Part shown: positions 1-64,000 of the stretch, in pieces
How positions within the stretch are numbered: position 1 is the first letter of the stretch
Layout of the letters: each line of letters begins with the position of its first letter
NCBI GenBank assembly: GCA_028820655.1
Contig: JAPPIK010000045.1
Coordinates: 62,001-126,000, forward strand
DNA from: Candidatus Poribacteria bacterium
Lineage (GTDB): Bacteria; Poribacteria; WGA-4E; JAJDTR01
Reading direction: 5' to 3'
Length of the DNA: 64,000 bases
The notes under the pieces: generated by a model
What the model saw: only the letters and a program-made list of their open reading frames with translations
Databases searched by the model: none
Told to the model about the DNA's origin: nothing
Translations under genes and position numbers: made by a program

Positions 1-1581
1 CGCCTCCGCCGAGAGTTCGGCAATCTCGTGCGCACACCTCTTCTGAAAGATGCTCCCGCGCTTCAAACGGTGTTCCGCTGCTGTCAAATCCGCGGTGGTC
101 AACGGAACGGTGTCCAAAAACGTCTCCCAATCGCTCGTTAGTTCCGATAAAGATTTGCCGTAAGCGGCTCTGAAATTCCCGGTCGGAAAGGCGCGCTTGA
201 ACGCCTCTATGCCGTAGGCCTCCACCACGTATCGAACGAATGATCCGGCGAGCATGTAACTGCGCGACGACGCCTGCGCCCAAAAACCGAACCCCATGAT
301 TTGGCCGATTGAAGGAGCGACGCCCGACTCTCGCATCGCCCTGCTCCATTGATGAGGTGTCAATTTCCCCTCGTTCCAATTGGCGGCGACGGCGATGCCT
401 TCGTGCAACCCCAGCTTCAGGCTAACCTTGAAAAACGGATGCCAATCTGTCGTCAATGCGTGGACCAATTCGTGTTTGATGATTGGGTGAGGAAACGGCT
501 CATAATTGACGTGAAAGCCGTAGCCAAACGGGTCTTCAACCAAGGTGTGTCCGGCGCCGATTAGGTGTTTCTTTTGTTCGGGGGATGTGTAGATATAAGC
601 GTTCACCTTCCTCGAGGGTTGCGTCCGGAGGTAGTCGATTAACTGGGCATACCGAAACTCGTGGTCTCGTGCAATCCGCTCGATTTCCCGTTCAACCTTC
701 GACCCCTTTTCGTAGAATATCTTGAAATGTTCCGTTTCATGCAGCCCTCCCAGCGCATTCTCGATGTATCCCCGCGTCGGGCGCAAGCCGAGTTCGCCTC
801 TGTTCAGGTAGATGAGTAGCAGTAGGCATGCGAGAACGATGAGTTGAATCCGAGGATACACATCCGCGAAACGCAGCTTGAAACGATAGACTTTCCGCCA
901 GTTCAAGGTGTGGACAAGATGCGGACGCCTACCACTTTCCAATACTATGATTGAGATTGTCAGAAAGAGCCACGCCAGCAGGAGCGCCGTTCCGCGCGCA
1001 ATGAGCAGCGAGCCGGTGATTGAGATCTGTTCATCGTATATGGGGCCGGGAAAGTATCCGAAAGCCGCATGAAACCCGAACACCGGGGGATGGAATACGA
1101 GATTGTAGACGAACGTGAGAAACGTGACAAGGATATACGCCAGATATGCGCTATACCCACCCCATCGCCGTTTCATCCAGAAGCCGAAGAACAGACCGGC
1201 GGCGGTTGCATAGGCGCAACTGATTACCGGCAGCAGGAAAAAGAAAGCAAAACCATCGGAAAGATCACAGTTCTCCACGCGCAGCGCGTTCAGGGAGAGA
1301 ATAACGAGCGGCGCAATCAACAGCGTCAGGCTGCTCCCAAACGTCCTCCAGAATAGGGTTATCACGATATGGTGGGAAGTGCCTGAAGGAAAATGGAGTG
1401 AGCGCCGCAGACGGTGCACGCCTGTTACGCTGATATACGCCCCGGCAAATGAGATTGCGATGGCGAGAACGGCGCAAGATTCATACGCTAACAGGTTGAA
1501 CAGCGGAACCTGAATCAGCGCCAATCCCAAAGCCGCCAAAATAATGAACCAGAGCCAGTATGAGATGGATTTGAAGATCAT
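1..1581 (-). CDS. Membrane-anchored zinc metallopeptidase (gluzincin-like), C-terminus outside window
   Basis: The reading frame is open from the ATG at 1581-1579 to the window edge (527 codons, no stop), so the gene is partial. The first ~270 residues hold about six hydrophobic segments, beginning MIFKSISYWLWFIILAALG, typical of an integral membrane domain. A soluble, presumably extracytoplasmic domain follows. It contains HELVH at residues 370-374 (bases 460-474), the HExxH zinc-binding and catalytic motif, and a downstream GLHEGIAV segment whose Glu would be the third zinc ligand of a gluzincin. This layout resembles peptidase MA-like families fused to a polytopic membrane domain. The substrate cannot be told. 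The gene stands alone, with 193 bases to its upstream neighbour. Metallopeptidase fold: good confidence; physiological role: unknown. Confidence 0.75.
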   Translation of the reverse strand, partial: MIFKSISYWLWFIILAALGLALIQVPLFNLLAYESCAVLAIAISFAGAYISVTGVHRLRRSLHFPSGTSHHIVITLFWRTFGSSLTLLIAPLVILSLNALRVENCDLSDGFAFFFLLPVISCAYATAAGLFFGFWMKRRWGGYSAYLAYILVTFLTFVYNLVFHPPVFGFHAAFGYFPGPIYDEQISITGSLLIARGTALLLAWLFLTISIIVLESGRRPHLVHTLNWRKVYRFKLRFADVYPRIQLIVLACLLLLIYLNRGELGLRPTRGYIENALGGLHETEHFKIFYEKGSKVEREIERIARDHEFRYAQLIDYLRTQPSRKVNAYIYTSPEQKKHLIGAGHTLVEDPFGYGFHVNYEPFPHPIIKHELVHALTTDWHPFFKVSLKLGLHEGIAVAANWNEGKLTPHQWSRAMRESGVAPSIGQIMGFGFWAQASSRSYMLAGSFVRYVVEAYGIEAFKRAFPTGNFRAAYGKSLSELTSDWETFLDTVPLTTADLTAAEHRLKRGSIFQKRCAHEIAELSAEA

Positions 1582-1774
1582 ACGTCATTGTGTTGACAGC
1601 GCAATAGCGGACGATGTCTGTTCCGTAAATTGGAGGCGAGTGCGTAGGTTGGGTTGAACGGAACATGGAGAATCTCACCTCGGAGGACTAAAAATCTCCG
1701 GCTACTTGTGATACTTAAAGTCTCCGAAATCATAGTGAAACCCAACACTTCATAACTGCTTCTCCCTGTCTACA

Positions 1775-2983
1775 TCAAAACTCGTTCGCCACAAACACCA
1801 AATCAAACACATTCACCACCCCATCCCCGTTCACGTCAATGCCTTTCTTATCCGCCCCGAACCCTTGAGCCACCAGCATCAGGTCAAGGATATTTACCAC
1901 ACCATCGCCATTGACATCCGCCGGATTCGCAGGCGTGGCTTTGAGATACATCTCGCCGTCAAGGTTTGGGAGAGTGTGCGTCATACCTTCCACCTCACTC
2001 GAAACGCCGGTTACGACCTCGGGCAACGCAATCGTCTGTGTTTCCCCGCTGTGGTTGTACACCGCCCAACCGTTGGTATATTCGCGGAGGTAGAGACCGG
2101 GTATCTCTTCATAGAGTTGGGCTGTGAGGCCGACGGGTTGTCCTAGGTCGGCATCCCAGAATTCGTACCAGACATGCTCGTGACCCTCGCCCAAGTTAAA
2201 AAGTACGTAGCCATTTGAATGTGTCAAGCTTAAGGTAGTGAACGCACGCATCCAGCGAAGATTCGTCAAATCGTCGGGGGATTTAGTGGGAATCCCCCAT
2301 CCTTCAAGTGCGTTAACTTGCGGTTCTCTTAAGTTCTGCTCTAACCAGAGCAGAGAGGTCTCAACTTCATTGAGTAGGGCTTCAAGATAGTTTCCGGTTG
2401 CAGTACGAGGTATTAATGTTTCCATGAAGCCGCCGTTAATATGGGGCGATGTCCTTGGAATTGTGTTACGATTGGTATTTCCCATTATAAGAAAATCGGG
2501 TCTTGCTCCAGCGCGAATGCGACGCAGGATATTATCTCGAGCGCGTTGCTCTGCCTCATTCCCGCGATACTTGTGCGACCAATCGCCGTATAGTTCGGCA
2601 AGAACGGCTCCATGTTCGTTCCACCAGTCGAAATGAATGCCGTCGTATAAGCCACACTTGGAAATGGCGATAGCCTGCTGGACAATTCGATCCTGAATAT
2701 CCGGGTGGGTGAAATCAATTAAACCGAATACTCCTTCCCAAGCGTTGACGATATTTCCATCGGAGTCCTTTATCCAATACGACCAATCTTCGGGGAATTC
2801 GTCCAGCGCGTAGGACCTCATTCTGATGTCGGCGATAAAAAGCATGTTCGGATTAAGGTCGAGAAACTCGTCACGCTTTTGTATCGCCTCGTCAAGGCTT
2901 CCCGCCATTGAAAATCCGTCAGGTGTTTCCTTGAATCTCAATCCAAATTGAGGGACACTGAACCACAGATCGTGCATCGCCAC
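1775..2983 (-). CDS. Glycosidase-like TIM-barrel domain with C-terminal dockerin repeats (3' half of a frame-broken gene)
   Basis: Roughly 340 residues resemble a hypothetical glycoside hydrolase TIM barrel: DGIHFDWWNEHG is typical of a strand ending in acidic catalytic residues, and further Asp/Trp-rich segments follow. The last ~50 residues carry two DVNGDGVVN calcium-binding loops about 30 residues apart, the hallmark of a type I dockerin-like module. No signal peptide is present at this ATG; the upstream overlapping frame (2938-3678) supplies a signal peptide and leucine-rich repeats. The frame continues open upstream of the ATG across the overlap, so the two pieces probably belong to one secreted protein split by a frameshift. 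No cohesin or scaffoldin gene is visible in the window, so the dockerin may act differently from cellulosomal ones. The hydrolytic activity is inferred only. Confidence 0.65.
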   Translation of the reverse strand: MAMHDLWFSVPQFGLRFKETPDGFSMAGSLDEAIQKRDEFLDLNPNMLFIADIRMRSYALDEFPEDWSYWIKDSDGNIVNAWEGVFGLIDFTHPDIQDRIVQQAIAISKCGLYDGIHFDWWNEHGAVLAELYGDWSHKYRGNEAEQRARDNILRRIRAGARPDFLIMGNTNRNTIPRTSPHINGGFMETLIPRTATGNYLEALLNEVETSLLWLEQNLREPQVNALEGWGIPTKSPDDLTNLRWMRAFTTLSLTHSNGYVLFNLGEGHEHVWYEFWDADLGQPVGLTAQLYEEIPGLYLREYTNGWAVYNHSGETQTIALPEVVTGVSSEVEGMTHTLPNLDGEMYLKATPANPADVNGDGVVNILDLMLVAQGFGADKKGIDVNGDGVVNVFDLVFVANEF

Positions 2984-3678
2984 GTTTTCGACAAATTGAT
3001 TCTGTCGTGTATTGGTAGCGGTGGTAGTTCACAGTTTTGGTCATAGTAGAAATGAGTTAAAGCGAGTCCATCTAGCGGTGTGTGATCTGTAACGGGGTTA
3101 CCTCGAATATCTAACGTCTCCAATTCTACTAAATTTTCGAGAGGGCGAATATCTGGGATGTGGTTATCGTTCAGATACAACTCGGTCAGTTGCAAGAGTT
3201 TTGCAAGTGGTGTAACGTCGGCAATGCGATTGCCCTCAAGTCGCAACGAAACTAGGTTGGTAAGATTTTCGACAGGACCGATATCAACAATCCGATTAAA
3301 CCGCACGTTTAGACCGCTTAAGTTAAAGAGGTTTGACAACGCCGTTATATCTGAGATTGAGCAGGCGGCGACATCAAGGTAGGTCAAGCTTCGGAGGTCG
3401 GCAATCGGTGAAAGTTCGGCGAGTGGATTTCCCCATAAGGACAGACTTCTCAGATTGGTTGCGTGTTCCAAGCCAGTGAGGTGCTTTATATCGTGTCGGG
3501 CTGCGCCGAGGTTTTCTAGACGCAGCATATCTTCTTTTGTGATCCGACTATCGGGGCGTATTCGGAGTTCTTCGCGGATGACGGCACGGAGGTTTGGATC
3601 GCGGATATCGACCACTTGGGCGTGGGCGGCGATGCAGAGGGAGTAGAGGAGAATTAGCCGGCTGATGTGTTTGTACAT
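2938..3678 (-). CDS. Secreted leucine-rich-repeat protein (5' half of a frame-broken gene)
   Basis: The ATG is preceded by a GGAGA ribosome-binding site 7 bases upstream. Residues 1-20 form a signal peptide ending AHA. About seven internalin-type leucine-rich repeats of ~22 residues follow (residues ~60-205; LxxLxLxxNxIxDIxPL pattern, e.g. LTNLVSLRLEGNRIADVTPL). After LPPLPIHDRI the frame drifts into a Cys-rich tail that does not look conserved and stops at 2938, while the glycosidase-like domain continues in another frame over the same bases. LRR domains of this kind usually bind proteins or glycans. It is most simply read as the N-terminal part of one ~640-residue LRR-glycosidase-dockerin protein; a sequencing or assembly error at the junction is as possible as a real mutation. 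Confidence 0.7.
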   Translation of the reverse strand: MYKHISRLILLYSLCIAAHAQVVDIRDPNLRAVIREELRIRPDSRITKEDMLRLENLGAARHDIKHLTGLEHATNLRSLSLWGNPLAELSPIADLRSLTYLDVAACSISDITALSNLFNLSGLNVRFNRIVDIGPVENLTNLVSLRLEGNRIADVTPLAKLLQLTELYLNDNHIPDIRPLENLVELETLDIRGNPVTDHTPLDGLALTHFYYDQNCELPPLPIHDRINLSKTWRCTICGSVSLNLD

Positions 3679-3903
3679 GGGAATTCTCCAGAGTGCGGTA
3701 TTTTCTCGGAGTTATTGTGCAAGAAAGGGAGGGAGTTTTCAAGAGAAAATGATGGAAGGATAGAAAATGGGGATTTGGCAATCGGAGATCGCTCCTACAA
3801 ACCAATTTGTCGCGCATTTGGGACTTGTGTTTGTTAAGGAACCGCACAACGATTATAAGAGGGAAAATGGGTGTTTTGATGACTGGAGAGAAAATACGGC
3901 GCC

Positions 3904-4260
3904 CTATTTTGGCTCGGTGCGCTGATGATATTCTTCGTGATGTTCGAGATGGTTAACGTGGTTCTGATTCAACCGCGCGATTTCCACTCGCAGGTCGTGA
4001 GAGTTCGCCTCAATCTTTTCAGTGAGCTTACTCATGTCGGCATGGAACGCTTGAGAATTCGCATCTAACCGAAAATTTATCTGTTGTATATCGTTGCGAA
4101 GCTGGTTGATGGAGTCTTTTAGAGTCCCGAAACCTTCGTTCATGCGTGCTTCGAATTTGTCTTCTCTCCGATTCAAAACACGCCAACCGAACAGCAAAAT
4201 TGCGACGCAGAACACAGCAAATGGTCCCCACAACTTGAATCCATCAAGTAAACCTTCCAT
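3904..4260 (-). CDS. Small membrane-anchored coiled-coil protein
   Basis: This 118-residue protein has one transmembrane helix at residues ~10-28 (WGPFAVFCVAILLFGW) followed by a charged, heptad-like helical region to the C-terminus with no Pro and few Gly, predicted to be a coiled coil facing the cytoplasm. The C-terminus is His/Glu rich. The ATG has a GGAAGGAG ribosome-binding site 9 bases upstream. It lies 180 bases downstream of the RNase J gene on the same strand and may be the last gene of a leuS-rnj transcript. I do not recognise a named family; it resembles generic DUF1640-like or phage-holin-like membrane coiled coils in shape only. Confidence 0.6.
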   Translation of the reverse strand: MEGLLDGFKLWGPFAVFCVAILLFGWRVLNRREDKFEARMNEGFGTLKDSINQLRNDIQQINFRLDANSQAFHADMSKLTEKIEANSHDLRVEIARLNQNHVNHLEHHEEYHQRTEPK

Positions 4261-4439
4261 GGCTCAGTGTCTCCTTCCGTCATGCCAAATTTGCGGAGTA
4301 CGTAACAATTTTGACTAATCAGTGCAACTATATCACATTCCCATCTCTTTTTCAACCTGCATCTACCATGTGAATCATGCAAAGACCAAGGAGGTGAAGG
4401 TGAGAAACCGAATCGCTGATTAAACAGATTATTCGACAA

Positions 4440-6107
4440 TTACACGCGCATGACGACGGGCAGCACCATCGGTCGGCGGTCGGTCTTTTTCGCGAAGAAC
4501 CGGCGCAGAGTGGTTCTCACCTCCTCCTGCACGGTTTCGGTTTCGCTCTTGCTCTCCAAGCTCATGTGCTCCAGCGCGTGAATAACGACGTTCTTGGCTT
4601 CGTTCATTAAGTCTTCCGACTCATCCATGTAGACGAACCCTCTGGAGACCATGTCGGGTCCGGCGACCAGATCCCCGCTGTTGCTGTCCAACACGGTAAT
4701 CGGAATCACCATGCCGTCTTGCGAGAGTTGGTGTCGATCATGGAGCACGATATCCTCAACCCCGAGATCAATGTGCCCATCCACTAAGACCCTTCCAGCG
4801 GGGACTTTGTCTCGAATCTCGCACGAGTCGGGCGTGAGCCACACGCAATCTCCGTTCTCGGCGACCGTGATGTTTTCATAAGGCACGCCAACGGTTTCGG
4901 CGAGTTCGGCGTGCTGGACGAGGTTACTGTATTCTCCGTGCATCGGCATGAAGAACTTGGGTCGCACGAGATTGAGCATCAATTTCAGATCTTCCTGCGC
5001 ACCGTGACCGGAAACGTGAACGTTTGAGTTCTTTTCGTGGAGGACGTGCGCGCCGCGCCGCAGGAGGTGGTTGATCATGTTGCCGACGGATCTCTCATTC
5101 CCCGGAATGATTCGAGCGGAGATGACCACGGTGTCCTCCGGCTCGACCCGGAGGAAAGCATGGTTTTCCATCGCCATCAGCGCCATGGCGGAGCGCGGCT
5201 CGCCCTGACTGCCGGTGCTCAGTACAGCGACTTCGTGCGGGCTGAATTGATCGACCTCGCGCGGGTTGATTAGCAGGTCGGGCGGCACGTCGAGGTACCC
5301 AAGTTCGGAGGCGGTGCGGATGTTGTTGACCAAAGAGCGCCCGCTGACTGCAATGAGGCGGCGGTGCTCCTGCGCGAGTTCGACGAATTGTTGGATACGG
5401 TGGAGACTTGAGGAGAAGGTGGAGAAGATGAGCCGGTGCTCAACGTTTTGAAAGATCCGGTCAAGGTCGTTATAGATACTGCGTTCCGAAGGCGTCAAGC
5501 CGGGGCGGTCGGCGTTCGTGCTGTCGGAGACGAGAAGCAGCACCCCTTTTTCGCCGAGCGCCGCCAGTTTGTGCACGTCCGTTAGGCGATTATCGCCGGG
5601 GGTGAGGTCAAACTTGTAGTCGCCCGTATGAATGATGACCCCGACCGGCGTGTGAAGCGCGACCGCCACCGCATCGGGAATGCTGTGGGTAACGTAGATG
5701 AGTTCTAGTTTGAAGTTGCCGAGTCGCAGCGGTTCGTCTGGGGTTATGACGTTCAGTTCGGCGTCCTTGAGGACATCGTATTCGCGCAACCGCCCTTTGG
5801 CTATGGCAAGTGTCAACGCCGTGCCGTAAACGGGAACGTTGATCTGCCGAAGGAACAGCGAAAGAGCGCCGATGTGATCTTCATGCGCGTGGGTGAGGAT
5901 GATTCCCCGTACTTTGTGCCGGTTTTCGATTAGATAGGTCAAATCCGGGAACACGAGGTCTACGCCGGGCATGTCGGGGTCGGGGAACATGAGACCGGCG
6001 TCGATTACGATGATATCCTCACCGTATTCGTACGCCATCATGTTTAAGCCAAATTCCCCCAATCCTCCGATGGGAACAATTGACACTCCGTTTTCAGTTT
6101 CAGACAT
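4440..6107 (-). CDS. rnj: Ribonuclease J
   Basis: The 555-residue protein matches RNase J in length and order: a metallo-beta-lactamase domain with HxHxDH (H73, H75, D77, H78 in THAHEDHIG), a beta-CASP insert with the HTGDYKFD and SDSTNAD segments, then the GHGAQEDLKLML and MPMHGEY motifs and a short C-terminal domain. RNase J is a cytoplasmic zinc-dependent enzyme with 5'-3' exonuclease and endonuclease activity in mRNA decay and rRNA maturation. The start ATG has a GAGGAAG site just upstream. The gene lies only 41 bases after the leuS stop on the same strand, so the two are probably co-transcribed. Nothing is missing. Confidence 0.93.
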   Translation of the reverse strand: MSETENGVSIVPIGGLGEFGLNMMAYEYGEDIIVIDAGLMFPDPDMPGVDLVFPDLTYLIENRHKVRGIILTHAHEDHIGALSLFLRQINVPVYGTALTLAIAKGRLREYDVLKDAELNVITPDEPLRLGNFKLELIYVTHSIPDAVAVALHTPVGVIIHTGDYKFDLTPGDNRLTDVHKLAALGEKGVLLLVSDSTNADRPGLTPSERSIYNDLDRIFQNVEHRLIFSTFSSSLHRIQQFVELAQEHRRLIAVSGRSLVNNIRTASELGYLDVPPDLLINPREVDQFSPHEVAVLSTGSQGEPRSAMALMAMENHAFLRVEPEDTVVISARIIPGNERSVGNMINHLLRRGAHVLHEKNSNVHVSGHGAQEDLKLMLNLVRPKFFMPMHGEYSNLVQHAELAETVGVPYENITVAENGDCVWLTPDSCEIRDKVPAGRVLVDGHIDLGVEDIVLHDRHQLSQDGMVIPITVLDSNSGDLVAGPDMVSRGFVYMDESEDLMNEAKNVVIHALEHMSLESKSETETVQEEVRTTLRRFFAKKTDRRPMVLPVVMRV

Positions 6108-6148
6108 TCAGTTCTTCCTCTTCATTATCAATCATTCAGGCACCCCGT

Positions 6149-8698
6149 TCAAACGACGATATTCACCAGTCTATTCGGAACGACAATCACTTTGCGCACC
6201 GTTTTCCCGGCGACATGGTTTTGCACGCGCTCGTCCGCAAGCGCGGCAGCTTCCGCCTCTTCGTTGCTGGCGTCCGCGGCGAGTTGGACACGCCCGCGCA
6301 GTTTGCCGTTGACCTGCACGACGATGGTGACCTCTTCGCGCTTGAGTGCGTCCGCATCGCAGATTGGCCAAGGCGCGTGAGCGATGAGTTCCGCCTCGCC
6401 GAGCCGCTCCCACAATTCTTCGGCAATGTGCGGCGCGTAGGGGGAGAGCAATCGGAGGAACGTCTTTATCGCCTCTTTGGGTGCAGATTTCGCTTGTGTG
6501 GCGGCATTGACAAACACCATCATGTGGCTAATGGCGGTGTTCATCTTATCGATCGATTCCGTATCCTCGGTGACATCCTTGATAGCTTGGTTCAACGCCT
6601 TCCACAGTTCGGTATCGCTATCAACAGGTGCGTCGGTCAGCTTGTCGTTAAGATCGCCCGTTTCTTCGTCGATCACGAGACGCCACACCCGCTGAAGAAA
6701 GCGGTAGACGCCATCCACACCGCGCGTCTGCCACGGCGCACTGACGCTAAGCGGACCGATAAACAGTTCATACAGGCGAAGGGCATCCGCGCCGTACGCA
6801 TCGATTGCCTCCTCCGTTGTCACGATGTTGAAACGAGACTTGGACATCTTCTCAATCTGCGTGTTTGCCCGTACGCCGGTTGCCTTAACGAACCACTCCG
6901 CATCCCGCTCCTCCACCTCTTTCGGGGAGTAGTATTTGCCGTTCTCATCCTGATAGGAGTAGGCGAGGATCATGCCCTGATTAAAGAGCTTTTGGAACGG
7001 CTCCTTCGTGGAGACAAGCCCGCAGTCGTACAGCACCTTGTGCCAAAACCGCGCGTAGAGCAGATGCAGCACCGCGTGTTCCGCGCCGCCAACGTAGAGA
7101 TCAACCGGCATCCAGTATTGCTCCGCCTCGGCGGACCACGGTTCAACCTCATTTTGCGGATCCATGTATCGCAGGTAGTACCAACACGATCCCGCCCACT
7201 GGGGCATGGTGTTCGTTTCCCGCACGCCTTTCCGCCCGTCGGGCAGGGTGACCATCAGCCAGTCGTCGGAGGCGCGCGCAAGGGGCGGCTCTCCTCCGGC
7301 GGTCGGTTTATACTCGTCAATTGGCGGAAGCTCTACCGGAAGTTCGCTCTCCGGCAGCGGCATAATCGTACCATTCTCCAACTGTACGGTGGGGAAGGGC
7401 TCACCCCAATAACGTTGGCGCGAAAACAGCCAATCGCGCAGCCGGTACTGCACCTGGTGCACGCCTTTTCCCTGATCTTCAAGCCAGTCAATCATCTTGG
7501 TTTTTGCGGCTTGAACGCCGAGACCGTCGAGAAAATCGCTATTGATCGCGGGACCATCGCCGAGATAAGGACCTCCCTCAAAATCGTTGGGCGGCTGAAC
7601 GGTGCGGACAATGGGTAGATTATGCGCTTCGGCGAACTCCCAGTCACGGTCATCCTGCGCGGGCACCGCCATGATCGCCCCCGTGCCGTACGCCATCAGT
7701 ACGTAGTCGGCGACCCAGATGGGGATGGCTTTCTCATTTGCCGGGTTGATCGCATAAGCCCCCGTAAAAACACCCGACTTCTCCTTGGCGAGATCGGTTC
7801 GCTGCAAGTCGGTTTTGTTCCGCGCCTCCTCGACGTAAGCCTCGACGGCGGTGCGGTGATCTTGCGTTGTGAGTTTTTCAACCAAGGGATGCTCCGGCGC
7901 AAAGACGCAGTACGTCGCGCCGAACAACGTATCCGGGCGAGTGGAGAAAACGGAGAACGAGGCATCCGTATCCTTGATCTTGAACTCTATCTCCGCGCCC
8001 TCGGACTTGCCGATCCAGTTCCGCTGCATCTCCTTGATCCCTTCGGGCCAGTCGAGTTCTTCGATGTCATCCAGCAACCGCTCGGCATACGCGGTAATCC
8101 TCAACATCCACTGCCGCATCAGGCGTTGCTCCACCGGATCACCGGTTTCAACATATTTCCCATCCTTGACCTCCTCGTTAGAGAGAACTGTTCCTAGCGC
8201 CGGGCACCAGTTGACGGGAATATCATCTAAGTATGCCAGTCCTTTCTCATGGAGCTTCAAGAAAATCCATTGGGTCCATCGGTAGTAGTCGGGCGCGGAG
8301 GTGCTTACCTCCCTATCCCAATCGTAAGAGAAACCGATGCGCTTGATCTGTTCTCGGAATCTGTCGATGTTTCTTCTCGTCACGATAGCCGGGTGGATGT
8401 TCTCGCGCTCGGCGGTGCGTTCGATAGTCAGCCCGAACGAATCCCAGCCCATCGGGTGCAGCACATTGTAACCCTGCATTCGTTTCATGCGAGCCAACAC
8501 ATCCGTGGAGGTGTAGCCTTTCGGGTGACCCACGTGCAGCCCCGCGCCGGAGGTATAAGGAAACATGTCAAGGATGTAATACTTCGATTTTCCTTTCCAC
8601 CCCTCGGGGTCGTCGGAGGTGCGGAATGTCTTTCGTTCGTCCCAGATGCGTTGCCATTTCGGTTCAATGACCCCGGGCTGATATGAGTGTTCTGCCAT
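6149..8698 (-). CDS. leuS: Leucyl-tRNA synthetase
   Basis: A class I aminoacyl-tRNA synthetase charging tRNA-Leu in the cytoplasm. It has the HIGH signature as HVGH (residues 55-58), a CP1 editing domain (~residues 220-415), the class I KMSKS loop at 617-621 (bases 6836-6850), the anticodon-binding helical domain and a C-terminal domain with [11 protein letters not shown]. At 849 residues it is of normal bacterial length. I chose the ATG at 8698 (MAEHSYQPG) because GAGGAG lies 7 bases upstream; an in-frame TTG five codons earlier overlaps that site and is unlikely. The gene appears to lead an operon with rnj. Confidence 0.95.
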
Positions 8699-8885
8699 TT
8701 CGTTTCTCCTCAATTCGTCAACTCGTATAGTTGACCATGACTCTTGGGATTAGAGTTTTTAAATAGCTGGGGAAGCGAATTACGATTTAATGATGAAAGA
8801 TCTCCGTTGATGCTTTGAAAGTGGTGCGCAGTGCGCACCCTACAAAGTCGAACTTAAGCTGTATTTTATATTCGCTGACGGCAAA

Positions 8886-8924
8886 TAAAAAGCCCACCAT
8901 CGAAGGAGCGTTCGATGATGGGCT
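8886..8924 (-). terminator. Rho-independent terminator
   Basis: A 14-bp stem (AGCCCACCATCGAA against TTCGATGATGGGCT, one mismatch) with a 6-base loop is followed on the minus strand by TTTTTATTT. It ends the transcript that begins near 9118. Confidence 0.8.
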
Positions 8925-8953
8925 GTAAATCGGGAAATCGGTATGAATGCAGT

Positions 8954-9073
8954 CTAACGTCTCCTCACTACGCCTCCGCCCATCGCGCAATACAATCGCA
9001 ATAAATCCGAAAGACCGTTCTTTTCGGGGGCGGTGAGGCGGCGATTGTCGAAGGGCGTGGATTGGAACAACAT
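8954..9073 (-). CDS. Possible 39-residue small protein inside the candidate small transcript
   Basis: ATG at 9073 to TAG at 8954 gives MLFQSTPFDNRRLTAPEKNG followed by a helical LSDLLRLY segment and a Gly/Arg-rich tail. The frame ends about 30 bases before the terminator stem, as for a real small gene, and the 5' leader would be ~45 nt. No good ribosome-binding site precedes the ATG, and the same bases form extended RNA pairings, so the alternative is a purely non-coding RNA. I cannot assign a family. Confidence 0.25.
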   Translation of the reverse strand: MLFQSTPFDNRRLTAPEKNGLSDLLRLYCAMGGGVVRRR

Positions 9074-9124
9074 GATTTCGATATCCGAATAAGAATCTGT
9101 ACTTCATACGAACTGATTGCTCCA

Positions 9125-9153
9125 ATTATACCAGATTAAGCGGGCAAAGTCAA
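9125..9153 (-). promoter_or_regulatory. Sigma-70-type promoter of the small transcript
   Basis: On the minus strand TTGACT (9153-9148) is separated by exactly 17 bases from TATAAT (9130-9125). Transcription would begin near 9118. This is one of the best promoter matches in the window. Confidence 0.75.
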
Positions 9154-9356
9154 ACCAATTGGGACTGCAGTTCAGAGGAAACACATCTAATTACAGAACC
9201 CGGCGGGACTGTAGCCCAGTGTTTCAAAAAAGAGAAACTTGCTTGTTTTCTGATACACTATCAGTTCGCCTTTCCATTTCATGTTTTTCCGCCGCTGAAG
9301 ACCTAATCCTTCCAACGCAGCAGATTCACATATCACAAAGGGTTTGGATATTATGA

Positions 9357-9373
9357 TTGGCAAAAAACTTGCA
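9357..9373 (+). promoter_or_regulatory. Sigma-54 (RpoN)-type -24/-12 promoter
   Basis: TTGGCA at 9357-9362 and TTGCA at 9369-9373 place the invariant GG and GC with the obligatory 10-base gap of the sigma-54 consensus. It sits 70 bases upstream of the STAS gene. Sigma-54 promoters need an enhancer-binding activator; none is encoded in this window. Confidence 0.5.
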
Positions 9374-9443
9374 TGATATGTCAGCGGCGGAAAAGTCACC
9401 AATAGATTAACTAACCTTACTACACATTATTGGGGAGGACATT

Positions 9444-9788
9444 ATGAAAGTCAACGTTGATCGGAAGAACGGCGTCACTGTCTTGAGACCGCATGGCAAG
9501 ATGGATGACGGCGGGACTTCTGTACTCGAACAATCGATTTACAAAACGCTTTCCTATAGCGACAATGCGCCTAAAATGTTAATTGATTTTGATGATGTTG
9601 CAAGGGTAAGGAACACGGGGCTTATGATGCTGAAGCAAGCCCTTATGGCAATCAAAAGAAAGGGTGGGCGTATCGGTGTCATCAATGTTGGTTCACACGT
9701 CAAAAATCCAATTGTTATCATCAATGTGGTTCGTGATTTTGAACGTTTCGGCAGCGAGAAGGAAGCGTTGTCGGCACTTGCGTCCTAA
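9444..9788 (+). CDS. STAS-domain protein, anti-sigma factor antagonist-like
   Basis: The 114-residue protein is a single STAS domain: a beta strand VTVLRPHGKMDDGG, a central MLIDFDDVARVRNTGLMML segment and the IGVINVGSHVKN region. STAS proteins such as SpoIIAA and RsbV bind anti-sigma or other regulatory kinases and are switched by phosphorylation of a residue in the DSSGL loop. Here that loop reads RNTGL (residues ~54-58), with Thr where Ser is usual, so phosphorylation would be on Thr or may be lost. A strong GGGGAGG ribosome-binding site lies 6 bases before the ATG. The gene stands alone between a sigma-54-like promoter and its own terminator; no partner kinase or phosphatase is adjacent. 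Confidence 0.8.
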   Translation: MKVNVDRKNGVTVLRPHGKMDDGGTSVLEQSIYKTLSYSDNAPKMLIDFDDVARVRNTGLMMLKQALMAIKRKGGRIGVINVGSHVKNPIVIINVVRDFERFGSEKEALSALAS

Positions 9789-9815
9789 ACCGTCGCAACG
9801 TCCGCGATCTAACTG

Positions 9816-9850
9816 AACGCCCTAGGTAAATCCTGGGGCGTTCTTTGTTT
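9816..9850 (+). terminator. Rho-independent terminator after the STAS gene
   Basis: AACGCCCTAGG pairs with CCTGGGGCGTT (one mismatch, 5-base loop) and is followed by CTTTGTTT. It lies 28 bases after the stop codon. Confidence 0.7.
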
Positions 9851-9946
9851 CTGCAAGAGAAATGCAACACTTGCGGTTTTTGTCCACATTTGTCCTACTT
9901 CACCGATAGTTCTCTCTAAACCCGACTTTGTATATTTGTAGGGTGA

Positions 9947-9982
9947 GATTGAACGAGCGAATAACGAGCGCGATAGAATTCC
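9947..9982 (+). repeat. Half-copy of the GATCAA/GCGATAG repeat family
   Basis: GATTGAACGAGCGAATAACG followed by AGCGCGATAGAATTCC matches one terminal repeat of the MITE-like element that interrupts the CRISPR array (42783 and 43071). Only one end is present here. The rest of the gap 9851-10185 holds this copy and the hairpin repeat at 10041 and nothing that looks coding. Confidence 0.6.
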
Positions 9983-10040
9983 CATAGAGATCCTCCCTCG
10001 CCCCTGCGATTACGGACAGCTTCCCCAAATGCCAACACGC

Positions 10041-10125
10041 TCTAGATTAGAATCTGCTGGATTTTGTCAATCCAGCAGGATCGGTTTGGACCTAGAACAA
10101 AACGTAAGTTTGTTTTTGAAACTTG
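10041..10125 (-). repeat. Single inverted copy of the hairpin element that is tandem at 49.0-49.9 kb
   Basis: A stem CTGCTGGATT / AATCCAGCAG (10054-10063, 10069-10078) is preceded by AGATTAGAA and followed by CGGTTTGGA and ACAAAAC-TAAGTTT segments. The reverse complement of the repeat unit ending near 49866 shows the same blocks in the same order. The two loci therefore carry one dispersed element in opposite orientations. Confidence 0.65.
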
Positions 10126-10185
10126 CTAAGAATTTATTTGATTCTACGAATCGGAATTGATCCTACATCTTCCTTCTGTTAGAAT

Positions 10186-13100
10186 GTGACGCACTTAAAC
10201 GGATTAAATCCTATTCGTCCAGAAAACCGTGTTAGCCGATCGCTGACCAATACTATGGGTGCAGAACCAGACACAACCGCAAATCTTTCCGATCATTGCC
10301 TTTCGCTAGACCTTGAAGTCGGCCTCGAGAGCCGCCGTATCCATGCTTTCGCGGCGGTGCGCCCAGATACCGGTGAATCCCGGACATACCCCGACGGGCG
10401 TGTCAGTTTAGCTAGAGCATTAACAGAGCTGGACGATTTTGCCGATGGCGTAGACTTCTTGCTGGGCCACAACTTGATCGATCACGATTTGCGCAATTTA
10501 CGAACTGCTAACCCCAACCTGCGGTTATTGCGGCTGCCTGCGGTAGATACGCTAAGACTCAATCCACTAGCCTTTCCTCGCAACCCTTATCACCACTTGG
10601 TCAAGCATTACCAAGACGGACAACTCAAACGTGGACGCATCAACGACCCGGACTTGGATGCCAGACTTGCCCTAGAGCTCTTCGACGACCAGCAGAAGGC
10701 TTTCCGGGCTGCATCGCCCAACCTGTTGACGGCATGGCACTGGCTGACCGCGAGGGTCGATGGCGAGGGGTTCAATAGGTTTTTCGCGTCTGTGCGGCGC
10801 TCGCAAAAACCTGCCATTGGAGAGGCCTACGCCGCCATGTACGCACTTCTAAATGACAAGGCGTGCCGGACGCACGCCCGCGAGGCGATAGTCAATGCAG
10901 ACAAGCACGCCTGGGAGTTGGCGTATGCCCTGGCGTGGATCTCGGTGTCGGGAGGCAACTCGGTCATGCCCCCTTGGGTGCGGTGTCAGTTTCCCGAGGC
11001 GGGACAGCTCGTGCGCCGGCTGCGCGACACCTCCTGCGCCGATGCCGGCTGCGGATGGTGCCGGGAGCGCCACGACGCTCGCAAGGAGCTTTCAAAGTGG
11101 TTCCACTTCACCGACTTCCGACCAGAACCAGTGGACGAGGACGGGCGGTCCATGCAGCGATCAATCGTGGAATCCGCGATGGTGAACGAACATGTGCTGG
11201 GAATCCTGCCGACTGGGAGCGGCAAGTCCATCTGCTATCAAATCCCCGCTCTGTCACGCTATGATAAGACAGGCGCCCTAACGGTAGTGATTTCGCCGTT
11301 GGTCGCCCTCATGGCAGACCAGGTAGCAGGCCTTGAAAAACAGGGCATCAGTTGCTGCGTCACCGTCAACGGGCTGTTGTCGATGCCCGAGCGGGCAGAT
11401 GCCTTGGATCGAGTACGCTTGGGGGATGCCGGTATCGTCCTCGTTGCGCCGGAGCAGCTTCGCAGCGTCTCCTTCCGCCGGGTTCTGAAGCAACGCGAAA
11501 TCGGCGCCTGGGTGCTTGACGAGGCGCACTGCCTCTCAAAGTGGGGACACGACTTTCGGCCCGATTACCGATACGTGGGTCGGTTCGTCCGCGAAAGGGC
11601 TGGGGAGCAGCCGATTCCGCCCGTATTGTGCCTAACCGCCACCGCCAAGCCCGATGTGAAGGCCGAAATCGTGGACTATTTCCGTGGCGAACTCGACATT
11701 GAACTGAAGGTCTTCGACGGCGGCACCCGACGCAAAAATCTAGAGTTTGAGGTCATGAAAACGTCGGATGGCGAGAAGTATTCTCATATCCACGAATTAT
11801 TGACGGGAGATCTGACTGGGCACGATCAGGGCGGCGCCATCGTGTACTGCGCCACTCGACGGCAGACGGAAGAGATTGCCGCATTCTTGCAGGAAAAGCG
11901 TGTAGAAGCGAACTACTTCCATGCAGGACTGACGCCGGAGACGAAAAAGAATGTCCAAGAACGCTTTATCCGCGGCGACCTGCAAGTCATCGCCGCCACA
12001 AACGCCTTCGGCATGGGAATAGATAAATCGGACGTGCGGCTGGTGATCCATGCCGACATTCCGGGGTCGTTGGAGAATTACATGCAAGAAGCAGGAAGAG
12101 CCGGTCGAGACCAACAATCGGCGCGCTGCGTGTTGCTCTACACACCGGAAGATGTGGAGCGACAATTTGGCATGGCGGCGTATTCTCGGCTCACTCGGCG
12201 GGAAATCCAAGGCGTTTTGAGGGCGCTGCGGAAGCTTGACCGGAAAAAGCGTCAGAATGGCGAGGTAGTAGCCACCACCGGTGAAATCCTGCTAGAGGAC
12301 GAAGACAAAGCCTTTGACCGGGATTCCACGACCGACGACACCCGCATGCGCACCGCTGTGGCGTGGTTGGAGGAGGCCGTACTGTTGCGCCGTGAGGAGA
12401 ACTACGTAAGGGTGTTTCCGTCTTCGCTGCGCGTGAGTTCAATAGAGGAAGCGCGCGCCAAACTGGAAACTGCTCGCTTCAGAGCTGACTACCACTACCA
12501 GCTTGAAACTATTGTCGAAAGGTTGATCGAGGCTGACGCGGACGAAGGAATTTCGACGGATGAATTGATGGCGTCAACGGGTCTAACTCCGAAGGGAGTA
12601 CAAGACGCGCTTAACAACTTGGCGGACTTAGGAGTTGCAAGTAACGATACGGCGTTGACCGCCTTCGTGCACACAGGGGTGGAGCGCTCATCTCGGAAAC
12701 GCTTCAACGAGGCGGCGGCGCTAGAGAAGGCCCTGATAGACGTTCTACGCGAGACGGTTCCCGCTATGGAAAAGGGCGAGAGTTCGGTGCTGCATCTCCG
12801 CGTCGCCACCCAGCGGCTCAAGGATGAAGGACATACCTACGCCCCGCCGGAACGCCTTTGGCGGATCATTCGAAGCATCGCCGCCGACGGTAGGGGCGAG
12901 GGAGGCAGTGGGGGAAGTCTAGCCGTCCGGAAGCTTGATCCGGATTCTGTGCGTGTGACATTACTACGCGAGTGGAGTGATTTGGGAAAAACCGCCAACT
13001 TGCGCAGAGCAGGTGCCGAACGCCTCCTCGAGCATCTAGTTGCCAACCTGCCGCCGGGAAGCAGAGGTATAGACCTGCTTGCAGAGACAACCTTGGGCAA

Positions 13101-15375
13101 ACTACTAACGGAGATTAAGTCAGATTTAGTCTTAACAAAACAGATTAAGCACCCTAACAAGCTGATGGAGCGGGCCCTACTGTGGCTTCACGAGCAGGAT
13201 GTCATTCAATTGAATAAGGGACTGGCAGTATTTCGACCAGCGATGACCATCCGTCTGGAGCCGGAACGCCGCGGATTCGCTCAAGCGGATTTTGCATCGC
13301 TCGAACTCCACTATGATGAACAGACTATGCAGATCCACGTTATGGCGGAATACGCGGAGCGTGGCCTTGGGTCGATTGCCGACACCCTGCGTCTGGCAAT
13401 GGACTATTTCAAACATCCCCGCGATGACTTCCTACGCCGCTGGCTGCCGGACAGAGAAGGGGAAATCGCGCGGCAGACCACCCCGGAATCGTGGCGAACC
13501 ATCGTCGATAGCCTGAGAAATCCTATTCAGCGCCGCATCGTGGCGGACGACCGGGAGCAGACGAACGTGCTGGTGCTCGCCGGTCCCGGCTCGGGCAAGA
13601 CGCGGGTGCTGGTGCATCGTATCGCCTACCTGATTCGCGCGAGACGCGAGAACCCTCGCGGTATTCTGGCGCTCGCCTACAACCGGCACGCCGCGGTGGA
13701 AATCCGCCGCCGACTTGCTGAACTCATCGGCGACGACGCCCGCGGGGTGATGGTGTTCACGTGCCATGCGCTCGCCATGCGTCTGGTAGGTGCCAGTTTT
13801 GAAGGACGGGCGAATCGTATGGATGACGAGGGCTTTCGAGAAATACTCAGAGATGCGGCGGCGCTTCTGCGTGGCGAAGGACTGCCGTCGGACGAGGCGG
13901 ACGAGTATAGAGGAAGGCTGTTGGCGGGTTTCCGCTGGATCTTGGTGGATGAGTACCAGGACATAGGCGCGGACCAGTACGAACTGATTTCCGCCCTGGC
14001 AGGCAGAACCCTCTCCGACGAGGACGACAAACTTAGCTTGTTCGCGGTGGGTGACGACGATCAAAATATCTACGCTTTTAACGGCTCGTCGGTCGAATTT
14101 ATCCGTCGATTTGAAGCCGACTACGGCGCCAAACCCACCTTCCTAACCGACAACTACCGCTCCACCGCCCATATTATCACGACCTCCAATGCGTTAATCG
14201 AGCCGGCGCGGCAACGGATGAAAACCGGGCATCCCATCGGCATTGATAGAGCGCGCGCGAAGGAACCGCCCGGTGGCGCGTGGACTGATCGGGATTCGGT
14301 CACCCACGGGCAAGTCCAGATACTGTCAGCCGGCGACAACGCTGTCACTCAGGCGCAAGTAGTCGTCGCTGAACTGAAGCGGTTGGCGAGTTTGACCCAG
14401 GACTGGGATTGGTCTAAATGCGCAGTCGTGGCGCGCGAATGGAGCTACCTCGACCCGGTACGAAGCCTCTGCGAACTTGAGGAAATCCCGACTCAAATGG
14501 CAAACGAGGACATCCTGAACGTCTGGCAGTTGCGAGAGACGCGCCGCCTCGTGAACTGGTTGCGCTCGCGAGATTCCCGCTTGGTGGCGAGCGAAGATCT
14601 GAACGACTGGGCAAACAATCAACCCACAAGCCCTTGGGTAGAACTGCTTCAAGAATGTATATCGGAATACACGCTGGATAACGGCGACGAGGAATCACTC
14701 GCGGAAAACTTCATCGAACGGTTGGCGGAGTGGGGGCGCGAGGTGCGCCGCCGCCAACGGGGGTTGCTGCTGCTGACCGCCCATCGCGCCAAGGGATTGG
14801 AGTTCGACCATGTGGTTGTGCTGGACGGAAACTGGGATCGCGTTGGCTACGGCGAGGATGCGGATGCCCCACGCCGGTTGTATTACGTGGCGATGACCCG
14901 GGCACGGTACACTCTCACTCTGGCGCGTTTTCCTGGTCCGCACCCGCTGCAGGATACCTTGCGGGACAGCCCTTCGGTAATATGCCACCCGATGCCCATT
15001 GGACTTCCACCGGCACCGCCGGAACTTGAGCGCCGCTATAGGCGGCTCAGTTTGCGCGAAGTCTTTCTGAGTTTCGCGGGGTATAAACGCCCCAGCGATG
15101 CGGTGCATCGTGCCATAGCTGCACTCTCTCCCGGTGATCCGCTGCAGGTGCGTGCCGGGGCGAAGCGTTGGGAAATTCTAGATTCCAACGGTCTGGTCGT
15201 AGGTCAGTTTGCCGCCGGTTTCAAACCCCTTGACCGCATGCGCAGCACACGTGCCAAGGTCTTCGCCATCGCCTCCTGGGACCGCGAGCGTTCGGAGCCG
15301 CAGTATAGAGACCGCCTCCTATGCGATGACTGGGAGGTGGTGGTGCCGGAGTTGGTTTTCAAGCCGGATTCGTAA
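10186..15375 (+). CDS. Three-part DNA repair enzyme: DnaQ-like exonuclease, RecQ-type helicase and UvrD-type helicase
   Basis: At 1729 residues this is far larger than RecQ (~600). Residues ~38-170 look like an RNase-H-fold 3'-5' exonuclease: SLDLEVG (DxE), GHNLIDHDL and DPDLDARLAL supply the acidic residues. A Cys cluster (SCADAGCGWC) precedes the SF2 helicase: Walker A LPTGSGKS near 341-348, DEAH near 445-448, and AGRAGRDQ of motif VI. The middle (~650-1080) is winged-helix-like. The C-terminal third is a UvrD/PcrA SF1 helicase: Walker A AGPGSGKT at 1132-1139, DEYQD near 1255, TAHRAKGLEFDHVVV, and YVAMTRA. All key motors appear intact. It should unwind and process DNA ends; a role in recombination repair or phage defence is inference. 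The start could be GTG 10186 or ATG 10255; neither has a good ribosome-binding site. It is not in an operon. Confidence 0.88.
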   Translation: MTHLNGLNPIRPENRVSRSLTNTMGAEPDTTANLSDHCLSLDLEVGLESRRIHAFAAVRPDTGESRTYPDGRVSLARALTELDDFADGVDFLLGHNLIDHDLRNLRTANPNLRLLRLPAVDTLRLNPLAFPRNPYHHLVKHYQDGQLKRGRINDPDLDARLALELFDDQQKAFRAASPNLLTAWHWLTARVDGEGFNRFFASVRRSQKPAIGEAYAAMYALLNDKACRTHAREAIVNADKHAWELAYALAWISVSGGNSVMPPWVRCQFPEAGQLVRRLRDTSCADAGCGWCRERHDARKELSKWFHFTDFRPEPVDEDGRSMQRSIVESAMVNEHVLGILPTGSGKSICYQIPALSRYDKTGALTVVISPLVALMADQVAGLEKQGISCCVTVNGLLSMPERADALDRVRLGDAGIVLVAPEQLRSVSFRRVLKQREIGAWVLDEAHCLSKWGHDFRPDYRYVGRFVRERAGEQPIPPVLCLTATAKPDVKAEIVDYFRGELDIELKVFDGGTRRKNLEFEVMKTSDGEKYSHIHELLTGDLTGHDQGGAIVYCATRRQTEEIAAFLQEKRVEANYFHAGLTPETKKNVQERFIRGDLQVIAATNAFGMGIDKSDVRLVIHADIPGSLENYMQEAGRAGRDQQSARCVLLYTPEDVERQFGMAAYSRLTRREIQGVLRALRKLDRKKRQNGEVVATTGEILLEDEDKAFDRDSTTDDTRMRTAVAWLEEAVLLRREENYVRVFPSSLRVSSIEEARAKLETARFRADYHYQLETIVERLIEADADEGISTDELMASTGLTPKGVQDALNNLADLGVASNDTALTAFVHTGVERSSRKRFNEAAALEKALIDVLRETVPAMEKGESSVLHLRVATQRLKDEGHTYAPPERLWRIIRSIAADGRGEGGSGGSLAVRKLDPDSVRVTLLREWSDLGKTANLRRAGAERLLEHLVANLPPGSRGIDLLAETTLGKLLTEIKSDLVLTKQIKHPNKLMERALLWLHEQDVIQLNKGLAVFRPAMTIRLEPERRGFAQADFASLELHYDEQTMQIHVMAEYAERGLGSIADTLRLAMDYFKHPRDDFLRRWLPDREGEIARQTTPESWRTIVDSLRNPIQRRIVADDREQTNVLVLAGPGSGKTRVLVHRIAYLIRARRENPRGILALAYNRHAAVEIRRRLAELIGDDARGVMVFTCHALAMRLVGASFEGRANRMDDEGFREILRDAAALLRGEGLPSDEADEYRGRLLAGFRWILVDEYQDIGADQYELISALAGRTLSDEDDKLSLFAVGDDDQNIYAFNGSSVEFIRRFEADYGAKPTFLTDNYRSTAHIITTSNALIEPARQRMKTGHPIGIDRARAKEPPGGAWTDRDSVTHGQVQILSAGDNAVTQAQVVVAELKRLASLTQDWDWSKCAVVAREWSYLDPVRSLCELEEIPTQMANEDILNVWQLRETRRLVNWLRSRDSRLVASEDLNDWANNQPTSPWVELLQECISEYTLDNGDEESLAENFIERLAEWGREVRRRQRGLLLLTAHRAKGLEFDHVVVLDGNWDRVGYGEDADAPRRLYYVAMTRARYTLTLARFPGPHPLQDTLRDSPSVICHPMPIGLPPAPPELERRYRRLSLREVFLSFAGYKRPSDAVHRAIAALSPGDPLQVRAGAKRWEILDSNGLVVGQFAAGFKPLDRMRSTRAKVFAIASWDRERSEPQYRDRLLCDDWEVVVPELVFKPDS

Positions 15376-15515
15376 TCTTTTCGACGAGAGTGCGAGGCCA
15401 GACACAGGGACATTTTTTTTACCCGACACCGTGCAGGTGTCGCGGAACAGGTTGAGAACACGTTTCGGTCATTAGCATCAGGATTACACGGCAAGAGGAA
15501 GTCGCGACCTGGAGA

Positions 15516-15551
15516 GGATCTCTATCGCACTCGCTATCCACTCACTTGATC
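15516..15551 (-). repeat. Half-copy of the GATCAA/GCGATAG repeat family, reverse orientation
   Basis: GGATCTCTATCGCACTCGCT followed by ATCCACTCACTTGATC is the reverse complement of the family consensus. It runs into TCCTACG, part of another palindromic repeat, as if it had entered one. The gap 15376-15776 holds this copy, a small hairpin at ~15423 and the comM remnant, but no gene. Confidence 0.6.
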
Positions 15552-15688
15552 TCCTACGGGGGTTTTATCTCGTGGAACGGAGTTGACCGTGTGCATGCCT
15601 TCTGCTAGAATATGGCGCATGTGAACCGATAAAAATCCCCGAATTATCCGTGAGAGTTTATGCGTCACACGCTAGACTAGTAGTGATG

Positions 15689-15759
15689 TGGAGAGGACAT
15701 AGCCGTGCTTGCTACGGTGCAGCGTGGCCGTCGAAATTGATGCCTACGCTGTTGTCAGA
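15689..15759 (+). pseudogene. Decayed copy of the 5' end of comM
   Basis: The bases around GTGCTTGCTACGGTGCAG (from 15705) and the following GAAATTGATGCCTACGCTGT align with the start of the intact comM gene (17945: ATGCTTGCTACGGTACAG then GGCATTGACGCCTACGTTGT), including the GGAGAG ribosome-binding region just upstream. Small indels break the frame and the match stops after ~70 bases. It is a remnant of a duplication, lying just upstream of the acetyltransferase and sulfatase genes that separate it from comM. Confidence 0.6.
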
Positions 15760-15776
15760 TTGAATAATATAGGTAG

Positions 15777-16241
15777 ATGACCGTGGCAATACAGAGAGCG
15801 AGGCTTGATGATATAGAGAGTATTGTCGAAGTATTCTGTGACGGCGTTGAATCACAGAACAGATTCTGCCATCTGTTAGACCTGACGGAGGGTGTTCTCA
15901 ATCACAAACAGAAACAGTTCAAAGGTGCAGTAGAAGACGAAGGCGAAGTGCTAATCACATGGCGGCATGAGACGGGCAAGATAGTCGGATATGTCTGGGG
16001 TGTCATAAAACAATCTATTGAAACAGGTTGTATGGGGCAAATCAACGAACTCGTGGTTACGACTCCTCACAAGCGGAAAGGCATCGGCAGGCAGCTTTTT
16101 CAGTCGTGCATTGAATGGTTTCGTTCACAAAATGTTCAGCGGGTCAAAGTAAGTTTTAACGTTCAGAACCCTGAGGCCTCGGCGTTCTGGACTCAAATGG
16201 GTTTCAAACCATTCTTTGAGACACGATTCCGAGATGTCTAA
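15777..16241 (+). CDS. GNAT-family N-acetyltransferase
   Basis: The 154-residue protein has GNAT motif A at residues ~91-110: ELVVTTPHKRKGIGRQLF, with the R/Q-x-x-G-x-G/A acetyl-CoA pyrophosphate-binding loop (RKGIGR), followed by motif B (VSFNVQNPEASAFWTQMGF). It would transfer an acetyl group from acetyl-CoA to an amine; the substrate cannot be predicted. The ATG at 15777 has only a weak AGGT upstream. It starts 18 bases after the comM remnant and ends 100 bases before the sulfatase on the same strand, but nothing suggests a shared pathway. Confidence 0.8.
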   Translation: MTVAIQRARLDDIESIVEVFCDGVESQNRFCHLLDLTEGVLNHKQKQFKGAVEDEGEVLITWRHETGKIVGYVWGVIKQSIETGCMGQINELVVTTPHKRKGIGRQLFQSCIEWFRSQNVQRVKVSFNVQNPEASAFWTQMGFKPFFETRFRDV

Positions 16242-16341
16242 AATGAGGCATATCAGCTACAGAATCTCTGCCGCGCTTCCTGAAATCTAACTGATAATTT
16301 ACTAGGCGCCAACCTGATCACTCACGTTTGCAGAGGTGTGC

Positions 16342-17826
16342 ATGCCCACCGGAAACAGGAAGACTAAAGGAGACCTACTTCCAAACATTCTCTGGATTTG
16401 CACCGACCAGCAACGATACGACACTATCGGCGCATTGGGCAACCCGTATGTATCAACGCCGAACATTGATAGATTGGTCAATGACGGAGTCGCATTCACC
16501 CACGCCTTCTGCCAGAGCCCAATTTGCACGCCTAGCCGCGCGAGTTTTCTAACCGGAATGTATCCGAGCGCCGTACACGTCAACGGGAACGGGAACGAAT
16601 ACTTCCCGAACAGACCGCCCTTGGTGACCCGCATGCTGGCGGACTCCGGGTACGATTGCGGTCTAATCGGGAAACTACACCTTGCCAGTGCCTATGGGCG
16701 CGTTGAGCCCCGTGCGAACGACGGATACCGGTATTGGCAGTACAGCCACGCGCCCCGTGATGACTGGGAGAAGGGACACAATTATGCGGATTGGGTGCGG
16801 GAGAAAGGGTATATCCTTGGAGAGTTAATCAAGAACGTTGAAGGTGTACCGGCTGAACTCCATCAAACCACCTGGTGCGCCGAAAAGACGATTGACTTCA
16901 TCCGGGAGGATCGGGGCACGCCTTGGCTCGCCAGTGTGAATATCTATGACCCCCATCCGCCCTTCAACCCGCCGCAGTCGTACAGGGAGATGTTCAATCC
17001 CGCAGAAATGCCTGGCCCGCTATTCCGTGAAACCGACCTGGAACAGCAGGAGAAGCTGGAAGCTGTTGATTTTCAGTCTCAAGGACAGTCTCCGGACAAT
17101 CTGGATATCAAACACCCAATTGTGCCCCAATCGCCAAGGTCGCCTTCAGCGGCTGATGCGGATTCGGCAAGTGCGCGGGATGCCAAGAGCTTGCAGGCAG
17201 CCTATTATGCGATGATGAAGCTGATTGATGATCAGTTGGGGCGTATCCTTGAAACGCTCGAGGAAACCGGTCAGCGGGAGCAGACGGTGATCCTCTTCAC
17301 TAGCGATCACGGGGAGATGCTGGGCGATCACGGATTGATCCAGAAGGGGTGCCGATTCTACGAGGGACTCGTGCGCGTGCCGCTAGTTTTTTCCTGGCCC
17401 GGACACTTTGAGTCCGGCTTAAAGAGCGATGCGCTGGTGGAACTCCTCGACAAAGCGCCGACGCTTCTGGAGTTGGCTGGATCGAAGGTGCCCGACCGGA
17501 TGCAGGGACGATCACTGTTGCCAATCCTACGGGGGGAAACCTCGGAAAACCATCACCGTGAGTTCGTCCGCTGCGAATACTACGATGCCGTCGACCTGCC
17601 GGATGGCACTTTCGCCACGATGTACCGAGATAGGTCGCAAAAGCTGGTGGTGTACCACGGGCATCAACACGGGGAGCTCTACGACTTGGAAGCCGATCCC
17701 GGCGAGTTTGAAAACTTGTGGGATGAAACTGGTAGCCAAGGCATAAAATTCGACCTGATGAAGCGAAGCTATGATTCGTCCATGCTGGCGATGGACAGGG
17801 GGCCGCGGCGGGTTGGGCCAATATAG
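16342..17826 (+). CDS. Sulfatase, formylglycine-dependent type I
   Basis: The protein (494 residues from the ATG) begins with the alkaline-phosphatase-superfamily strand PNILWICTDQQRYD (metal-binding Asp22). It carries the sulfatase signature CTPSR at residues 62-66, whose Cys must be oxidised to formylglycine by a formylglycine-generating enzyme. Further metal-binding residues lie in the TSDHGEMLGDHGL segment. No signal peptide is evident, so it may be cytoplasmic. It would hydrolyse a sulfate ester, probably from a glycan or other sulfated organic compound, in keeping with a marine or sediment heterotroph. I prefer ATG 16342 to the GTG two codons earlier because AGAGG lies 5 bases upstream. 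No formylglycine-generating enzyme gene lies nearby. Confidence 0.88.
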   Translation: MPTGNRKTKGDLLPNILWICTDQQRYDTIGALGNPYVSTPNIDRLVNDGVAFTHAFCQSPICTPSRASFLTGMYPSAVHVNGNGNEYFPNRPPLVTRMLADSGYDCGLIGKLHLASAYGRVEPRANDGYRYWQYSHAPRDDWEKGHNYADWVREKGYILGELIKNVEGVPAELHQTTWCAEKTIDFIREDRGTPWLASVNIYDPHPPFNPPQSYREMFNPAEMPGPLFRETDLEQQEKLEAVDFQSQGQSPDNLDIKHPIVPQSPRSPSAADADSASARDAKSLQAAYYAMMKLIDDQLGRILETLEETGQREQTVILFTSDHGEMLGDHGLIQKGCRFYEGLVRVPLVFSWPGHFESGLKSDALVELLDKAPTLLELAGSKVPDRMQGRSLLPILRGETSENHHREFVRCEYYDAVDLPDGTFATMYRDRSQKLVVYHGHQHGELYDLEADPGEFENLWDETGSQGIKFDLMKRSYDSSMLAMDRGPRRVGPI

Positions 17827-17944
17827 GTGGGCGTGATTGTAGGGTGTTCTCGGTAGCTTGGTCTGCGCGATAGCGCGTGGAAAATCGTGCCCTATATCTG
17901 ATGTGTGCATCTGATAGAAGCGACAACATGGAGAAGTGCTAGAC

Positions 17945-19480
17945 ATGCTTGCTACGGTACAGAGCAGCGCGGTCATGGGCATTGACGCCTACGTTGTTCA
18001 GGTGGAAATCGACATCGCGGATGGGCTGCCCGCCTTCAATACGGTCGGGTTGCCGGACAGTGCGGTGAAGGAGAGCCGCGAGCGAGTAGCGGCGGCAATC
18101 AAGAATTCCGGCTACTATTTTCCGACGACCCGCATCACAGCCAATCTCGCGCCCGCCGATGTTCGCAAAGAGGGGTCTGCCTTTGATCTGCCGATCGCTC
18201 TGGGAGTCTTGACAGCCACGGCGCAAATCCGCAGCGGCCACTTTGACCAAACGCTGGTTTTGGGTGAATTGGCGCTTGATGGGAGTATCCGTTCGGTGCG
18301 AGGTTGTCTTCCGATCGCGATCAACGCGAAAGAGAAGGGGTTCACGGGCGCCATTATTCCAAAAGCGAACGCAAAGGAAGCGGCAATCGTCGATGAGTTG
18401 AATGTCTTCCCGGTGGAATCGTTGCAGGAAGCGGTTCAATTCCTGAACGGCGAAAGAGCTATTGAGCCGTTCAAATACGATATTTGGGAAGCGTTTCGGC
18501 AGCACTCGGAATACATGATTGACTTCGTCGACGTGAAAGGTCAGGAACACGTCAAGCGGGCGATCGAGGTCGCCGCGGCGGGCGGGCACAACTTGATTAT
18601 GATTGGGCCGCCGGGATCCGGCAAAACCATGATAGCCAAGCGGATTCCGACCATCCTGCCCGACATGACGCTGGACGAGGCGCTTGAGACGACCAAGATT
18701 CACAGCATCATGGGCTTGTTGGCGGATGATGTGCCGTTGATAGCCACGCGCTCATACCGTTCGCCCCACCACACCATCTCGGATGCCGGGCTAATCGGCG
18801 GCGGGAAGTTTCCGCACCCCGGCGAGGTCAGCCTTTCGCACAACGGCGTGCTGTTTCTCGACGAATTGCCGGAGTTTCGCAAGAATGTGCTCGAAGTGAT
18901 GCGCCAACCGCTTGAAGACGGACACGTGACAATTGCGCGGGCTGCCGCCTCCTACACCTATCCCGCCAATTTTATGCTGGTATCCGCGATGAACCCGTGC
19001 CCATGCGGGTTTTTTGGCGATTCGACCCGCGACTGCCGATGCTCACCGCAGCAGATTCAGAACTACGTCTCTCGCATTTCCGGTCCCCTGCTTGACCGGA
19101 TTGACTTGCAGGTTGAAGTTCCGGCAGTCAAATACAAGGATTTGTCGAGCGACTTAACGGGAGAGCCGTCGGCGGATATTCGGGAGCGGGTGCAGACCGC
19201 GCGCCGTATCCAACAGGAGCGTTTCGCTCAAACGACGGTCTATTGCAACGCGAATATGGAGTCCAAGCATCTCCGCGAGTATTGCAAAGTCGAAGAGGAC
19301 GCCCAAGAACTGCTGCGGGTTGCCATCACGCAACTCGGCCTGAGCGCCCGCGCCTATGACCGCATTCTGAAGGTTGCGCGTACCATCGCCGACCTCGGTA
19401 ACAGCCCGACCATTGAAGGGGAGCATGTTTCGGAGGCGATACAGTATCGGAGTCTGGACAGAAGTTTCTGGAATCGGTAA
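17945..19480 (+). CDS. comM: YifB/ComM family Mg chelatase-like AAA+ ATPase
   Basis: The 511-residue protein starts MLATVQSSAVMGIDAY, the conserved N-terminus of the family, which decides the start at 17945 (GGAG 11 bases upstream) over an in-frame GTG at 17936. A Lon-protease-like N-terminal domain (~1-170) is followed by a Mg-chelatase AAA+ domain with Walker A GPPGSGKT at 221-228, Walker B LFLDELPEF and a C-terminal domain with a CPCGFFGD...CRCSP Cys cluster. In naturally transformable bacteria ComM is a hexameric helicase that promotes branch migration during DNA integration. Length and motifs are complete. A decayed copy of its first ~70 bases lies 2.2 kb upstream. Confidence 0.9.
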   Translation: MLATVQSSAVMGIDAYVVQVEIDIADGLPAFNTVGLPDSAVKESRERVAAAIKNSGYYFPTTRITANLAPADVRKEGSAFDLPIALGVLTATAQIRSGHFDQTLVLGELALDGSIRSVRGCLPIAINAKEKGFTGAIIPKANAKEAAIVDELNVFPVESLQEAVQFLNGERAIEPFKYDIWEAFRQHSEYMIDFVDVKGQEHVKRAIEVAAAGGHNLIMIGPPGSGKTMIAKRIPTILPDMTLDEALETTKIHSIMGLLADDVPLIATRSYRSPHHTISDAGLIGGGKFPHPGEVSLSHNGVLFLDELPEFRKNVLEVMRQPLEDGHVTIARAAASYTYPANFMLVSAMNPCPCGFFGDSTRDCRCSPQQIQNYVSRISGPLLDRIDLQVEVPAVKYKDLSSDLTGEPSADIRERVQTARRIQQERFAQTTVYCNANMESKHLREYCKVEEDAQELLRVAITQLGLSARAYDRILKVARTIADLGNSPTIEGEHVSEAIQYRSLDRSFWNR

Positions 19481-19720
19481 GTCGGGGATGATTATCGAAT
19501 TCCATAGGCAGAAGCGCCCCGTCCTCCGGATGTGGTAGGACAATCCCTCCGCAAATGAGAGCGTTCTACTTTCTATCTAAGTAGCGAATGCCATTGCAGT
19601 ATCGCAGTGGTAGCCTTTCTTGGCGAAGATGCACTTATTCCTCTTGCATCATCCCTTCTTCTGAAGAAGATGGCATAAACTTGCCTTCCTTGTCTGTGAT
19701 ACAGGGGTTAAGATAACGGT

Positions 19721-19776
19721 AACTGTTTAGTCCATTGGTCTGGATTGACAAATCCGGACCAATGGACTAAACAGTT
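19721..19776. repeat. 26-bp near-perfect inverted repeat (hairpin)
   Basis: Left arm 19721-19746 and right arm 19751-19776 are reverse complements except for one T:G pair, with a 4-base loop GACA. The arm centre, TGGATT-GACA-AATCC, resembles the core of the hairpin elements at 10054 and 49.1-49.9 kb. It ends 21 bases before the SDR start codon, so in mRNA it would sit next to the translation start. There is no U-tract. The rest of the gap 19481-19720 shows nothing recognisable. Confidence 0.85.
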
Positions 19777-19797
19777 TCAAATAACCAAGAAAAGCTC

Positions 19798-20571
19798 GTG
19801 AGACTTCAAGAAAAAACAGCACTCATTACCGGAGCCTCCAGCGGCATCGGAAAAGAAACTGCTCTTCTGTTTGCTAAAGAGGGTGCTCGGGTCGTCGCTG
19901 TTGATATTAATGACGAAGCGGGTAATCAACTGGTCGAGTTGATCCGGTCTCAAGGAGGAAAAGCAATTTATGCGCATGCCGATATTTCCCAATCGGAAGA
20001 TTGTCGGGGGATGATCCATGTCGCCGAAAAAACCTTCGGCGGCTTGGATATTCTATTCAACAACGCCGGTATTATGCACAGCGAAGATACCGATGCTGTT
20101 AAAACTTCCGAAGAGGTATGGGAATCCACCCTGTCTATCAATCTGAAAGGTGTATTTCTAGGTTGTAAATTCGGGATTCCTGCTTTGAGGCGAGCGGGAG
20201 GAGGATCCATCATCAACACGGCTTCGTTTGTCGCGCTGTTGGGAGCAGCGACTCCCCAAGTCGCATATACGGCTAGCAAAGGAGGGGTGCTTGCCCTGAC
20301 TCGTGAATTAGCCGTCGTCCACGCACGAGAAAACATCCGGGTCAATGCTTTATGCCCCGGACCGTTGAAAACCGAGATGTTGATGAAGTTTTTAAATACC
20401 GAGGAGAAAAAACAACGGCGCCTGGTTCATATTCCTACAGGTCGTTTCGGAGAAGCTTCGGAAATGGCGAAAGCGGCACTGTTTCTAGCTTCGGATGATT
20501 CGTCTTATGTGACGGGAACGGAGTTTACCGTAGATGGAGGAATTACCGCCGCCTACGTAACTCCTGAGTAA
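19798..20571 (+). CDS. Short-chain dehydrogenase/reductase (SDR), classical type
   Basis: A 257-residue classical SDR: TGASSGIG (residues 11-18) binds the nucleotide, NNAG (88-91) stabilises the fold, and the catalytic residues are S143, Y157 and K161 (YTASK). ADIxxSED and the acidic D36 at the end of strand beta-2 (VVAVDIND) suggest NAD(H) preference. The C-terminal SSYVTGTEFTVDGG is typical of the FabG-like group. It catalyses an alcohol/ketone interconversion of unknown substrate. The start is GTG at 19798, the only start consistent with the N-terminal strand. Immediately upstream lies a 26-bp hairpin that could affect expression. It stands alone. Confidence 0.88.
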   Translation: MRLQEKTALITGASSGIGKETALLFAKEGARVVAVDINDEAGNQLVELIRSQGGKAIYAHADISQSEDCRGMIHVAEKTFGGLDILFNNAGIMHSEDTDAVKTSEEVWESTLSINLKGVFLGCKFGIPALRRAGGGSIINTASFVALLGAATPQVAYTASKGGVLALTRELAVVHARENIRVNALCPGPLKTEMLMKFLNTEEKKQRRLVHIPTGRFGEASEMAKAALFLASDDSSYVTGTEFTVDGGITAAYVTPE

Positions 20572-20624
20572 AAAGGGGTAGTTCGCACCTAAGATTTATA
20601 GTTCTTCCGAATCCCGCTGTAGGA

Positions 20625-20659
20625 GATCAAACGAGTGAATAACGAGTGCGATAGAAATC
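20625..20659 (+). repeat. Half-copy of the GATCAA/GCGATAG repeat family
   Basis: GATCAAACGAGTGAATAACG then AGTGCGATAGAAATC matches the family. It directly follows TGTAGGA, the left arm of the TGTAGGAGCGAYCTCC hairpin repeat that is intact nearby at 20724-20749, so the copy seems to have entered that repeat. Confidence 0.6.
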
Positions 20660-20723
20660 TTCGTGCGATAGAGATTCCACTCCCGGTCGCGATGACAAAA
20701 TGTGCAGAGCAGAATCAACCCTC

Positions 20724-20749
20724 TTGTAGGAGCGACCTCCCGGTCGCGA
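20724..20749. repeat. GTAGGAGCGA...TCGCGA palindromic repeat
   Basis: TTGTAGGAGCGACCTCCC followed by GGTCGCGA forms a small hairpin. Related copies lie at 3780-3802 (reverse), 30817-30840, 51847-51871 and 52011-52037. These are short dispersed REP-like sequences, all intergenic. Confidence 0.6.
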
Positions 20750-20784
20750 AAACAGAAATCATTCCTAATTGACCTTGTGAATGT

Positions 20785-22056
20785 CTATAGAATTTGATCC
20801 AGTTTCCCCATCACCTTCCGGAATGCTTCGACATACATGCCCATCAACTCCAAATCATTGGGAGGATTCACGTCGAAAACATAACAGTGCGAGTCAATGA
20901 ACTCGGTAGCCTTAGGGTAGTCTTCCGGTCTATACTCTACTTTGGAATTGTGGCATTTCCAAGGACATCCCTTGCCGTACCCCACCCCATTCTGGAATAT
21001 CTCCTGCGCCGGGACGGAGAAACGCTGCCATAGCCCCATTGACACACCTTCCGCTTGCATGGCTTCCTGCACTTTGTCACGCATCATTCTCGGAGGGATA
21101 TCCAGCCCCAGTTCCTTCGGCTTGAAGCCCACCACGTAATTGTAATAAACCGGCTCACACTCGTCCGGAATGAAAGGCGTTTCGATACCTTTGATCTCAC
21201 TCAGATGCTCGGTAAGAAAGTTACAGTTTCGGATACGGAGGCTGTTGTTTTCGTCCAGTCTCTTGAGTTGACTTCTGATAAACGCCTGACTGAACATATC
21301 ACCACGATACATCCAACCCAGTCCGTAGGCGTTGTATTCCTGCTCTTCTCGCTCTCGTCCGGGCACGACGATCTCCCCAAAATACTGCAATAATCCGGCT
21401 CTTTCGTGTGCGACATCGTCATTGGTGGTGAATAGCCCGCCTTGGCAACCGCTGCTAAGCGTTTTTGACGCCTGCGTGCTGAATCCCGCCGTGTCACCCA
21501 TAGAGCCGCATAAGCGGTCTTTGTACCTCGCGCCGTGCGCCTGAGCGACATCCTCTATCACTTTCAGGTTGTGCTTTTTGGCGATCTCAAGCACCGCATC
21601 CATGTCCGCGGGCATACCGTGAATGTGTACGGGTATGATAGCCTTTGTTCTTTCCGTTATTTTGGCTTCGATTAGATTCGGATCTATGCAATACGTCGTA
21701 GGGTTGATATCGACAAAGACGGGTATGGCATTATGATGGAGCACCGCTGCCGCAGTTGCCCAAAAGGTAAAAGCGGGAACAATGACCTCGTCGCCCGGTT
21801 CTATTCCCACCGCTGCCACGCACATGTGCAGCGCGGCGGTGCCGCTGTTTACTGGAATACAGTATTTTACCCCCAAGTATTCAGCCCACTCTTTTGCGAG
21901 ACCTTCGGATTGGATTCGCTGTTGTTCGGTGATTCTGGCGGAATTGAATACCTCCATTACCGCCTCTTGATCGGCTTCCGTGACATGGGGCCAGGACTGG
22001 ACGAATCCTTCCGGCACCGCTCGTTTTCCGCCGTGTACGGCTAGTTTTTCTGACAT
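20785..22056 (-). CDS. DegT/DnrJ/EryC1/StrS family aminotransferase
   Basis: The 423-residue protein has the family layout: SGTAALHM phosphate-binding region (71-78), aromatic stacking region PAFTFWA, EDVAQAHG with D169 contacting the PLP nitrogen, and K198 in TQASKTLSSG as the Schiff-base lysine. These fold-type I enzymes transaminate keto-sugars (using Glu or Gln) or act as sugar dehydratases. No nucleotide-sugar genes are adjacent, so the substrate is unknown; stand-alone members are frequent in Poribacteria-like genomes. It lies 285 bases from a PhyH gene on the same strand, separated by a repeat cluster. Confidence 0.87.
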   Translation of the reverse strand: MSEKLAVHGGKRAVPEGFVQSWPHVTEADQEAVMEVFNSARITEQQRIQSEGLAKEWAEYLGVKYCIPVNSGTAALHMCVAAVGIEPGDEVIVPAFTFWATAAAVLHHNAIPVFVDINPTTYCIDPNLIEAKITERTKAIIPVHIHGMPADMDAVLEIAKKHNLKVIEDVAQAHGARYKDRLCGSMGDTAGFSTQASKTLSSGCQGGLFTTNDDVAHERAGLLQYFGEIVVPGREREEQEYNAYGLGWMYRGDMFSQAFIRSQLKRLDENNSLRIRNCNFLTEHLSEIKGIETPFIPDECEPVYYNYVVGFKPKELGLDIPPRMMRDKVQEAMQAEGVSMGLWQRFSVPAQEIFQNGVGYGKGCPWKCHNSKVEYRPEDYPKATEFIDSHCYVFDVNPPNDLELMGMYVEAFRKVMGKLDQIL

Positions 22057-22177
22057 TTGAAATCACCTCTACAAGATTTTTTGCGGTTCTATGATCGGAA
22101 CATTTCTGACACGCAATGCTTAACCCGTTGGAGTATCGGGCGAGGAGTATTAGCTTGAGCATACACCGGCAACCGTA

Positions 22178-22350
22178 GGGGATCTCTACCGTCTTCGCTA
22201 TTCGCTCAGTTGGTGGTTGGGTTTCCCAACCCGTTTGGTGGATGGGTGAGGGAATATTTCGATCCCATTCGCTGATCGCTCATTTAGTCGTTATTCGCTC
22301 GGTTGACAGGATTTCTATGAGATTGCTATCGCATTCGCTATTCACTCACT
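22178..22350 (-). repeat. Cluster of reverse-oriented GATCAA/GCGATAG repeats and a GGTTGGG hairpin
   Basis: Several degenerate copies (GATCTCTACCGTCTTCGC, TCGTTATTCGCTCGGTTGA, CTATCGCATTCGCTATTCAC) are interspersed with a GGTTGGG/CCCAACC hairpin at ~22215. The right end runs into the last codons of the PhyH gene (2342 onwards in that frame is conserved only up to there). There is no separate gene in this gap. Confidence 0.55.
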
Positions 22351-23226
22351 TGTTCCTCGCCATTCGGTGTCGATGCTGGTGTAACCATTGGTGTATCGCC
22401 GGAGGTGTGACGGCAGATCGGCTAAGAACTGTTTGCCGGTTTCCGGAATTTCCCACGGAATCGTAATGGAGTGACGCCGATCTCGAAATCCTATGGCGCA
22501 AGACAATCGAGCTTCGTCGGTGCGGTTGGTAAAACAAGCCGCGTGATACGTTCGGTGGGCAAACACAATCATGTCCCCCGGATCTGTGAACAAGGGCACC
22601 GCCCCCGGGACATCAAAACCGTCATACGGTTTCTCTGCTTCGCCCGACTTGTAAAAGGATCTCCTATCCGCAGTCAGGTCGAAACCCTCTGGACCTTCCC
22701 AGTTCTCGACGTGAGAATCCTCCATGACGCACAAGCCGCCGTGTTCCGGACGAGAACCGGTCAGGTAGAACCATTTTCCCGACGGCCAAAGCCCGCGATT
22801 CAACACGTCACCGGAGTTCTTCGGCGGCTCGGTCGAAAATCCGCGCCAGTCGGTGTGCCAAGCGCTCGGGGGATTGCCCGGCATCCGAATGATGGCGGCA
22901 GACCGGTGGATTGTCAGTTGATCGGTGCCGAGTAGATGCCGGTGGATACGCATGAACGGTTCATATTCCAAGAGTTGCCAAGCCCCCGGACCCGATTCGA
23001 CCCAGGCGTGTCGTGTGCGGCTTTGCCCGGGTTTCAATTCCCTCTCCGGGTCTGTCCCGTCAAGCACAGCTTGTTTTAAACTCTCAACCAGCGATTCCGG
23101 CAGGACATCTTTGATGATTGCAAAACCGTGAGCTTCCAAACACTTGGACATGAGGTCCAATTGACTAACCTCGAACTCATATGCGTAACCGAGGTTAGGC
23201 TTCTGAATATGTGAATAACCTTCCAT
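22342..23226 (-). CDS. Phytanoyl-CoA dioxygenase (PhyH) family protein
   Basis: A 294-residue Fe(II)/2-oxoglutarate oxygenase of the PhyH family. The iron-binding facial triad is visible as H124-x-D126 in AWHTDWRG and a distal His (H224 or H228 in AHRTYHAAC), followed by an Arg-rich GFRDRR segment that would hold 2-oxoglutarate. PhyH proteins hydroxylate diverse small molecules; the family is strongly expanded in sponge-associated Poribacteria, so lipid alpha-oxidation should not be assumed. It precedes the ceramidase-like gene by 40 bases on the same strand, arranged ceramidase-like then PhyH in transcription order, so the two may be one operon. Confidence 0.87.
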   Translation of the reverse strand: MEGYSHIQKPNLGYAYEFEVSQLDLMSKCLEAHGFAIIKDVLPESLVESLKQAVLDGTDPERELKPGQSRTRHAWVESGPGAWQLLEYEPFMRIHRHLLGTDQLTIHRSAAIIRMPGNPPSAWHTDWRGFSTEPPKNSGDVLNRGLWPSGKWFYLTGSRPEHGGLCVMEDSHVENWEGPEGFDLTADRRSFYKSGEAEKPYDGFDVPGAVPLFTDPGDMIVFAHRTYHAACFTNRTDEARLSCAIGFRDRRHSITIPWEIPETGKQFLADLPSHLRRYTNGYTSIDTEWRGTSE

Positions 23227-23265
23227 GAAGATTATCCTTTCAGATACGCTTTGATAGGATTCCAG

Positions 23266-24684
23266 TCAGCGTGTCTTCGGGTACGACTCATTGGGAAAGA
23301 GTTCATTGATGCTCGCAACCGTTTCTTCCACGAGCACCTGGCCGCCTTCGGGACCTACCCAAGTGGATTTGATCATGGCGCTGTAGTGGCCGCCTTCGCG
23401 GGCGCGCTGCGTCGGAAGGTAACCACCTTTCCCCGATCCGTCGGCAAGCTGCACGAGAAAGGTTTGAAGCGCCTTGCTCCGGGCGCGAATGCGGGTGCCG
23501 TAGTCCATGAAGAGTTCGAAGGGGTTGGTGGCGAAGACTGCATCCCCGAGTCGGATAACGTGGCACTCCACATGGTGGGTCCGATTCTCATCCTGATTCT
23601 CAAAACGACTGACAAGGTCGCTGACGGAACCGAACGGCCAGATACGATTGAAGCCCCAAGGCTGTCGTTTCAGTTCCTCCTCGCTCATGGTGGGAATCCG
23701 TTTCTCCAGTTCATATTCCTCCCGAGTCACGCGTAACCGCGGCAGGTGCGGCCTTCGCACGATATGCCGAAACTCGACTTCTCGCTCCGGTCTCGAAGCC
23801 AGGGCTTGTGCCTCTTCTAAGGCGGTCATGATGCGTCGAGCGATAATTCCCTTGTCATCGACGTTCGCGCGGTCGCGCAGGTCTTTCTCCTCCCGCTGGT
23901 CCAACAGCAGATGCGGCGACGCATCGCCGGCGGGGGCGCACTGGGGCAGAAGGTGCACCGCCGAACCGTAGCGGTCACGCAGACCGACTCTCACATCGTG
24001 CCAGAAGTCGGCGGAGAATTCCTCCTTTCGCTCATCGCACTGCGAGGGGCAAGCCAGGTTCACGAGCACCCCGCTCAATTCGCCCGAAACGTCATGGGTG
24101 AAAAGCAGGTTCACCGCATGATCGTCACAGGCTTCAATGCCAAGGAAATCCTCCCGGTCGGTTGCCCCGTACATCTGCGCCGACCCATCGCGGTAGACGG
24201 CGCGGCGGCAGCGTCCAACCACGGCGTAGGCAAAACCCCGGCTGATTGCCCCCGGCTGCCTCTCTTCCCACGCCTCTTCCACGACATCGGCAAGTCGATC
24301 CAGCAGGAAGACGCGGTACTCGTCCGGCGTCATGAAGTTCGGGTCACCCTCGGGCTCCTTGTAAGTCCCGGAGCGTAAAGGCGGCGCATTGTGCGTATGG
24401 GTCGCATTGATAGTGAGTCTTTCTATATCGAACCCGGAGCATCGACCCGCAAGCTTCGCCCGCAGATCGGACTTGAAACTCTCCGCCGCCAAGTCGCAAG
24501 ACAGGAAAATCGCCTGCTCCAGACTGTCGTCCCGTGCGCGAGTCTCGACCGCGAGCACGGTTGCCGTCAGCGGGCTGATCGCGGTATCCGCTAGCCGCGC
24601 GTGGAATTGGCCCAGCAGCAATGTCTTCTTCGGCGGGGTGATATCAATCCGCGACCAACCGATATGTAATTGTCCTTTGGGCAT
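23266..24684 (-). CDS. Neutral/alkaline ceramidase N-terminal-like protein
   Basis: The 472-residue protein begins with GWSRIDITPP, the opening motif of neutral ceramidase-like proteins, and has the NATHTHNAP segment holding the zinc-ligand histidines, LACPSQCDE, and PQCAPAGDASPH. Neutral ceramidases split the amide of N-acyl sphingosines; this group lacks the usual C-terminal domain and a signal peptide, so the substrate may be different. The C-terminal HYSAMIKSTWVGPEGGQVLVEETV segment is conserved in related poribacterial proteins as far as I recall. It is probably transcribed with the downstream PhyH gene (39-base gap). Confidence 0.75.
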   Translation of the reverse strand: MPKGQLHIGWSRIDITPPKKTLLLGQFHARLADTAISPLTATVLAVETRARDDSLEQAIFLSCDLAAESFKSDLRAKLAGRCSGFDIERLTINATHTHNAPPLRSGTYKEPEGDPNFMTPDEYRVFLLDRLADVVEEAWEERQPGAISRGFAYAVVGRCRRAVYRDGSAQMYGATDREDFLGIEACDDHAVNLLFTHDVSGELSGVLVNLACPSQCDERKEEFSADFWHDVRVGLRDRYGSAVHLLPQCAPAGDASPHLLLDQREEKDLRDRANVDDKGIIARRIMTALEEAQALASRPEREVEFRHIVRRPHLPRLRVTREEYELEKRIPTMSEEELKRQPWGFNRIWPFGSVSDLVSRFENQDENRTHHVECHVIRLGDAVFATNPFELFMDYGTRIRARSKALQTFLVQLADGSGKGGYLPTQRAREGGHYSAMIKSTWVGPEGGQVLVEETVASINELFPNESYPKTR

Positions 24685-25095
24685 TTATAACACCTTTCTG
24701 TCTGTCGGTGGACGAAGGTTGGAACGAGAAGTGTGGAACCTGACAAGGCATCTAGATAGGGTATGTCTTTTTTTTATTCTGCTAACGTGTAGGTGAGAAC
24801 CAACAACGGTGTTTCGGACAAGCATTAAGGTGTTGGGTTTCACTCGGATTCCGGAGATATACAGCAAAACAGAAGCCGGAGTACAATCCAGATGGGTGGT
24901 TTTTCCTTGGAGTTCCGCAAAACCCAACCTACGGGATGGCGTAACATTCCCACGGGTAGTCGATGAAAATCTCCGCTAGACGAATTTCCTGAAGAATCTG
25001 GGGCAATTCGAAGTGACTTAGCGGGTTGCCGGTTGCGACGTGATGTGGTAACATATAGCAAGTTGGCCTTAATCTTCTCGCCGGAGTTTTCGTAA
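24685..25095. other. Intergenic region between divergent genes
   Basis: About 410 bases between the ceramidase-like gene (minus) and the HNH pair (plus). It contains short AT-rich stretches and the poribacterial-style AAACCCAAC words near 24905, but I see no gene, strong hairpin or clear promoter. Confidence 0.5.
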
Positions 25096-25518
25096 ATGGC
25101 TGTACAAAGACTTACTATTGAGCTTCCTGAATCGGTTTTCCAGTTGTTAACCGACGTGGCAACCTTAACAGATCAATCGCCTGAACAACTGGCAGCGCAG
25201 AGCATCACCGGCAATCTCCCGCCCTCCTTCGAGAATGCGCCTGCCGACATGCACGAAGAGCTATTGGCGATGCAAATCTGCGATGTTGATGAACTGCGCC
25301 AAATCGCCGGTAGTCAGATGTCGGAACAGCAGCAGCAGCGCCTAAGCGATTTGCTTGAAAGGAATCAAGAGGATTCTATTCAGCCTAGCGAACAACAGGA
25401 ATTGAAGGCGTTACGTCTAGCGGCTGACCGCTTAATGCTACGCAAGGCGTATGCATGGTCGGTCTTGCGTTGGCATGGTCAACCAGTACCAGCGTTAGAT
25501 GAATTGCCGGTGGAGTAA
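25096..25518 (+). CDS. Small helical protein paired with an HNH nuclease
   Basis: The 140-residue protein starts with a ribbon-helix-helix-like strand (VQRLTIELPESVFQLLTDVA) and continues as charged helices rich in Gln and Leu, with ELLAMQICDVDELRQIA and QLSDLLERNQE segments. It is predicted cytoplasmic. Its stop codon lies 2 bases before the start of the HNH endonuclease gene, so the two are almost certainly one transcript. Such pairs recur in cyanobacterial-type and other environmental genomes and look like regulator/antitoxin plus nuclease modules, which is inference. I do not recognise a named family. Confidence 0.7.
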   Translation: MAVQRLTIELPESVFQLLTDVATLTDQSPEQLAAQSITGNLPPSFENAPADMHEELLAMQICDVDELRQIAGSQMSEQQQQRLSDLLERNQEDSIQPSEQQELKALRLAADRLMLRKAYAWSVLRWHGQPVPALDELPVE

Positions 25519-25520
25519 CT

Positions 25521-25943
25521 TTGTCAAGGATTTCACGTGTGCTTCGGGAACATATCTCTACCGAAGCCCATCATCGTTGTGAATATTGTCAGACGCCTCG
25601 CCGACTCATCGGTATGCCACTAGTCATTGACCATGCTATCCCTCGCTCTGCCGGAGGTAGCAATGCGCGAGGAAATCTGGTGGCTGCTTGCTATCGGTGT
25701 AACGAATTCAAAGGCAGCAAAACCCACGTGATTGACCCTGCCACCGGAGAATTGGTTTCACTCTTCAATCCACGAACCCAGAATTGGTCCCACCACTTCT
25801 CTTGGGCAAACGGTGGTACGCACATCGTCGGCAGCACTTCGACGGGTCGTGCCACGGTACTTGCTCTACGACTGAACAATGAATATGTAGTTGAAGCACG
25901 CTCAATATGGATCGCCAGGAACTGGCACCCGCCACAAGATTGA
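25521..25943 (+). CDS. HNH endonuclease
   Basis: The 140-residue protein has a full HNH motif: zinc Cys pairs C20-x2-C23 and C57-x2-C60, the DH pair D37-H38 (VIDHAIPRSAGG) and N52 in RGNLVAAC. The C-terminal half (FNPRTQNWSHHFSW...GRATVLALRLN) is typical of small stand-alone HNH proteins. It cuts DNA with a single metal ion. The start is TTG at 25521, two bases after the upstream stop codon, so translation is probably coupled. Its partner protein may hold it in check. No methylase or other restriction gene is nearby. Confidence 0.83.
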   Translation: MSRISRVLREHISTEAHHRCEYCQTPRRLIGMPLVIDHAIPRSAGGSNARGNLVAACYRCNEFKGSKTHVIDPATGELVSLFNPRTQNWSHHFSWANGGTHIVGSTSTGRATVLALRLNNEYVVEARSIWIARNWHPPQD

Positions 25944-26031
25944 AATCTTTCCTACATTCCAACCCTGCTTGCGTTCAAACTCTTACTGTATTCCTCATCA
26001 GTGACGATGTCGTGTTGGATACACGAGTCTT

Positions 26032-26271
26032 GAGTTGTTGGGTTGCAATCAGGTTTTGGAGACATCAAGCAATACGAAAACCGTGAACAAAATTCAGATA
26101 GTCGGCTATTCCAAAGGACTCGGTTCAACCATGTTACGAGACTTTTATTGAAATGCGGGGAATGGCAAGACTGCGGAGGGCAAGTGGAATGTGAGTTGTG
26201 ATCTAGTCAACGAATTGGAATCGCAAAAGTGGAATCATCACGAACAACTCAGGATCTATTTGGGGCGTTAG
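26032..26271 (+). pseudogene. Possible decayed reading frame with an internal stop
   Basis: One frame reads coherently through KIQIVGYSKGLGSTMLRDFY, then a TGA at 26149, then a further ~39 residues to TAG at 26271. Composition looks protein-like on both sides of the stop. I do not recognise the family. It could be a chance frame; the gap 25944-26287 holds nothing else. Confidence 0.2.
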
Positions 26272-26287
26272 TTAGAGATGTCTCTGC

Positions 26288-26539
26288 CTAATAGGCTTTG
26301 TCGCGCCGGTGAATACCGTGAATCCTACAAACTTGCTCTTTAGTGTCCGGACTGTACACTATTCGATAGTCTCCGACGCGGTATCGATAATAGTTTTCTC
26401 CCTTTCCTCTTAACTTAACAGCATTTTGAAAAGGGTTTCTTGCCAATGATGTCATGGCATTGTTGACGGCACATACACTCTGTTTATCAAGAGCACGGTA
26501 CTGTTTCCACGACTCACTAGAAAACTGCAAACTATACAT
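26288..26539 (-). CDS. RelE/ParE-type toxin
   Basis: The 83-residue protein has the RelE fold signature: an N-terminal strand MYSLQFSSESW, a helical region, and the basic GENYYRYRVGDYRIVYSPD strand pair ending IHGIHRRDKAY. RelE-type toxins cut mRNA in the ribosomal A site; ParE-type poison gyrase. The VGDYRIVY motif favours RelE. The start ATG at 26539 overlaps the antitoxin gene by 8 bases, and this overlap plus the family N-terminus decides it against an upstream in-frame start. Confidence 0.85.
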   Translation of the reverse strand: MYSLQFSSESWKQYRALDKQSVCAVNNAMTSLARNPFQNAVKLRGKGENYYRYRVGDYRIVYSPDTKEQVCRIHGIHRRDKAY

Positions 26540-26744
26540 CTCGTTTAATATCTTCCCAATCGAAGATATTACCCGCCTCAAAATCCCTTATTGAGCGTTC
26601 CAAGCTTGCGAGGAATTCCGGGTCATCAAATAGCTCGTGGGTTGCTTCCCACTCTTCGGAATTTTTTTTTGTTGCTATTTCAGCCGACAGCGAGGTTGCC
26701 TCTGTACTCGATGCTAGTAATGAATGTTTCATTTTGTTTGACAT
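26532..26744 (-). CDS. Antitoxin of the RelBE-type pair
   Basis: A 70-residue acidic protein immediately upstream of and overlapping the RelE-type toxin gene. The C-terminal ASLERSIRDFEAGNIFDWED helix is the usual toxin-wrapping segment of such antitoxins. The N-terminal DNA-binding part is short and Ser/Thr-rich and not obviously ribbon-helix-helix. By analogy it neutralises the toxin and represses the operon. Confidence 0.75.
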   Translation of the reverse strand: MSNKMKHSLLASSTEATSLSAEIATKKNSEEWEATHELFDDPEFLASLERSIRDFEAGNIFDWEDIKRDV

Positions 26745-26925
26745 AATACTCTCGCATATTAATGCAATGAGGACAGCTCCTCAAGTGAACTAGGAATGTG
26801 CGACTGTCAGATGCCCCCAGTATCTCTGCAATGGCACACGAATTATACTATACCTTAATAGTCAACTAAGAATCAACCCATTTGGAGATCATTAACCTTG
26901 CTTGGGATATATAAAGTCAAAAGGC

Positions 26926-26958
26926 AGAAACCGAGTTTCGGTAAAAAACCCGGTTTCT
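26926..26958 (-). terminator. Hairpin downstream of TonB-dependent receptor 1, possible terminator
   Basis: AGAAACCGAGTTT (26926-26938) pairs with AAACCCGGTTTCT (26946-26958), one mismatch. It is 80 bases after the receptor stop on the minus strand; the T-run after it is weak. A second 9-bp hairpin, CGGCTTGGA/TCCAAGCCG, lies at 26973-26998. Confidence 0.4.
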
Positions 26959-27039
26959 TTGCTAGTCGGTCACGGCTTGGACTTGGCAATCCAAGCCGAG
27001 CAGCGGGTAGAAATGGGCTTGATACAACCAGACCGCTTG

Positions 27040-29901
27040 CTAGAAACTCTGTGTAATGCGGAGGATGGACAAACGACCGATCTCCGGCACACCGACGAAC
27101 TCCTGATGCTCGTTGTTCAGCAGGTTCTGTATTGCAAGCGACACGCGGGTGTTGGGCGAGAACGGCAGATCGTAGCCGGCGCTCAAGTCAAATGTCGTGT
27201 ACCGCTCGACAGTGCCGTGGTAGACGCCGGAATTAACGGGAAATGCGTCCACAAAGCGAACCCGCAGTTGCGCCGCCAAGTTGCTCAGACCGGCATTCAA
27301 GTATTCGACACTCGCACCGATTTTGTGCTTTGGAGCGTTCAACGCGACATCTCGCAAACCGTCGACGTTTTCGAACAGGTCTTCGCTGACGAAGGAATAG
27401 TTGCCGCCGATATTCCAGTTCTCGTTGAGGAAGTAGGCAAATTTGAAGTCCGCTCCGTTCAACGAGATATCACCGAAGTTGCGGTAGGTTGAGGTCACGG
27501 CTACAGGGTCGTTCGCCTCTTCCGGGGTAACCGTTCCGAACGGTATTCCAGCTCCACCCGTAGCGAAAAGAGTAGCCAATTCGTCGGCTGCGGAGCCGTT
27601 ACTGTTGCCGCCGAACGCCGGGTTCTTGTCCAACATCGCGACCAAGGCTCCATTGAGTATGGCGTTCTGTGGATCATCCAACGCAGCCCCGAAATGCCTG
27701 CCCAAATACGCGCCGAGTGTCGCGGGATCGAGGAATACGTTCGGCGTCTCCGGTGTTATGGGCCCCACAAAATCTCTAATCTTTGTATGGTAGGCGTCAA
27801 CGCCGATCAGGAGTTTGTTGAACAGCGTTCCCTTGTAACCCAGCTCATAAGTCTGCGTGATGGTTGGTTTCATGGGCTCAACGTCAAATGCATCGTCAAC
27901 TTGGGTAAACTCCAACGTTTCCAGATTGAGAGACCGCATCACGTTCTTGACACCTTCCACCTGCCGCGGAACGATGGCATCAAACGCCTTGGACAATACC
28001 TCAATTTGAGCCGCCGGCATCCCCTGTGCCGTCAACAGTTGCGTCGCCTGACCGAGGAATTCCTTCATCGCCGCGCCGCGTGCCACACCCCACATCACGT
28101 TGGTGAATACCGGATCGTCTAGCTCAATGTAGTCGTTTGGCGTGCGTTGAGCGAGCGGCGCAAACGGCGATCTAAACTGCGGACGGCCATCCGCGCTGCG
28201 TCTGAAATGAAATCCTTCAAGACCGACGCCTTGCCCGCGAATGTCAATGGCGGGACTGAAGGGGAGCAAACCTTTGAACGCCGCTCCCAATCCGAACCCG
28301 TCTTCTGCCGCTCGAATATCGAGAAAGAGGTTATTCGTGGTCGGGGTTGAGTAGGCGCGGTTGTAAGTGGCGCGCACGTTGTGGTCGGCGGCCGGCTTGA
28401 ACACCAGAGCGGCGCGCGGTGAGATAACCGGGTTTTCGAGATGGCTGTGATTGTCCAACCGAGCCGCCGCGACAAACCTGAGTTGGTCTGTCAATTCGGT
28501 TTCCGATTGCAGATAAAACCCAATTTCGTTGGTGTTGTCGTCGTCTTCATTTGCGCCTGTGATAGAACCCTCCGTGACCGGGCGCGTGAGAAGCGCGTCG
28601 ACACCGTAAGTGAGTCGCTCCCGGCTGCCCAATGAGAGCCCGTGTTGCAGTTGTGCAACCAACAAACTTGATTTGTCTATGATTGGCGCTCCGTCCCGCA
28701 GCAAGAAAGTGTCGCCCGCGTCGCTCGTATTCAAAAATACCTGGGCAAAAAGATCTTTATAAAGCGCCCGAGCTTGGACATAACTGTATGTCCAGTCAAT
28801 CGCTTGACCTGCGCCTAGACCGGTCAGTTCAATGTTGCTTGCCTGTGTAAAGCCGCCATTAAGAATAGTGGTCAAGTCTTCGTTGACGCGGTAATCAACC
28901 CGTGCTTCGCCGGCAAGTTGCTGTACATCGAAGTCGCGCGCCCCAATCTTGAGATTCTCCTCGGGCACTCCGGCGTCGATTTGCTGCTGGCGAAGTAACG
29001 CTTCAACAGGGTCGGTAGAATTCCAATCTTCGCCCTGCATGCCTCTGAAACTCAGTTTGTATCCGATCCTATTGTCTAAACTGCCCGCGTGCCGAACAGA
29101 ACCCATGAGAACACCGCGTTCGCCGCCGCCGAGGCTGACTCGCGTTCCTTCCGATCCGAACGGCGGTTTGGTGATTATATGAAACACACCGTTCGCGCTG
29201 TTTGGACCGTACAACGCCGAACCGGGTCCCGAAACCACTTCGACCCGCTCAATGTCGCTTTGAGGCGTTGGTATAAAGTTGTAAGCGTTCAGACGCAAGG
29301 AGGGGACTCTGGCGATCCGATTGTCTACGAGCGATAACAGCGAACCGGAGAAGACGTTGCTGAAACCTCTCACCGTGACGTTGGATTGCGTAATCCCCGT
29401 GTCGGAAACGTCCACCGCCGGCAGCGATTTGAGGTGTTCCGTCGGGGTAACGGCGACGCGCGAATCAATTTGGGTGTCATCCAACACCGAAATGGCGGCA
29501 GGCGCTTCAATCACCTTTTCTTGACGCCGCGAGGTGGTGACTGAAACTTGGTCAAGTTGTATGACTCTTGAGAATAGCCCAATCTCAACCGACTTCGTCT
29601 CGTCGCCTCTAAGTTCGACATTTGACGTAACTTTATCGGCGTAACTCAGGGACGAGACGCTGATGGAGTAAATGCCGGCAGGCAACTCGGCGAACTGGGC
29701 GGCACCCATCGCGTCGCTCGTGCCTTCTCTTGAGTCGCCTGTTTGCGGGATGACGGTGAGTGAGATTCCGGCCAGCCTGTCGCCGCTTTGGGCGTCGGTG
29801 ACCATTACGTTCAAAGTCGCGGCGTGGAGCGTCACCGAAGTCAACCCCAAAACCGCGAAAAGGGCAAATAAAATGCACGACCGAATAGCCAACTGCTTCA
29901 T
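27040..29901 (-). CDS. TonB-dependent outer-membrane receptor 1
   Basis: The 953-residue protein (from ATG 29901, AAAGGAGAG just upstream) starts with a signal peptide MKQLAIRSCILFALFAVLGL ending in LHA, then a carboxypeptidase-regulatory-like beta sandwich (~28-105), a plug domain (VSVTTSRRQEKV TonB-box-like start, SGPGSALYGPNSANGV) and a long beta-barrel ending RITQSF, with the terminal aromatic residue used in outer-membrane insertion. It imports a scarce ligand with TonB energy; the ligand is unknown. The gene is a close paralogue of the receptor at 30938-33811. Confidence 0.9.
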   Translation of the reverse strand: MKQLAIRSCILFALFAVLGLTSVTLHAATLNVMVTDAQSGDRLAGISLTVIPQTGDSREGTSDAMGAAQFAELPAGIYSISVSSLSYADKVTSNVELRGDETKSVEIGLFSRVIQLDQVSVTTSRRQEKVIEAPAAISVLDDTQIDSRVAVTPTEHLKSLPAVDVSDTGITQSNVTVRGFSNVFSGSLLSLVDNRIARVPSLRLNAYNFIPTPQSDIERVEVVSGPGSALYGPNSANGVFHIITKPPFGSEGTRVSLGGGERGVLMGSVRHAGSLDNRIGYKLSFRGMQGEDWNSTDPVEALLRQQQIDAGVPEENLKIGARDFDVQQLAGEARVDYRVNEDLTTILNGGFTQASNIELTGLGAGQAIDWTYSYVQARALYKDLFAQVFLNTSDAGDTFLLRDGAPIIDKSSLLVAQLQHGLSLGSRERLTYGVDALLTRPVTEGSITGANEDDDNTNEIGFYLQSETELTDQLRFVAAARLDNHSHLENPVISPRAALVFKPAADHNVRATYNRAYSTPTTNNLFLDIRAAEDGFGLGAAFKGLLPFSPAIDIRGQGVGLEGFHFRRSADGRPQFRSPFAPLAQRTPNDYIELDDPVFTNVMWGVARGAAMKEFLGQATQLLTAQGMPAAQIEVLSKAFDAIVPRQVEGVKNVMRSLNLETLEFTQVDDAFDVEPMKPTITQTYELGYKGTLFNKLLIGVDAYHTKIRDFVGPITPETPNVFLDPATLGAYLGRHFGAALDDPQNAILNGALVAMLDKNPAFGGNSNGSAADELATLFATGGAGIPFGTVTPEEANDPVAVTSTYRNFGDISLNGADFKFAYFLNENWNIGGNYSFVSEDLFENVDGLRDVALNAPKHKIGASVEYLNAGLSNLAAQLRVRFVDAFPVNSGVYHGTVERYTTFDLSAGYDLPFSPNTRVSLAIQNLLNNEHQEFVGVPEIGRLSILRITQSF

Positions 29902-30156
29902 TGTATGCTCTCCTTTAATGAGCGTGTATCGTTGTTGGTGTCCGTCTTGACGACGGGAGCCAAGAGAATCGAAACTATTCATTACTTCTAATTTGAAGGT
30001 CAAAAGTGTTGCAAACAAGGGAATTCAAACTGTTACTTAAAACATTTCCCTGTATTTGTACCGCATCAATAGTGTCAATCGATTCTTTCCGCTGCGGGGC
30101 AAGATGCCCCGCCTACAAGGTTCTGTTACATATTCTGTGGTGGTTGTTGGTAAGTT

Positions 30157-30519
30157 CTACTCAATAGAGGAAGGGTTAATCATATAATCGAAACTCAACC
30201 ATAGGCTGCGGGAGTATCGGAAAAAAAGGGCGGGGAAGAGGCCGCTGAAGACAATCCACAAAATGAAGTTTTGGAGAAAGGGGATGGGAGTCAAGTAATC
30301 CAACGCAAAATAGCCGCCGAATGCAATGAAAACGGTGGCTCCGTAGTTAATGTACATCGCGCCGACAAAGTAGCCGGGTTCGCGTTCAAATTTGAAGCCG
30401 CAGTTGGAACAATCCAAGTTCATTTTGAACAAGCCGGCGAACATGACTCCTCGGCGGCATTTTGGACACTTTAGACGTAACCCGTCCAGAAGAATCTGAC
30501 GCTTGCTGAGTTTCGACAT
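30157..30519 (-). CDS. DUF983-family membrane protein
   Basis: A 120-residue protein with an N-terminal zinc ribbon (C18-x2-C21 and C37-x2-C40: CPKC, CSNC) followed by two transmembrane helices (YINYGATVFIAFGGYFAL and a second near the C-terminus). The PGYFVGAMYINYG motif is characteristic of DUF983, whose function is unknown; some members sit near cytochrome oxidase genes. Here it lies between two TonB-dependent receptor genes on the same strand, separated by 138 and 418 bases. Confidence 0.82.
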   Translation of the reverse strand: MSKLSKRQILLDGLRLKCPKCRRGVMFAGLFKMNLDCSNCGFKFEREPGYFVGAMYINYGATVFIAFGGYFALDYLTPIPFLQNFILWIVFSGLFPALFFRYSRSLWLSFDYMINPSSIE

Positions 30520-30816
30520 CTCTGGTATTCTCGTCTTCTAAGCCAAGGTCTTCAAAATGCGAAACAAGCACTATATAGAACGAAATGATTCTAGCACGGC
30601 TATTTGGGCATGTCAACGATGTTTTGGATTTTTGCAATATCGATGGCGGGTGTGGACTAGGAAACGCTGTCAATGTGGGTTGGGTTGAACGGGGCAAACC
30701 GAACTCAACCGGGATTTCAGACGACATGTATCCTTTTTGATGACGCTTCCGTGTAAGAATGGATAGCGAAACCCAACAATACAACACGGTTTCTTCGTTA
30801 AAACGTCGCGGCTACC

Positions 30817-30935
30817 GTAGGAGCGATCTCCGAATCGCGACCATTACCGAATTACGCCGAAGTCGGGAATCGGAGGAGATCTCTATCGCGCAGGATTAGT
30901 TGTCGCCCTCGTTGTCCACTCGGATGATCCTACCA
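30817..30935. repeat. Repeat cluster: GTAGGAGCGAT hairpin and broken GATCAA/GCGATAG copies
   Basis: GTAGGAGCGATCTCCGAATC at 30817 is the REP-like repeat also present at 52011. It is followed by reverse-oriented pieces CTCTATCGCGC and GTCGCCCTCGTTGTCCACTC of the MITE-like family. No gene lies in 30520-30937. Confidence 0.5.
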
Positions 30936-30937
30936 AA

Positions 30938-33811
30938 TTAGAGGCTTTGGGTGATTCGGAAAAGCGACAGTCTGCCAATTTCCGGCACTCCCACAAACTC
31001 CTGGTGCTTGTTGTTCAGGAGGTTTTGTACGGCTAGCGATACGCGCGTGTTGGGCGAAAACGGGAGGCTGAAACCGGTGTTCAGGTCAATCGTCGTGTAC
31101 CGCTCGACCGTGCCGTGATAAATGCCCGAATCAACCGGGAAAGCATCCACAAACCGAAGCCGTAATTGTGCCGTCAGATTGTTCAGATTGGAATTTAGGT
31201 ACTCGACGCTCACGCCGAATTTGTTCCGCGGCGCGTTCAGCGCGATGTCGCGCAATCCGTCAACCTTTTCGAATAGATCCTCGCTGACGAGAGAGTAGGT
31301 TCCGCCGAGGTTCCAATTCTGGTTGAGGAAGTAAGCGAATTTGAAGTCCAAACCGTTCACCGAAAGTTCCCCGAAGTTGCGATAGGTTGTCGTCACGGCG
31401 GTCGGATACTCCGATTCTATCGGACTCACGGTCCCGAGGGGGATCGCCGCTGCACCCTTCGTAAATAGCGTCGTCAATTCATCGACGGCGGAGCCGTTTC
31501 CGTTGCCGCCAGCCAACGGGTTGGTATCTAACGCGGCAATCAACGCGGCGTTCGCCACGCCGTTCTTTGGATCGTTCAACTTCGCCGCAAACTCTTTTCC
31601 TAGGGAAGCGCTCAAAGTACCCGGATCGAGGAACACATTCGGCGTTTCCGCGGCGATCGACCCCACAAAATTCCTGATCTTGGTGTGATAGACGTCAACA
31701 CCGACTAACAGTTTGTTGAACAGTGTGCCCTTGTAACCGATCTCGAACGTCTGCGTAATTGTCGGTTCCAGCCGGTCGACATCGAAGACATCGTCAACCT
31801 CGGCAAACTCTAACGTTTCCAAATCGATTGTACGCATCACATTCTTTACATCCGAAATCTGTTGCGGAACGGCGGAATCCAGCACTTGGGTCAACAAACC
31901 CACCTGCGTTTGAATCTGTGCATCCGGCACCCCCAATGCGCCCAATCCCTTCTGGATCTCGGAAAGGAATCCGTTCATAACGGCACCCCGCGCAACGCTC
32001 CACATCACGTTCGTAAACTGCGGGTTGTCGAGGTCGATGTAGTCGTTAGCTGTTAATCTGGCGAGTGGAGCGAACGGCGATCGGAATCGCGGGCGTCCGT
32101 TCTCGCTACGACTGAAATGGAACCCTTCTTGAGGAACACCCTGTGCCCGGATATCGGTACTCGGGCTGAAGCCGAGAGTCGGGTTAAACAACGCGCCCAA
32201 CCCGAACGCATCTTCCGCCGCTCGGACGTCAACAAAGAGGTTATTTGTTGTTGGGGTGGTGAAGGCGCGGTTATAAGTCGCACGGATGTTGTGGTCCGAA
32301 TGCGGTTGGAAGACCAGCGCGGCGCGCGGCGAGAACACCGTACCTTCGAGTCGGTTGTGTTTGTCGAACCGCGTAGCCCCTACCAGTTTCAGTCTGTCCG
32401 TCAACTCGGTTTCGGACTGCAAGTAGACGCCGATTTCGTTAATGTTGTCATCCGCTTCGTTGGCGCCGTTTATTGTCCCGTCGGTGTTCGGGCGGGTCAG
32501 CAGCATGTCGACGCCGTAAGTCAGACGTTCGCGGGACCCCAACGAGACACCGTGCTGCAACTGTCCGACGAGCAATGTAGATCTGTCTACCAGCAGAGAT
32601 CCTTCTCGCAGGAGGAAAGTATCGCCCGCATTGCTCTTGTTCAGAAATGCTTGGGCGAACACGTCTTTGTAGAGCGCCCGCGCCTGCAAATACCTATACG
32701 TCCACCCGGCTGATTGTGCCGCACCTATACCCGTGAGTTCGATACCGGATGCTTGCGTGTATCCGCCGTTAAATATGGCGGTGAGATCGTCGTTAACCCG
32801 GTAGTCGACGCGGGCTTCCAAACTCTGTTTTTCAATGTCGAAATTTCGCGCGCCGATCCGAACGTCGTCCTCTGGAACCCCCGCATTAATTCGCTGTAGG
32901 CGCAATAGCTGCTCTACCGGATCCGTGTAGTGCCAATCTTCGCCCTGGGTATACTCGCCAGTAATCTTGTACCCGAGCTTGTTGTTGATGCTTCCGGCGT
33001 GCCGGCACGAGCCAACGAACACACCGCGTTCGCCGGTGGCGAGACCGACTTGCGTGCCTTCCGAACCGAAGGGGGATTTGGTCAAGATATGGATGACTCC
33101 GTTTGCGCTGTTGGGACCGTAGAGCGCCGAGCCGGGACCGGAGACTACCTCAATCTGGTCAATGTCGTCGTCGGGAGTGGAGACAAGGGTATAGGCATTC
33201 ACGCGCAACGAGGGAACGCTGGCGATGCGATTGTCCACGAGGGACAAAAGCGAGCTGGAAAGCACGTTGCTGAATCCTCTTACGGTGACGTTTCCTTGCG
33301 ATATACCGGTGTTGAAAGTGTCTACCGCCGCGACCGACTTGAAGTGCTCCATCGGTGTTAGGGCGACGCGCGATTGGATTTGCGTATCATCCAAGACGGA
33401 GACCGACGCGGGCGCCTCAAGCACTTTCTCTTGGCGGCGGGAGGTGGTGACCGACACTTGATCGAGTTGAATCACTCGTGAAAAAAGCGCTATCTCTACG
33501 GATCTGGTCTCCTCGGCCTGAAGTTCAACGTTGGACACCACTTTGCCGGCGTAACTCAGCGAGGAGGCGTTAACCGCATAGATGCCGGCGGGCAATTCCG
33601 TAAATTGAGCCGCGCCCATCGCATCCGTCGCACCCTCTCTTGAATCGCCGGTTTGGGGGATAACGGTAATCGAGATGTTGGCCAATTCGGCGTCGGTTTG
33701 GGCGTCTGTCACGGTCACGTTCAACGTCGCGGCTTGCGCCATCGCCGAAGCCAAGAAAGCAAGGGCGGCTAGAGCCGATAACAAACCGCTCCGAATATAC
33801 GACTGTTCCAT
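30938..33811 (-). CDS. TonB-dependent outer-membrane receptor 2
   Basis: At 957 residues it matches receptor 1 along its whole length: signal peptide MEQSYIRSGLLSALAALAF to AQA, carboxypeptidase-regulatory-like domain with GDSREGATDAMGAAQFTELP, plug with SGPGSALYGPNSANGVIHI, and a barrel ending RITQSL. The C-terminal Leu replaces the Phe of receptor 1. A GGAGAGA site lies before the ATG. The two genes are a tandem duplication interrupted by DUF983; divergence concentrates in barrel loops, so they may take different ligands. No iron box or riboswitch is evident upstream. Confidence 0.9.
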   Translation of the reverse strand: MEQSYIRSGLLSALAALAFLASAMAQAATLNVTVTDAQTDAELANISITVIPQTGDSREGATDAMGAAQFTELPAGIYAVNASSLSYAGKVVSNVELQAEETRSVEIALFSRVIQLDQVSVTTSRRQEKVLEAPASVSVLDDTQIQSRVALTPMEHFKSVAAVDTFNTGISQGNVTVRGFSNVLSSSLLSLVDNRIASVPSLRVNAYTLVSTPDDDIDQIEVVSGPGSALYGPNSANGVIHILTKSPFGSEGTQVGLATGERGVFVGSCRHAGSINNKLGYKITGEYTQGEDWHYTDPVEQLLRLQRINAGVPEDDVRIGARNFDIEKQSLEARVDYRVNDDLTAIFNGGYTQASGIELTGIGAAQSAGWTYRYLQARALYKDVFAQAFLNKSNAGDTFLLREGSLLVDRSTLLVGQLQHGVSLGSRERLTYGVDMLLTRPNTDGTINGANEADDNINEIGVYLQSETELTDRLKLVGATRFDKHNRLEGTVFSPRAALVFQPHSDHNIRATYNRAFTTPTTNNLFVDVRAAEDAFGLGALFNPTLGFSPSTDIRAQGVPQEGFHFSRSENGRPRFRSPFAPLARLTANDYIDLDNPQFTNVMWSVARGAVMNGFLSEIQKGLGALGVPDAQIQTQVGLLTQVLDSAVPQQISDVKNVMRTIDLETLEFAEVDDVFDVDRLEPTITQTFEIGYKGTLFNKLLVGVDVYHTKIRNFVGSIAAETPNVFLDPGTLSASLGKEFAAKLNDPKNGVANAALIAALDTNPLAGGNGNGSAVDELTTLFTKGAAAIPLGTVSPIESEYPTAVTTTYRNFGELSVNGLDFKFAYFLNQNWNLGGTYSLVSEDLFEKVDGLRDIALNAPRNKFGVSVEYLNSNLNNLTAQLRLRFVDAFPVDSGIYHGTVERYTTIDLNTGFSLPFSPNTRVSLAVQNLLNNKHQEFVGVPEIGRLSLFRITQSL

Positions 33812-34033
33812 TGCGTTCTCTCCTTGTTGGCGAAATAACCTTGTTGGAAGTTGTCTTGGCTGGACTCAGCCACGAACTCGCGGGCGGGAAAACCGATGAA
33901 TACACGGGAATTCTAGCATAGATTGATAATCCCGTCAATGATCATCTGAAACCGTCGAAACCGCGTTTTTTCTTGAAAACTTGGGTAGCCAAATTCTCTT
34001 TGCACATTCTTTTGACCTGTCCCGATTATCACA

Positions 34034-34062
34034 TTGAAAACTTAACACATGTGTGGTATAAT
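34034..34062 (+). promoter_or_regulatory. Promoter-like cassette, copy 1
   Basis: TTGAAA (34034-34039), 17 bases, TATAAT (34057-34062). The spacer and flanks are ~80% identical to the cassette at 46730-46758. No gene follows; a GATCAAGCGAATCGATAATT repeat copy begins 17 bases downstream. Confidence 0.5.
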
Positions 34063-34078
34063 GTGCCGCACCAAAACC

Positions 34079-34114
34079 GATCAAGCGAATCGATAATTTG
34101 CGATAGTAGATCTC
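34079..34114 (+). repeat. Half-copy of the GATCAA/GCGATAG repeat family
   Basis: GATCAAGCGAATCGATAATT then TGCGATAGTAGATCTC. It follows the promoter-like cassette. Confidence 0.5.
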
Positions 34115-34129
34115 ATGCAGCTCCCATAG

Positions 34130-34865
34130 ACTTCTTCAATGTCGAGTGTTACTTGAGAGCGTGACATTACCCTTGCGGAACAATTCTAGCGGAATGTAAC
34201 ACCTGATTTTCACTCCACCGGAGATCAAGCGACCGAACAGGACGCGCGATAGAGATCCCCAATGTGCGTAGTGCATCATCACATGACTCATTATTCGCAC
34301 TATGACAGGTTAAAACGAAGCGTTCCTTCGTAGAATGGTTTTCACTCCAGCGGAGTGATATGTCAATAGAATCGTGATGCGTCTAGTCTCCGCGTTCCAG
34401 CGGAGCGCAATGTGGAGTGTTACTTGAGAGCGCGCCATTATCCCTGTCGGTATAGTTCTTTCAGCAGGTAACACCGGTTTTCACACCCTGGTTAGCTTTG
34501 AAAAAGCCTTCCATGTTAGATATTTCCCATGTCTCGCACTCCAGAGGAGTGGTATGTCAATAGAATCATGATGCGTCCAATCGCCGCGCTCCAGCGGAGC
34601 GCAATGTGGAGTGTTACTTGAGAGCGTGCCATTATCTGTCGGTATATTTCATTCAGTACGTAACACTCTCGTACCGCAAACCGTTAGTTTGCGATTACAA
34701 TCCATCAGAGGGACACATTCATTTTTCGCTCTATGACTAGCCGTGAAGAGTGTTCCTTCGTGGTCTGGTTTTCACTCCAGCGGAGTGATATGTCAATAGA
34801 ACACGATTCCTCCCAAAGTCCGCACTCCAGCGGAGTGCAATGTCGGCTGTTACTTGGCTAAACAC
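34130..34865 (+). repeat. Dispersed repeat block with paired CTCCAGCGGAG palindromes
   Basis: Three to four irregular copies (around 34350-34475, 34540-34660, 34770-34860, plus a partial one from 34138) share CACTCCAGCGGAGTG, ATATGTCAATAGAA, a second palindrome GCTCCAGCGGAGCGCAATGT, and GAGTGTTACTTGAGAGCG. The first partial copy is interrupted after CACTCCACCGGAG by a GATCAAGCGACC element (34223-34258). A further CTCCAGCGGAGCGCAATGT occurs at ~46001. The 1.8 kb from 33812 to 35629 has no credible gene. Confidence 0.7.
34223..34258 (+). repeat. GATCAA/GCGATAG element inserted in a CTCCRCCGGAG palindrome
   Basis: Bases 34223-34258 (GATCAAGCGACCGAACAGG, then ACGCGCGATAGAGATCC) replace the continuation of the palindromic repeat seen in the intact copies. 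Confidence 0.6.
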
Positions 34866-35626
34866 GTGGTAGAGTTCCCAAAGAATTACCCGGAGTAAAC
34901 CTGTTAACCCCCAATGTGTCAAAACGAAGAAAAACGAAGATGAACGAACCTCTCGGAACTGACCGAAATCGCACTCGAACCCGCGTCACTGCGGAATTCC
35001 ACGGCAAATTCCGCCGCGCAAGAGTAACTTCGTTAACAAACCATCAAGGCACACTGACAATTACCAGTCAAACGGACACCCCTAAATATACGAGCGCACA
35101 ATAGCGCACAAACGTAAAACCGGGCAAATCATGCTTGATACCGCGTCCCGCAAGCATTGGAGCCCAATTTTCAAGACTGTGTAATGTGTGCGCTATCCTT
35201 CTGTCTGCACCGTAGCAGATTAACGGAAATCAAGCGAATGACGAGAGAGAAATCAAGATAGAAATTACGACTGCGATAGAGTTTCCATTGAGCCCTCTTT
35301 TTTCTGGAAAACACGATTTCTTGAACTAGACCGTCACGGAACTTATTATTTCTGTTGGCATTGGGATTCCCGAAAACCCGCACCACCAAAGGAAACCTGC
35401 GTTTCAGATAATGCCAACACGTCGCATAATTCGGTATCCAGTTGGCATCTGTTTTCTAGGTACCGATTACCTGATTTGTACAATTGTAACCCTCACACAT
35501 TGGATAGTCATATAGGACGATGTGCCTGCGATATTAAGAATCGATGCGATCTGGCAACCGAAGCGATCTAGCAGAAATCGTTCCTTTGCTGGCGCTGGGG
35601 GCTTTTCTGCATGTGGGGAAGAATGA

Positions 35627-36205
35627 GACATAACTTACACGGAACCGGCGCCTTTAGAAGCGCTCGTGCAACGCTTTGGTCGTATTAACCGCCGCAGAAA
35701 ACAGAGAGACCTTGCACCAGTTCACGTGTTCCGCCAACCCGACGACGGGCAAAAGATTTATGACACCGAACTGGTGCGACGGACGATAGAGATTCTTGAG
35801 CGCGAAAATGGATGCCCAATTGACGAGAACTCTATTGGAGCTTGGTTAGATGAAATCTACAGCGGCGAGATTGAAGCGCGCTGGCGAGAGGAATACGAAA
35901 TTGCCGCCGCAGACTTTGACAAAACTTGTGTGAGAACAATGCGTCCGTTTTCGGCAAATGAGGAACTTGAGAATCTGTTTTTCAAAGCGTTTGATGGGCT
36001 TGAGGTGCTACCAGGTTCGATGTATAAAGAATACAAATCCGTTTGCGACAATGAGCCAATTCGCGCTGGAGAACTGTTAGTTCCGATAAGCTGGAGGAGA
36101 TATCACGCTCTAAGAAATGATGATAGAATCTTGCCCCGGGAACGGAAAGAACCGTATCGCGTTAATGCCGCGTACGACTCGGAGGTGGGAATGACGTTTG
36201 ATTAA
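35627..36205 (+). pseudogene. cas3: C-terminal remnant of CRISPR helicase-nuclease Cas3
   Basis: From about 35627 the frame reads ITYTEPAPLEALVQRFGRIN, the motif VI region of Cas3 helicases (QRFGRxxR), then VHVF and a C-terminal domain with FDGLEVLPGSMYKEY and ELLVPISWRRYH, both typical of Cas3 C-termini. The N-terminal HD nuclease, Walker A and DEAH regions are absent, and an in-frame stop (35624) with unrelated sequence lies immediately upstream. About 190 codons of a ~750-codon gene remain. A GTG at 35666 could start a 179-residue product, but it could not be an active helicase. It points toward cas1 3 kb downstream on the same strand, so this was once a type I CRISPR operon. Confidence 0.75.
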
Positions 36206-36256
36206 GTAACTATCTCTTTGGCCTGTTCGGGTCGGAGGACGGATGCACGTGCCCTT

Positions 36257-36350
36257 AACGATGCGCTTCCATCTACGCCCGCAGGGCGGCGTTCATGCGG
36301 GTCTGGTAGCCTTTGCCTTGGGCTGTGAACCACCCGAGCCCGTCGCTACC
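36257..36350 (-). pseudogene. C-terminal fragment of a BrnA-type antitoxin
   Basis: The minus strand reads WFTAQGKGYQTRMNAALRA, then a stop in place of Tyr, then MEAHR. This matches WFKSQGRGYQTRINAVLRAY in the intact BrnA at 38329-38706. Together with the N-terminal fragment at 37191-37391 it represents one antitoxin gene split by the lipoprotein gene. Confidence 0.65.
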
Positions 36351-36408
36351 AACTGTTGGTCGATTCGGATGGTTGGAAACAGAAGCACTTAAAAACCAAT
36401 TCGACAAG

Positions 36409-37194
36409 TTACAACTCGACATCGGCTAACTGGTAAGCGAAAAGTAAACCTAATCCGATTGATATGAGCAAGAATAGCTCTGGGACAGTTTCATCTGATT
36501 TGGGTATGGGAGTCGGCGGCGGCGGTGGTGGCCGCCGAAAAATCACACCATCTTCTATCCCCTGGCCCTGCAGCATGACCGTAATAGTTTCCGTAGTCGC
36601 AGGGTAGTATTGTATCCACTGCGCTGACACCCCGGATGGCAGCGACGTTGGAGCAAAACTCTCATAGAACAGGTCGTAGGGCAGGGCTTCCTTACGATGG
36701 AATTCGGAGATGATCGCACCGTGTTCGTATGCCCGGTAAGCAGCAACCACCGCGCCAAGCACATTTTCAGCGATCGAGTCTCCATGACTCGGAGGCGGTG
36801 TGTTCAGTCGCTCAATCTGCAATGCTTCCCGCAAAGTCCCGCCGTAGAATTTGTACATCACGTGGTCTAAGGGCAGGGGCTTGACGATTGAATTTGAGGC
36901 GTTGATAACCTGAATCGGGTTCAAACCCAAATCGTATGTGTGCTCGGTCTCATTCCTGCAGGAGGTGCCGATTCCAATGATGGCATTGCTCGGGTTCCCA
37001 ACTTGGCGGAATCCGGTGCAAATCAGTTCGAAGGATAAGTCCTCCGTCTCTATTGCGCCTAGTTCCTCTGTCTCAACGTCCGATTCTTGTGGCAGCGTCC
37101 AAAGTTGCGATTGCCACTGTCTTGCGTAGGGCGTGGCACAGCCCGTAGTTATTAAAGGAGTTAGGAGTAAAATCAATAGTGTTATTTGTGTCAT
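36409..37194 (-). CDS. Predicted lipoprotein with C-terminal membrane segment
   Basis: The 261-residue protein has a type II signal peptide (MTQITLLILLLTPLITTGC), Cys19 being the likely lipidated residue. The middle is a beta-rich globular region of unknown family (LICTGFRQVGNPSNAIIGIG). A proline run (RRPPPPPPTPIPKS) leads to a C-terminal hydrophobic segment (LFLLISIGLGLLFAYQL). It lies between the two parts of a split BrnA gene: its ATG overlaps the TGA of the N-terminal fragment. It therefore arrived as cargo in that gene. I do not recognise the function. Confidence 0.65.
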   Translation of the reverse strand: MTQITLLILLLTPLITTGCATPYARQWQSQLWTLPQESDVETEELGAIETEDLSFELICTGFRQVGNPSNAIIGIGTSCRNETEHTYDLGLNPIQVINASNSIVKPLPLDHVMYKFYGGTLREALQIERLNTPPPSHGDSIAENVLGAVVAAYRAYEHGAIISEFHRKEALPYDLFYESFAPTSLPSGVSAQWIQYYPATTETITVMLQGQGIEDGVIFRRPPPPPPTPIPKSDETVPELFLLISIGLGLLFAYQLADVEL

Positions 37195-37391
37195 AGCATT
37201 CTTCTGCCGTTTGGGGGTATCACGACGTGCGCATCCTTCCAGAACGCCTCATCAGTGGGTTGGGCGTCGGGATCGGATGCCGCTGCCGCATTAATTTCGG
37301 CTTCGGACATATTTTTGACTCTTTCCCAGTCAGTTTGTGTGTGTTCCGGGAGGTTATTGAGAGAAACCCTCACGGTACGTTCTTCTTTCAC
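37191..37391 (-). pseudogene. N-terminal fragment of a BrnA-type antitoxin
   Basis: From GTG 37391 the frame encodes VKEERTVRVSLNNLPEHTQT through DEAFWKDAHVVIPP, ~85% identical to the N-terminal half of the intact BrnA (38706 onward), then diverges and stops at 37191 where the lipoprotein gene begins. The missing C-terminal part is found at 36257-36350 beyond that gene. No intact BrnT toxin partner lies upstream of this copy. Confidence 0.7.
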
Positions 37392-37455
37392 GGCGATTTG
37401 CCCTTCTTGGTGGGTTGTCGCAATTAACATGCACCTCGTGCCTGCTTTGAAGCTA

Positions 37456-37824
37456 CTATCGCCACTGATTGAGGATGTGTATTTCGTTGGCGATAGGCAA
37501 GTTTGAAGCCGACAGGTTTGCGATGGATCTGACGATGTCAATATTGTTCATATCCTTGCGGATGTTGTTGTCACGGTAGATAACAAAAATTCCTGAATGC
37601 GTAAATCCTCGATCCTGCCAATCACGGTGTAATCGGCGAAAATCTAAGGGGTTATGGGTAAGTACACAGTAACCATGAGCCGCGGCGTAACGGAGGTGGT
37701 CGCCATCGTCCAAGTCTTTGGTATTTGTCGATCGGGGTGATATAACGGTGTGTCCTGCCAGCGTGAGGGAATGGATTAGACGGTTATCATCAGAACAATC
37801 GTCAAGGTAGATTGTGAGAGACAT
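37456..37824 (-). CDS. DUF5615-type PIN-like toxin
   Basis: The 122-residue protein matches the PIN-like DUF5615 layout: N-terminal strand TIYLDDCSDD with acidic residues, LTLAGHTVISP, then DGDHLRYAAAHGYCVLTHNPLDF with the conserved Asp and THN(P/R)xDF motif. Such proteins are Mg-dependent RNases partnered with DUF433 antitoxins. The stop of the DUF433 gene is 2 bases upstream of this ATG, so they are co-transcribed. Confidence 0.8.
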   Translation of the reverse strand: MSLTIYLDDCSDDNRLIHSLTLAGHTVISPRSTNTKDLDDGDHLRYAAAHGYCVLTHNPLDFRRLHRDWQDRGFTHSGIFVIYRDNNIRKDMNNIDIVRSIANLSASNLPIANEIHILNQWR

Positions 37825-37826
37825 GG

Positions 37827-38108
37827 CTAATCCAAGTGATAACCGAATTCTTCGGTGAGAATGCGTTTCTCCTCTTCCGTGTCGGCTTCGACAATGTCTT
37901 TGTGGAGGACATAGTAGTGTGTCGCTTCAAGGACAGCTTCAAGCGGCAACCCGAAGTTCTTAGCCGTTCCCTCAAGTGTCTCGCGTTCGGTGCGCATGGC
38001 GGCGATAAGGTGCCAAACGGTCATGTTTCTACCCTTTATCCAGAGTTGCCGGCGCCAATTATTCGGACGGGCTTCAAGATATTTGTAAGTATTGGGTTGT
38101 TGGCACAT
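37827..38108 (-). CDS. DUF433-type antitoxin
   Basis: The 93-residue protein has LEARPNNWRRQLWIKGRNMT and VWHLIAAMRTERETLEGTAK, a winged-helix-like region of DUF433 antitoxins, followed by LPLEAVLEATHYYVLHKD and an acidic C-terminus ending LTEEFGYHLD. It is expected to neutralise the DUF5615 toxin encoded immediately after it and to bind the promoter at 38177-38205. Confidence 0.78.
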   Translation of the reverse strand: MCQQPNTYKYLEARPNNWRRQLWIKGRNMTVWHLIAAMRTERETLEGTAKNFGLPLEAVLEATHYYVLHKDIVEADTEEEKRILTEEFGYHLD

Positions 38109-38176
38109 GATTTGGGGTCCTCTGAATCAGTCTTTGTTGCGGAAAGAGGGTAGTGTTGTGGATTGCGCTTTTGTAA

Positions 38177-38205
38177 ATTATATCCGAAATTTTTGGTATA
38201 CGCAA
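38177..38205 (-). promoter_or_regulatory. Promoter of the DUF433/DUF5615 pair
   Basis: On the minus strand TTGCGT (38205-38200), exactly 17 bases, then TATAAT (38182-38177). Transcription from ~38170 would give a ~60-nt leader before the antitoxin start. Confidence 0.6.
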
Positions 38206-38255
38206 GAATTTGGAGAAAAGGTGGTGATTAGTCAAGGCTTGGAAATGCGCGTTGA

Positions 38256-38310
38256 TTGGGCAACCGAATTCTTCGGTGAGAAACGTTTTGCCTCGTCCGT
38301 GGCGGGTTGC
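38256..38310 (-). pseudogene. Remnant of the 3' end of a second DUF433-type gene
   Basis: AACCGAATTCTTCGGTGAGAA is shared, apart from small changes, with the end of the intact DUF433 gene at ~37850; the minus strand reads LTEEFG after a one-base deletion. Only ~18 codons persist. Confidence 0.4.
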
Positions 38311-38328
38311 CGTGACGCATCTTTCTTG

Positions 38329-38706
38329 CTATGCTTCCTTACCCGCTTCGGGTTGATTCGAAGTTTCAGCGATTACAGTTGCATTCGTAGCTGATTTATC
38401 TTCGTAACGATGCGCTTCCATATACGCCCGCAGCACCGCGTTAATACGTGTTTGATAACCGCGTCCTTGCGATTTGAACCACGCCAGCACGTCGCCATCG
38501 ACCCGCATTGAAATGGCGCGTTTAGGCTGCGGAATCACGATCCGGGCATCCTTCCAGAACGCCTCATCCGTCGGTTGAGCGTCCGGATCCGATGCCGCTG
38601 CCGCATCGATGTCGGCCTCGGTCATATTTTTGACCTGTTCCCAGTCAGTTTGTGTGTTTTCCGGGAGGTTATTGAGAGAAACCCTCACGGTACGTTCTTC
38701 TTTCAC
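38329..38706 (-). CDS. brnA: BrnA-type antitoxin
   Basis: The protein (125 residues from GTG 38706) carries VKEERTVRVSLNNLPENTQ, an acidic linker, and a C-terminal ribbon-helix-helix segment KRAISMRVDGDVLAWFKSQG followed by YQTRINAVLRAYMEAHR, the DNA-binding fold of BrnA antitoxins. I chose the GTG because AGGAGGG lies ~9 bases upstream and conserved sequence begins there; in-frame codons further upstream are just the brnT gene read in another frame. The gene overlaps brnT by 38 bases. It neutralises BrnT and represses the operon. The C-terminal ~20 residues are an unusual Thr/Asn/Glu-rich tail. Confidence 0.82.
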   Translation of the reverse strand: MKEERTVRVSLNNLPENTQTDWEQVKNMTEADIDAAAASDPDAQPTDEAFWKDARIVIPQPKRAISMRVDGDVLAWFKSQGRGYQTRINAVLRAYMEAHRYEDKSATNATVIAETSNQPEAGKEA

Positions 38707-38944
38707 GGCGATTTGCCCTCCTTGCTGAAATAATCCGTCGATTACCGCCTGGGGTGGTGTAAACGACATAAAGTATGATGCCTTCAACCGTGCCCATTGC
38801 GGCAACTCGTTTTTCGTCATAATCGCGGCGTTCGTCTACGACTTCAAAAGTCGGATTCTCGAATATCCGCACCGCATTCGCAAAGTCAATGCCGTGCTTT
38901 TCGATGTTATGTTGGTTCTTCATTGAATCCCATTCAAAATCCAT
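38669..38944 (-). CDS. brnT: BrnT-type ribonuclease toxin
   Basis: The 91-residue protein begins MDFEWDSMKNQHNIEKHGID, the BrnT signature (FEWDxxKxxxNxxKHG), with ENPTFEVVDERRDYDEKR and RRIISARRANRRERRTY supplying the RelE-like basic catalytic face. BrnT is a bacteriostatic RNase. The start ATG at 38944 lies only a few bases after the expected transcription start, so the mRNA would be nearly leaderless. Confidence 0.85.
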   Translation of the reverse strand: MDFEWDSMKNQHNIEKHGIDFANAVRIFENPTFEVVDERRDYDEKRVAAMGTVEGIILYVVYTTPGGNRRIISARRANRRERRTYREGFSQ

Positions 38945-38953
38945 GACACATAT

Positions 38954-38982
38954 AGTATACAGTGTGTATATACAGATGTCAA
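38954..38982 (-). promoter_or_regulatory. brnTA promoter with overlapping inverted repeat
   Basis: Minus strand TTGACA (38982-38977), 17 bases, TATACT (38959-38954). A GTATA...TATAC inverted repeat spans the spacer and -10 box, a good candidate BrnA operator. The start codon is 10 bases after the -10 box. Confidence 0.7.
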
Positions 38983-39082
38983 GACAAAAAATATCCAAAT
39001 AACTGAGGTTGCCGCTTTAAAGTCGGTGATCTCTGATCGCTGCTAATTCTGAGGTTTCCCATTGATACGTATCACGCATTGC

Positions 39083-39120
39083 GATCAAGCGAATGGATAA
39101 TGAGCGCGATAGCAAGGGAT
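39083..39120 (+). repeat. Half-copy of the GATCAA/GCGATAG repeat family
   Basis: GATCAAGCGAATGGATAATG then AGCGCGATAGCAAGGGATC, between brnT and cas1. Confidence 0.55.
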
Positions 39121-39198
39121 CTCCGAACACGAACTCCTGTTGTCGCGTAAGTTCTAGACTGCACTAAACAACTGAAGTTTTTTAAAAGGAAAGAGAAA

Positions 39199-40308
39199 AT
39201 GAACCAACTCACTATCTCCGATTACGGCACATCGCTCGGCAAACGTTCCGAGCGCGTCAACGTGCGCTACCGCGATAAGGAGCGAGAGAAAGAGGAGCAC
39301 GCCCTCATGGATCTGGATCAGATTGTCATCGCGTCGCGCGGGGTTAGTTTGTCGTCCGACCTGATCGAGGCGTGCACCGAGCGCGGGATTGAAATCTCGT
39401 TTCTCAGTTTCAGCGGCAAACCGTATGCAAAGCTCAACAGCCCTTCGTTGACGGCGACGGTCATCTCGCGGCGTGAGCAACTCGCCGCGTATCACGATGA
39501 GCGCGGGGTGGAGATTGCCAAGCGGTTCGCGGCGGGGAAACTGCGGAATCAGATAAACTTGGTGCGCTATTTCGGCAAATACCGCAAGAAAAGTGCGCCC
39601 AAGAGGTACGACGAACTGGCGGAGCGGGCTACCAAAATTGAGGAGTTGATGGGCGATATTCATGCCCTCCAAGCGCCGAATGTTGCGGGGAACGGGGAGT
39701 CGCCGATTGACGCTCTCCGGGCGACGCTGCTCAACCTTGAGGGCCGGGCGGGGGCGCTCTACTGGGAGTGCGTGGGTCGGCTGCTGCCCGCCGGACGGTT
39801 CACGACGCGAGAGCATCAGGGTGCGGCGGACGATGTGAACGCGCTGCTCAACTACGGCTACGGGATGCTTTATTCCCAAGTGTGGAGCGCGCTCGCGTTG
39901 GCTGGGCTGGAACCGTTTGCAGGTTTCTTGCATGTCGATCGCCCGGGCAAGCCGTCGTTGGTGTTGGATTTCATAGAGGAGTTCCGCCAACCGATTGTTG
40001 ATCGGGTGGTGTTTGCGATGATTAACAAAAAGTTCAAGGTCGAGTGGGAGGAGCCGGATGACGATGCCGCCAAAGCGGCGCACCAGTCGGCAAAGCCGGA
40101 TGCGGAAACGGACGTGGGTACGCAGCGGTATTTGAGCAGGGGCACGCGGCGCGCGCTCGCCGACCGGATTCTGGAACGGCTTCAGGAGACGGAGCGATTC
40201 GAGCGCAAAGACCAGAAGTTATGCAATATCATCCAGATTCAAGCGCGTCATCTGGCGATGTTCCTGCGCGGGGAGAGGGATTATCAGCCCTTGGTGGCGA
40301 GTTGGTAA
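39199..40308 (+). CDS. cas1: CRISPR integrase Cas1
   Basis: The 369-residue protein has the Cas1 catalytic triad region: E190 in ALYWECVGRLLP, H245 in LHVDRPGKPSLVLDFIEEFR, and acidic residues D257/E260. Cas1 forms a complex with Cas2 that integrates new spacers at the leader end of the array. It is longer than the usual ~330 residues, partly because of an acidic, Ala-rich insertion (EWEEPDDDAAKAAHQSAKP, residues ~282-300) before the conserved C-terminal helices. An AAAGGAAAGAG ribosome-binding site precedes the ATG. The active site looks intact, unlike the interference part of the locus. Confidence 0.93.
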   Translation: MNQLTISDYGTSLGKRSERVNVRYRDKEREKEEHALMDLDQIVIASRGVSLSSDLIEACTERGIEISFLSFSGKPYAKLNSPSLTATVISRREQLAAYHDERGVEIAKRFAAGKLRNQINLVRYFGKYRKKSAPKRYDELAERATKIEELMGDIHALQAPNVAGNGESPIDALRATLLNLEGRAGALYWECVGRLLPAGRFTTREHQGAADDVNALLNYGYGMLYSQVWSALALAGLEPFAGFLHVDRPGKPSLVLDFIEEFRQPIVDRVVFAMINKKFKVEWEEPDDDAAKAAHQSAKPDAETDVGTQRYLSRGTRRALADRILERLQETERFERKDQKLCNIIQIQARHLAMFLRGERDYQPLVASW

Positions 40309-40339
40309 TTGGCGGGAAACCGTCCGACGAAATCAAGTT

Positions 40340-40371
40340 GAAATCAAATTTTTTCTTGAAAATTTGATTTC
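40340..40371. repeat. Perfect 13-bp inverted repeat between cas1 and cas2
   Basis: GAAATCAAATTTT (40340-40352) and AAAATTTGATTTC (40359-40371) with a 6-base loop TTCTTG. A related, imperfect hairpin with GAAACCAAGTTTT lies at ~40400, and a similar sequence at ~33957. Confidence 0.75.
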
Positions 40372-40434
40372 TAAATATCGCCAAACCGCCACAACTGTCG
40401 AAACCAAGTTTTTCCTGAAAACTTAATTTCTTCT

Positions 40435-40487
40435 AACCACTAACCACTAACCACTGACCACTAACCACTGACCACTAACCACTGTTT
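40435..40487. repeat. Seven-base tandem repeat (TAACCAC/TGACCAC)
   Basis: About seven copies of a 7-base unit end six bases before the cas2 start. The same TGACCAC words and CCACTGTTTTT occur again inside the broken CRISPR array at ~42938-42969. Confidence 0.75.
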
Positions 40488-40493
40488 TTCCCC

Positions 40494-40745
40494 ATGCACA
40501 CATACGTCATTTACGACATCGTTGACGACCGTATCCGCAAGAAGATAGCGGATGTCTGTCTCGACTACGGCTTGAAGCGCATCCAATACAGCGCGTTCTT
40601 GGGAGACATCAACACCACGCGGCGGCGAGGGTTGGAGGCGAAACTGGCGCATGAATTCGGGGATGCGGAGGGAAAGATTGAAGTGATCGGTGTGTGCGCG
40701 AAGGATTTCGATCAACGCACGATTATCGGGGATGCAGAAAGATGA
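40494..40745 (+). CDS. cas2: CRISPR-associated protein Cas2
   Basis: The 83-residue protein begins MHTYVIYDIVDDRIRKKIAD, with the Asp at the end of the first strand and the conserved RRIQYSAFLG-like segment (KRIQYSAFLGDI). Cas2 dimerises and bridges two Cas1 dimers during spacer integration. The start has no good ribosome-binding site; the preceding 60 bases are the 7-base tandem repeat. Its TGA overlaps the cas4 ATG (ATGA). Confidence 0.92.
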   Translation: MHTYVIYDIVDDRIRKKIADVCLDYGLKRIQYSAFLGDINTTRRRGLEAKLAHEFGDAEGKIEVIGVCAKDFDQRTIIGDAER

Positions 40746-41314
40746 ATATACGGGTTAGCGACATCAAACAGTATTTCTACTGTCCGCGGGTGGTCTATCA
40801 CACGTACTTCACTCCGGTGCACCGTCCGACAACGCATCCGATGGAGCTCGGCGCTGCCGAACACGAGGTGTTGAGCGTCTTGGAGCGCCGCCGGACGCTT
40901 GCGCGTTACGGGCTTGAGGCAGGCAGCCGGAAGTTCCACGTTTCGCTCCATGCCGAGTCGCTGGGATTGACCGGCGTGCTCGATCTGCTTATCGAGACGG
41001 AAGCCGGGGCGTTTCCCGTCGAGTTCAAGAGCACGAGGGGACGGCTGGACCTGAACGCGAGATGCCAGTTGACGGCATACGCGATGATGGTGGAGGAGTG
41101 CCTTGGCGTCTCGGTGACTCAAGGATTCATCTATCGGATTCCCACGGGACGGATCACGCCGGTGACGATTTCAGAGGGATTGCGCGAGAACACGCGCGGC
41201 GCGCTGCGGGACATCCGAAGAATGTTGTCGGATGAGTGGATGCCTCCGCCGACTTCTCAGCGCGGGAAGTGCGTCGAGTGCGAATTTCGGCGATTCTGCG
41301 CCGATGTGTTGTAA
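40742..41314 (+). CDS. cas4: CRISPR-associated exonuclease Cas4
   Basis: The 190-residue protein has the four Cas4 iron-sulfur cysteines: C14 (YFYCPR) and C177, C180, C186 (KCVECEFRRFC). The RecB-type nuclease core is visible as GVLDLLIE (Asp) and PVEFKSTRG (Glu-x-Lys) with QLTAYAMM (Gln). Cas4 trims prespacers and selects for PAM and orientation. Start ATG 40742 overlaps the cas2 stop, so translation is coupled. The order cas1-cas2-cas4 is unusual: cas4 more often precedes cas1. Confidence 0.92.
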   Translation: MNIRVSDIKQYFYCPRVVYHTYFTPVHRPTTHPMELGAAEHEVLSVLERRRTLARYGLEAGSRKFHVSLHAESLGLTGVLDLLIETEAGAFPVEFKSTRGRLDLNARCQLTAYAMMVEECLGVSVTQGFIYRIPTGRITPVTISEGLRENTRGALRDIRRMLSDEWMPPPTSQRGKCVECEFRRFCADVL

Positions 41315-41817
41315 AGTAGTAGGCACACACCGTGTGCCGTAACCAAGGAACGCGGCAATTTAGAACCCGAATGATACTGGCTGTTCCCGCTCGAGGACAA
41401 TCCAACAGCGAAAGCTTGTTGAATTTCGCAAATCGGTTTTCTGCGGAAAATACAGGTCAATTTGCGAAATCTTTAATTGGGGCGTGAAACGCAGGTGGGC
41501 CGCGGGATGCGCCTCGCTTTGCTCGGGCAATCGCGATGATTGCAGAATGGCGAGAGGCGTTTTTCGGGTGAATCTTATCTCGATTTGCGACGGATTGGGG
41601 CGAGTTCCCGCCCGCCTTATATGATGTACGGCGGCGGATAGGCTATTTTCGAAAATCCACGCGTAAACAGGTCGAATACCGATGAACACTGGATCCTAGG
41701 CGGATATGCCGGTTGAAATTGACAGGGCGGCGCCGATGTGGGAAAATTACAAGCATGACGTACAAACGCAGGCGGTTTCTGCATTTAGAAGAGTTTCGGC
41801 TACCGGTAGCGAGGTCG
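41315..41817 (+). promoter_or_regulatory. CRISPR leader region
   Basis: About 500 bases between cas4 and the first repeat, on the conserved-repeat side of the array. A promoter candidate TTGACA (41719-41724), 17 bases, GAAAAT (41742-41747) would begin transcription ~65 bases before the first repeat. An inverted repeat ATTTCGCAAAT (41423-41433) / ATTTGCGAAAT (41460-41470) lies further upstream. No gene is apparent. Confidence 0.6.
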
Positions 41818-42782
41818 GTAGCAACCTATGCCCCGATGAAAAGGGGACTGAAAGGCGCAACCATCTCCTGCTCCCGCGCAACCGCCTTCGTAGCAACCTA
41901 TGCCCCGATGAAAAGGGGACTGAAAGATGAGCATAAAGAGAGTTGGGAAAAATTCAAGAAGTAGCAACCTATGCCCCGATGAAAAGGGGACTGAAAGTTC
42001 GGTTATGAGTGAGGATAAAGAGTGTATTGATGGTAGCAACCTATGCCCCGATGAAAAGGGAACTGAAAGGACCCGCTATCATGAGCAACCTTTTCTGTAG
42101 CAGGTGTAGCAACCTATGCCCCGATGAAAAGGGGACTGAAAGACTTGCCAAGCTGATTCCTTGTCTCGCCCGTGAAAGTAGCAACCTATGCCCCGATGAA
42201 AAGGGGACTGAAAGCCTGCTGATTTCTCAGGATTCATATAAGCCCCGATAGTAGCAACCTATGCCCCGATGAAAAGGGGACTGAAAGGCTGAATATACCT
42301 AGCACTTCCGAATCATCTAGTGTGTAGCAACCTATGCCCCGATGAAAAGGGGACTGAAAGACAATCATCACCTTAGCCTTGTCATTGCCGCTTGCTGTAG
42401 CAACCTATGCCCCGATGAAAAGGGGACTGAAGGCGTTAGTGGCAGTAAATGTAATTGTATTGGCGTTAGTAGCAACCTATGCCCCGATGAAAAGGGGACT
42501 GAAAGCTGTTATCGGGTATTTGCACTTGGGCGGCAATCATGTAGCAACCTATGCCCCGATGAAAAGGGGACTGAAAGATATCTATCAATGTGGCATCGTC
42601 AGCCGCAGCGTCGTAGCAACCTATGCCCCGATGAAAGGGGGACTGAAAGTGTAAAGCGGTATCCCGTGCCTGTCTCCAAACTGTAGCAACCTATGCCCCG
42701 ATGAAAAGGGGACTGAAAGTCCCGATCTCGCCGTAGTAGGTGTCGCTCAGTATGCGTAGCAACCTATGCCCCGATGAAAAGG

Positions 42783-42897
42783 ATCAAGCGACTGGATAAG
42801 GAGCGCGATAGAAATCCCGCACAGTGACCAAGAGTAGGCGGATATGACGAAATCTTATTATGTGAACACTATCGCCCTCCCTATTCGTTAGGTTGAC
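42783..42897 (+). mobile_element. MITE-like element in the CRISPR array, copy 1
   Basis: It begins ATCAAGCGACTGGATAAGG and AGCGCGATAG, and ends CTATCGCCCTCCCTATTCG then TTAGGTTGAC: imperfect terminal inverted repeats of ~30 bp around a ~50-bp core with no coding capacity. The left flank is a CRISPR repeat cut after GATGAAAAGG. The right flank is not repeat sequence but ~70 bases of other DNA, including TGACCAC words, before the next repeat. Confidence 0.65.
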
Positions 42898-43070
42898 GCC
42901 CTAGGCCAATGGGAAGCAAAGGCTGTTGCCTTTACTGGTCACTGACCACTGGCCACTGACCACTGTTTTTGCAGCAACCTATGCCCCGATGAAAAGGGGA
43001 CTGAAAGCTTCGTAACTCACGACTTCCGACGGCCAGATCTCGTGTAGCAACCTATGCCCCGATGAAAAGG

Positions 43071-43191
43071 ATCAAGGGAGCGAATAGCGACCGCGATAGC
43101 ATATCTTGTACTACTTCATGCGCGGATGAAAAGGCAAGTCTTCGATTGTGTCAGGAAGATTTCTATCGCCCTCACTGTTCGTTTGGTTGAT
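43071..43191 (+). mobile_element. MITE-like element in the CRISPR array, copy 2
   Basis: Left end ATCAAGGGAGCGAATAGCG and ACCGCGATAG; right end TTTCTATCGCCCTCACTG then TTCGTTTGGTTGAT. Left flank CCCGATGAAAAGG and right flank CCCGATGAATAGG may be a 13-bp target-site duplication. The core contains GATGAAAAGG again at ~43123. No transposase. Confidence 0.7.
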
Positions 43192-43276
43192 TCCCGATGA
43201 ATAGGGGACTGAAAGTGCAGCCTCCAGCCTGTCAACTTCCGCAAGATTGGTTGCAACCAGTGCCCCGATGAAAAGG

Positions 43277-43934
43277 ATCAATAAAGCAGATAGCGCTCCC
43301 TGTTTCAACGCGGTAATAGGGTCGGGGTTCTCCGCCCGCAATCGCCTCAAACCCTTTAAGCGCGGTTTCCCGATTGCTCCCTCGTTACCAGCATCAATCA
43401 CTGATCCAGTAAACCGCTTAGCGAAGGTGATAGGAAGTCCCGTCCACTTTTCGCTCGTACGATCGCCTGCACTCAAATCGAATCGTCACGTCTTTTCGCG
43501 TGGTATGGCAATCCGCCGCTCATAAAATAATCGTCATCCATCCGGCGTTAACGTAACGATAACCCAAGGATATTTTAGATGCCTCCGCGAGGGGTAGATT
43601 AAACACAGATAGGGCGTCGTTGGTGGATTTTGGAAAGATCGGCAGGCGGTATCGTATTACGACGTGGGACTAGTGCGGGAAACTGCCGTGAGCGAACGCA
43701 CTACGGATCGGACTGTTCGCGCACCCAGGCAGTATTCTCCGTCTGTGATTTTGGGAAATGGAGGAGCAACAGTAACGCTGTCGAATCAAAGAGAAATCCC
43801 GGTTTCCCTCCCTCCACCTGCCAGGGCGCACGGGCAATACAGAGGTCCGCCAAATTGCGGAATTTGCGAAACCCAACGCCTTCGTAGGGGTTTCCACGGG
43901 GAAGGAACAACTCAAGAGTCCACTGGAGGGCACC
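43277..43934. other. Degenerate region downstream of the CRISPR array
   Basis: It starts ATCAATAAAGCAGATAGCG right after a repeat cut at GATGAAAAGG, suggesting a third, more decayed element end. The remaining ~620 bases have no convincing gene: the open frames are short, overlapping and unlike known proteins. Confidence 0.5.
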
Positions 43935-45599
43935 ATGAGAATCTTCCTTGTCGTGACTGCAATTCTTCTGTTTGTCGCCTTTGATATCTACTACCCTGAT
44001 CCGGCAGCGGAAAAGAAAGAGGCTATCCTTGAACTCATGGATGCGATTCCGGTTCCCGTGATTTGTGCCAGGGGCATTCCGTGGTATGAGTTCGCGCATG
44101 GACAGCATGACGATTTCACCGATGACGTGCTGTTGGATATTGCAAAAACTGGTTCCGACGCAAGCGCCCGCGCCTTGGCGGTCGACAGTTTGGCAAAGCA
44201 GAAAAACGCGCGGTTAATTCCATTCTGGCATGACTCATTGGCAAATTCCGGAGCAAAGGATTCCCGGTGGGCGAATAATCATAATGCAGTCGAGGGGTTG
44301 TTGACCATCGACACTCCGGAGTCGGCTGGTGTTCTATATCAGTTTCTGTTAGATCCGGAAACCTCTACCGGCGTGTTGAGTAGCATTTGCTACGGAATAC
44401 AACCGTATTTCAGGCTGCCGGATGAAGCTTGGAAACGGATAATCTCTCTTACATCGCATGAGTCCGAGCACATGAGGTACGCGGCTTTTCACGCGTTGCT
44501 TTTCAACCGACCAGCTCCCTTCGTCACTGGGGAGTTGCTGAAGGAGCACTTGAAGCGTGCACTTAAAGATTCGAGCACTAAAGTGGTGAGATGGGCGTTG
44601 GGGTTGATCGGGAGGAATCCCGCGCCCGAGCTTTTTCCGGTTGTGTTCGGTTTTCTCCATCACACGGACGCTCGTGTACGTGTTAGCGCGGACGAGGCGC
44701 TCGGCAATCTGCTTTCGTCAGATGCCGACAACTTTGAAATGTGCGAACGGGCACTTCGGGTGCGACGCTGGAGTTTCCGGACGGCTCCGCTGCTTGCGGC
44801 GGAATATGCCCACATCCTCCAAGACGAAAGGGGCGCCTTTGCGGAGGCCGAAGACGCATTTCAAACAGCGCATCGCGCTTACTCTTCAAACGACGCCTAT
44901 CGAGCGGTCGGATCTGAACCGGGCGCAACAATGCTTTACAGACTCATAGAGGTCAAACAGAAGCGCGGCGACATCAATGGTGCGATAGAGGTACTCAACC
45001 AACTTACGGAAGAATATCCGCGGAGTAGTGTGGAATTGGACCGTGAACTGTCTGTGTCAGGAAAAAGACCAGACGATTCAAGTGTTCCAATTTTGGTTAT
45101 TATCGTCGACAGGTATGGTTACAATACCGAATACCCGACTAGGGGAAAACGTCGCGAACCGGTATGGCGACTGGAACCGGAACTTCGAGCGGTGTTGGAA
45201 AATGCTCCAATCTGTATTAAGGTTACGTCGCTGACGGAAACACACCATTCTACACAGAGATTAAAGTTCAAGGTGTCTATTCAGAACATCAGAAACGATG
45301 TTGTGACACTTCACTGTACCCAACCGGAGAGGGGAGGTATAACGGTTCCGGGGAATGCTCTCATCGAAATAAACGCCGGTGAATGCACCACTTTTCGTGA
45401 GACCGAGGAAATAAATCGCAGCGCTAAGCGTGTTGAGATTTCGCCGGGCGAGTCGTTTTCCTTCGTTGGTACGCTTGAACCATTGCCAAACGGGAATCAC
45501 TTCGTCGACTTCCGGTTCGACATCACATGCGACTTCGAAAGTGGCGAGAAATGGAGTCATAGAGTGCTAGCCAATTCGGTGAACTTGACCATTCCTTGA
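43935..45599 (+). CDS. Membrane-anchored HEAT-repeat-like protein
   Basis: The 554-residue protein has an N-terminal signal anchor (MRIFLVVTAILLFVAFDIYY). Residues ~75-290 are alpha-helical repeats of HEAT type (SARALAVDSLAKQ, HMRYAAFHALLF, KVVRWALGLIGR, RVRVSADEALGNLL). A TPR-like segment (~300-370: MLYRLIEVKQKRGDINGAIE) follows, and the C-terminal ~150 residues are beta-rich, like a secreted immunoglobulin-like domain. It probably binds partners in the periplasm. The ATG has a GAGGGC site 5 bases upstream. No operon partner and no link to the adjacent CRISPR locus are visible. Function unknown. Confidence 0.75.
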   Translation: MRIFLVVTAILLFVAFDIYYPDPAAEKKEAILELMDAIPVPVICARGIPWYEFAHGQHDDFTDDVLLDIAKTGSDASARALAVDSLAKQKNARLIPFWHDSLANSGAKDSRWANNHNAVEGLLTIDTPESAGVLYQFLLDPETSTGVLSSICYGIQPYFRLPDEAWKRIISLTSHESEHMRYAAFHALLFNRPAPFVTGELLKEHLKRALKDSSTKVVRWALGLIGRNPAPELFPVVFGFLHHTDARVRVSADEALGNLLSSDADNFEMCERALRVRRWSFRTAPLLAAEYAHILQDERGAFAEAEDAFQTAHRAYSSNDAYRAVGSEPGATMLYRLIEVKQKRGDINGAIEVLNQLTEEYPRSSVELDRELSVSGKRPDDSSVPILVIIVDRYGYNTEYPTRGKRREPVWRLEPELRAVLENAPICIKVTSLTETHHSTQRLKFKVSIQNIRNDVVTLHCTQPERGGITVPGNALIEINAGECTTFRETEEINRSAKRVEISPGESFSFVGTLEPLPNGNHFVDFRFDITCDFESGEKWSHRVLANSVNLTIP

Positions 45600-45767
45600 C
45601 CGGTAGCGAGTGAATTCAGAAGATCACGTGTTTATGGGAAGATAAAGAATGAGGAAATCGAAAGCCCTTCCTGCACTACACGAGTCCGCCACAGAAAATT
45701 CAACAAAGGCGATCAAATGTAAGGTGGAATTAACCGATCGCATAGCAATCCCCGTCACAACACGTTC

Positions 45768-46340
45768 GTAGGGGCGGGGTTCCCACGCCCGCCCTCGCTT
45801 CACGGCTTCACGCGGACAGCGCCCAGATGTGATTTAATTGACCGACCAACCAACGATCAACGGAATTGGCAATGACCGCGATTGAAATCACTTAACCCAT
45901 CAACCACCAATCCTCGCTCCGGAGCATCAACCGACCGAACAAGGAGCGCGATAGCAAATCCCGCGGCTTGTCAATAGACACCGATACGTCAAGCTACGCA
46001 CTCCAGCGGAGCGCAATGTGGTAAACATCCAATCAGCCGCCCTAAATGGGTTGAACAATCAATCGACCGGATTAGGATAAACCGAGTGGACAGCGAGGGA
46101 TCAAAGGAACAAACAGCGAACGCGATAGAGATCCTCTGTAACAACACGTTCGTAGGGGCGGGGTTCCCCCGCCCGCCGTCGCTTCGCGGCTTCACGCGGA
46201 CAGCGCCCAGATGCGATTTAATTGACCGACCAATCAACGATCGACGGAATAGGCAATGACCGCGATTGAAATCACTTAACCCATCAACCACCAATCCCCG
46301 CTCTGGAGGATCAACCGAGTGGACGACAAGGACGATGATC
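45768..46340 (+). repeat. Direct duplication of a ~190-bp compound repeat
   Basis: The stretch from ACGTTCGTAGGGGCGGGG at ~45763 to ~45960 recurs from ~46142 to ~46330 at high identity: a GGGGCGGGGTTCCC hairpin, CGGCTTCACGCGGACAGCGC, and AATGACCGCGATTGAAATCAC. Each copy then carries a GATCAA-type element at the same place (CTCCGGAGC|ATCAACCGACC and CTCTGGAGG|ATCAACCGAG). The region 45600-47572 has no credible gene. Confidence 0.7.
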
Positions 46341-46443
46341 ATCCCTGCAATAACAATCCTGCACTCTGCCATTCGCGAGCGAGTCGAGATGTCTTTAAGA
46401 GGCAAGGAATGACTTCCACGGCCTCTCACCCTTCGTAGGCGGG

Positions 46444-46520
46444 AATCAAGTGATCGGATAGCGAGTGATCAAATGACTGGCTGGGATCAAACGAGTGCGA
46501 TAGAAATCCCATAGAGATCC
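46444..46520 (+). repeat. Cluster of three overlapping GATCAA/GCGATAG copies
   Basis: ATCAAGTGATCGGATAGCG, GATCAAATGACTGGCTGG and GATCAAACGAGTGCGATAG follow one another, as if copies had entered each other. Confidence 0.55.
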
Positions 46521-46729
46521 CCCTTGCCCCGCATTGACGTGGCATCCAAAACAAAGGCGGTCGATGTCCCATAGTAGAAAGTCCCGATAGCGCACCCATC
46601 GAACTCCCAAGGCGATAGAAGATCCTGCTCGATATCCACTCGCTTAATCGCCGTGTTTCGTGCAGTCGTAGACCGGCTCTCCCGCCCCTCAGCGTACTTT
46701 ACCTCCCGTATAATCTGCATTTTTATGAT

Positions 46730-46758
46730 TGAAAACTTCACACACGTATAGTATAATA
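46730..46758 (+). promoter_or_regulatory. Promoter-like cassette, copy 2
   Basis: TTGAAA (46730-46735), 17 bases, TATAAT (46753-46758), closely related to copy 1 at 34034-34062 including the spacer (ACTTCACACACGTATAG versus ACTTAACACATGTGTGG). It could drive a transcript through 46765-47572 toward gdhA, but nothing between looks like a gene. Confidence 0.5.
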
Positions 46759-47572
46759 TGCTTGGTTAGCATTGGTTGGGACCCTACTTCTGACGGTTGT
46801 CCGCCATCGGAGGGAAAACCCCATGTGCCTTGAGTTCATGCTGTTCAAATGTGGAACCGCTGCAACCGCAATACCGGAGCCTTCCACGGTCACTGGAAAA
46901 TAAGAAATTTCCACAGAGTTTAATGTCGAATCTGCATCACAATCGCCTGTCCTGTTCAATTGTAGATACCGCTTTTCCGCACCGGCATTGTCGGCAAACG
47001 GGTGAATCTCGACAGCGTCCCGCCATGGCGCCTGACGCGGTTTTGGGAAGCTTTTTCAGCGCCTCAAGGAGAGGAGGGCAAGTTATATTCGCAGAAAATC
47101 GCAGAAATTCGCACACTCAATCGCGGCACCAAAATCATGCACAAAGCCACGCTGCGACACGCTTCGACGCCCTTTTCGCGTCGTAACGCATGGACTGCGA
47201 TAGATTTCCAATCGCAAATCCCGTATAATAGGAGTCCGCTCAAGTTTCTTACGCGTCGAAAAACCGAATTTTCTTCTATGCGATTCGCGCTAATCAGTCT
47301 CGAAACATTACATGCGTCTCTATCGAAATTTAAGAAGCGAACACACACGAGTGGACCCCCAATCATAGTGCGCGGAGAAAAGCGGACTTTCGCGGTATGC
47401 GGCAAAACATGCTTAAAGGCGTGTCATAACATAGTTCAGCCCCAATTTTCGCCGTCGAACGACAACTCCGCCCCATTAATTCATAGAGTTTCGAGGGCGG
47501 ATGGTTTGTTCCGCAGTCCGACACGGTACACATCTTCCACGACTCCAATTATCGATGTAAAGGAGCACGGAT

Positions 47573-48988
47573 ATGGCGCCAACGGTTCCATTTTTCCAAC
47601 AGGTCAACCTTAACTTCGATGCTGCCGCTCAGTTCACCGATTATCCGCATGGGCTGCTTGATCAGGTCAAAATGTGCAATACGATCTGTCACATGGCATT
47701 TCCGGTCAAAAGAGATGACGGCGCGATTGAAGTCATCCATGCCTGGCGTGCGGAACACAGTCATCACAAACTGCCGACAAAAGGAGGCATCCGTTACAGT
47801 ACACTGGTCGATGAGGACGAAGTGATGGCGCTCGCCGCTCTTATGACATACAAGTGCGCTCTCGTCGATGTGCCGTTCGGCGGGGCAAAAGGCGGCGTCC
47901 AGATTGACATCAAGAAGTATTCTCCCGACGAATTGGAACGCATCACTCGGCGCTACACGTATGAATTGGTGCGGAAGAATTTCATCGGTCCGGGGATTGA
48001 TGTTCCTGCACCCGACTACGGCACCGGGGAACGTGAAATGGCGTGGATTGCCGACACCTATACCACATTGAATCCGGGAACGTTGGACACGATGGCGTGT
48101 GTGACCGGAAAACCGGTCGAGCAAAGCGGGATACGTGGACGGAGAGCGGCAACCGGCAGAGGCGTGTATTTTGGCATCCGCGAGGCGTGCAAGGTCTCCG
48201 AGGACATGAATAAACTTGGCCTTCAACCGGGACTTGACGGGAAACGGGTGACAGTTCAAGGATTTGGCCAGGTTGGGTACCACGCAGCCAAATTTCTGGA
48301 TGAAGCCGGAGCGGTGGTAGTTGGACTGGCGGACATTGGCGGCGCAATTTACAATTCGAACGGGTTGGATGTTGAGGAGGCCTTTCAGTATCGGAGTAAT
48401 AGCGGTAGCTTATTCAACTTCCCCGGCGCAACGAATCTCTCAAAACCCGCCCACGTCCTCGAACTGGATTGTGATATCCTCGTGCCCGCGGCGCTTGAAA
48501 ATCAGATCACGCGCCATAACGCCTCCCGAATCAAAGCAAAGATCATTGGGGAAGCGGCAAACGGTCCGACAACCCCCGAAGCCGACGACATCCTCAAGGC
48601 ACAAAGGGTGATGGTAATACCGGATGTGTATCTTAATTCCGGCGGCGTGACGCTCTCATACTTTGAATGGCTAAAGAACCTATCGCATGTCCGGTTTGGT
48701 CGGCTCGAAAGCCGGTTTGACGAGAATATGCGCAGAAACCTTCTGAAGGCAGTGGAAACCGTCTCGGGAAAGCGGTTTCCGGAATCGGAACAAGAGCGAC
48801 TGACGCATGGCGCCACGGAAGAAGATCTGGTGGATGCGGCGCTTGAGGAAACCATGATAACCGCGTACCACGAGATTAGGACGGAATCAAAAGCGCTGGG
48901 CGGGGAATTCCACCTACGCACCGGAGCGTTTCTAATTGCTATCAATAAGGTGGCGCAGTCGTATATGCAAGCCGGAATCTTCCCTTAG
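47573..48988 (+). CDS. gdhA: Glutamate dehydrogenase (Glu/Leu/Phe/Val dehydrogenase family)
   Basis: The 471-residue enzyme has the substrate-binding lysine in LPTKGGIRY (K70), the catalytic lysine in PFGGAKGGV (K106), [12 protein letters not shown] with the conserved Asp, and the nucleotide-binding GFGQVG ([13 protein letters not shown]). It interconverts glutamate and 2-oxoglutarate plus ammonia in the cytoplasm. Asp after the second strand (GLADIGG) suggests NAD+ use. It is slightly longer than the ~420-residue NAD enzymes. AAAGGAG lies 8 bases before the ATG. The gene stands alone between a repeat-rich gap and a tandem repeat array. Confidence 0.93.
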
Positions 48989-49044
48989 GATGGTCGCCGC
49001 GATTACATCGTAGTAGGTTCTCTATTCGATATTCAAAAGGCACT

Positions 49045-49870
49045 TTCAAGAATAAACTTAAGTTTTGTCCTGAATCCAAACCGCTCCTGCTGGATTGTCA
49101 AATCCGGCAGGTCTTTATCTAACCAATAGAGTGGGTTGAATTCGATGAACCTAAGTAATCAGCTTTCCATTCTTGCTAATCCTTAAGGAAGATTAGCTTT
49201 TCAATTGAAACTTGCTCCAAAGGAAGATTCAAGAATAAGCTTTACATTTAGAGGTTGAAATAGAAAATACGCCCCCTGACTGCTCCTGCTGGATTGTCAA
49301 ATCCGGCAGGTCTTTATCTAACCAATAGAGTGGGTTGAATTCGATGAACCTAAGTAATCAGCTTTCCATTCTTGCTAATCCTTAAGGAAGATTAGCTTTT
49401 CAATTGAAACTTGCTCCAAAGGAAGATTCAAGAATAAGCTTTACATTTAGAGGTTGAAATAGAAAATACGCCCCCTGACTGCTCCTGCTGGATTGTCAAA
49501 TCCAGCAGGTCTTTATCTAACCAATAGAGTGGGTTGAATTCGATGAACCTAAGTAATTAGCTTCCCATTCTTGCTAATCCTTAAGGAAGATTAACTTTTA
49601 AATTGAAACTTGCTCCAAAGGAAGATTCAAGAATAAGCCCCCTGACTGCTCCTGCTGGATTGTCAAATCCAGCAGGCCTCTATCTAACCAATAGGGTGGG
49701 TTGAAAACGGTGAAACCAAAGTGTTCAGCTTCCTTTTCTTGCTTATCTTTAAGGAAGATTAACTTTTAAATTGAAACTTGCTCCAAAGGAAGTTTCAAGA
49801 ATAAACTTAAGTTTTGTCCTGAATCCAAACCGCTGCTGCTGGATTGTCAAATCCGGCAGGTTCTAATCTG
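49045..49870 (-). repeat. Tandem array of ~199-bp units with conserved hairpins
   Basis: Units begin (GCTCCTGCTGGATTGTCA) at 49083, 49282, 49481, 49648 and a last partial one at 49832; periods are 199, 199, 167 and 184 bases. Each has a CTGCTGGATT/AATCCRGCAG hairpin with loop GTCA; where the left arm T faces G or A the stem is still kept. Each full unit has a second hairpin GCTAATC/GATTAGC followed by T-rich sequence. The array is flanked by the same AAACTTAAGTTTTGTCCTG block on both sides. A single inverted copy lies at 10041-10125. Strand is given to match that copy and is otherwise arbitrary. Confidence 0.9.
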
Positions 49871-49897
49871 GCGATTGCGGGGCGGTTCCCCATCTCT

Positions 49898-50728
49898 GTG
49901 AAATGGATACAGTTTCGATTCGCGCCAGTCAGTGTAGAATACAAACTTCAACATGGAAGCTTGCAAAAGGGTTTTATCGCTGTGCGGGATTATGGTAATT
50001 TTGTCCGGAGACTACACGGTTTAAGCTTGCCCAATTTAGAACTGGATACGCTTGGAGAGGTCAATGGTTGCCCTATCTATCGTCTGGTGTTCGGGTCGGT
50101 TTCTCATGTGAAGTGTAAGGTCCTGATAACCGCAGGTCTCCATGGAGATGAACCGGCGGGCCCCGAAGCGGTATTACAGTTCTTGCACGAATACGACGCA
50201 GCACGCTATGACAACTTCAGGTTTCTCATCCTTCCTTGCATCAATCCATTCGGCTATGTCCACGATACTCGCGAAAACGAAACGGGAATAGATCTCAACC
50301 GTGTGTTTGAAGTCGATAATCCGCCAGAGGAAGCTCGGCTCGTCAAATCGGCGGTGGCTGGCGAACGATTCGATTTCGCAATAGATTTTCACGAAGATTG
50401 GGAAGCAGAGGGGTTTTACTTCTATGAGGGACGAAAAAGCGAAAACTGGGTCGGGCCGGAGGTCATCAAGAACGTCGAGAGCGTTTGCCCGATTGATTGG
50501 GACAATGATGAAAACGACTTGCCGATCGCTGACGCCGTGTTTAGGGTCGACCCCGCCTGGGGGCAAGAAGGTTTTACCCCCTACTTACTCGCTTTTCACT
50601 CCGACCACGTGATGATTTGCGAAACACCTACGAGATTACCAATGCGCCAGCGCACTGCCGCTCACCTGAAGGCGCTGGAGACGGTGACTATGCATTACAA
50701 TCGAGCGACTGAACAAGGAGCGCGATAG
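49898..50728 (+). CDS. M14-type zinc carboxypeptidase / succinylglutamate desuccinylase-like protein
   Basis: With GTG 49898 as start the zinc ligands are H82 and E85 (GLHGDEPAG) and H165 (DFHEDW), with the substrate-binding NETGIDLNR between them, the pattern of M14 carboxypeptidases and the AstE/AspA group. It probably removes a C-terminal or N-acyl amino acid. The start is uncertain: the frame is open to 49844, but those codons belong to the tandem repeat array, and no ATG or clear ribosome-binding site precedes conserved sequence. The last ~10 codons and the stop lie inside a GATCAA/GCGATAG-type repeat (50700-50736), so the native C-terminus seems to have been replaced. Confidence 0.75.
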   Translation: MKWIQFRFAPVSVEYKLQHGSLQKGFIAVRDYGNFVRRLHGLSLPNLELDTLGEVNGCPIYRLVFGSVSHVKCKVLITAGLHGDEPAGPEAVLQFLHEYDAARYDNFRFLILPCINPFGYVHDTRENETGIDLNRVFEVDNPPEEARLVKSAVAGERFDFAIDFHEDWEAEGFYFYEGRKSENWVGPEVIKNVESVCPIDWDNDENDLPIADAVFRVDPAWGQEGFTPYLLAFHSDHVMICETPTRLPMRQRTAAHLKALETVTMHYNRATEQGAR

Positions 50729-50736
50729 AAAGTCCC
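50700..50736 (+). repeat. GATCAA/GCGATAG element overlapping the end of the carboxypeptidase-like gene
   Basis: ATCGAGCGACTGAACAAGG then AGCGCGATAGAAAGTCCC. The TAG within GCGATAG serves as the stop codon. Confidence 0.65.
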
Positions 50737-50856
50737 TTAAGCGAGTGAATAGCTAGTAAGATTCACTATCGTCATGTAATCCTCGGTGAGACAGGGACAT
50801 CTTCCGGCGAGGCAAGACACCCCGCCCACGAAAGTTCAGTTACAGTTAGGTCGAGA

Positions 50857-51744
50857 ATGGAGACAGAGACATTACACGAAAAGATCAACATTGACAGCCT
50901 GAGCGGTTATCCTCGCCGCATTGTCTGCTTGACGGACGAAACCACCGAAACTCTCTATCTTTTGGGCGAGGAGGATCGAATTGCGGGAGTTTCGGGGTAC
51001 ACGGTTCGTCCCAAAGAGGCGCGGTCCAAGCCGAGGGTATCGGCTTTTGTCAGCGCAAAGATAGATAAGATTTTGGAATTGCGCCCGGACTTGGTGCTTG
51101 CATTTTCCGATCTGCAAGCCGACATCGTGCGAGAGTTGATCCAAAAAGGATTGACCGTCCTCGCCTTCAATCAAAGAAGCGTCGTAGAGATTCTGCAGAT
51201 GATTCAGACCTTGGCTGGTTTGGTGGGGACACCACAGAAGGGCAAAGCGCTCACGGCGGAGTTGTGGAGCGGCTTGGAGGAGATTCGGGAGTCGGCACGG
51301 CGCTTTCCTCGGCGGCCAAAGGTCTTCTTCGAGGAGTGGAACGACCCCTTGATTAGCGGTATTCAATGGGTAGAGGAACTCACCGAGCTGGCCGGAGGAG
51401 AACCGGTTTTCCCGGAACTGCGCCAGAAAGCGTTGGCGCGTGATCGCATCCTTGATCCAGACAGTGTCATCTCTCGCGATCCGGAGGTGGTTATCGCTTC
51501 GTGGTGCGGCGTCAAGGTCAATAAGGACCGAATCATGGCTAGACCCGGCTGGTCGGGAATTACCGCCGTAGGTCGAGGGCACATCTATGAGATCAAATCA
51601 ACCTATATCCTGCAACCGGGTCCGGCGGCACTGTCGGAAGGCGTCCGGCAGCTTCATCTCGCCTTGGCTCATTCCGTCGGCGTTGAGGTGGAGCCCTGGC
51701 TCAGGCCTCGTGAAAGGGTGGATGCTGCGTTGGATTCTGCGTAG
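50857..51744 (+). CDS. BtuF-like periplasmic-binding-fold protein without signal peptide
   Basis: The 295-residue protein has the class III substrate-binding fold (PF01497-like): RRIVCLTDETTETLYLLGEE at the start, ILELRPDLVLAFSD, a linker helix, VFFEEWNDPLISG, and ARPGWSGITAVGRGHIYEI near the end. These bind cobalamin, haem or iron-siderophores for ABC import. Here no signal peptide or lipobox precedes the domain, so it may be cytoplasmic; a related signal-less group is annotated as cobalamin-binding in many genomes. No permease or ATPase gene is adjacent, though two TonB-dependent receptors lie elsewhere in the window. Confidence 0.78.
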   Translation: METETLHEKINIDSLSGYPRRIVCLTDETTETLYLLGEEDRIAGVSGYTVRPKEARSKPRVSAFVSAKIDKILELRPDLVLAFSDLQADIVRELIQKGLTVLAFNQRSVVEILQMIQTLAGLVGTPQKGKALTAELWSGLEEIRESARRFPRRPKVFFEEWNDPLISGIQWVEELTELAGGEPVFPELRQKALARDRILDPDSVISRDPEVVIASWCGVKVNKDRIMARPGWSGITAVGRGHIYEIKSTYILQPGPAALSEGVRQLHLALAHSVGVEVEPWLRPRERVDAALDSA

Positions 51745-51754
51745 GCAGGGCATG

Positions 51755-52240
51755 GGGATTTCTATCGTGCAAAGATTTCTATCGCCTTCGTTATCCACTC
51801 AGTTGATCCATTTCGGTTGGGTGATTGTTTAACCCAACCGATGTGCTGTAGGAGCGATCTGCGAATCGCGACAAATAGGGAATCGGTGGGAACTCCTCCT
51901 ACCCAAATCACGTACCTCTTTTAATTTGCTCGGGGGAGGAAATCTATATAACGGAATTTTCTATCGTTCTCGCAGTCTGGTCGCTTGATTTTTTAACCCA
52001 ACCTACGCGCTGTAGGAGCGATCTCCGAATCGCGACAAATAGGGAATCAATGGGAACTCCTCGTACCCAAATCACGTACGCCGTTTAATTTGTGTGAGGG
52101 GAACTCTATCGTGCAGGATCTACTATCGCCTTAGGATCTCTATGGGATCTCTATCGCGGTCACTAACCGTTCCCTTGATCACTCGATATCCATTCGCTTG
52201 ATCTATTCACTCGGTCGATCCTACATACACATCCGATTTC
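51755..52240 (-). repeat. Repeat cluster upstream of dnaE
   Basis: Reverse-oriented GATCAA/GCGATAG copies at ~51757-51808 and several fused ones at ~52107-52226 flank a direct duplication: ~51826-51925 and ~51995-52090 share CTGTAGGAGCGATCT, GCGACAAATAGGGAATC, GGGAACTCCTC and ACCCAAATCACGTAC. The 659-base gap 51745-52403 holds no gene. Confidence 0.65.
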
Positions 52241-52403
52241 CGTGAGGGGCGATTACAAATCGCTAGACACGCTAAGGAATTCATAATAAAATCTAATCCC
52301 CGGGTCGCCCGAGATATAAAAGGGCTAGGCCGGGAGGAAGAATCTACCGTCTTAATTTTTTCATTCATTGATAAATGGGTTGTGATAAAGATTAAGGAGA
52401 AAT

Positions 52404-55400
52404 ATGGCAACATCCGCATTTGTACATCTTCATAATCATAGTGAATACAGTTTTCTTGACGGCGCGTGCCATATCGATGGCATCATTGATTGGGCACATG
52501 AGCAAAGCGTGCAAGCAGTGGCGTTGACCGATCACGGCAACATGTTCGGCGCGTGGGAGTTCTACAAGAAGGCAAAAGACAAAGGGGTTAATCCCATCGT
52601 GGGTTGCGAGGTCTATGTTGCCCCCGAGAGCCGCCACGAGCGCGGACGGGAACAGGGGAGCGCTTATCACCTGACGCTGCTTGCGGAGGATGCCACCGGC
52701 TATCGAAACCTCATGAAGTTAGTGTCGCTCGGCTATCTGGAGGGATTCTACTCCAAACCTCGAATCGACATGGAAATCCTGCGCGCGCATCGGGATGGCA
52801 TCATCGCGCTGACGGGGTGCATCCAAGGGTATGTCCCGGCGCTATTGGCAGCGAACCAGCGCGAAGCGGCAGTGAAGAACTTTCAGCGGTTGCAGGATGT
52901 TATGGGGGACGGCAATCTGTATGTGGAGGTTCAGAATCACGGGATTCCCGATGAGAAGCGCGCCTACGCGGTGATGACCCAACTTGCTCAAGAGCACGGT
53001 CTCCCGATTGTTGGGACAAATGACTGCCACTACCTCAGCCGATCAGATCACAAAATGCACGATGTGTTGCTGTGTATCCAGATGAAACGCACGGTGGATG
53101 AAGAAAATCGCATGCGGTTCCTCAACGAATTCTATTTCAAGGATATTGATGAGATGCACGAGGCGCTGAAGGATTTTCCGCCGGAAGCGATTACGAATAC
53201 GCTTGAGATAGCGAATCGTTGCCAGCTTGAACTCGACTACGGCGAGCACATCATGCCGAAATACGAAGTTCCGGAGGGGTTCACGGCCGATTCGTATCTC
53301 GCAAAACTGTGCGAGGATGCGCTGCGCGAGAAGCTTGGTGGACTCTCGGCGCAAATGAAAAAACGGCTTGACGATGAACTTGACGTTATTCAGAAGACTG
53401 GCTACGCCGGTTACCTGCTGATTGTGTGGGATTATGTCAACTTTGCGCGGCAGCAAAAAATCCCATTTATCGGCCGCGGGTCGGCGGGCGGAAGTTTGGC
53501 GATGTACGCGCTTGGCGTGACGACGTTCAACCCGCTGGAGTACGATTGCCTGTTCGAGCGGTTTCTCAATCTCGAACGCGTTAGCATGCCCGATATCGAC
53601 ATCGACTTCGGAGACGAACACCGGAAAATAGTAATCGACTATCTATCGGAGAAGTACGGTTCGGAGTGTGTCGGCCAGGTGGCGACCTTCAGCACCTTCG
53701 CCGCAAAAGCGGCAGTTACCGATGTGGGCCGCGCGCTGAATATGGAGATGCAGGATGTTCGCCGAGTGACGCAATTGATCCCTGCGGTTCCCGGGGTGAC
53801 ACTCGACGAATCATTGGGGGAGGTACAGCGATTCCGGGAGCTCGCCGAAGCGCCGGAAAACCTCGACATGATGGAGGTCGCCAAGTCAATCGAGGGCATG
53901 AAGCGGCATGTCTCGATTCACGCCTGCGGGATTGTATTGGCAAACGGTCCGTTGACGGACTATGTTCCACTTTTCAAGGACAAGAACGACCGCGTCGCTA
54001 CTCAGTATAATCTAAAGACGCTTGAAGATGTGGGCATGGTGAAGTTCGACTTCCTCGGTCTGCGAACATTGAGTGAGGCGCATCATTGTCTCGCGCAGAT
54101 AAAGGCGCGGCACGGGGTTGAGCTTACGCTTGAGGGCATTCCGCTCGATGATGAAAAGACGTATCAGGTCATCAGCGCGGGATTGGTCGCCGGTCTGTTC
54201 CAATTGGAAACCTCGCCGGGGATGCGGCGTGTCACAATGCAAATCAAACCCAACAATTTCGAGGATTTCGTGCCGATTTCCGCGCTTTACCGCCCCGGTC
54301 CCCTTGACAGCGGCATGATGGACAGCTTCATTCGCCGAAAGCTAAAGGTCGAACAGGTGAGCTATCTTCACCCGACGCTGGAAGATGCGCTGAAGAACAC
54401 CTACGGCGTTTGCATCTACCAAGAGCAAGTGATGCAGATTGCGAGAGACATGGCGGGTTTTACGCTTGGGGAAGCGGACGTGCTCCGCGATGCGATGGGC
54501 AAGAAAAAGATGGACGTGCTCAAGATGCAGCGCGAGAAGTTCATCAAGGGGGCCGAGAATAACGGGATTGACGAAAAAAAGGCGGGCGAGGTTTTCGACT
54601 ATCTCGAACCGTTCGGTCGATATGCTTTTAATCGTTCGCACACCGTCGCCTATGCGATAATGTCCTATCAGACGGCGTACCTCAAGACGCACTATCCGCG
54701 GGAGTTCATGGCGTCGATTATGAGCGGGGAGTCGGGTTCCAGCGATAAGATTGTGAAGTATATCGCCGAGTGCCGCCAACTATCGGAATTTCTCGGCATA
54801 AAGATGGACGTACTTCCGCCGGACGTGAATAGCAGCGGTTGGGATTTCACCGTGGACGGAGAGGACATTCGGTTCGGATTGGCGGCTGTCAAGAACGTCA
54901 ACGAGGGAGCGATTGAGTCTATAGTGGAAACCCGCGAAAAGGACGGTTCGTTCACATCGCTGCAAGATTTCTGCGAGCGCGTCGACACGAAGGCCGTCAG
55001 TAAGAGAGTGGTCGAAAGTTTGATAATGGCGGGAGCATTTGATTCGTTTGAAGGACACAGGGCTCAGCAGTTAACCAACTTGGAGCAGGTGATGCGGGTG
55101 GCGCAGTCTGCGCAAGCTGATCGGGAAAAGGGGCAGATGAATCTGTTTGGCGCCGCGGAGCAGGAATTGCCGGTTACGGAACCGGTTCTTGAAGAGGTGT
55201 CGGAGTGGGAACAAGACGAGGTGCTAAAGAATGAGAAGGAACAACTCGGATTCTATCTCTCCGGGCATCCATTGGAAGCCTACGATGATGTGCTTGACTA
55301 TTTTACCACGGCATCGTCGCAAACTCTTGCCGAGAATACCAACGGAACGGAAGTGTACGTTGCCGGTCAGATATCTTCGTTTCGCCTCACCAAAACGAGA

Positions 55401-55940
55401 AGAACAGGTGAATCGATGGCTATTCTTGTGATTGAAGACTTGGAGGGCGCCTTCGATGTGGTTGTTTTTCCGGAGGCGTACAAGATTTCGCAACATGCCA
55501 TTGAGGAAGGAAACTTCGTGTGGGTACGCGGGGCGGTGAGCCAGAATCGGGGGCAAGCGAGAACCGACGAAGGGGAGATTGAAGAGGATGTGCGACAGAT
55601 TCAAGCTGACGAAATTCTGCCTATTGGCCAGGTCGAAAGCAAGACTTCGGCAGTTGAGGTCACGATTCCCGAAGTGGATGTAGAAAATCTGGAAAAGATA
55701 GGAATGCTAAAAGAAATCTGTAGCCAACATAGAGGCGAACACGACCTTATTTTAAGGCTCCCATACCCGCGGTATGGTGAAGTTATTGCCCAATGCGATG
55801 CAAGAAAGTACGTAGTCTCCTATGAACCCGAGCTTGTGGCGAAAGTTGAGGAGCTTTTTGGAGCTAACAGCATAAAACCTAGCAATCGGACAACGCGGGT
55901 TGGAAAACGCACGAACGGTTCGTCGGTGAGCTATGTGTAA
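52404..55940 (+). CDS. dnaE: DNA polymerase III alpha subunit
   Basis: The 1178-residue replicative polymerase has an N-terminal PHP domain (FVHLHNHSEYSFLDG, ALTDHGNMFG), the palm with catalytic aspartates in PDIDIDF (residues 396-402, D397/D399/D401), GRGSAGGSL just before, the fingers and thumb, helix-hairpin-helix region, an OB domain (VYVAGQISSFRLTKTRRTGE) and a C-terminal tail. The PHP metal-binding residues look intact, so it may keep proofreading or pyrophosphatase activity. AAGGAG lies 5 bases before the ATG. Length is normal for the DnaE1 group. Confidence 0.95.
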   Translation: MATSAFVHLHNHSEYSFLDGACHIDGIIDWAHEQSVQAVALTDHGNMFGAWEFYKKAKDKGVNPIVGCEVYVAPESRHERGREQGSAYHLTLLAEDATGYRNLMKLVSLGYLEGFYSKPRIDMEILRAHRDGIIALTGCIQGYVPALLAANQREAAVKNFQRLQDVMGDGNLYVEVQNHGIPDEKRAYAVMTQLAQEHGLPIVGTNDCHYLSRSDHKMHDVLLCIQMKRTVDEENRMRFLNEFYFKDIDEMHEALKDFPPEAITNTLEIANRCQLELDYGEHIMPKYEVPEGFTADSYLAKLCEDALREKLGGLSAQMKKRLDDELDVIQKTGYAGYLLIVWDYVNFARQQKIPFIGRGSAGGSLAMYALGVTTFNPLEYDCLFERFLNLERVSMPDIDIDFGDEHRKIVIDYLSEKYGSECVGQVATFSTFAAKAAVTDVGRALNMEMQDVRRVTQLIPAVPGVTLDESLGEVQRFRELAEAPENLDMMEVAKSIEGMKRHVSIHACGIVLANGPLTDYVPLFKDKNDRVATQYNLKTLEDVGMVKFDFLGLRTLSEAHHCLAQIKARHGVELTLEGIPLDDEKTYQVISAGLVAGLFQLETSPGMRRVTMQIKPNNFEDFVPISALYRPGPLDSGMMDSFIRRKLKVEQVSYLHPTLEDALKNTYGVCIYQEQVMQIARDMAGFTLGEADVLRDAMGKKKMDVLKMQREKFIKGAENNGIDEKKAGEVFDYLEPFGRYAFNRSHTVAYAIMSYQTAYLKTHYPREFMASIMSGESGSSDKIVKYIAECRQLSEFLGIKMDVLPPDVNSSGWDFTVDGEDIRFGLAAVKNVNEGAIESIVETREKDGSFTSLQDFCERVDTKAVSKRVVESLIMAGAFDSFEGHRAQQLTNLEQVMRVAQSAQADREKGQMNLFGAAEQELPVTEPVLEEVSEWEQDEVLKNEKEQLGFYLSGHPLEAYDDVLDYFTTASSQTLAENTNGTEVYVAGQISSFRLTKTRRTGESMAILVIEDLEGAFDVVVFPEAYKISQHAIEEGNFVWVRGAVSQNRGQARTDEGEIEEDVRQIQADEILPIGQVESKTSAVEVTIPEVDVENLEKIGMLKEICSQHRGEHDLILRLPYPRYGEVIAQCDARKYVVSYEPELVAKVEELFGANSIKPSNRTTRVGKRTNGSSVSYV

Positions 55941-56050
55941 GGAGAGATTGAACGTCGTGAATCGCCGATTTCCCCATTCGGATCAATTTAAGAAAGTTCG
56001 TTTCGTATTGGTAGGGCTTTCTGTCGAAAACCCTGTGGATAGTCCCTACT

Positions 56051-56068
56051 GGGCGGGGAAACCCCGCC
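56051..56068. repeat. GC-rich hairpin downstream of dnaE
   Basis: GGGCGGGG-AA-ACCCCGCCC-type stem followed 10 bases later by seven T. It is a dispersed GGGGCGGG hairpin repeat (compare 45775, 46153) and could act as a weak terminator. A second hairpin GGGGTTGGG/CCCAACCCC lies at ~56129-56149. Confidence 0.45.
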
Positions 56069-56208
56069 CCTACGACGTTTTTTTGTACCTTGCACCCTAA
56101 TTTGATATGCGGACTCGGTTCAGTCCGTAGGGGTTGGGTCTCCCAACCCCTTTGGTACTGCGTATCGAATCTGTGCCGCTACGTCTTCACACTACGGAAG
56201 GAATTATC

Positions 56209-57030
56209 ATGCAGTATCGCACACTTGGACGAACCGGTTTACGGGTTTCGGAGGTCGGATATGGCGGCGGACGCGTCAATCCCAACCAGGACAGACGTGC
56301 GTTGGTGGAGATGCTCCACGCCGCCTTTGCAGCCGGGTTAAACTATCTTGACACGGCTCCCGACTACGGGGGCGGATTCAGCGAGATCGTCATTGGTGAT
56401 GCCGTCAAGGGGCGGCGAGAAGAGTGCGTTATCGCAACCAAGACCGAGGCCTACGATCCCGAGGGCATCACCGCGGATGTGGAAGGTAGTCTGAAGCGGC
56501 TGGGGGTAGATGTGATTGACGTGCTCCAGTTTCACGGCGGGTGGTTCAGTGAGGACGAGACGCACCAAGTTTTGGATAACGGTGGATTGGAGACCTACCA
56601 ACGGATACGCGATCAGGGAAAGGTCCGGTTTCTGGGTTTTTCGGCTGATGGTCCCTCGGCGGGCGTCGAGCGCATGATTTCCACGGGCGAGTTCGACGTG
56701 ATTCAGACACATTACAATCTGATGTATCAAAGCACTTGTGACGCTTTCGGGAATCGTGGCGTTATCCCCGATGCGGAGGCGCAGCGGATGGGGATCGTGC
56801 TGATGCGGTCGACAACAAGCGGCGCCTTCCCGAAACTGATGCGCCACTGTTTTGGTGAGGAGATGGAGGGCGTCGATCTTGACAGTTTTCTGTTGAACTT
56901 TGTACTGTCCAACCCGATGATTGATTCAGCCCTGATGAGCCTGCGGAGCATCGAGGATGTAAATTGGACGAACGCCGTTTCGGACGACGCTGATGGGCGG
57001 CTCGATTTACGGGAGATTTATAGGAGATAG
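56209..57030 (+). CDS. Aldo/keto reductase
   Basis: The 273-residue protein has the AKR catalytic tetrad: D48 and Y53 (YLDTAPDYGGG), K78 (VIATKTE), H109 (VLQFHGGW). It reduces a carbonyl using NADPH; substrate unknown. ATG 56209 is chosen because GGAAGGA precedes it and MQYRTLGRTGLRVSEVG is the classic AKR start; the frame upstream runs through a GGGGTTGGG hairpin repeat and is not coding. The C-terminal part is shorter than in many AKRs (~310), lacking some of the cofactor-binding end. Confidence 0.88.
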   Translation: MQYRTLGRTGLRVSEVGYGGGRVNPNQDRRALVEMLHAAFAAGLNYLDTAPDYGGGFSEIVIGDAVKGRREECVIATKTEAYDPEGITADVEGSLKRLGVDVIDVLQFHGGWFSEDETHQVLDNGGLETYQRIRDQGKVRFLGFSADGPSAGVERMISTGEFDVIQTHYNLMYQSTCDAFGNRGVIPDAEAQRMGIVLMRSTTSGAFPKLMRHCFGEEMEGVDLDSFLLNFVLSNPMIDSALMSLRSIEDVNWTNAVSDDADGRLDLREIYRR

Positions 57031-57059
57031 AGCTTGCGCAAAGGATCACATTAGGGAAG

Positions 57060-57245
57060 TTTATTCGCTCAGTTGGCGCTATGCGCGGCGGGGCAAAGGA
57101 TCTACTATCGCGCTCCCTGTTTGGCCGGTTGATCCTATTCGGTCACTTGATCGCCCGTTGTTCACTCGGTTGATCGCTAATCGCTCGCTTGGCCCCACAC
57201 TGCGGCTTTCAAAGGCTGGTGCGCAGTGCGCACCCTACGAATGTG
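57060..57245 (-). repeat. Repeat cluster between aldo/keto reductase and acnA
   Basis: Reverse-oriented GATCAA/GCGATAG copies (TCTACTATCGCGCTCCCTG, GGTTGATCCTATTCGGTCAC, TTGATCGCTAATCGCTCG) are followed by GGTGCGCAGTGCGCACCCTA at ~57219, a palindrome also present at ~8823. Confidence 0.55.
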
Positions 57246-57256
57246 CAAAGTCGAGC

Positions 57257-59950
57257 TCAGGCGCGGTTCATCAGATCGCGGATTACATAGTCCAAGATTC
57301 CGCCGTGCTTATAATACTCAACCTCGATTGAAGCGTCGATTCGTACGAGCAATTCCGTTTCCCGCCTCTCGCCGGTAGCACCGATAATTTCAATCGTAAC
57401 AGTCTGTCCGGGTCGGAGTTCCTCCGTGACGCCGGTAATGTTGATGACCTCGCTCCCATCCAATCCCAGGGATTGTACGTTCTCGCCATTTTGGAACTGC
57501 AACGGCAAAATCCCCATCCCGATCAAGTTGCTGCGGTGGATGCGCTCGAAACTCTCCACGATGACCGCTCTAACGCCCTGTAGCTTAGGTCCCTTCGCCG
57601 CCCAATCCCGCGAACTGCCCATGCCATAGTCGTTCCCCGCAAAGATGACGGTTGGTATGTCGTTCTGCATGTAGTGCATCGCCGCTTCGTAGATGGTCGT
57701 CTGCTTCTCGTCGGGATATTGAATGGTGAATCCGCCTTCAACCCCCGGAAGCATGAGATTCTTGACCCGATTGTTGGCAAATGTGCCGCGCGCCATAACC
57801 CGATCGTTGCCGCGGCGTGCACCGTAGGTATTGAAGTCTCGTCCGTCGACACCGTGATCGATGAGGTACTGCCCCGCAGGGCTTTCCGGGGAGATTGACC
57901 CGGCGGGCGAGATGTGGTCAGTGGTGACCGAATCGCCGAAGATTCCGAGGATCCGTGCCTCCTTGATGCCCGTGATGGGGTCCGGCTCCGGTTTAAAGTC
58001 TTCAAAGAAAGGCGGTTTCTGAACGTAGGTGCTTTCCTCTCGCCACTGGAAGAGCGCACCTTTCCCGCCCTCTAGGTCGTCCCATTCCGGTACGCGGTCG
58101 CTTATGCCCTCGTATGTCCGCTTGAATGTCACGGCGTCCACTGATTGACTGATGAGGTCGGTTATCTCTGAGTGGGAGGGCCAAATGTCCCGCAGATAGA
58201 CCGCTTCCCCCTCGTCGTTATGTCCGAGCGGTTCCGTCTCGAGATTGATGTCGACACGTCCCGCGATGCCGTAAGCGACTACAAGCGGCGGTGACATCAG
58301 GAAATTGGCTTTGACATCGGGATGGACGCGCGCCTCGAAATTTCGATTCCCGCTGAGAACGCTCGCGGTGACGAGGTTGCGATCGCCAATCGCCTCCTGA
58401 ACCACCTCGTCGAGCGGCCCGCTGTTCCCAATGCAAGTTGTGCAACCGTATCCCACCACGTCGAAGCCCAGTTTTTTGAGATAGGGAAGGAGACCGGTAT
58501 TTTGTAAATACTCCGTCACAACTCGCGAACCGGGCGCGAGGCTGGTTTTGACGTAGTCGGGGACCGATAAACCTCTTTCGATCGCATTCTTGGCAAGTAA
58601 ACCGGCGCCGATCATGACGGATGGGTTGCTCGTGTTCGTGCAACTGGTGATGGCGGCAATAACGACAGAGCCGTGCGTAACATCGTAATGATTCGTCTCG
58701 ACTTTGTCGTCACCCAATCCGTAGCCGCCATCGGAAATTGGCTGTGCCAGCAGGGCTTTGAACGCCTCCTTAACCTTTGGCAACTCGATCCTATCTTGGG
58801 GCCGCTTGGGACCCGAAATGCTCGGCTCGATTGCGTCGAGATCGATCTCCAGAATGTCGGAGTATTCGACCTCGCCCACCATCGGAATCCCGAACAGCGA
58901 CTGCTCTTTGAAGTAGGCTTCCACCAACCGCACGTGTGCCTCGTCTCTACCGGTGAGTCGAAGATAACGCATCGCCTCGTCGTCGGGCGGGAAGAAACCG
59001 ATGGTCGCGCCATACTCCGGGCACATGTTAGAGATTGTGGCGCGATCGGGAAGCGAGAGCGCCTCCACCCCTTTGCCGTAGAACTCCACAAACTTTCCGA
59101 CAACCTGCTTTTCCCGCAGCCGCTGCGTGACGGTAAGGACGAGATCGGTTGCGGTTACGCCCTCTTTGACGGCGCCGGTCAGATGCACGCCGAGCACTTC
59201 GGGAGTCAATATGTAGACGGGTTGCCCCAACATGGCGGCTTCCGCCTCAATGCCGCCAACCCCCCATCCGACAACACCTAGACCGTTAATCATCGTCGTA
59301 TGGGAGTCCGTACCAACCAAAGTGTCGAAGTAGGCGATGGTCTTCCCGTCAGTTTCGTCCGCCATCACGCATTTCGCCAGATATTCGAGGTTGACCTGAT
59401 GTACAATGCCGACGGAAGGTGGCACAATCTTGAATTTCTCAAGAGCTTGTTGCCCCCATTTCAGAAATTCGTAGCGTTCCTTGTTGCGTTCAAACTCGCG
59501 TTTTGTGTTGATTTGTAGCGAGTTGGCAGATCCGTATGAATCCACTTGTACGGAGTGATCGATAACCAGATCGACGGGGACAAGCGGTTCGATCATCATC
59601 GGGTCGCCGCCGAGTTCCTGAACGGCGGCGCGCATAGCCGCAATGTCAACGACAAGCGGCACGCCGGTGAAATCTTGAGCAACGACTCGCGCCGGCTTAA
59701 ACGGCAACTCGACAGCTTTCGGATTTGCAGCGTTCCAGTTTGCCAAATCGGTGATGTCTTGCTCCGTGACTTGGTGGTCGTCAAAGTTTCTTAAAAGCGA
59801 TTCGATCAAAACTCTGATGCTTACTGGCAGCTTTGAGATGGGACCAATTCCGCGCTCCTCCAGCATGGGGAGCGAATAGTAATGGATCTGTCGCCCATCA
59901 GTTTCAAAGGATTGAAGCGAGTCAAAAAGTGTATGTGTTGATTCCGACAT
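57257..59950 (-). CDS. acnA: Aconitate hydratase A
   Basis: The 897-residue protein is a full-length AcnA/IRP-type aconitase, interconverting citrate and isocitrate in the TCA cycle. The 4Fe-4S ligands are C437 (TSCTNTSNP), C503 and C506 ([11 protein letters not shown]). Other active-site motifs, [20 protein letters not shown] and the C-terminal swivelling domain [16 protein letters not shown], are intact. AAGGAGC lies 7 bases before the ATG. The gene stands alone, divergent from the hypothetical gene at 60350. Confidence 0.96.
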
Positions 59951-60349
59951 TCTGTTGCTCCTTCGGTTCTTGGATTCTTAGATATTCTTCAATTTTCATG
60001 CGTGCTAAATTCGTGTGGAGGGGATTTAGGCGAGGGTTGCGATCAAGTCAATTTGGAGTATAGGATTTTGGCATTCATCTCAGAACTTTCTGTCCTGCAA
60101 CCCATTTTTTTATGTACCTCTCTGGCTCGGTCATTATCTCATACGATAGTGCCTAGATGCAATGGAAAACCCGTGAAACCGATTTGGAATCGACGTTGGA
60201 TTTACTGCTTTCTATCACTTACTTCTATGCCGCACGTGAATTTAGCTCTGCAAGAATCTGTCACCGGTGTTTATCATACTTCGTTGTATCGTGTATAACG
60301 CGCCTCAGATTAGGCGCACTCTCAAGAGATTACGACATGGAGGCAAATC
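59951..60349. other. Intergenic region between divergent genes
   Basis: About 400 bases between acnA (minus) and the hypothetical gene (plus). I see no gene, strong hairpin or convincing promoter in it. Confidence 0.5.
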
Positions 60350-61141
60350 ATGGCAAGCACAGTAACGTTACCGGAAGATTTTTCCGACTATTTAAGCATA
60401 GAAAACGCCGCGCTCAGATTCAGAGAGGCAGTCCAAGTTGCCGAAAAGATTACGGCGAGGGGTGTCGAATTGTTCCCGAACTTCGATCACGCGGCAATCT
60501 TCACTGATCCACCCAATCTAGTTGCGGGACCACTGAAGCAATTGGGCTACGTCTCCGGCTGGGATGCGCGCTGTTATCCGTCGCCAGTGGACGGTTGCGA
60601 CTACATCAATGTTTCCGCGCGGCTCCCGGAGCACAGCTCCGCTCGAGGCAGAGGTTGGTTCGATTATGTGGCGGTAGTGCATCCCGTGGATGAACCGGCA
60701 CTGAATCACATGTTGAGCCAAGGTTACGGGAATCCGTTTATCCACCATCTTACGTGGGGGATTGTGCCGCCGCCGCGCACAGTTGAGGAAGATTTCGAGT
60801 ATGCAAGCCGCGCTGTGCCGTTCATGGTTGAGACGCGGAGGCTGATTGGCGAGGTGATTGGCGATGAGCCCGGAACACTCATCAGCGCTTTGCCGCAGGA
60901 GGTGATTGACCATCCAATGTTTGGTGAGTCGATTTCGACCTGGTTTGATGGCATGGACTCGGAGGAGTATCAGGTCGAATCAATGGATGGCGGCGGTTTC
61001 CTGATCCAGTTCTTCGTTCTCACCGGCGGGAGAATTGAGGTCGCTCTGCGCGTTGATACCAGACAGACATTCAATCCGAAAAGCGTGCATAAGATTTCCA
61101 AAGACGAGATCAGTACGGTTCAAGGAGCAGAAAATGATTGA
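60350..61141 (+). CDS. Conserved-looking protein of unknown function
   Basis: The 263-residue cytoplasmic protein has no recognisable signature. LFPNFDHAAIFTDPPNLVAG and NPFIHHLTWGIVPP place isolated His residues in beta-strand contexts, loosely reminiscent of the VOC/dioxygenase fold or DUF1338-like metal sites; this is a guess. Codon use and the uninterrupted length support a real gene. The start ATG at 60350 follows GGAGGCAA. No operon partner. Confidence 0.65.
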   Translation: MASTVTLPEDFSDYLSIENAALRFREAVQVAEKITARGVELFPNFDHAAIFTDPPNLVAGPLKQLGYVSGWDARCYPSPVDGCDYINVSARLPEHSSARGRGWFDYVAVVHPVDEPALNHMLSQGYGNPFIHHLTWGIVPPPRTVEEDFEYASRAVPFMVETRRLIGEVIGDEPGTLISALPQEVIDHPMFGESISTWFDGMDSEEYQVESMDGGGFLIQFFVLTGGRIEVALRVDTRQTFNPKSVHKISKDEISTVQGAEND

Positions 61142-61454
61142 AAAAGAGGCGGAAAAATGTTTTGTGGAAGGATGGAAGGGAGGAATTTTGGATGGACGTA
61201 GAATGGAATGGACCAGGAAAAGGATGGTATGTAGGGGGGTCAGAAGTTGCAATATGAATTCACGCGGAGGCTTGTTTCTGTTACCAAACTGAATAAAAGG
61301 CGTTATTCATTAAACGGCAGAAAAGGAAGGATAGCAAATCTGCGTTTTTATGCTTATCTACAGAGATCAAAAGGTCGGTGCTGTCGCGACAACCTGTGTC
61401 AAGTTTGGATGAATCACTATTGAGACTTTGACCTGTATCGTGCCAGTGGGGGAG
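61142..61454. other. Intergenic region
   Basis: About 310 purine-rich bases (GGAAGGATGGAAGGGAGG near 61165) with no gene or clear signal. Confidence 0.45.
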
Positions 61455-62855
61455 ATGAGAAAATACTGTATTGTCAGTTTGCTACTGCTGGGAATGGGTT
61501 TCGATGTAAGCGCCCATAATGTACCGTCGTATTACAGCAATAACGAGTCTCACACTCCGACCACGGATTTTCACCGCTGGGTGGTTAATAACGATGAGGA
61601 TAATTTGCACTGGCACTTTGGCGACGGTGAGGCTGGGGGTTGGAGTCCGTGTGTCGCGGCCGCGTATAATGAAGCGACTGACAGTTATGGGCTGCTGCCC
61701 GACGGAAACTGTGGAGAGTTCTCGACAAACCGGGGAAACTACGGGAATAACGTAAATAGTAACAACAACAATGACAATAATGACATTAATAGCCTCAATA
61801 GCCTCAATGACAACAGTGAGATTAATGAATTCAGTGACATCAATGGCGACAATGACAATAACGGGAACAATGGAAACAACGGCAACGACGTGAACAATGA
61901 TGGGAACAGCGGAGGAAATAATGACGGGAACAATGGGGGAAACAATGATGGGAATAACGGCGGGAACAACGGAGGCAGTGATGGTAACGGCGGGAACGGG
62001 GGAAATGCTGGTAATGGCAACCAAGGGCGTTCGACGGGTGGCGCGAGCGGCAGCGGTGGAAGTGCGGTACTGTGCGAAGATGGCAAAGGATATTCAGCAC
62101 CGGAAGAGAGTAACCATTGGCCAACTGCGACAGTTGTGGTCTCGGAAGAAGAAGATGATGATGAAGAGGACGGTGACGATTCCGAATCCGATTCAACAAC
62201 GCCTCCCGATCCGATAAAGAAGACTTCGGGGGAAAGTTCGGACTCTACGGCGTATCTCACCTTTACGATGATTTTCCCGAAGGGGGTCAATTCGCTGCAT
62301 CTTCCCTTCAAGCCGTATACCGCCTTCTATTTCACAGATCTGTTTGAATTATTGGAAAATGAGAATGTCAACTCGATTGCGGCACTGCGTCCGACCGTTC
62401 AGCTATGGTCAATCATATCAAGCTCTCCTTCAGTTCATGATGAATGGATTTCTCGCTATCGCGGTTTCCTCATAGACATGGAGGAGACGGTAGAGGTTAC
62501 GTTTATTCGCGATGCGTTCAATTATGGGTACGATATGATGTACCTCAAGGATGGGATGAACCTGATCGGCGTGCCGCGCAATTCGGATGATTTGGCGGTC
62601 GTGAGCGACTTCTTTGTAGTATTCGATTGTGTGGCATGGGTTGAGGTAATGATTGACGGAGACACGCAAATCCGGTATCATCCCGCGCTGGAGTCCACGC
62701 AGTTGGAGAGCACGCTGGATAGCGATACCGAGATTTCGGCGACGCAAGGCTATATGGTGATGTCTCTGGACGACGACGAATACCCGGTCTGGGGGGATCC
62801 TTGGGGTGAAAGGATTGAGCCGATGGCCGACGACCAAGGGACTAGTGAAGAATGA
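61455..62855 (+). CDS. Secreted protein with a long Asn/Gly-rich low-complexity stretch
   Basis: From ATG 61455 (466 residues) a signal peptide MRKYCIVSLLLLGMGFDVSA is followed by a ~60-residue folded region with HWHFGDGEAGGW and two Cys. Residues ~95-195 are an Asn-rich then Gly/Asn-rich repeat (NNDGNNGGNNDGNNGG), then an acidic run (SEEEDDDEEDGDDSESD) and a ~200-residue C-terminal domain (YLTFTMIFPKGVNSLHLPFK, MYLKDGMNLIGVPRNSDD) that resembles secreted beta-sandwich repeats. GGGGGAG overlaps close to the ATG, so an upstream TTG at 61428 is possible. The low-complexity DNA (AACAATG-type) is prone to slippage. Function unknown. Confidence 0.7.
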   Translation: MRKYCIVSLLLLGMGFDVSAHNVPSYYSNNESHTPTTDFHRWVVNNDEDNLHWHFGDGEAGGWSPCVAAAYNEATDSYGLLPDGNCGEFSTNRGNYGNNVNSNNNNDNNDINSLNSLNDNSEINEFSDINGDNDNNGNNGNNGNDVNNDGNSGGNNDGNNGGNNDGNNGGNNGGSDGNGGNGGNAGNGNQGRSTGGASGSGGSAVLCEDGKGYSAPEESNHWPTATVVVSEEEDDDEEDGDDSESDSTTPPDPIKKTSGESSDSTAYLTFTMIFPKGVNSLHLPFKPYTAFYFTDLFELLENENVNSIAALRPTVQLWSIISSSPSVHDEWISRYRGFLIDMEETVEVTFIRDAFNYGYDMMYLKDGMNLIGVPRNSDDLAVVSDFFVVFDCVAWVEVMIDGDTQIRYHPALESTQLESTLDSDTEISATQGYMVMSLDDDEYPVWGDPWGERIEPMADDQGTSEE

Positions 62856-62945
62856 GGAAGGAAGCGTGGTAGGCTAGCCGAAGCCAGGAGGAAAGTAAAG
62901 AGAGAATGCACGGGTCGGAGATTCAACACAACTTGAAAATTTAGC

Positions 62946-62974
62946 TTGTCGAAAAAAACAAAATATGTTACAAT
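62946..62974 (+). promoter_or_regulatory. Promoter of the pyrimidine operon
   Basis: TTGTCG (62946-62951), 17 bases, TACAAT (62969-62974). Transcription from ~62982 would produce the PyrR-regulated leader. Confidence 0.65.
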
Positions 62975-63002
62975 AAGATTGTTATACGAAGGTGTAGCTG
63001 AA

Positions 63003-63121
63003 CCCTTTTAATCTAATCCAGCGAGGTTAGAAAAGGGATGTCAAAAAACATCCAATTACATCCACTGCATTCATTCATCATATTCTGTTTGCCTCCCTTT
63101 TTCGTACCGGGAGGTTTTTTT
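63003..63121 (+). promoter_or_regulatory. PyrR-binding attenuator leader
   Basis: The hairpin CCCTTTT (63003-63009) / AAAAGGG (63031-63037) carries AATCCAGCGAGGTT (63015-63028), matching the PyrR-binding consensus ARUCCNGNGAGGYU. A terminator CCTCCC (63092-63097) / GGGAGG (63109-63114) plus seven T follows. AAAAGGG (63031-63037) can instead pair with CCCTTTT (63095-63101), forming the antiterminator and excluding both other structures. With UMP, PyrR stabilises the first hairpin and lets the terminator form. Confidence 0.9.
63092..63121 (+). terminator. Conditional terminator of the pyr attenuator
   Basis: CCTCCC/GGGAGG stem with an 11-base loop followed by TTTTTTT, immediately before the HD-domain gene. 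Confidence 0.88.
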
Positions 63122-63159
63122 ATGCCTATTTTTTCCTTCGCACGGTTAGATTCGCCGCG

Positions 63160-63795
63160 TTGGCACACTCAACTCGATCTGTTTTGGCACTAAACGCACA
63201 AGCTATATTGGATTTTATCGAAGAGATGGCGGTGCTCAAAAACCTTCCGCGCACCGGTTGGCGATTTCAGGGCATCAAGGATGGTGAGAGTGTAGCCGAT
63301 CACTGCTATCGAGTTTCGCTCTTGTCGATGATATTGGCGGATATGTTGGCAACCCACGGTGTGCGCTTGGACGCCGAAAAGGTAATGCGGATGGCGTTGC
63401 TGCACGAGGTTGCGGAGGCGCGAATAGGTGATATTCCGTTTCCGGCGCTTGAGTATATTCCTGAAAATGTGAAGGAACGCGGGGAGGATAAAGCGGTCAA
63501 ATCCATGTTTGAAGAGTTCGGCACCGTCGGTGAGAAATACATTGAAATCTGGGAGGAGTTTGAAAGCAATTCCTCCGTAGAGGGACAAGTGGTGAGAGCC
63601 GCCGACAAACTCGAATTGATGATTCAGGCGTATGAGTATGAGAAAGTCGGGTATCGTTCGTTAGACAAATTTTGGGGGAACAATTCGAACTGGCAGGGCG
63701 TTAAACAGTTCGCACAAATCCAAGAAATCTTGGATCTCCTGTTGGAGAGAAGACAAGAGGTTTTAGGCACATGCGTGAAAAGGCTAGAGTCATGA
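63160..63795 (+). CDS. HD-domain phosphohydrolase (YfbR/HDDC2-like 5'-nucleotidase)
   Basis: The 211-residue protein has the HD fold of 5'-deoxynucleotidases: H48 in SVADHCYRV, HE rather than HD at 82-83 (LLHEVAEARIGDIP) with E86 and D91, and a distal Asp in AADKLELMIQAYEY. YfbR-type enzymes dephosphorylate (deoxy)nucleoside monophosphates. The Glu replacing the metal-ligand Asp is unusual and may lower or alter metal binding. The start is uncertain: TTG 63160 is the longest option, without a clear ribosome-binding site. It is the first gene after the PyrR attenuator and overlaps pyrR by ATGA, so its expression should follow pyrimidine level. Confidence 0.82.
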   Translation: MAHSTRSVLALNAQAILDFIEEMAVLKNLPRTGWRFQGIKDGESVADHCYRVSLLSMILADMLATHGVRLDAEKVMRMALLHEVAEARIGDIPFPALEYIPENVKERGEDKAVKSMFEEFGTVGEKYIEIWEEFESNSSVEGQVVRAADKLELMIQAYEYEKVGYRSLDKFWGNNSNWQGVKQFAQIQEILDLLLERRQEVLGTCVKRLES

Positions 63796-64000
63796 CAGCC
63801 GAGGATGTTCGACGAGCTTTAATCCGGATATCACACGAGATTCTTGAGCGAAACCATCGTGAGATTGGCAATCTGGTGTTGATCGGTATTAAGAGTCGAG
63901 GCGATCACCTTGCTCTTCGGATAGCGAAGAACTTGGACGAAATTGAAGGAATCACGGTGCCCGTTGGCGCAATTGATGTCTATCTCTACCGGGACGATGT
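63792..64000 (+). CDS. pyrR: PyrR, pyrimidine operon attenuator / uracil phosphoribosyltransferase (partial)
   Basis: The window ends after 69 residues: MTAEDVRRALIRISHEILER, then IGNLVLIGIKSRGDHLALRI and VPVGAIDVYLYRDD, the N-terminus of PyrR with the strand and loop that precede the PRPP-binding site. PyrR binds the leader RNA just upstream when UMP or UTP is high and promotes termination; it also has weak uracil phosphoribosyltransferase activity. Its ATG overlaps the stop of the HD-domain gene, so translation is coupled. The rest of the pyr operon presumably follows. Confidence 0.9.
   Translation, partial: MTAEDVRRALIRISHEILERNHREIGNLVLIGIKSRGDHLALRIAKNLDEIEGITVPVGAIDVYLYRDD

Follow-up and report, generated by a model that had tools for sequence, protein, structure and literature searches.

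A 36-nt hairpin repeat inserted at a fixed base of CRISPR repeats and other palindromes in a Candidatus Poribacteria genome

Results and discussion

Three repeats of a CRISPR array in the window (the whole stretch of 64,000 nt that was analysed) are broken at the same base by inserts whose building block, 36 nt long, has the form A[T/G]CAA-hairpin-GCG[A/G]TAG-ARATCCC; the genome contains about a thousand copies of it. The unit is probably an abundant non-coding small mobile repeat, REP/SMR-like, which attacks palindromes at a fixed base, with the CRISPR hairpin as one class of target and a Y1 HUH enzyme as a possible mobiliser.

CRISPR locus and interrupted repeats

The DNA is from Candidatus Poribacteria, a sponge-associated bacterium with a genome of 5.9 Mb (5.88 Mb) in draft assembly. 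The array consists of direct repeats with regular spacers, adjoined by cas genes. Its intact repeat, GTAGCAACCTATGCCCCGATGAAAAGGGGACTGAAAG, is present in 14 copies and folds as a C-arm/G-arm hairpin, CCCC-GATGAAAA-GGGG; in an Rfam search of 10 kb the array repeats were weakly similar to CRISPR-DR10, below the gathering score. The cas genes found at the locus were only cas1, cas4 and the C-terminal remnant of a Cas3-type helicase, and the CRISPR-Cas locus looks degraded. Its features, with the broken repeats from direct reading, are as follows.

35666 to 36205, plus strand, Cas3-type helicase, C-terminal remnant (a weak TIGR01587 match, E 4e-4 and below the cut-off, that spans residues 310-356 of 358)
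39199 to 40308, plus strand, cas1 (Pfam PF01867, E 4e-71; TIGR00287)
40694 to 41314, plus strand, cas4 (PF01930; TIGR00372)
41818 to 43007, plus strand, CRISPR array with 14 uninterrupted 37-nt repeats (41818 ... 42683, then 42971) and spacers of 33-36 nt
42756 to 42782, plus strand, interrupted repeat 1, repeat positions 1-27 (GTAGCAACCTATGCCCCGATGAAAAGG), cut after ...GATGAAAAGG
43044 to 43070, plus strand, interrupted repeat 2, repeat positions 1-27
43250 to 43276, plus strand, interrupted repeat 3, a slightly diverged copy of repeat positions 1-27

The first-pass annotation had claimed that three repeats were cut and continued as ATCAA, and direct reading confirmed this: the repeats at 42756, 43044 and 43250 each stop past position 27 and are followed by ATCAA. 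The 14 intact repeats alongside them served as the empty-site control; they show the empty form, and ATCAA is therefore not part of the CRISPR repeat. The cut lies within the CCCC...GGGG stem-loop, as was also claimed, and splits the 3' GGGG arm after two of its G residues. All three broken repeats sit toward the end of the array distal to cas1-cas4 (the trailer end, with the old repeats). The chance expectation for hits at this base was ~0.0015 (about 1,000 units and 18 repeats).

Other features of the window include a BrnT/BrnA toxin-antitoxin pair (38329-38998) between the Cas3 remnant and cas1, a gene for a DUF5615 PIN-like protein (37456-37824), and, at 27040-33811, a closely spaced minus-strand pair of large TonB-receptor-like genes, highly similar to each other and encoding 992 and 957 aa. 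A heptamer tandem repeat, (CTAACCA/CTGACCA)n, is found upstream of the array (40433-40484) and within it (42934-42965); it also occurs elsewhere in the genome, where it now and then hosts the hairpin unit. A 199-bp tandem repeat of about 3 copies, 98 % alike and overlapping a 168-bp period, lies at 49083-49804.

Anatomy of the inserts

Units in the array were located by a 1-kb search with a covariance model, R1, built from genomic copies.

42783 to 42818, plus strand, hairpin unit at the left end of insert 1 (60.8 bits)
42862 to 42897, minus strand, facing unit, diverged, at the right end of insert 1 (15.9 bits, E 6e-5 in 1 kb)
43071 to 43099, plus strand, hairpin unit at the left end of insert 2 (39.8 bits)
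43108 to 43134, plus strand, degenerate CRISPR-repeat-like segment within insert 2 (19 of 27 identical, family D2)
43156 to 43191, minus strand, facing unit at the right end of insert 2, with the TTGAT joint (38.6 bits)
43192 to 43215, plus strand, repeat positions 14-37 (TCCCGATGAATAGGGGACTGAAAG) to the right of insert 2, read directly and taken either as duplicated target or as the 3' part of the following repeat; the joint was found twice in the sister species
43277 to 43300, plus strand, degenerate unit remnant of insert 3, ATCAA ... GATAGCGCTCCC (10.0 bits, E 0.005 in 1 kb)

The scores bear out the claim that two of the three inserts, 1 and 2, have both ends; insert 3 is weak. The ~30-bp terminal inverted repeats described earlier are in fact two units facing each other, and the family as a whole is made up mostly of single 36-nt hairpins. 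The inner sequences of the inserts contain no clear spacer remnant, and the repeat-like stretch at 43108-43134 shows decay of the region.

Copy number and distribution of the unit

When insert 1 was used as the query, its first ~40 nt matched throughout the genome. The consensus derived for the unit is A[T/G]CAA-N2-GA-NY-GRATA-RN-GA-N2-GCG[A/G]TAG-ARATCCC (~36 nt). The pattern ATCAANNGANNGANNAGNGANNGCGATAG, with at most 3 mismatches allowed, gave 1,064 matches in 5.88 Mb and its reversed control 0, and the copy number in this genome is put at 960-1,064. The unit is without coding capacity, and 343 of 411 units lay in the gaps between called ORFs; these ORFs occupy 76 % of the DNA. The unit statistics were obtained from ~1.64 Mb of stretches, chosen partly for holding units, and from genome-wide pattern counts.

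Among the 58 genomes compared, the pattern was counted 766 times in the sister species of the same genus (G001), 245 times in a member of another family of the order (G004), 21 times in G014 and once in G010, and not at all in the other relatives. The G014 copies are confined to few contigs (e.g. L293, G014:C72) and so is that of G010 (G010:C127); bin contamination or a recent arrival of the element is possible. Matches to the degenerate pattern in named genomes all came from Candidatus Poribacteria, with records of the window's own genome perhaps omitted, and the viral contigs searched contained no copy.

Fold and folding strand

In 355 distinct copies, mutual information was highest for position pairs 9-17, 6-20 and 5-21 (1.04, 0.71 and 0.49 bits, respectively). 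The structure (((..((..((.....))..))..))), evaluated on 70 distinct copies, had 94.7 % of its cells paired and 76 double-change cells against 16.5 in shuffles; none of 500 shuffles attained its covariation score, and slid versions of the structure collapsed in the test. The hairpin, which has tandem G.A mismatches and a GRATA loop, is by this covariation a hairpin-forming palindrome within the 20-50 nt of GTAG/CGTC REPs. On the top strand G.T wobbles are common and the complementary A.C is nearly absent (TG 66 : CA 0 at one pair, GT 30 : AC 2 at another), and the top strand is therefore the folding strand. The minimum-energy fold under RNA parameters was the covarying structure in three of four top strands and not in the complement. 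Folding energies of single units were no better than those of shuffles with DNA parameters and within the shuffle range with RNA parameters, so that the case for the fold rests on covariation, single-copy energies being unexceptional.

Insertion sites

The left flanks of the units fall into recurrent host classes, each with one fixed insertion base, marked here by a caret; empty forms of the host classes are present in the same genome.

GTAGGAG^, 25 units
GTAGGGTGC/GA^, 24 units
CTCCAGMGG^, 19 units
ATARNGANNG^, the unit itself, 75 nested copies
GGCGGG^, CCCAGMGGGG^ and GTAGTAGCA^, further host classes

About 24 % of the units occupied the fixed base in one of the recognised palindromic hosts, where ~0.01 % was expected, and 176 of 402 had unclassified flanks. 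Two host families with ATAG-type tags, GCTCC-AGM-GGAGC and GCCCC-AGM-GGGGC, form the terminal hairpins of IS200/IS605-type Y1 elements in these genomes; hosts of the D/E class are termini of such elements. The CRISPR repeat is entered behind GG of the 3' arm when the top strand is read and behind GGGG when the bottom strand is read, much as hosts of the form CCCC-AGM-GGGG are entered behind GGG or GGGG. Insertion at hairpin tips, which GTAGGAG...CTCC had suggested, was rejected, the insertion base lying in the arms. Complementarity of at least 5 bp between left and right flanks was mildly raised (44 against ~22 in shuffles).

The cleanest filled/empty pair, from a comparison with the sister species, was CACTCCAGAGGA^GTGAGATGTC (also given as CACTCCAGAGGA^GTGAGATGTCAATAG), in which the filled form is longer by 36 nt and has no duplication; the two sites are of the same REP family and not necessarily orthologous. 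Several other host sites lose 2-5 nt on filling, a loss that simple single-strand insertion would not predict. The comparison with empty sites proposed in the first-pass annotation thus gave one fixed base per host repeat and no general target duplication.

The flank also differs between subfamilies. Units of the AG..GGTAG type had CC on the left in 28 of 32 cases and those of the AT..GATAG type in 21 of 325 (p 3e-24; 4e-9 without unit-tail hosts). This difference of one pair together with a switch of flank suggests guide-like target choice, and could also be a founder effect. The subfamily AGCAA...GCGGTAG, observed genome-wide in G000 (e.g. L105 12985, L133 5794), has a linked change of T2-A26 to G2-G26 and a left flank of CC, not GG or purines, and often forms tandem runs of period 35.

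Recurrence in the sister species

The check in related genomes that the annotation had proposed found the same base in use in the sister species, three of whose repeats are broken.

C66 of G001, 75697 to 72400, minus strand, orthologous CRISPR locus with one intact repeat, then three inserts

The left joints at this locus are GAAAAGCG^ATCAAGCG, GAAAAGAG^TCGAGCG and GAAAAGG^ATCAACTG, and the right joint is TTGAT^[CT]CCCGA in all three inserts, two of which were also found by pattern search. The repeats are broken at the same base as in the window, and the inner sequences are unlike those of the window. A search of the 58 genomes for the joint of CCCCGATGAAAAGG with ATCAA (at most 2 mismatches) gave 3 hits at the locus of the window, 1 at the orthologous locus of the sister species and 0 with the reversed control. 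Two other hits, in G010 and G041 with 2 mismatches, read GGATTAA and GGATAAA, not GGATCAA, and so differ at the joint itself. The genome with 245 units (G004) has an array of 84 repeats without any insert, and the hits therefore seem to be confined to decayed arrays.

Alternative readings of the inserts

A possible, though on the whole doubtful, alternative is that the facing units are the terminal repeats of a composite MITE/REPIN-like element of ~100-200 bp, moved in trans by a transposase whose cut through the CRISPR hairpin is staggered by 13-14 bp. All complete CRISPR inserts in both species do have facing units, their plus-strand ends are mostly of the GC type and their minus-strand ends of the CC type, and the joints (GG^ATCAA on the left, TTGAT^[CT]CCC on the right) leave the same 13-14-nt overlap, with CCCCGATGAAAAGG on either side, at insert 2 of the window and in the sister species. 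The flanks of insert 2 are those claimed earlier, CCCGATGAAAAGG and CCCGATGAATAGG, and the 13-bp target duplication proposed from them recurs to this extent at the CRISPR sites of both species; it is absent, however, from the clean single-unit pair outside CRISPR, and doublets elsewhere had no comparable flanking repeat. Facing pairs are moreover rare genome-wide: among neighbouring units within 400 bp, 204 pairs had the same direction, often in head-to-tail runs of period 35, against 19 facing and 12 diverging. Facing doublets span ~57-300 bp, and those in the CRISPR array ~100-200 bp. Because the array is itself a tandem repeat, a 13-bp duplication is inseparable from its structure. A duplication of 13-14 nt does exist at the CRISPR sites, but it is ambiguous: it could be the duplicated target of a composite whose ends face each other, or else repeats n and n+1 flanking separate insertions of opposite orientation.

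It is improbable that a single ancestral insertion was copied by duplication within the array, the common base then reflecting inheritance and not targeting. Inserts 2 and 3 of the sister species have related inner sequence, and the right (minus-strand) units of inserts 1 and 2 in the window are of the same subtype, with 4 differences. The left units of these two inserts, however, are not of one subtype: they disagree at 7 of 29 positions, compensatory double changes included; the 29-nt core of the first has 7 exact matches among genomic copies from outside the array, and the second has 2 differences from its nearest 8 outside copies. Each is nearer to outside copies than to the other, which argues for independent events, and several independent hits on CRISPR repeats are likely. 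The inner sequences of inserts 1 and 2 and of insert 1 in the sister species are also unrelated by eye, and the fixed-base rule is shared by many unrelated hosts.

An equally low probability is given to the hairpin being a transcribed RNA element, for processing or regulation, spread by an RNA route and not as the end of a single-stranded DNA transposon. The wobbles on the top strand and the fold under RNA parameters would agree with this, as would the orientation of units in 185 co-directional gaps, 127 along transcription and 58 against it. The bias is only moderate, however, with clusters that are not independent, and canonical REPs of the same genome have a like bias (75:24 in co-directional gaps). 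In the 10 kb searched, Rfam gave no match to the unit, only the weak matches to CRISPR repeats.

Chimeric assembly of a repeat-rich metagenome bin, conceivable for a draft genome with repeats everywhere, is very improbable, since the sister species, assembled separately, has joints of the same kind at the orthologous locus but unlike inner sequence between them, and its three repeats broken at the same base argue against an artefact.

Candidate mobiliser and proposed mechanism

Y1 transposase genes were present in 56 of the 58 relatives irrespective of the unit. Being nearly universal in the order, their presence does not single out the enzyme of the unit and was not diagnostic as a marker. 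Y1/RAYT genes are often near units, bordered by other hairpins (the GTAGGAGCGAT family surrounds two RAYT genes), and RAYT genes were on this ground rejected as carriers of the unit. In a search for an autonomous partner among Y1 genes only, those inspected likewise ended in hairpins other than the unit. The IS200/IS605-type Y1 genes are bordered by the hairpins that the unit attacks, which are themselves dispersed repeats; at L287-L297, Y1 genes have a pair of hairpins on each side, each hairpin followed 3' by an ATAG-type tag.

On the preferred reading, that of a small mobile repeat, the unit would spread by fixed-base insertion into palindromes, namely GTAG-tagged REPs, terminal hairpins of the IS200/IS605 type and itself, and the CRISPR repeat, with its C-arm/G-arm hairpin, would be struck by the same rule. 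Mobilisation in trans is plausible: a Y1 HUH enzyme (TnpA_REP or IS200-type) may move the unit in its folded, single-stranded DNA form and would choose the cut site through pairing with the foot of the element, so that insertion would be directed by structure and G-runs. A lagging-strand mechanism would predict that the strand of the unit is associated with GC skew, and no such association was found. Over tens of kb in the C41, C61 and C32 stretches of the window's genome (G000), the units share the orientation of the GTAG REPs and switch with them, which GC skew does not explain. The folded top strand, the lack of general duplication, the fixed host base and the foot-linked flank together resemble the logic of IS200/IS605 elements, whose cleavage sites are selected by guides carried on the element (PMC8266576). 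A further generalisation, tentative and somewhat unlikely, is a minimal mobile DNA of ~36 nt, with the stem foot as a guide to the G-rich arms of any folded single-stranded DNA hairpin, an HUH enzyme in trans, and CRISPR arrays as recurrent structural targets.

The family offers ~1,000 copies with fixed insertion points and both filled and empty sites, and its natural subfamily, in which the foot pair and the target dinucleotide change together, makes guide-like targeting directly testable.

Relation to known systems

Of the earlier reading as a MITE-like mobile element, the mobile repeat, the one fixed CRISPR base and the preference for palindromes stand. As a general form MITE fails, because terminal inverted repeats are absent from most copies; the description fits the CRISPR inserts superficially and not the family. 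The unit is best regarded as a small mobile repeat of the REP/SMR type with CRISPR repeats as an unusual target.

REP/BIME sequences associated with TnpA_REP (RAYT) are imperfect palindromes of 20-50 nt in hundreds to thousands of extragenic copies (PMC8266576, PMC3733652). The unit is likewise a short palindrome in high extragenic copy number, with a conserved tetranucleotide-like tag and RAYT/IS200-type genes nearby. It cannot be filed as a canonical REP, because the tag is on the other side: canonical REPs have GTAG/CGTC 5' of the hairpin, whereas the unit has G[A/G]TAG 3' of it and A[T/G]CAA 5'. GTAG-23 of T. roseum and GTAG-15 of A. variabilis are REPs found within palindromes, GTAG-23 with hundreds of target palindromes (PMC3733652), and thus REP-type repeats inside other palindromes as here; they differ in sequence from the unit, which has several host families including itself and CRISPR repeats. 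The REP-specific insertion sequences ISPsy8, ISPa11, ISPpu9/10 and ISRm22 are inserted at one point of the REP (PMC1525189), but are autonomous, with a transposase gene and in some cases short duplications, whereas the unit is 36 nt long and non-coding.

Transposition into CRISPR loci has been described as rare, for archaea (PMC4390879), in contrast to the CRISPR repeats here, which are recurrent fixed-base targets of a mobile repeat. HqIRS37 of Haloquadratum is also a mobile repeat in a CRISPR array, known from a single hit in a spacer (PMC3119063), whereas the present unit recurs at one base of the repeat in two species.

The nearest described behaviour, by analogy, is that of SMR-A of Haloquadratum walsbyi (PMC3119063). 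SMR-A elements are short non-coding repeats without target duplication, of enigmatic mobilisation, which insert by strong preference inside palindromes near the termini of IS605-type transposons and of elements derived from these; they are ~110 bp long, with prominent inverted terminal repeats and at most 54 copies (PMC3119063). The unit resembles SMR-A in behaviour, in that it enters palindromes of the IS605 type and leaves no duplication at the clean site. It differs in its length of 36 nt, its ~1,000 copies, its mostly head-to-tail arrangement and its nesting within itself, and in also entering CRISPR repeats.

Follow-up and report, generated by a model that had tools for sequence, protein, structure and literature searches.

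The window analysed here is a stretch of 64,000 nucleotides (positions 62001-126000 of contig 18) from the genome of a Candidatus Poribacteria bacterium (G000, 61 contigs). Between two of its genes on the same strand, the upstream one being of the glutamate dehydrogenase type, lies an array of five hairpins (CTGCTGGATTGTCAAATCC[GA]GCAG) that start at 49087, 49286, 49485, 49652 and 49836 and span 49087-49859. The hairpin search of the window returned 10 strand matches against 0.01 expected, as many being reached in 0 of 100 shuffles, which bears out the tandem hairpin array described in a sequence-only reading of this DNA. Each hairpin carries a four-base foot on its 5′ side, and foot and hairpin together are called a REP (repetitive extragenic palindrome) below:

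49083-49110, plus strand: GCTC-REP 1 (foot 49083-49086, hairpin 49087-49110)
49282-49309, plus strand: GCTC-REP 2
49481-49508, plus strand: GCTC-REP 3
49648-49675, plus strand: GCTC-REP 4
49832-49859, plus strand: REP 5, its foot changed to GCTG by mutation
49080-49638, plus strand: tandem array of 199-bp composite units (TRF 49083-49638, 2.8 copies, 98% matches)

The hairpins are spaced by 199, 199, 167 and 184 bp. The unit of 199 bp claimed earlier is thus exact for the first units only, and a shorter related unit follows the 199-bp tandem array and reaches 49804. Segments 1 and 2 are identical at 199 of 199 positions; against segment 1, segment 3 is identical at 162 positions, with 5 mismatches and 32 gaps, and segment 4 at 154, with 27 mismatches and 21 gaps. 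The array opens with one left block (49033-49120), a 92% identical block appears again at 49782-49869, and units of a second type lie between the two. All array REPs are direct copies, one GCTC-REP per unit, and no inverted partner is present in the window array. The array hairpin folds at -10.5 kcal/mol, its arm variant at -8.5 and the other strand of the variant at -5.8. Two hairpins had been attributed to each unit: the main one is indeed found in all five, and the second is weak (z -2.0 to -2.8) and is partly the junction of two inverted-repeat ends.

Further REP-like sites occur elsewhere in the window:

10054-10082, minus strand: degenerate single REP, reversed (hairpin 10054-10078, foot GATC 10079-10082)
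26974-27001, minus strand: single REP of another stem subfamily (matched part GCTCGGCTTGGATTGCCAAGTCC, 1 mismatch)
19733-19755, plus strand: degenerate REP-like site of the GGTCT subfamily, foot lost (3 mismatches, near chance level)

The copy at 10 kb, previously taken for a single inverted copy with the same flanking blocks, is real and inverted. It is degenerate, with one extra loop base, and has the left composite block, which continues to about 10125, and the hairpin of the 199-bp unit, not the full unit. In the sister-species genome G001, no REP was found upstream of the gene orthologous to its neighbor, a comparison that is unclean, as G001 also lacks the STAS gene that lies on the opposite side. 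Other repeats are present in the window. The segment 9924-10012 belongs to another abundant dispersed repeat, parts of which match at least 25 places in G001, and the intergenic segments 50697-50771 and 51743-51800 match roughly 20 and 8 places there, indicating that several more families of short repeats are present in the genome. A CRISPR-like array at 41818-42719 (repeat of about 37 nt, GTAGCAACCTATGCCCCGATGAAAAGGGGACTGAAAG, 73-bp period) is flanked by short tandem repeats, CTAACCA / ACTGGCCACTGACC, at 40433-40484 and 42934-42965.

When copies from the same genome are aligned, they have the four-base foot and the hairpin in common, and their flanks then mostly differ; family-wide, conservation is limited to these two parts plus a weak CC upstream. 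An alignment of copies had been proposed in the sequence-only reading for defining the ends of the element, and its scale has to be revised: what is conserved is a REP of 28 nt linked to the gene for a RAYT (REP-associated tyrosine transposase), and this REP lies within the 199-bp unit, which is a composite. The module reads GCTC followed by N5-GGATT-GNCA-AATCC-N5′, with the foot immediately 5′ of the stem, which is 10 bp long and closes on a 4-nt GNCA loop. Searching with a pattern that leaves the foot free and keeping only sites with a G-N-C-A loop (31 of 41), we observed an exact GCTC in 27 of the 31 oriented sites and one within a single base in 30 of 31; the 3′ side is without such a block. 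Hairpin matches in the genomes of families f2 and f3 (L095-L099) looked like chance and were excluded from this count. If all foot-free sites are kept, 30 of 43 have GCTC on one side and not the other, and 13 lack it on both. No constant position for a fixed cleavage dinucleotide beside the REPs was seen in the copy alignment. At the window array and the RAYT loci, which are the places looked at, the copies are intergenic.

The stems fall into subfamilies that include GGTCT, CTGCT, GCAGT and GGCTT, the array stem being of the CTGCT type. The claim that arm changes in the array keep pairing was based on a T-G wobble, which pairs on one strand and was too weak to be informative, so covariation was tested family-wide instead; it is strong, and it lies between subfamilies. 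Many loci were retrieved with a pattern fixing the foot and the core and leaving the outer stem free, and their 77 distinct arm pairs score 4.21 of 5 for outer-stem pairing (shuffled mean 2.23, maximum 2.66). In an alignment of 21 REPs (two from the array and 19 beside RAYT genes), 96.7% of the cells are paired, 49 are double-changed and the covariation score is 0.61, none of which was equalled in 500 shuffles, and structures slid along the same alignment pair only 18-48%. These REPs were chosen by a search demanding the foot and at least 4 outer pairs, which inflates the paired percentage but not the variety of pair types. The number of pairs with double changes and the number of further pair types are unexceptional (98 and 72 of 500 shuffles). 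One core pair also changes on both arms together (GGATAGNCATATCC).

A DNA search of the whole genome detected dispersed copies on many contigs. The hairpin pattern with up to 3 mismatches gives 25 sites in G000 against 1 for a reversed-pattern control, and the module GCTCNNNNNGGATTGNCAAATCC (GCTC-N5-GGATTGNCAAATCC) with at most 1 mismatch gives 117 copies, which answers the objection that the genome might hold no further ones. Among 84 Poribacteria genomes, 13 are module-positive, with 154 copies in G007, 117 in G000, 66 in G014, 61 in G001, 25 each in G010 and G069, 16 in G012, 15 in G018, 14 in G021, 6 in G062, 4 each in G016 and G019 and 1 in G004; the reversed control is 0 in all 84, and every listed genome of family f2 has zero copies. 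Beyond this phylum, the 6-Mb genome of Desulfococcaceae HSG8 (G084) harbors 1042 copies (control 0), an Anaerolineales genome none and another Chloroflexi genome 3. A viral collection scanned with an extended module pattern gave 0 matches. The arrangement of the copies was also recorded. Among 47 of the 117 sites in G000, all of them exact matches, there are 9 close REP pairs, all direct and none inverted, as counted with a pattern that misses the core variant GGATAGNCATATCC, which gives an inverted partner in the contig-8 unit described below. HSG8 has 21 adjacent facing pairs less than 60 bp apart, feet outward, among 73 sites that were hand-picked and lean to clustered contigs. Many HSG8 GCTC-REPs lie in alternating BIME-like clusters, such as contig 66 13922-14311. 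The array hairpin is a member of a large family of short palindromes, probably mobile, in Poribacteria genomes.

The REPs are associated with a transposase gene. G000 has seven Y1 transposase matches, and the one on contig 15 is a candidate RAYT: it starts at 271160, about 110 bp past a CTGCT-type REP ending at 271048, and an inverted GCTGT-type REP lies on its far side. The nearest flanking GCTC-REPs are inverted in five of five close homologs (G000, G007, G021, G062 and HSG8), and in two more distant homologs (L113, L114) hairpins with a GCTC foot occur on a single side of the gene. The linked protein carries a Y1_Tnp domain, the NCBIfam family REP_Tyr_transpos (NF047646) is above cut-off in all three RAYT proteins tested, and the motifs NH[LI]H (HUH) and YIH[NH]NP (tyrosine) are found in all six aligned proteins. 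A species-genome scan identified homologs in Candidatus Poribacteria at 100% (matching G021) and 83% (matching G007) identity, in Desulfococcaceae HSG8 at 61%, in Anaerolineales at 59% and in another Chloroflexi bin at 58%. A PDB sequence search with the RAYT returned nothing at E <= 0.01, and hence the guide-binding residues of E. coli TnpA-REP were not compared; an AlphaFold model from six sequences (pLDDT 54) was too poor for use.

Over 58 genomes, our own included, a RAYT was detected in three, all of them among the 11 REP-positive genomes and none among the 47 REP-negative ones, the genomes being related and hence non-independent. A close RAYT is absent from 9 of the 13 REP-positive Poribacteria, including G001 (61 copies) and G014 (66), in bins that are 88-98% complete; five of the nine have no match at E <= 1e-5 and four have 24-31% matches only. 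In G000 itself, the RAYT (L104 1429-1984, contig 15) has a frameshift after residue ~154, downstream of the catalytic tyrosine motif, and from its sequence may be dead or decayed, or may contain an assembly base error. REPs may survive the loss of their RAYT; alternatively, the bins may lack sequence or contain a base error.

In both G000 and G001, CTGCT-type REPs are also found inside a composite of 190-260 bp with terminal inverted repeats (TTAAGCAAGTTTCAA...TTGAAACTTGCTTAA). Its left end, GCAAGTTTCAANAATAAACTTA, lies 44 bp before the REP, sometimes 59-60 or 77, and its right end, ..TTGAAACTTGC or ..AACTTTTATATTGAAACTTGC, lies 82-159 bp past it, at several loci in the two species. Whole composites measure 192 bp (G000 contig 37) and 221, 242 and 243 bp (G001), with a maximum of about 260 bp where one end is degenerate. 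At the array, the corresponding edges are the following:

49040-49061, plus strand: left inverted-repeat end of the array composite (GCACTTTCAAGAATAAACTTAA); AAAAGG at 49035-49040 overlaps its first base
49945-49964, plus strand: likely right inverted-repeat end (..CTTCAACATGGAAGCTTGC), degenerate; AAAAGG at 49965-49970 is next to it
49036-49976, plus strand: segment without a sister-species counterpart (941 bp here, 14 bp in G001)

The two genes that flank the array are contiguous in G001 save for 14 bp, against the 941 bp that lie here between the glutamate dehydrogenase-type gene and the next. We thus observe an array-free site in the sister species, and the 14 bp fail to align with the array edges, so that AAAAGG is at most a candidate target duplication. 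The block is lineage-specific, and a comparison of the array site between relatives, as proposed in the sequence-only reading, is compatible with either a gain in G000 or a loss in G001.

These ends raise a second explanation, namely that the block is a MITE-like element with terminal inverted repeats, mobilized by a DDE-type transposase, and that it took up the REP hairpin as a passenger in the distant past. We regard this as a strong contender, with somewhat less than an even chance of being correct. The ends GCAAGTTTCAANAATAAACTTA and ..AACTTTTATATTGAAACTTGC surround the REP at several loci of two species, giving elements of the lengths listed above, the entire 941 bp has no counterpart in G001, and AAAAGG is directly repeated at both outer edges of the array. 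However, many copies consist of the bare foot and hairpin without composite arms, and the target duplications are inconsistent between composites, with AAAAGG at the array and TTA/TTAA-like ends elsewhere. A MITE reading of the block can be compatible with a REP reading of the hairpin.

The identity of segments 1 and 2 fits a recent tandem duplication. In a genome of 61 contigs, it could also mean that the assembly of this repetitive region in a metagenome bin got the unit number wrong, which we consider improbable: segments 3 and 4 each carry private substitutions and gaps, the array runs without a break into unique genes on either side, and tandem REP units are found elsewhere in the same genome. 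Contig 8 (L192 543-1228) contains a tandem array of 238 bp x 2.9, whose unit combines a GTAG hairpin with two inverted GCTC-REPs, and contig 13 contains one of 160 bp x 4.4. The contig-8 and contig-13 units are unrelated in sequence, and the best pairwise shared stretch between units is the REP region; tandem growth is therefore recurrent in G000. Together with the 117 copies and the array-free sister site, these arrays agree with the earlier view of a dispersed element that expands in tandem.

The further proposal that the array is transcribed as a repeated structured RNA found no support, and we consider it quite unlikely that the hairpins form such an RNA or serve to terminate transcription of the upstream gene. 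The array does lie between two same-strand genes, and three of the five hairpins are followed by TCTTTATC, which is terminator-like (3 found against 1.2 expected), but no Rfam family was found in a search of the window, promoter-like sites are at chance (2 against 2.2 expected), and most copies have unrelated 3′ flanks with no T run. The covarying stem, the near-invariant GCTC foot and the RAYT link are all accounted for by REP biology. Finally, although the linked protein has a Y1_Tnp domain, it is very improbable that the hairpins are the ends of non-autonomous IS200/IS605 elements, as REP_Tyr_transpos is above cut-off while IS200 is below it in the sole protein showing it, the close homolog is single per genome, the Y...NP motif given for class 2 in the main text of PMC6006769 is present, and the aligned copies show no constant body enclosed by two different hairpin ends.

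We consider it very likely that the array hairpins are GCTC-foot REPs, that their cognate enzyme is most likely the contig-15 RAYT, and that a composite containing one such REP was multiplied in tandem. By analogy with the TnpA-REP proteins of E. coli and Stenotrophomonas, the RAYT would bind the REP as single-stranded DNA, read the GCTC foot as a guide, nick near the hairpin and move or copy the REP. If the direction of change was insertion, as we infer, one composite would have come to lie after the glutamate dehydrogenase-type gene and given rise to tandem copies, its direct repeats probably having recombined unequally or slipped during replication. Another transposase may have moved the entire block by way of the inverted repeats, whose presence suggests such an enzyme and counts against a pure REP/RAYT account.

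Many of these features are familiar from the GTAG REPs and REPtrons of E. coli and Stenotrophomonas TnpA-REP (main texts of PMC2817692, PMC3733652 and PMC8266576): a short palindrome with a tag of four unpaired bases on the 5′ side of its stem, stems whose arms change in complementary fashion and fall into several subfamilies, and copies that are dispersed and also form doublets and clusters. The same literature, again in its main texts, describes RAYT genes bracketed by two inverted REPs (PMC2817692), covers pseudomonad and Stenotrophomonas REPs (PMC3686654), reports tandem REP clusters with flanking DNA (PMC3733652), and shows for TnpA-REP single-stranded REP recognition with CT or CA cleavage selected via the GTAG guide (PMC8266576). 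The Poribacteria family differs in its tag, GCTC and not GT[AG]G, in a nearly fixed loop and upper stem (GGATTGNCAAATCC), and in its hosts, which are Poribacteria and Desulfococcaceae, with close RAYT homologs in Anaerolineales and another Chloroflexi bin. In contrast to the alternating REPs of classical BIMEs, the array units are direct repeats with one GCTC-REP each.

Other tags are known: the main text of PMC3733652 describes GTAG and CGTC, and according to that of PMC6006769 most TnpA-REP subclasses have GT[AG]G, subclass 2.6 has atypical structures and class 3 has CnGA. CGTC REPs are likewise palindromes with a 4-nt tag at one end, but the tag is another one and they are reportedly without a dedicated transposase (main text of PMC3733652), whereas GCTC-REPs flank a RAYT. 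TnpA-Y1 subclass 2.6 (Bertels group 5) resembles the RAYT described here in its NH[LIV]H and YIH[QN]NP motifs and its length of about 180 residues (Table 1 of PMC6006769), and its non-GTAG “atypical secondary structures” are copied in the genome. Only two of three motifs fit, however, as the RAYT has WE and the table WQ, and the subclass is mostly from Bacteroidetes and has weaker structures; its feet are listed in the supplement of PMC6006769, and GCTC may or may not be among them. GCTC was not found as a tag in the main texts of PMC3733652, PMC6006769 or PMC12306157, the letters occur, in the passages of PMC2817692 and PMC3686654 covered here, only inside listed GTAG/GTGG repeats, and none of six core strings was found in the literature searched. 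A GCTC-foot REP with a RAYT link may therefore be new among the texts searched, at the level of their main text.

Under the published guide rule, bases 4 and 3 of the guide, or 4 and 2, pair with the dinucleotide that is cut, and GCTC thus predicts a GA or GG cut. Our broader proposal, which we favor slightly, is that a RAYT lineage present in at least two phyla (Poribacteria and Desulfococcaceae, perhaps also Chloroflexi) would read a GCTC guide and a fixed GGATT-GNCA-AATCC top, forming a third class of REP tag with its own RAYT and cutting at GA or GG and not at CT, and that in Poribacteria composites with inverted repeats would have captured these REPs and undergone tandem amplification. 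REP tags are regarded as guides that determine where the RAYT cuts. A natural REP family whose guide is another one and hardly varies, with about 1000 copies in one genome, would provide a direct test of the guide rule. From a biological perspective, these findings extend RAYT-linked REPs to groups for which the papers compared contain no such report, and they show that, in an uncultured lineage, blocks bearing REPs have grown in tandem more than once.
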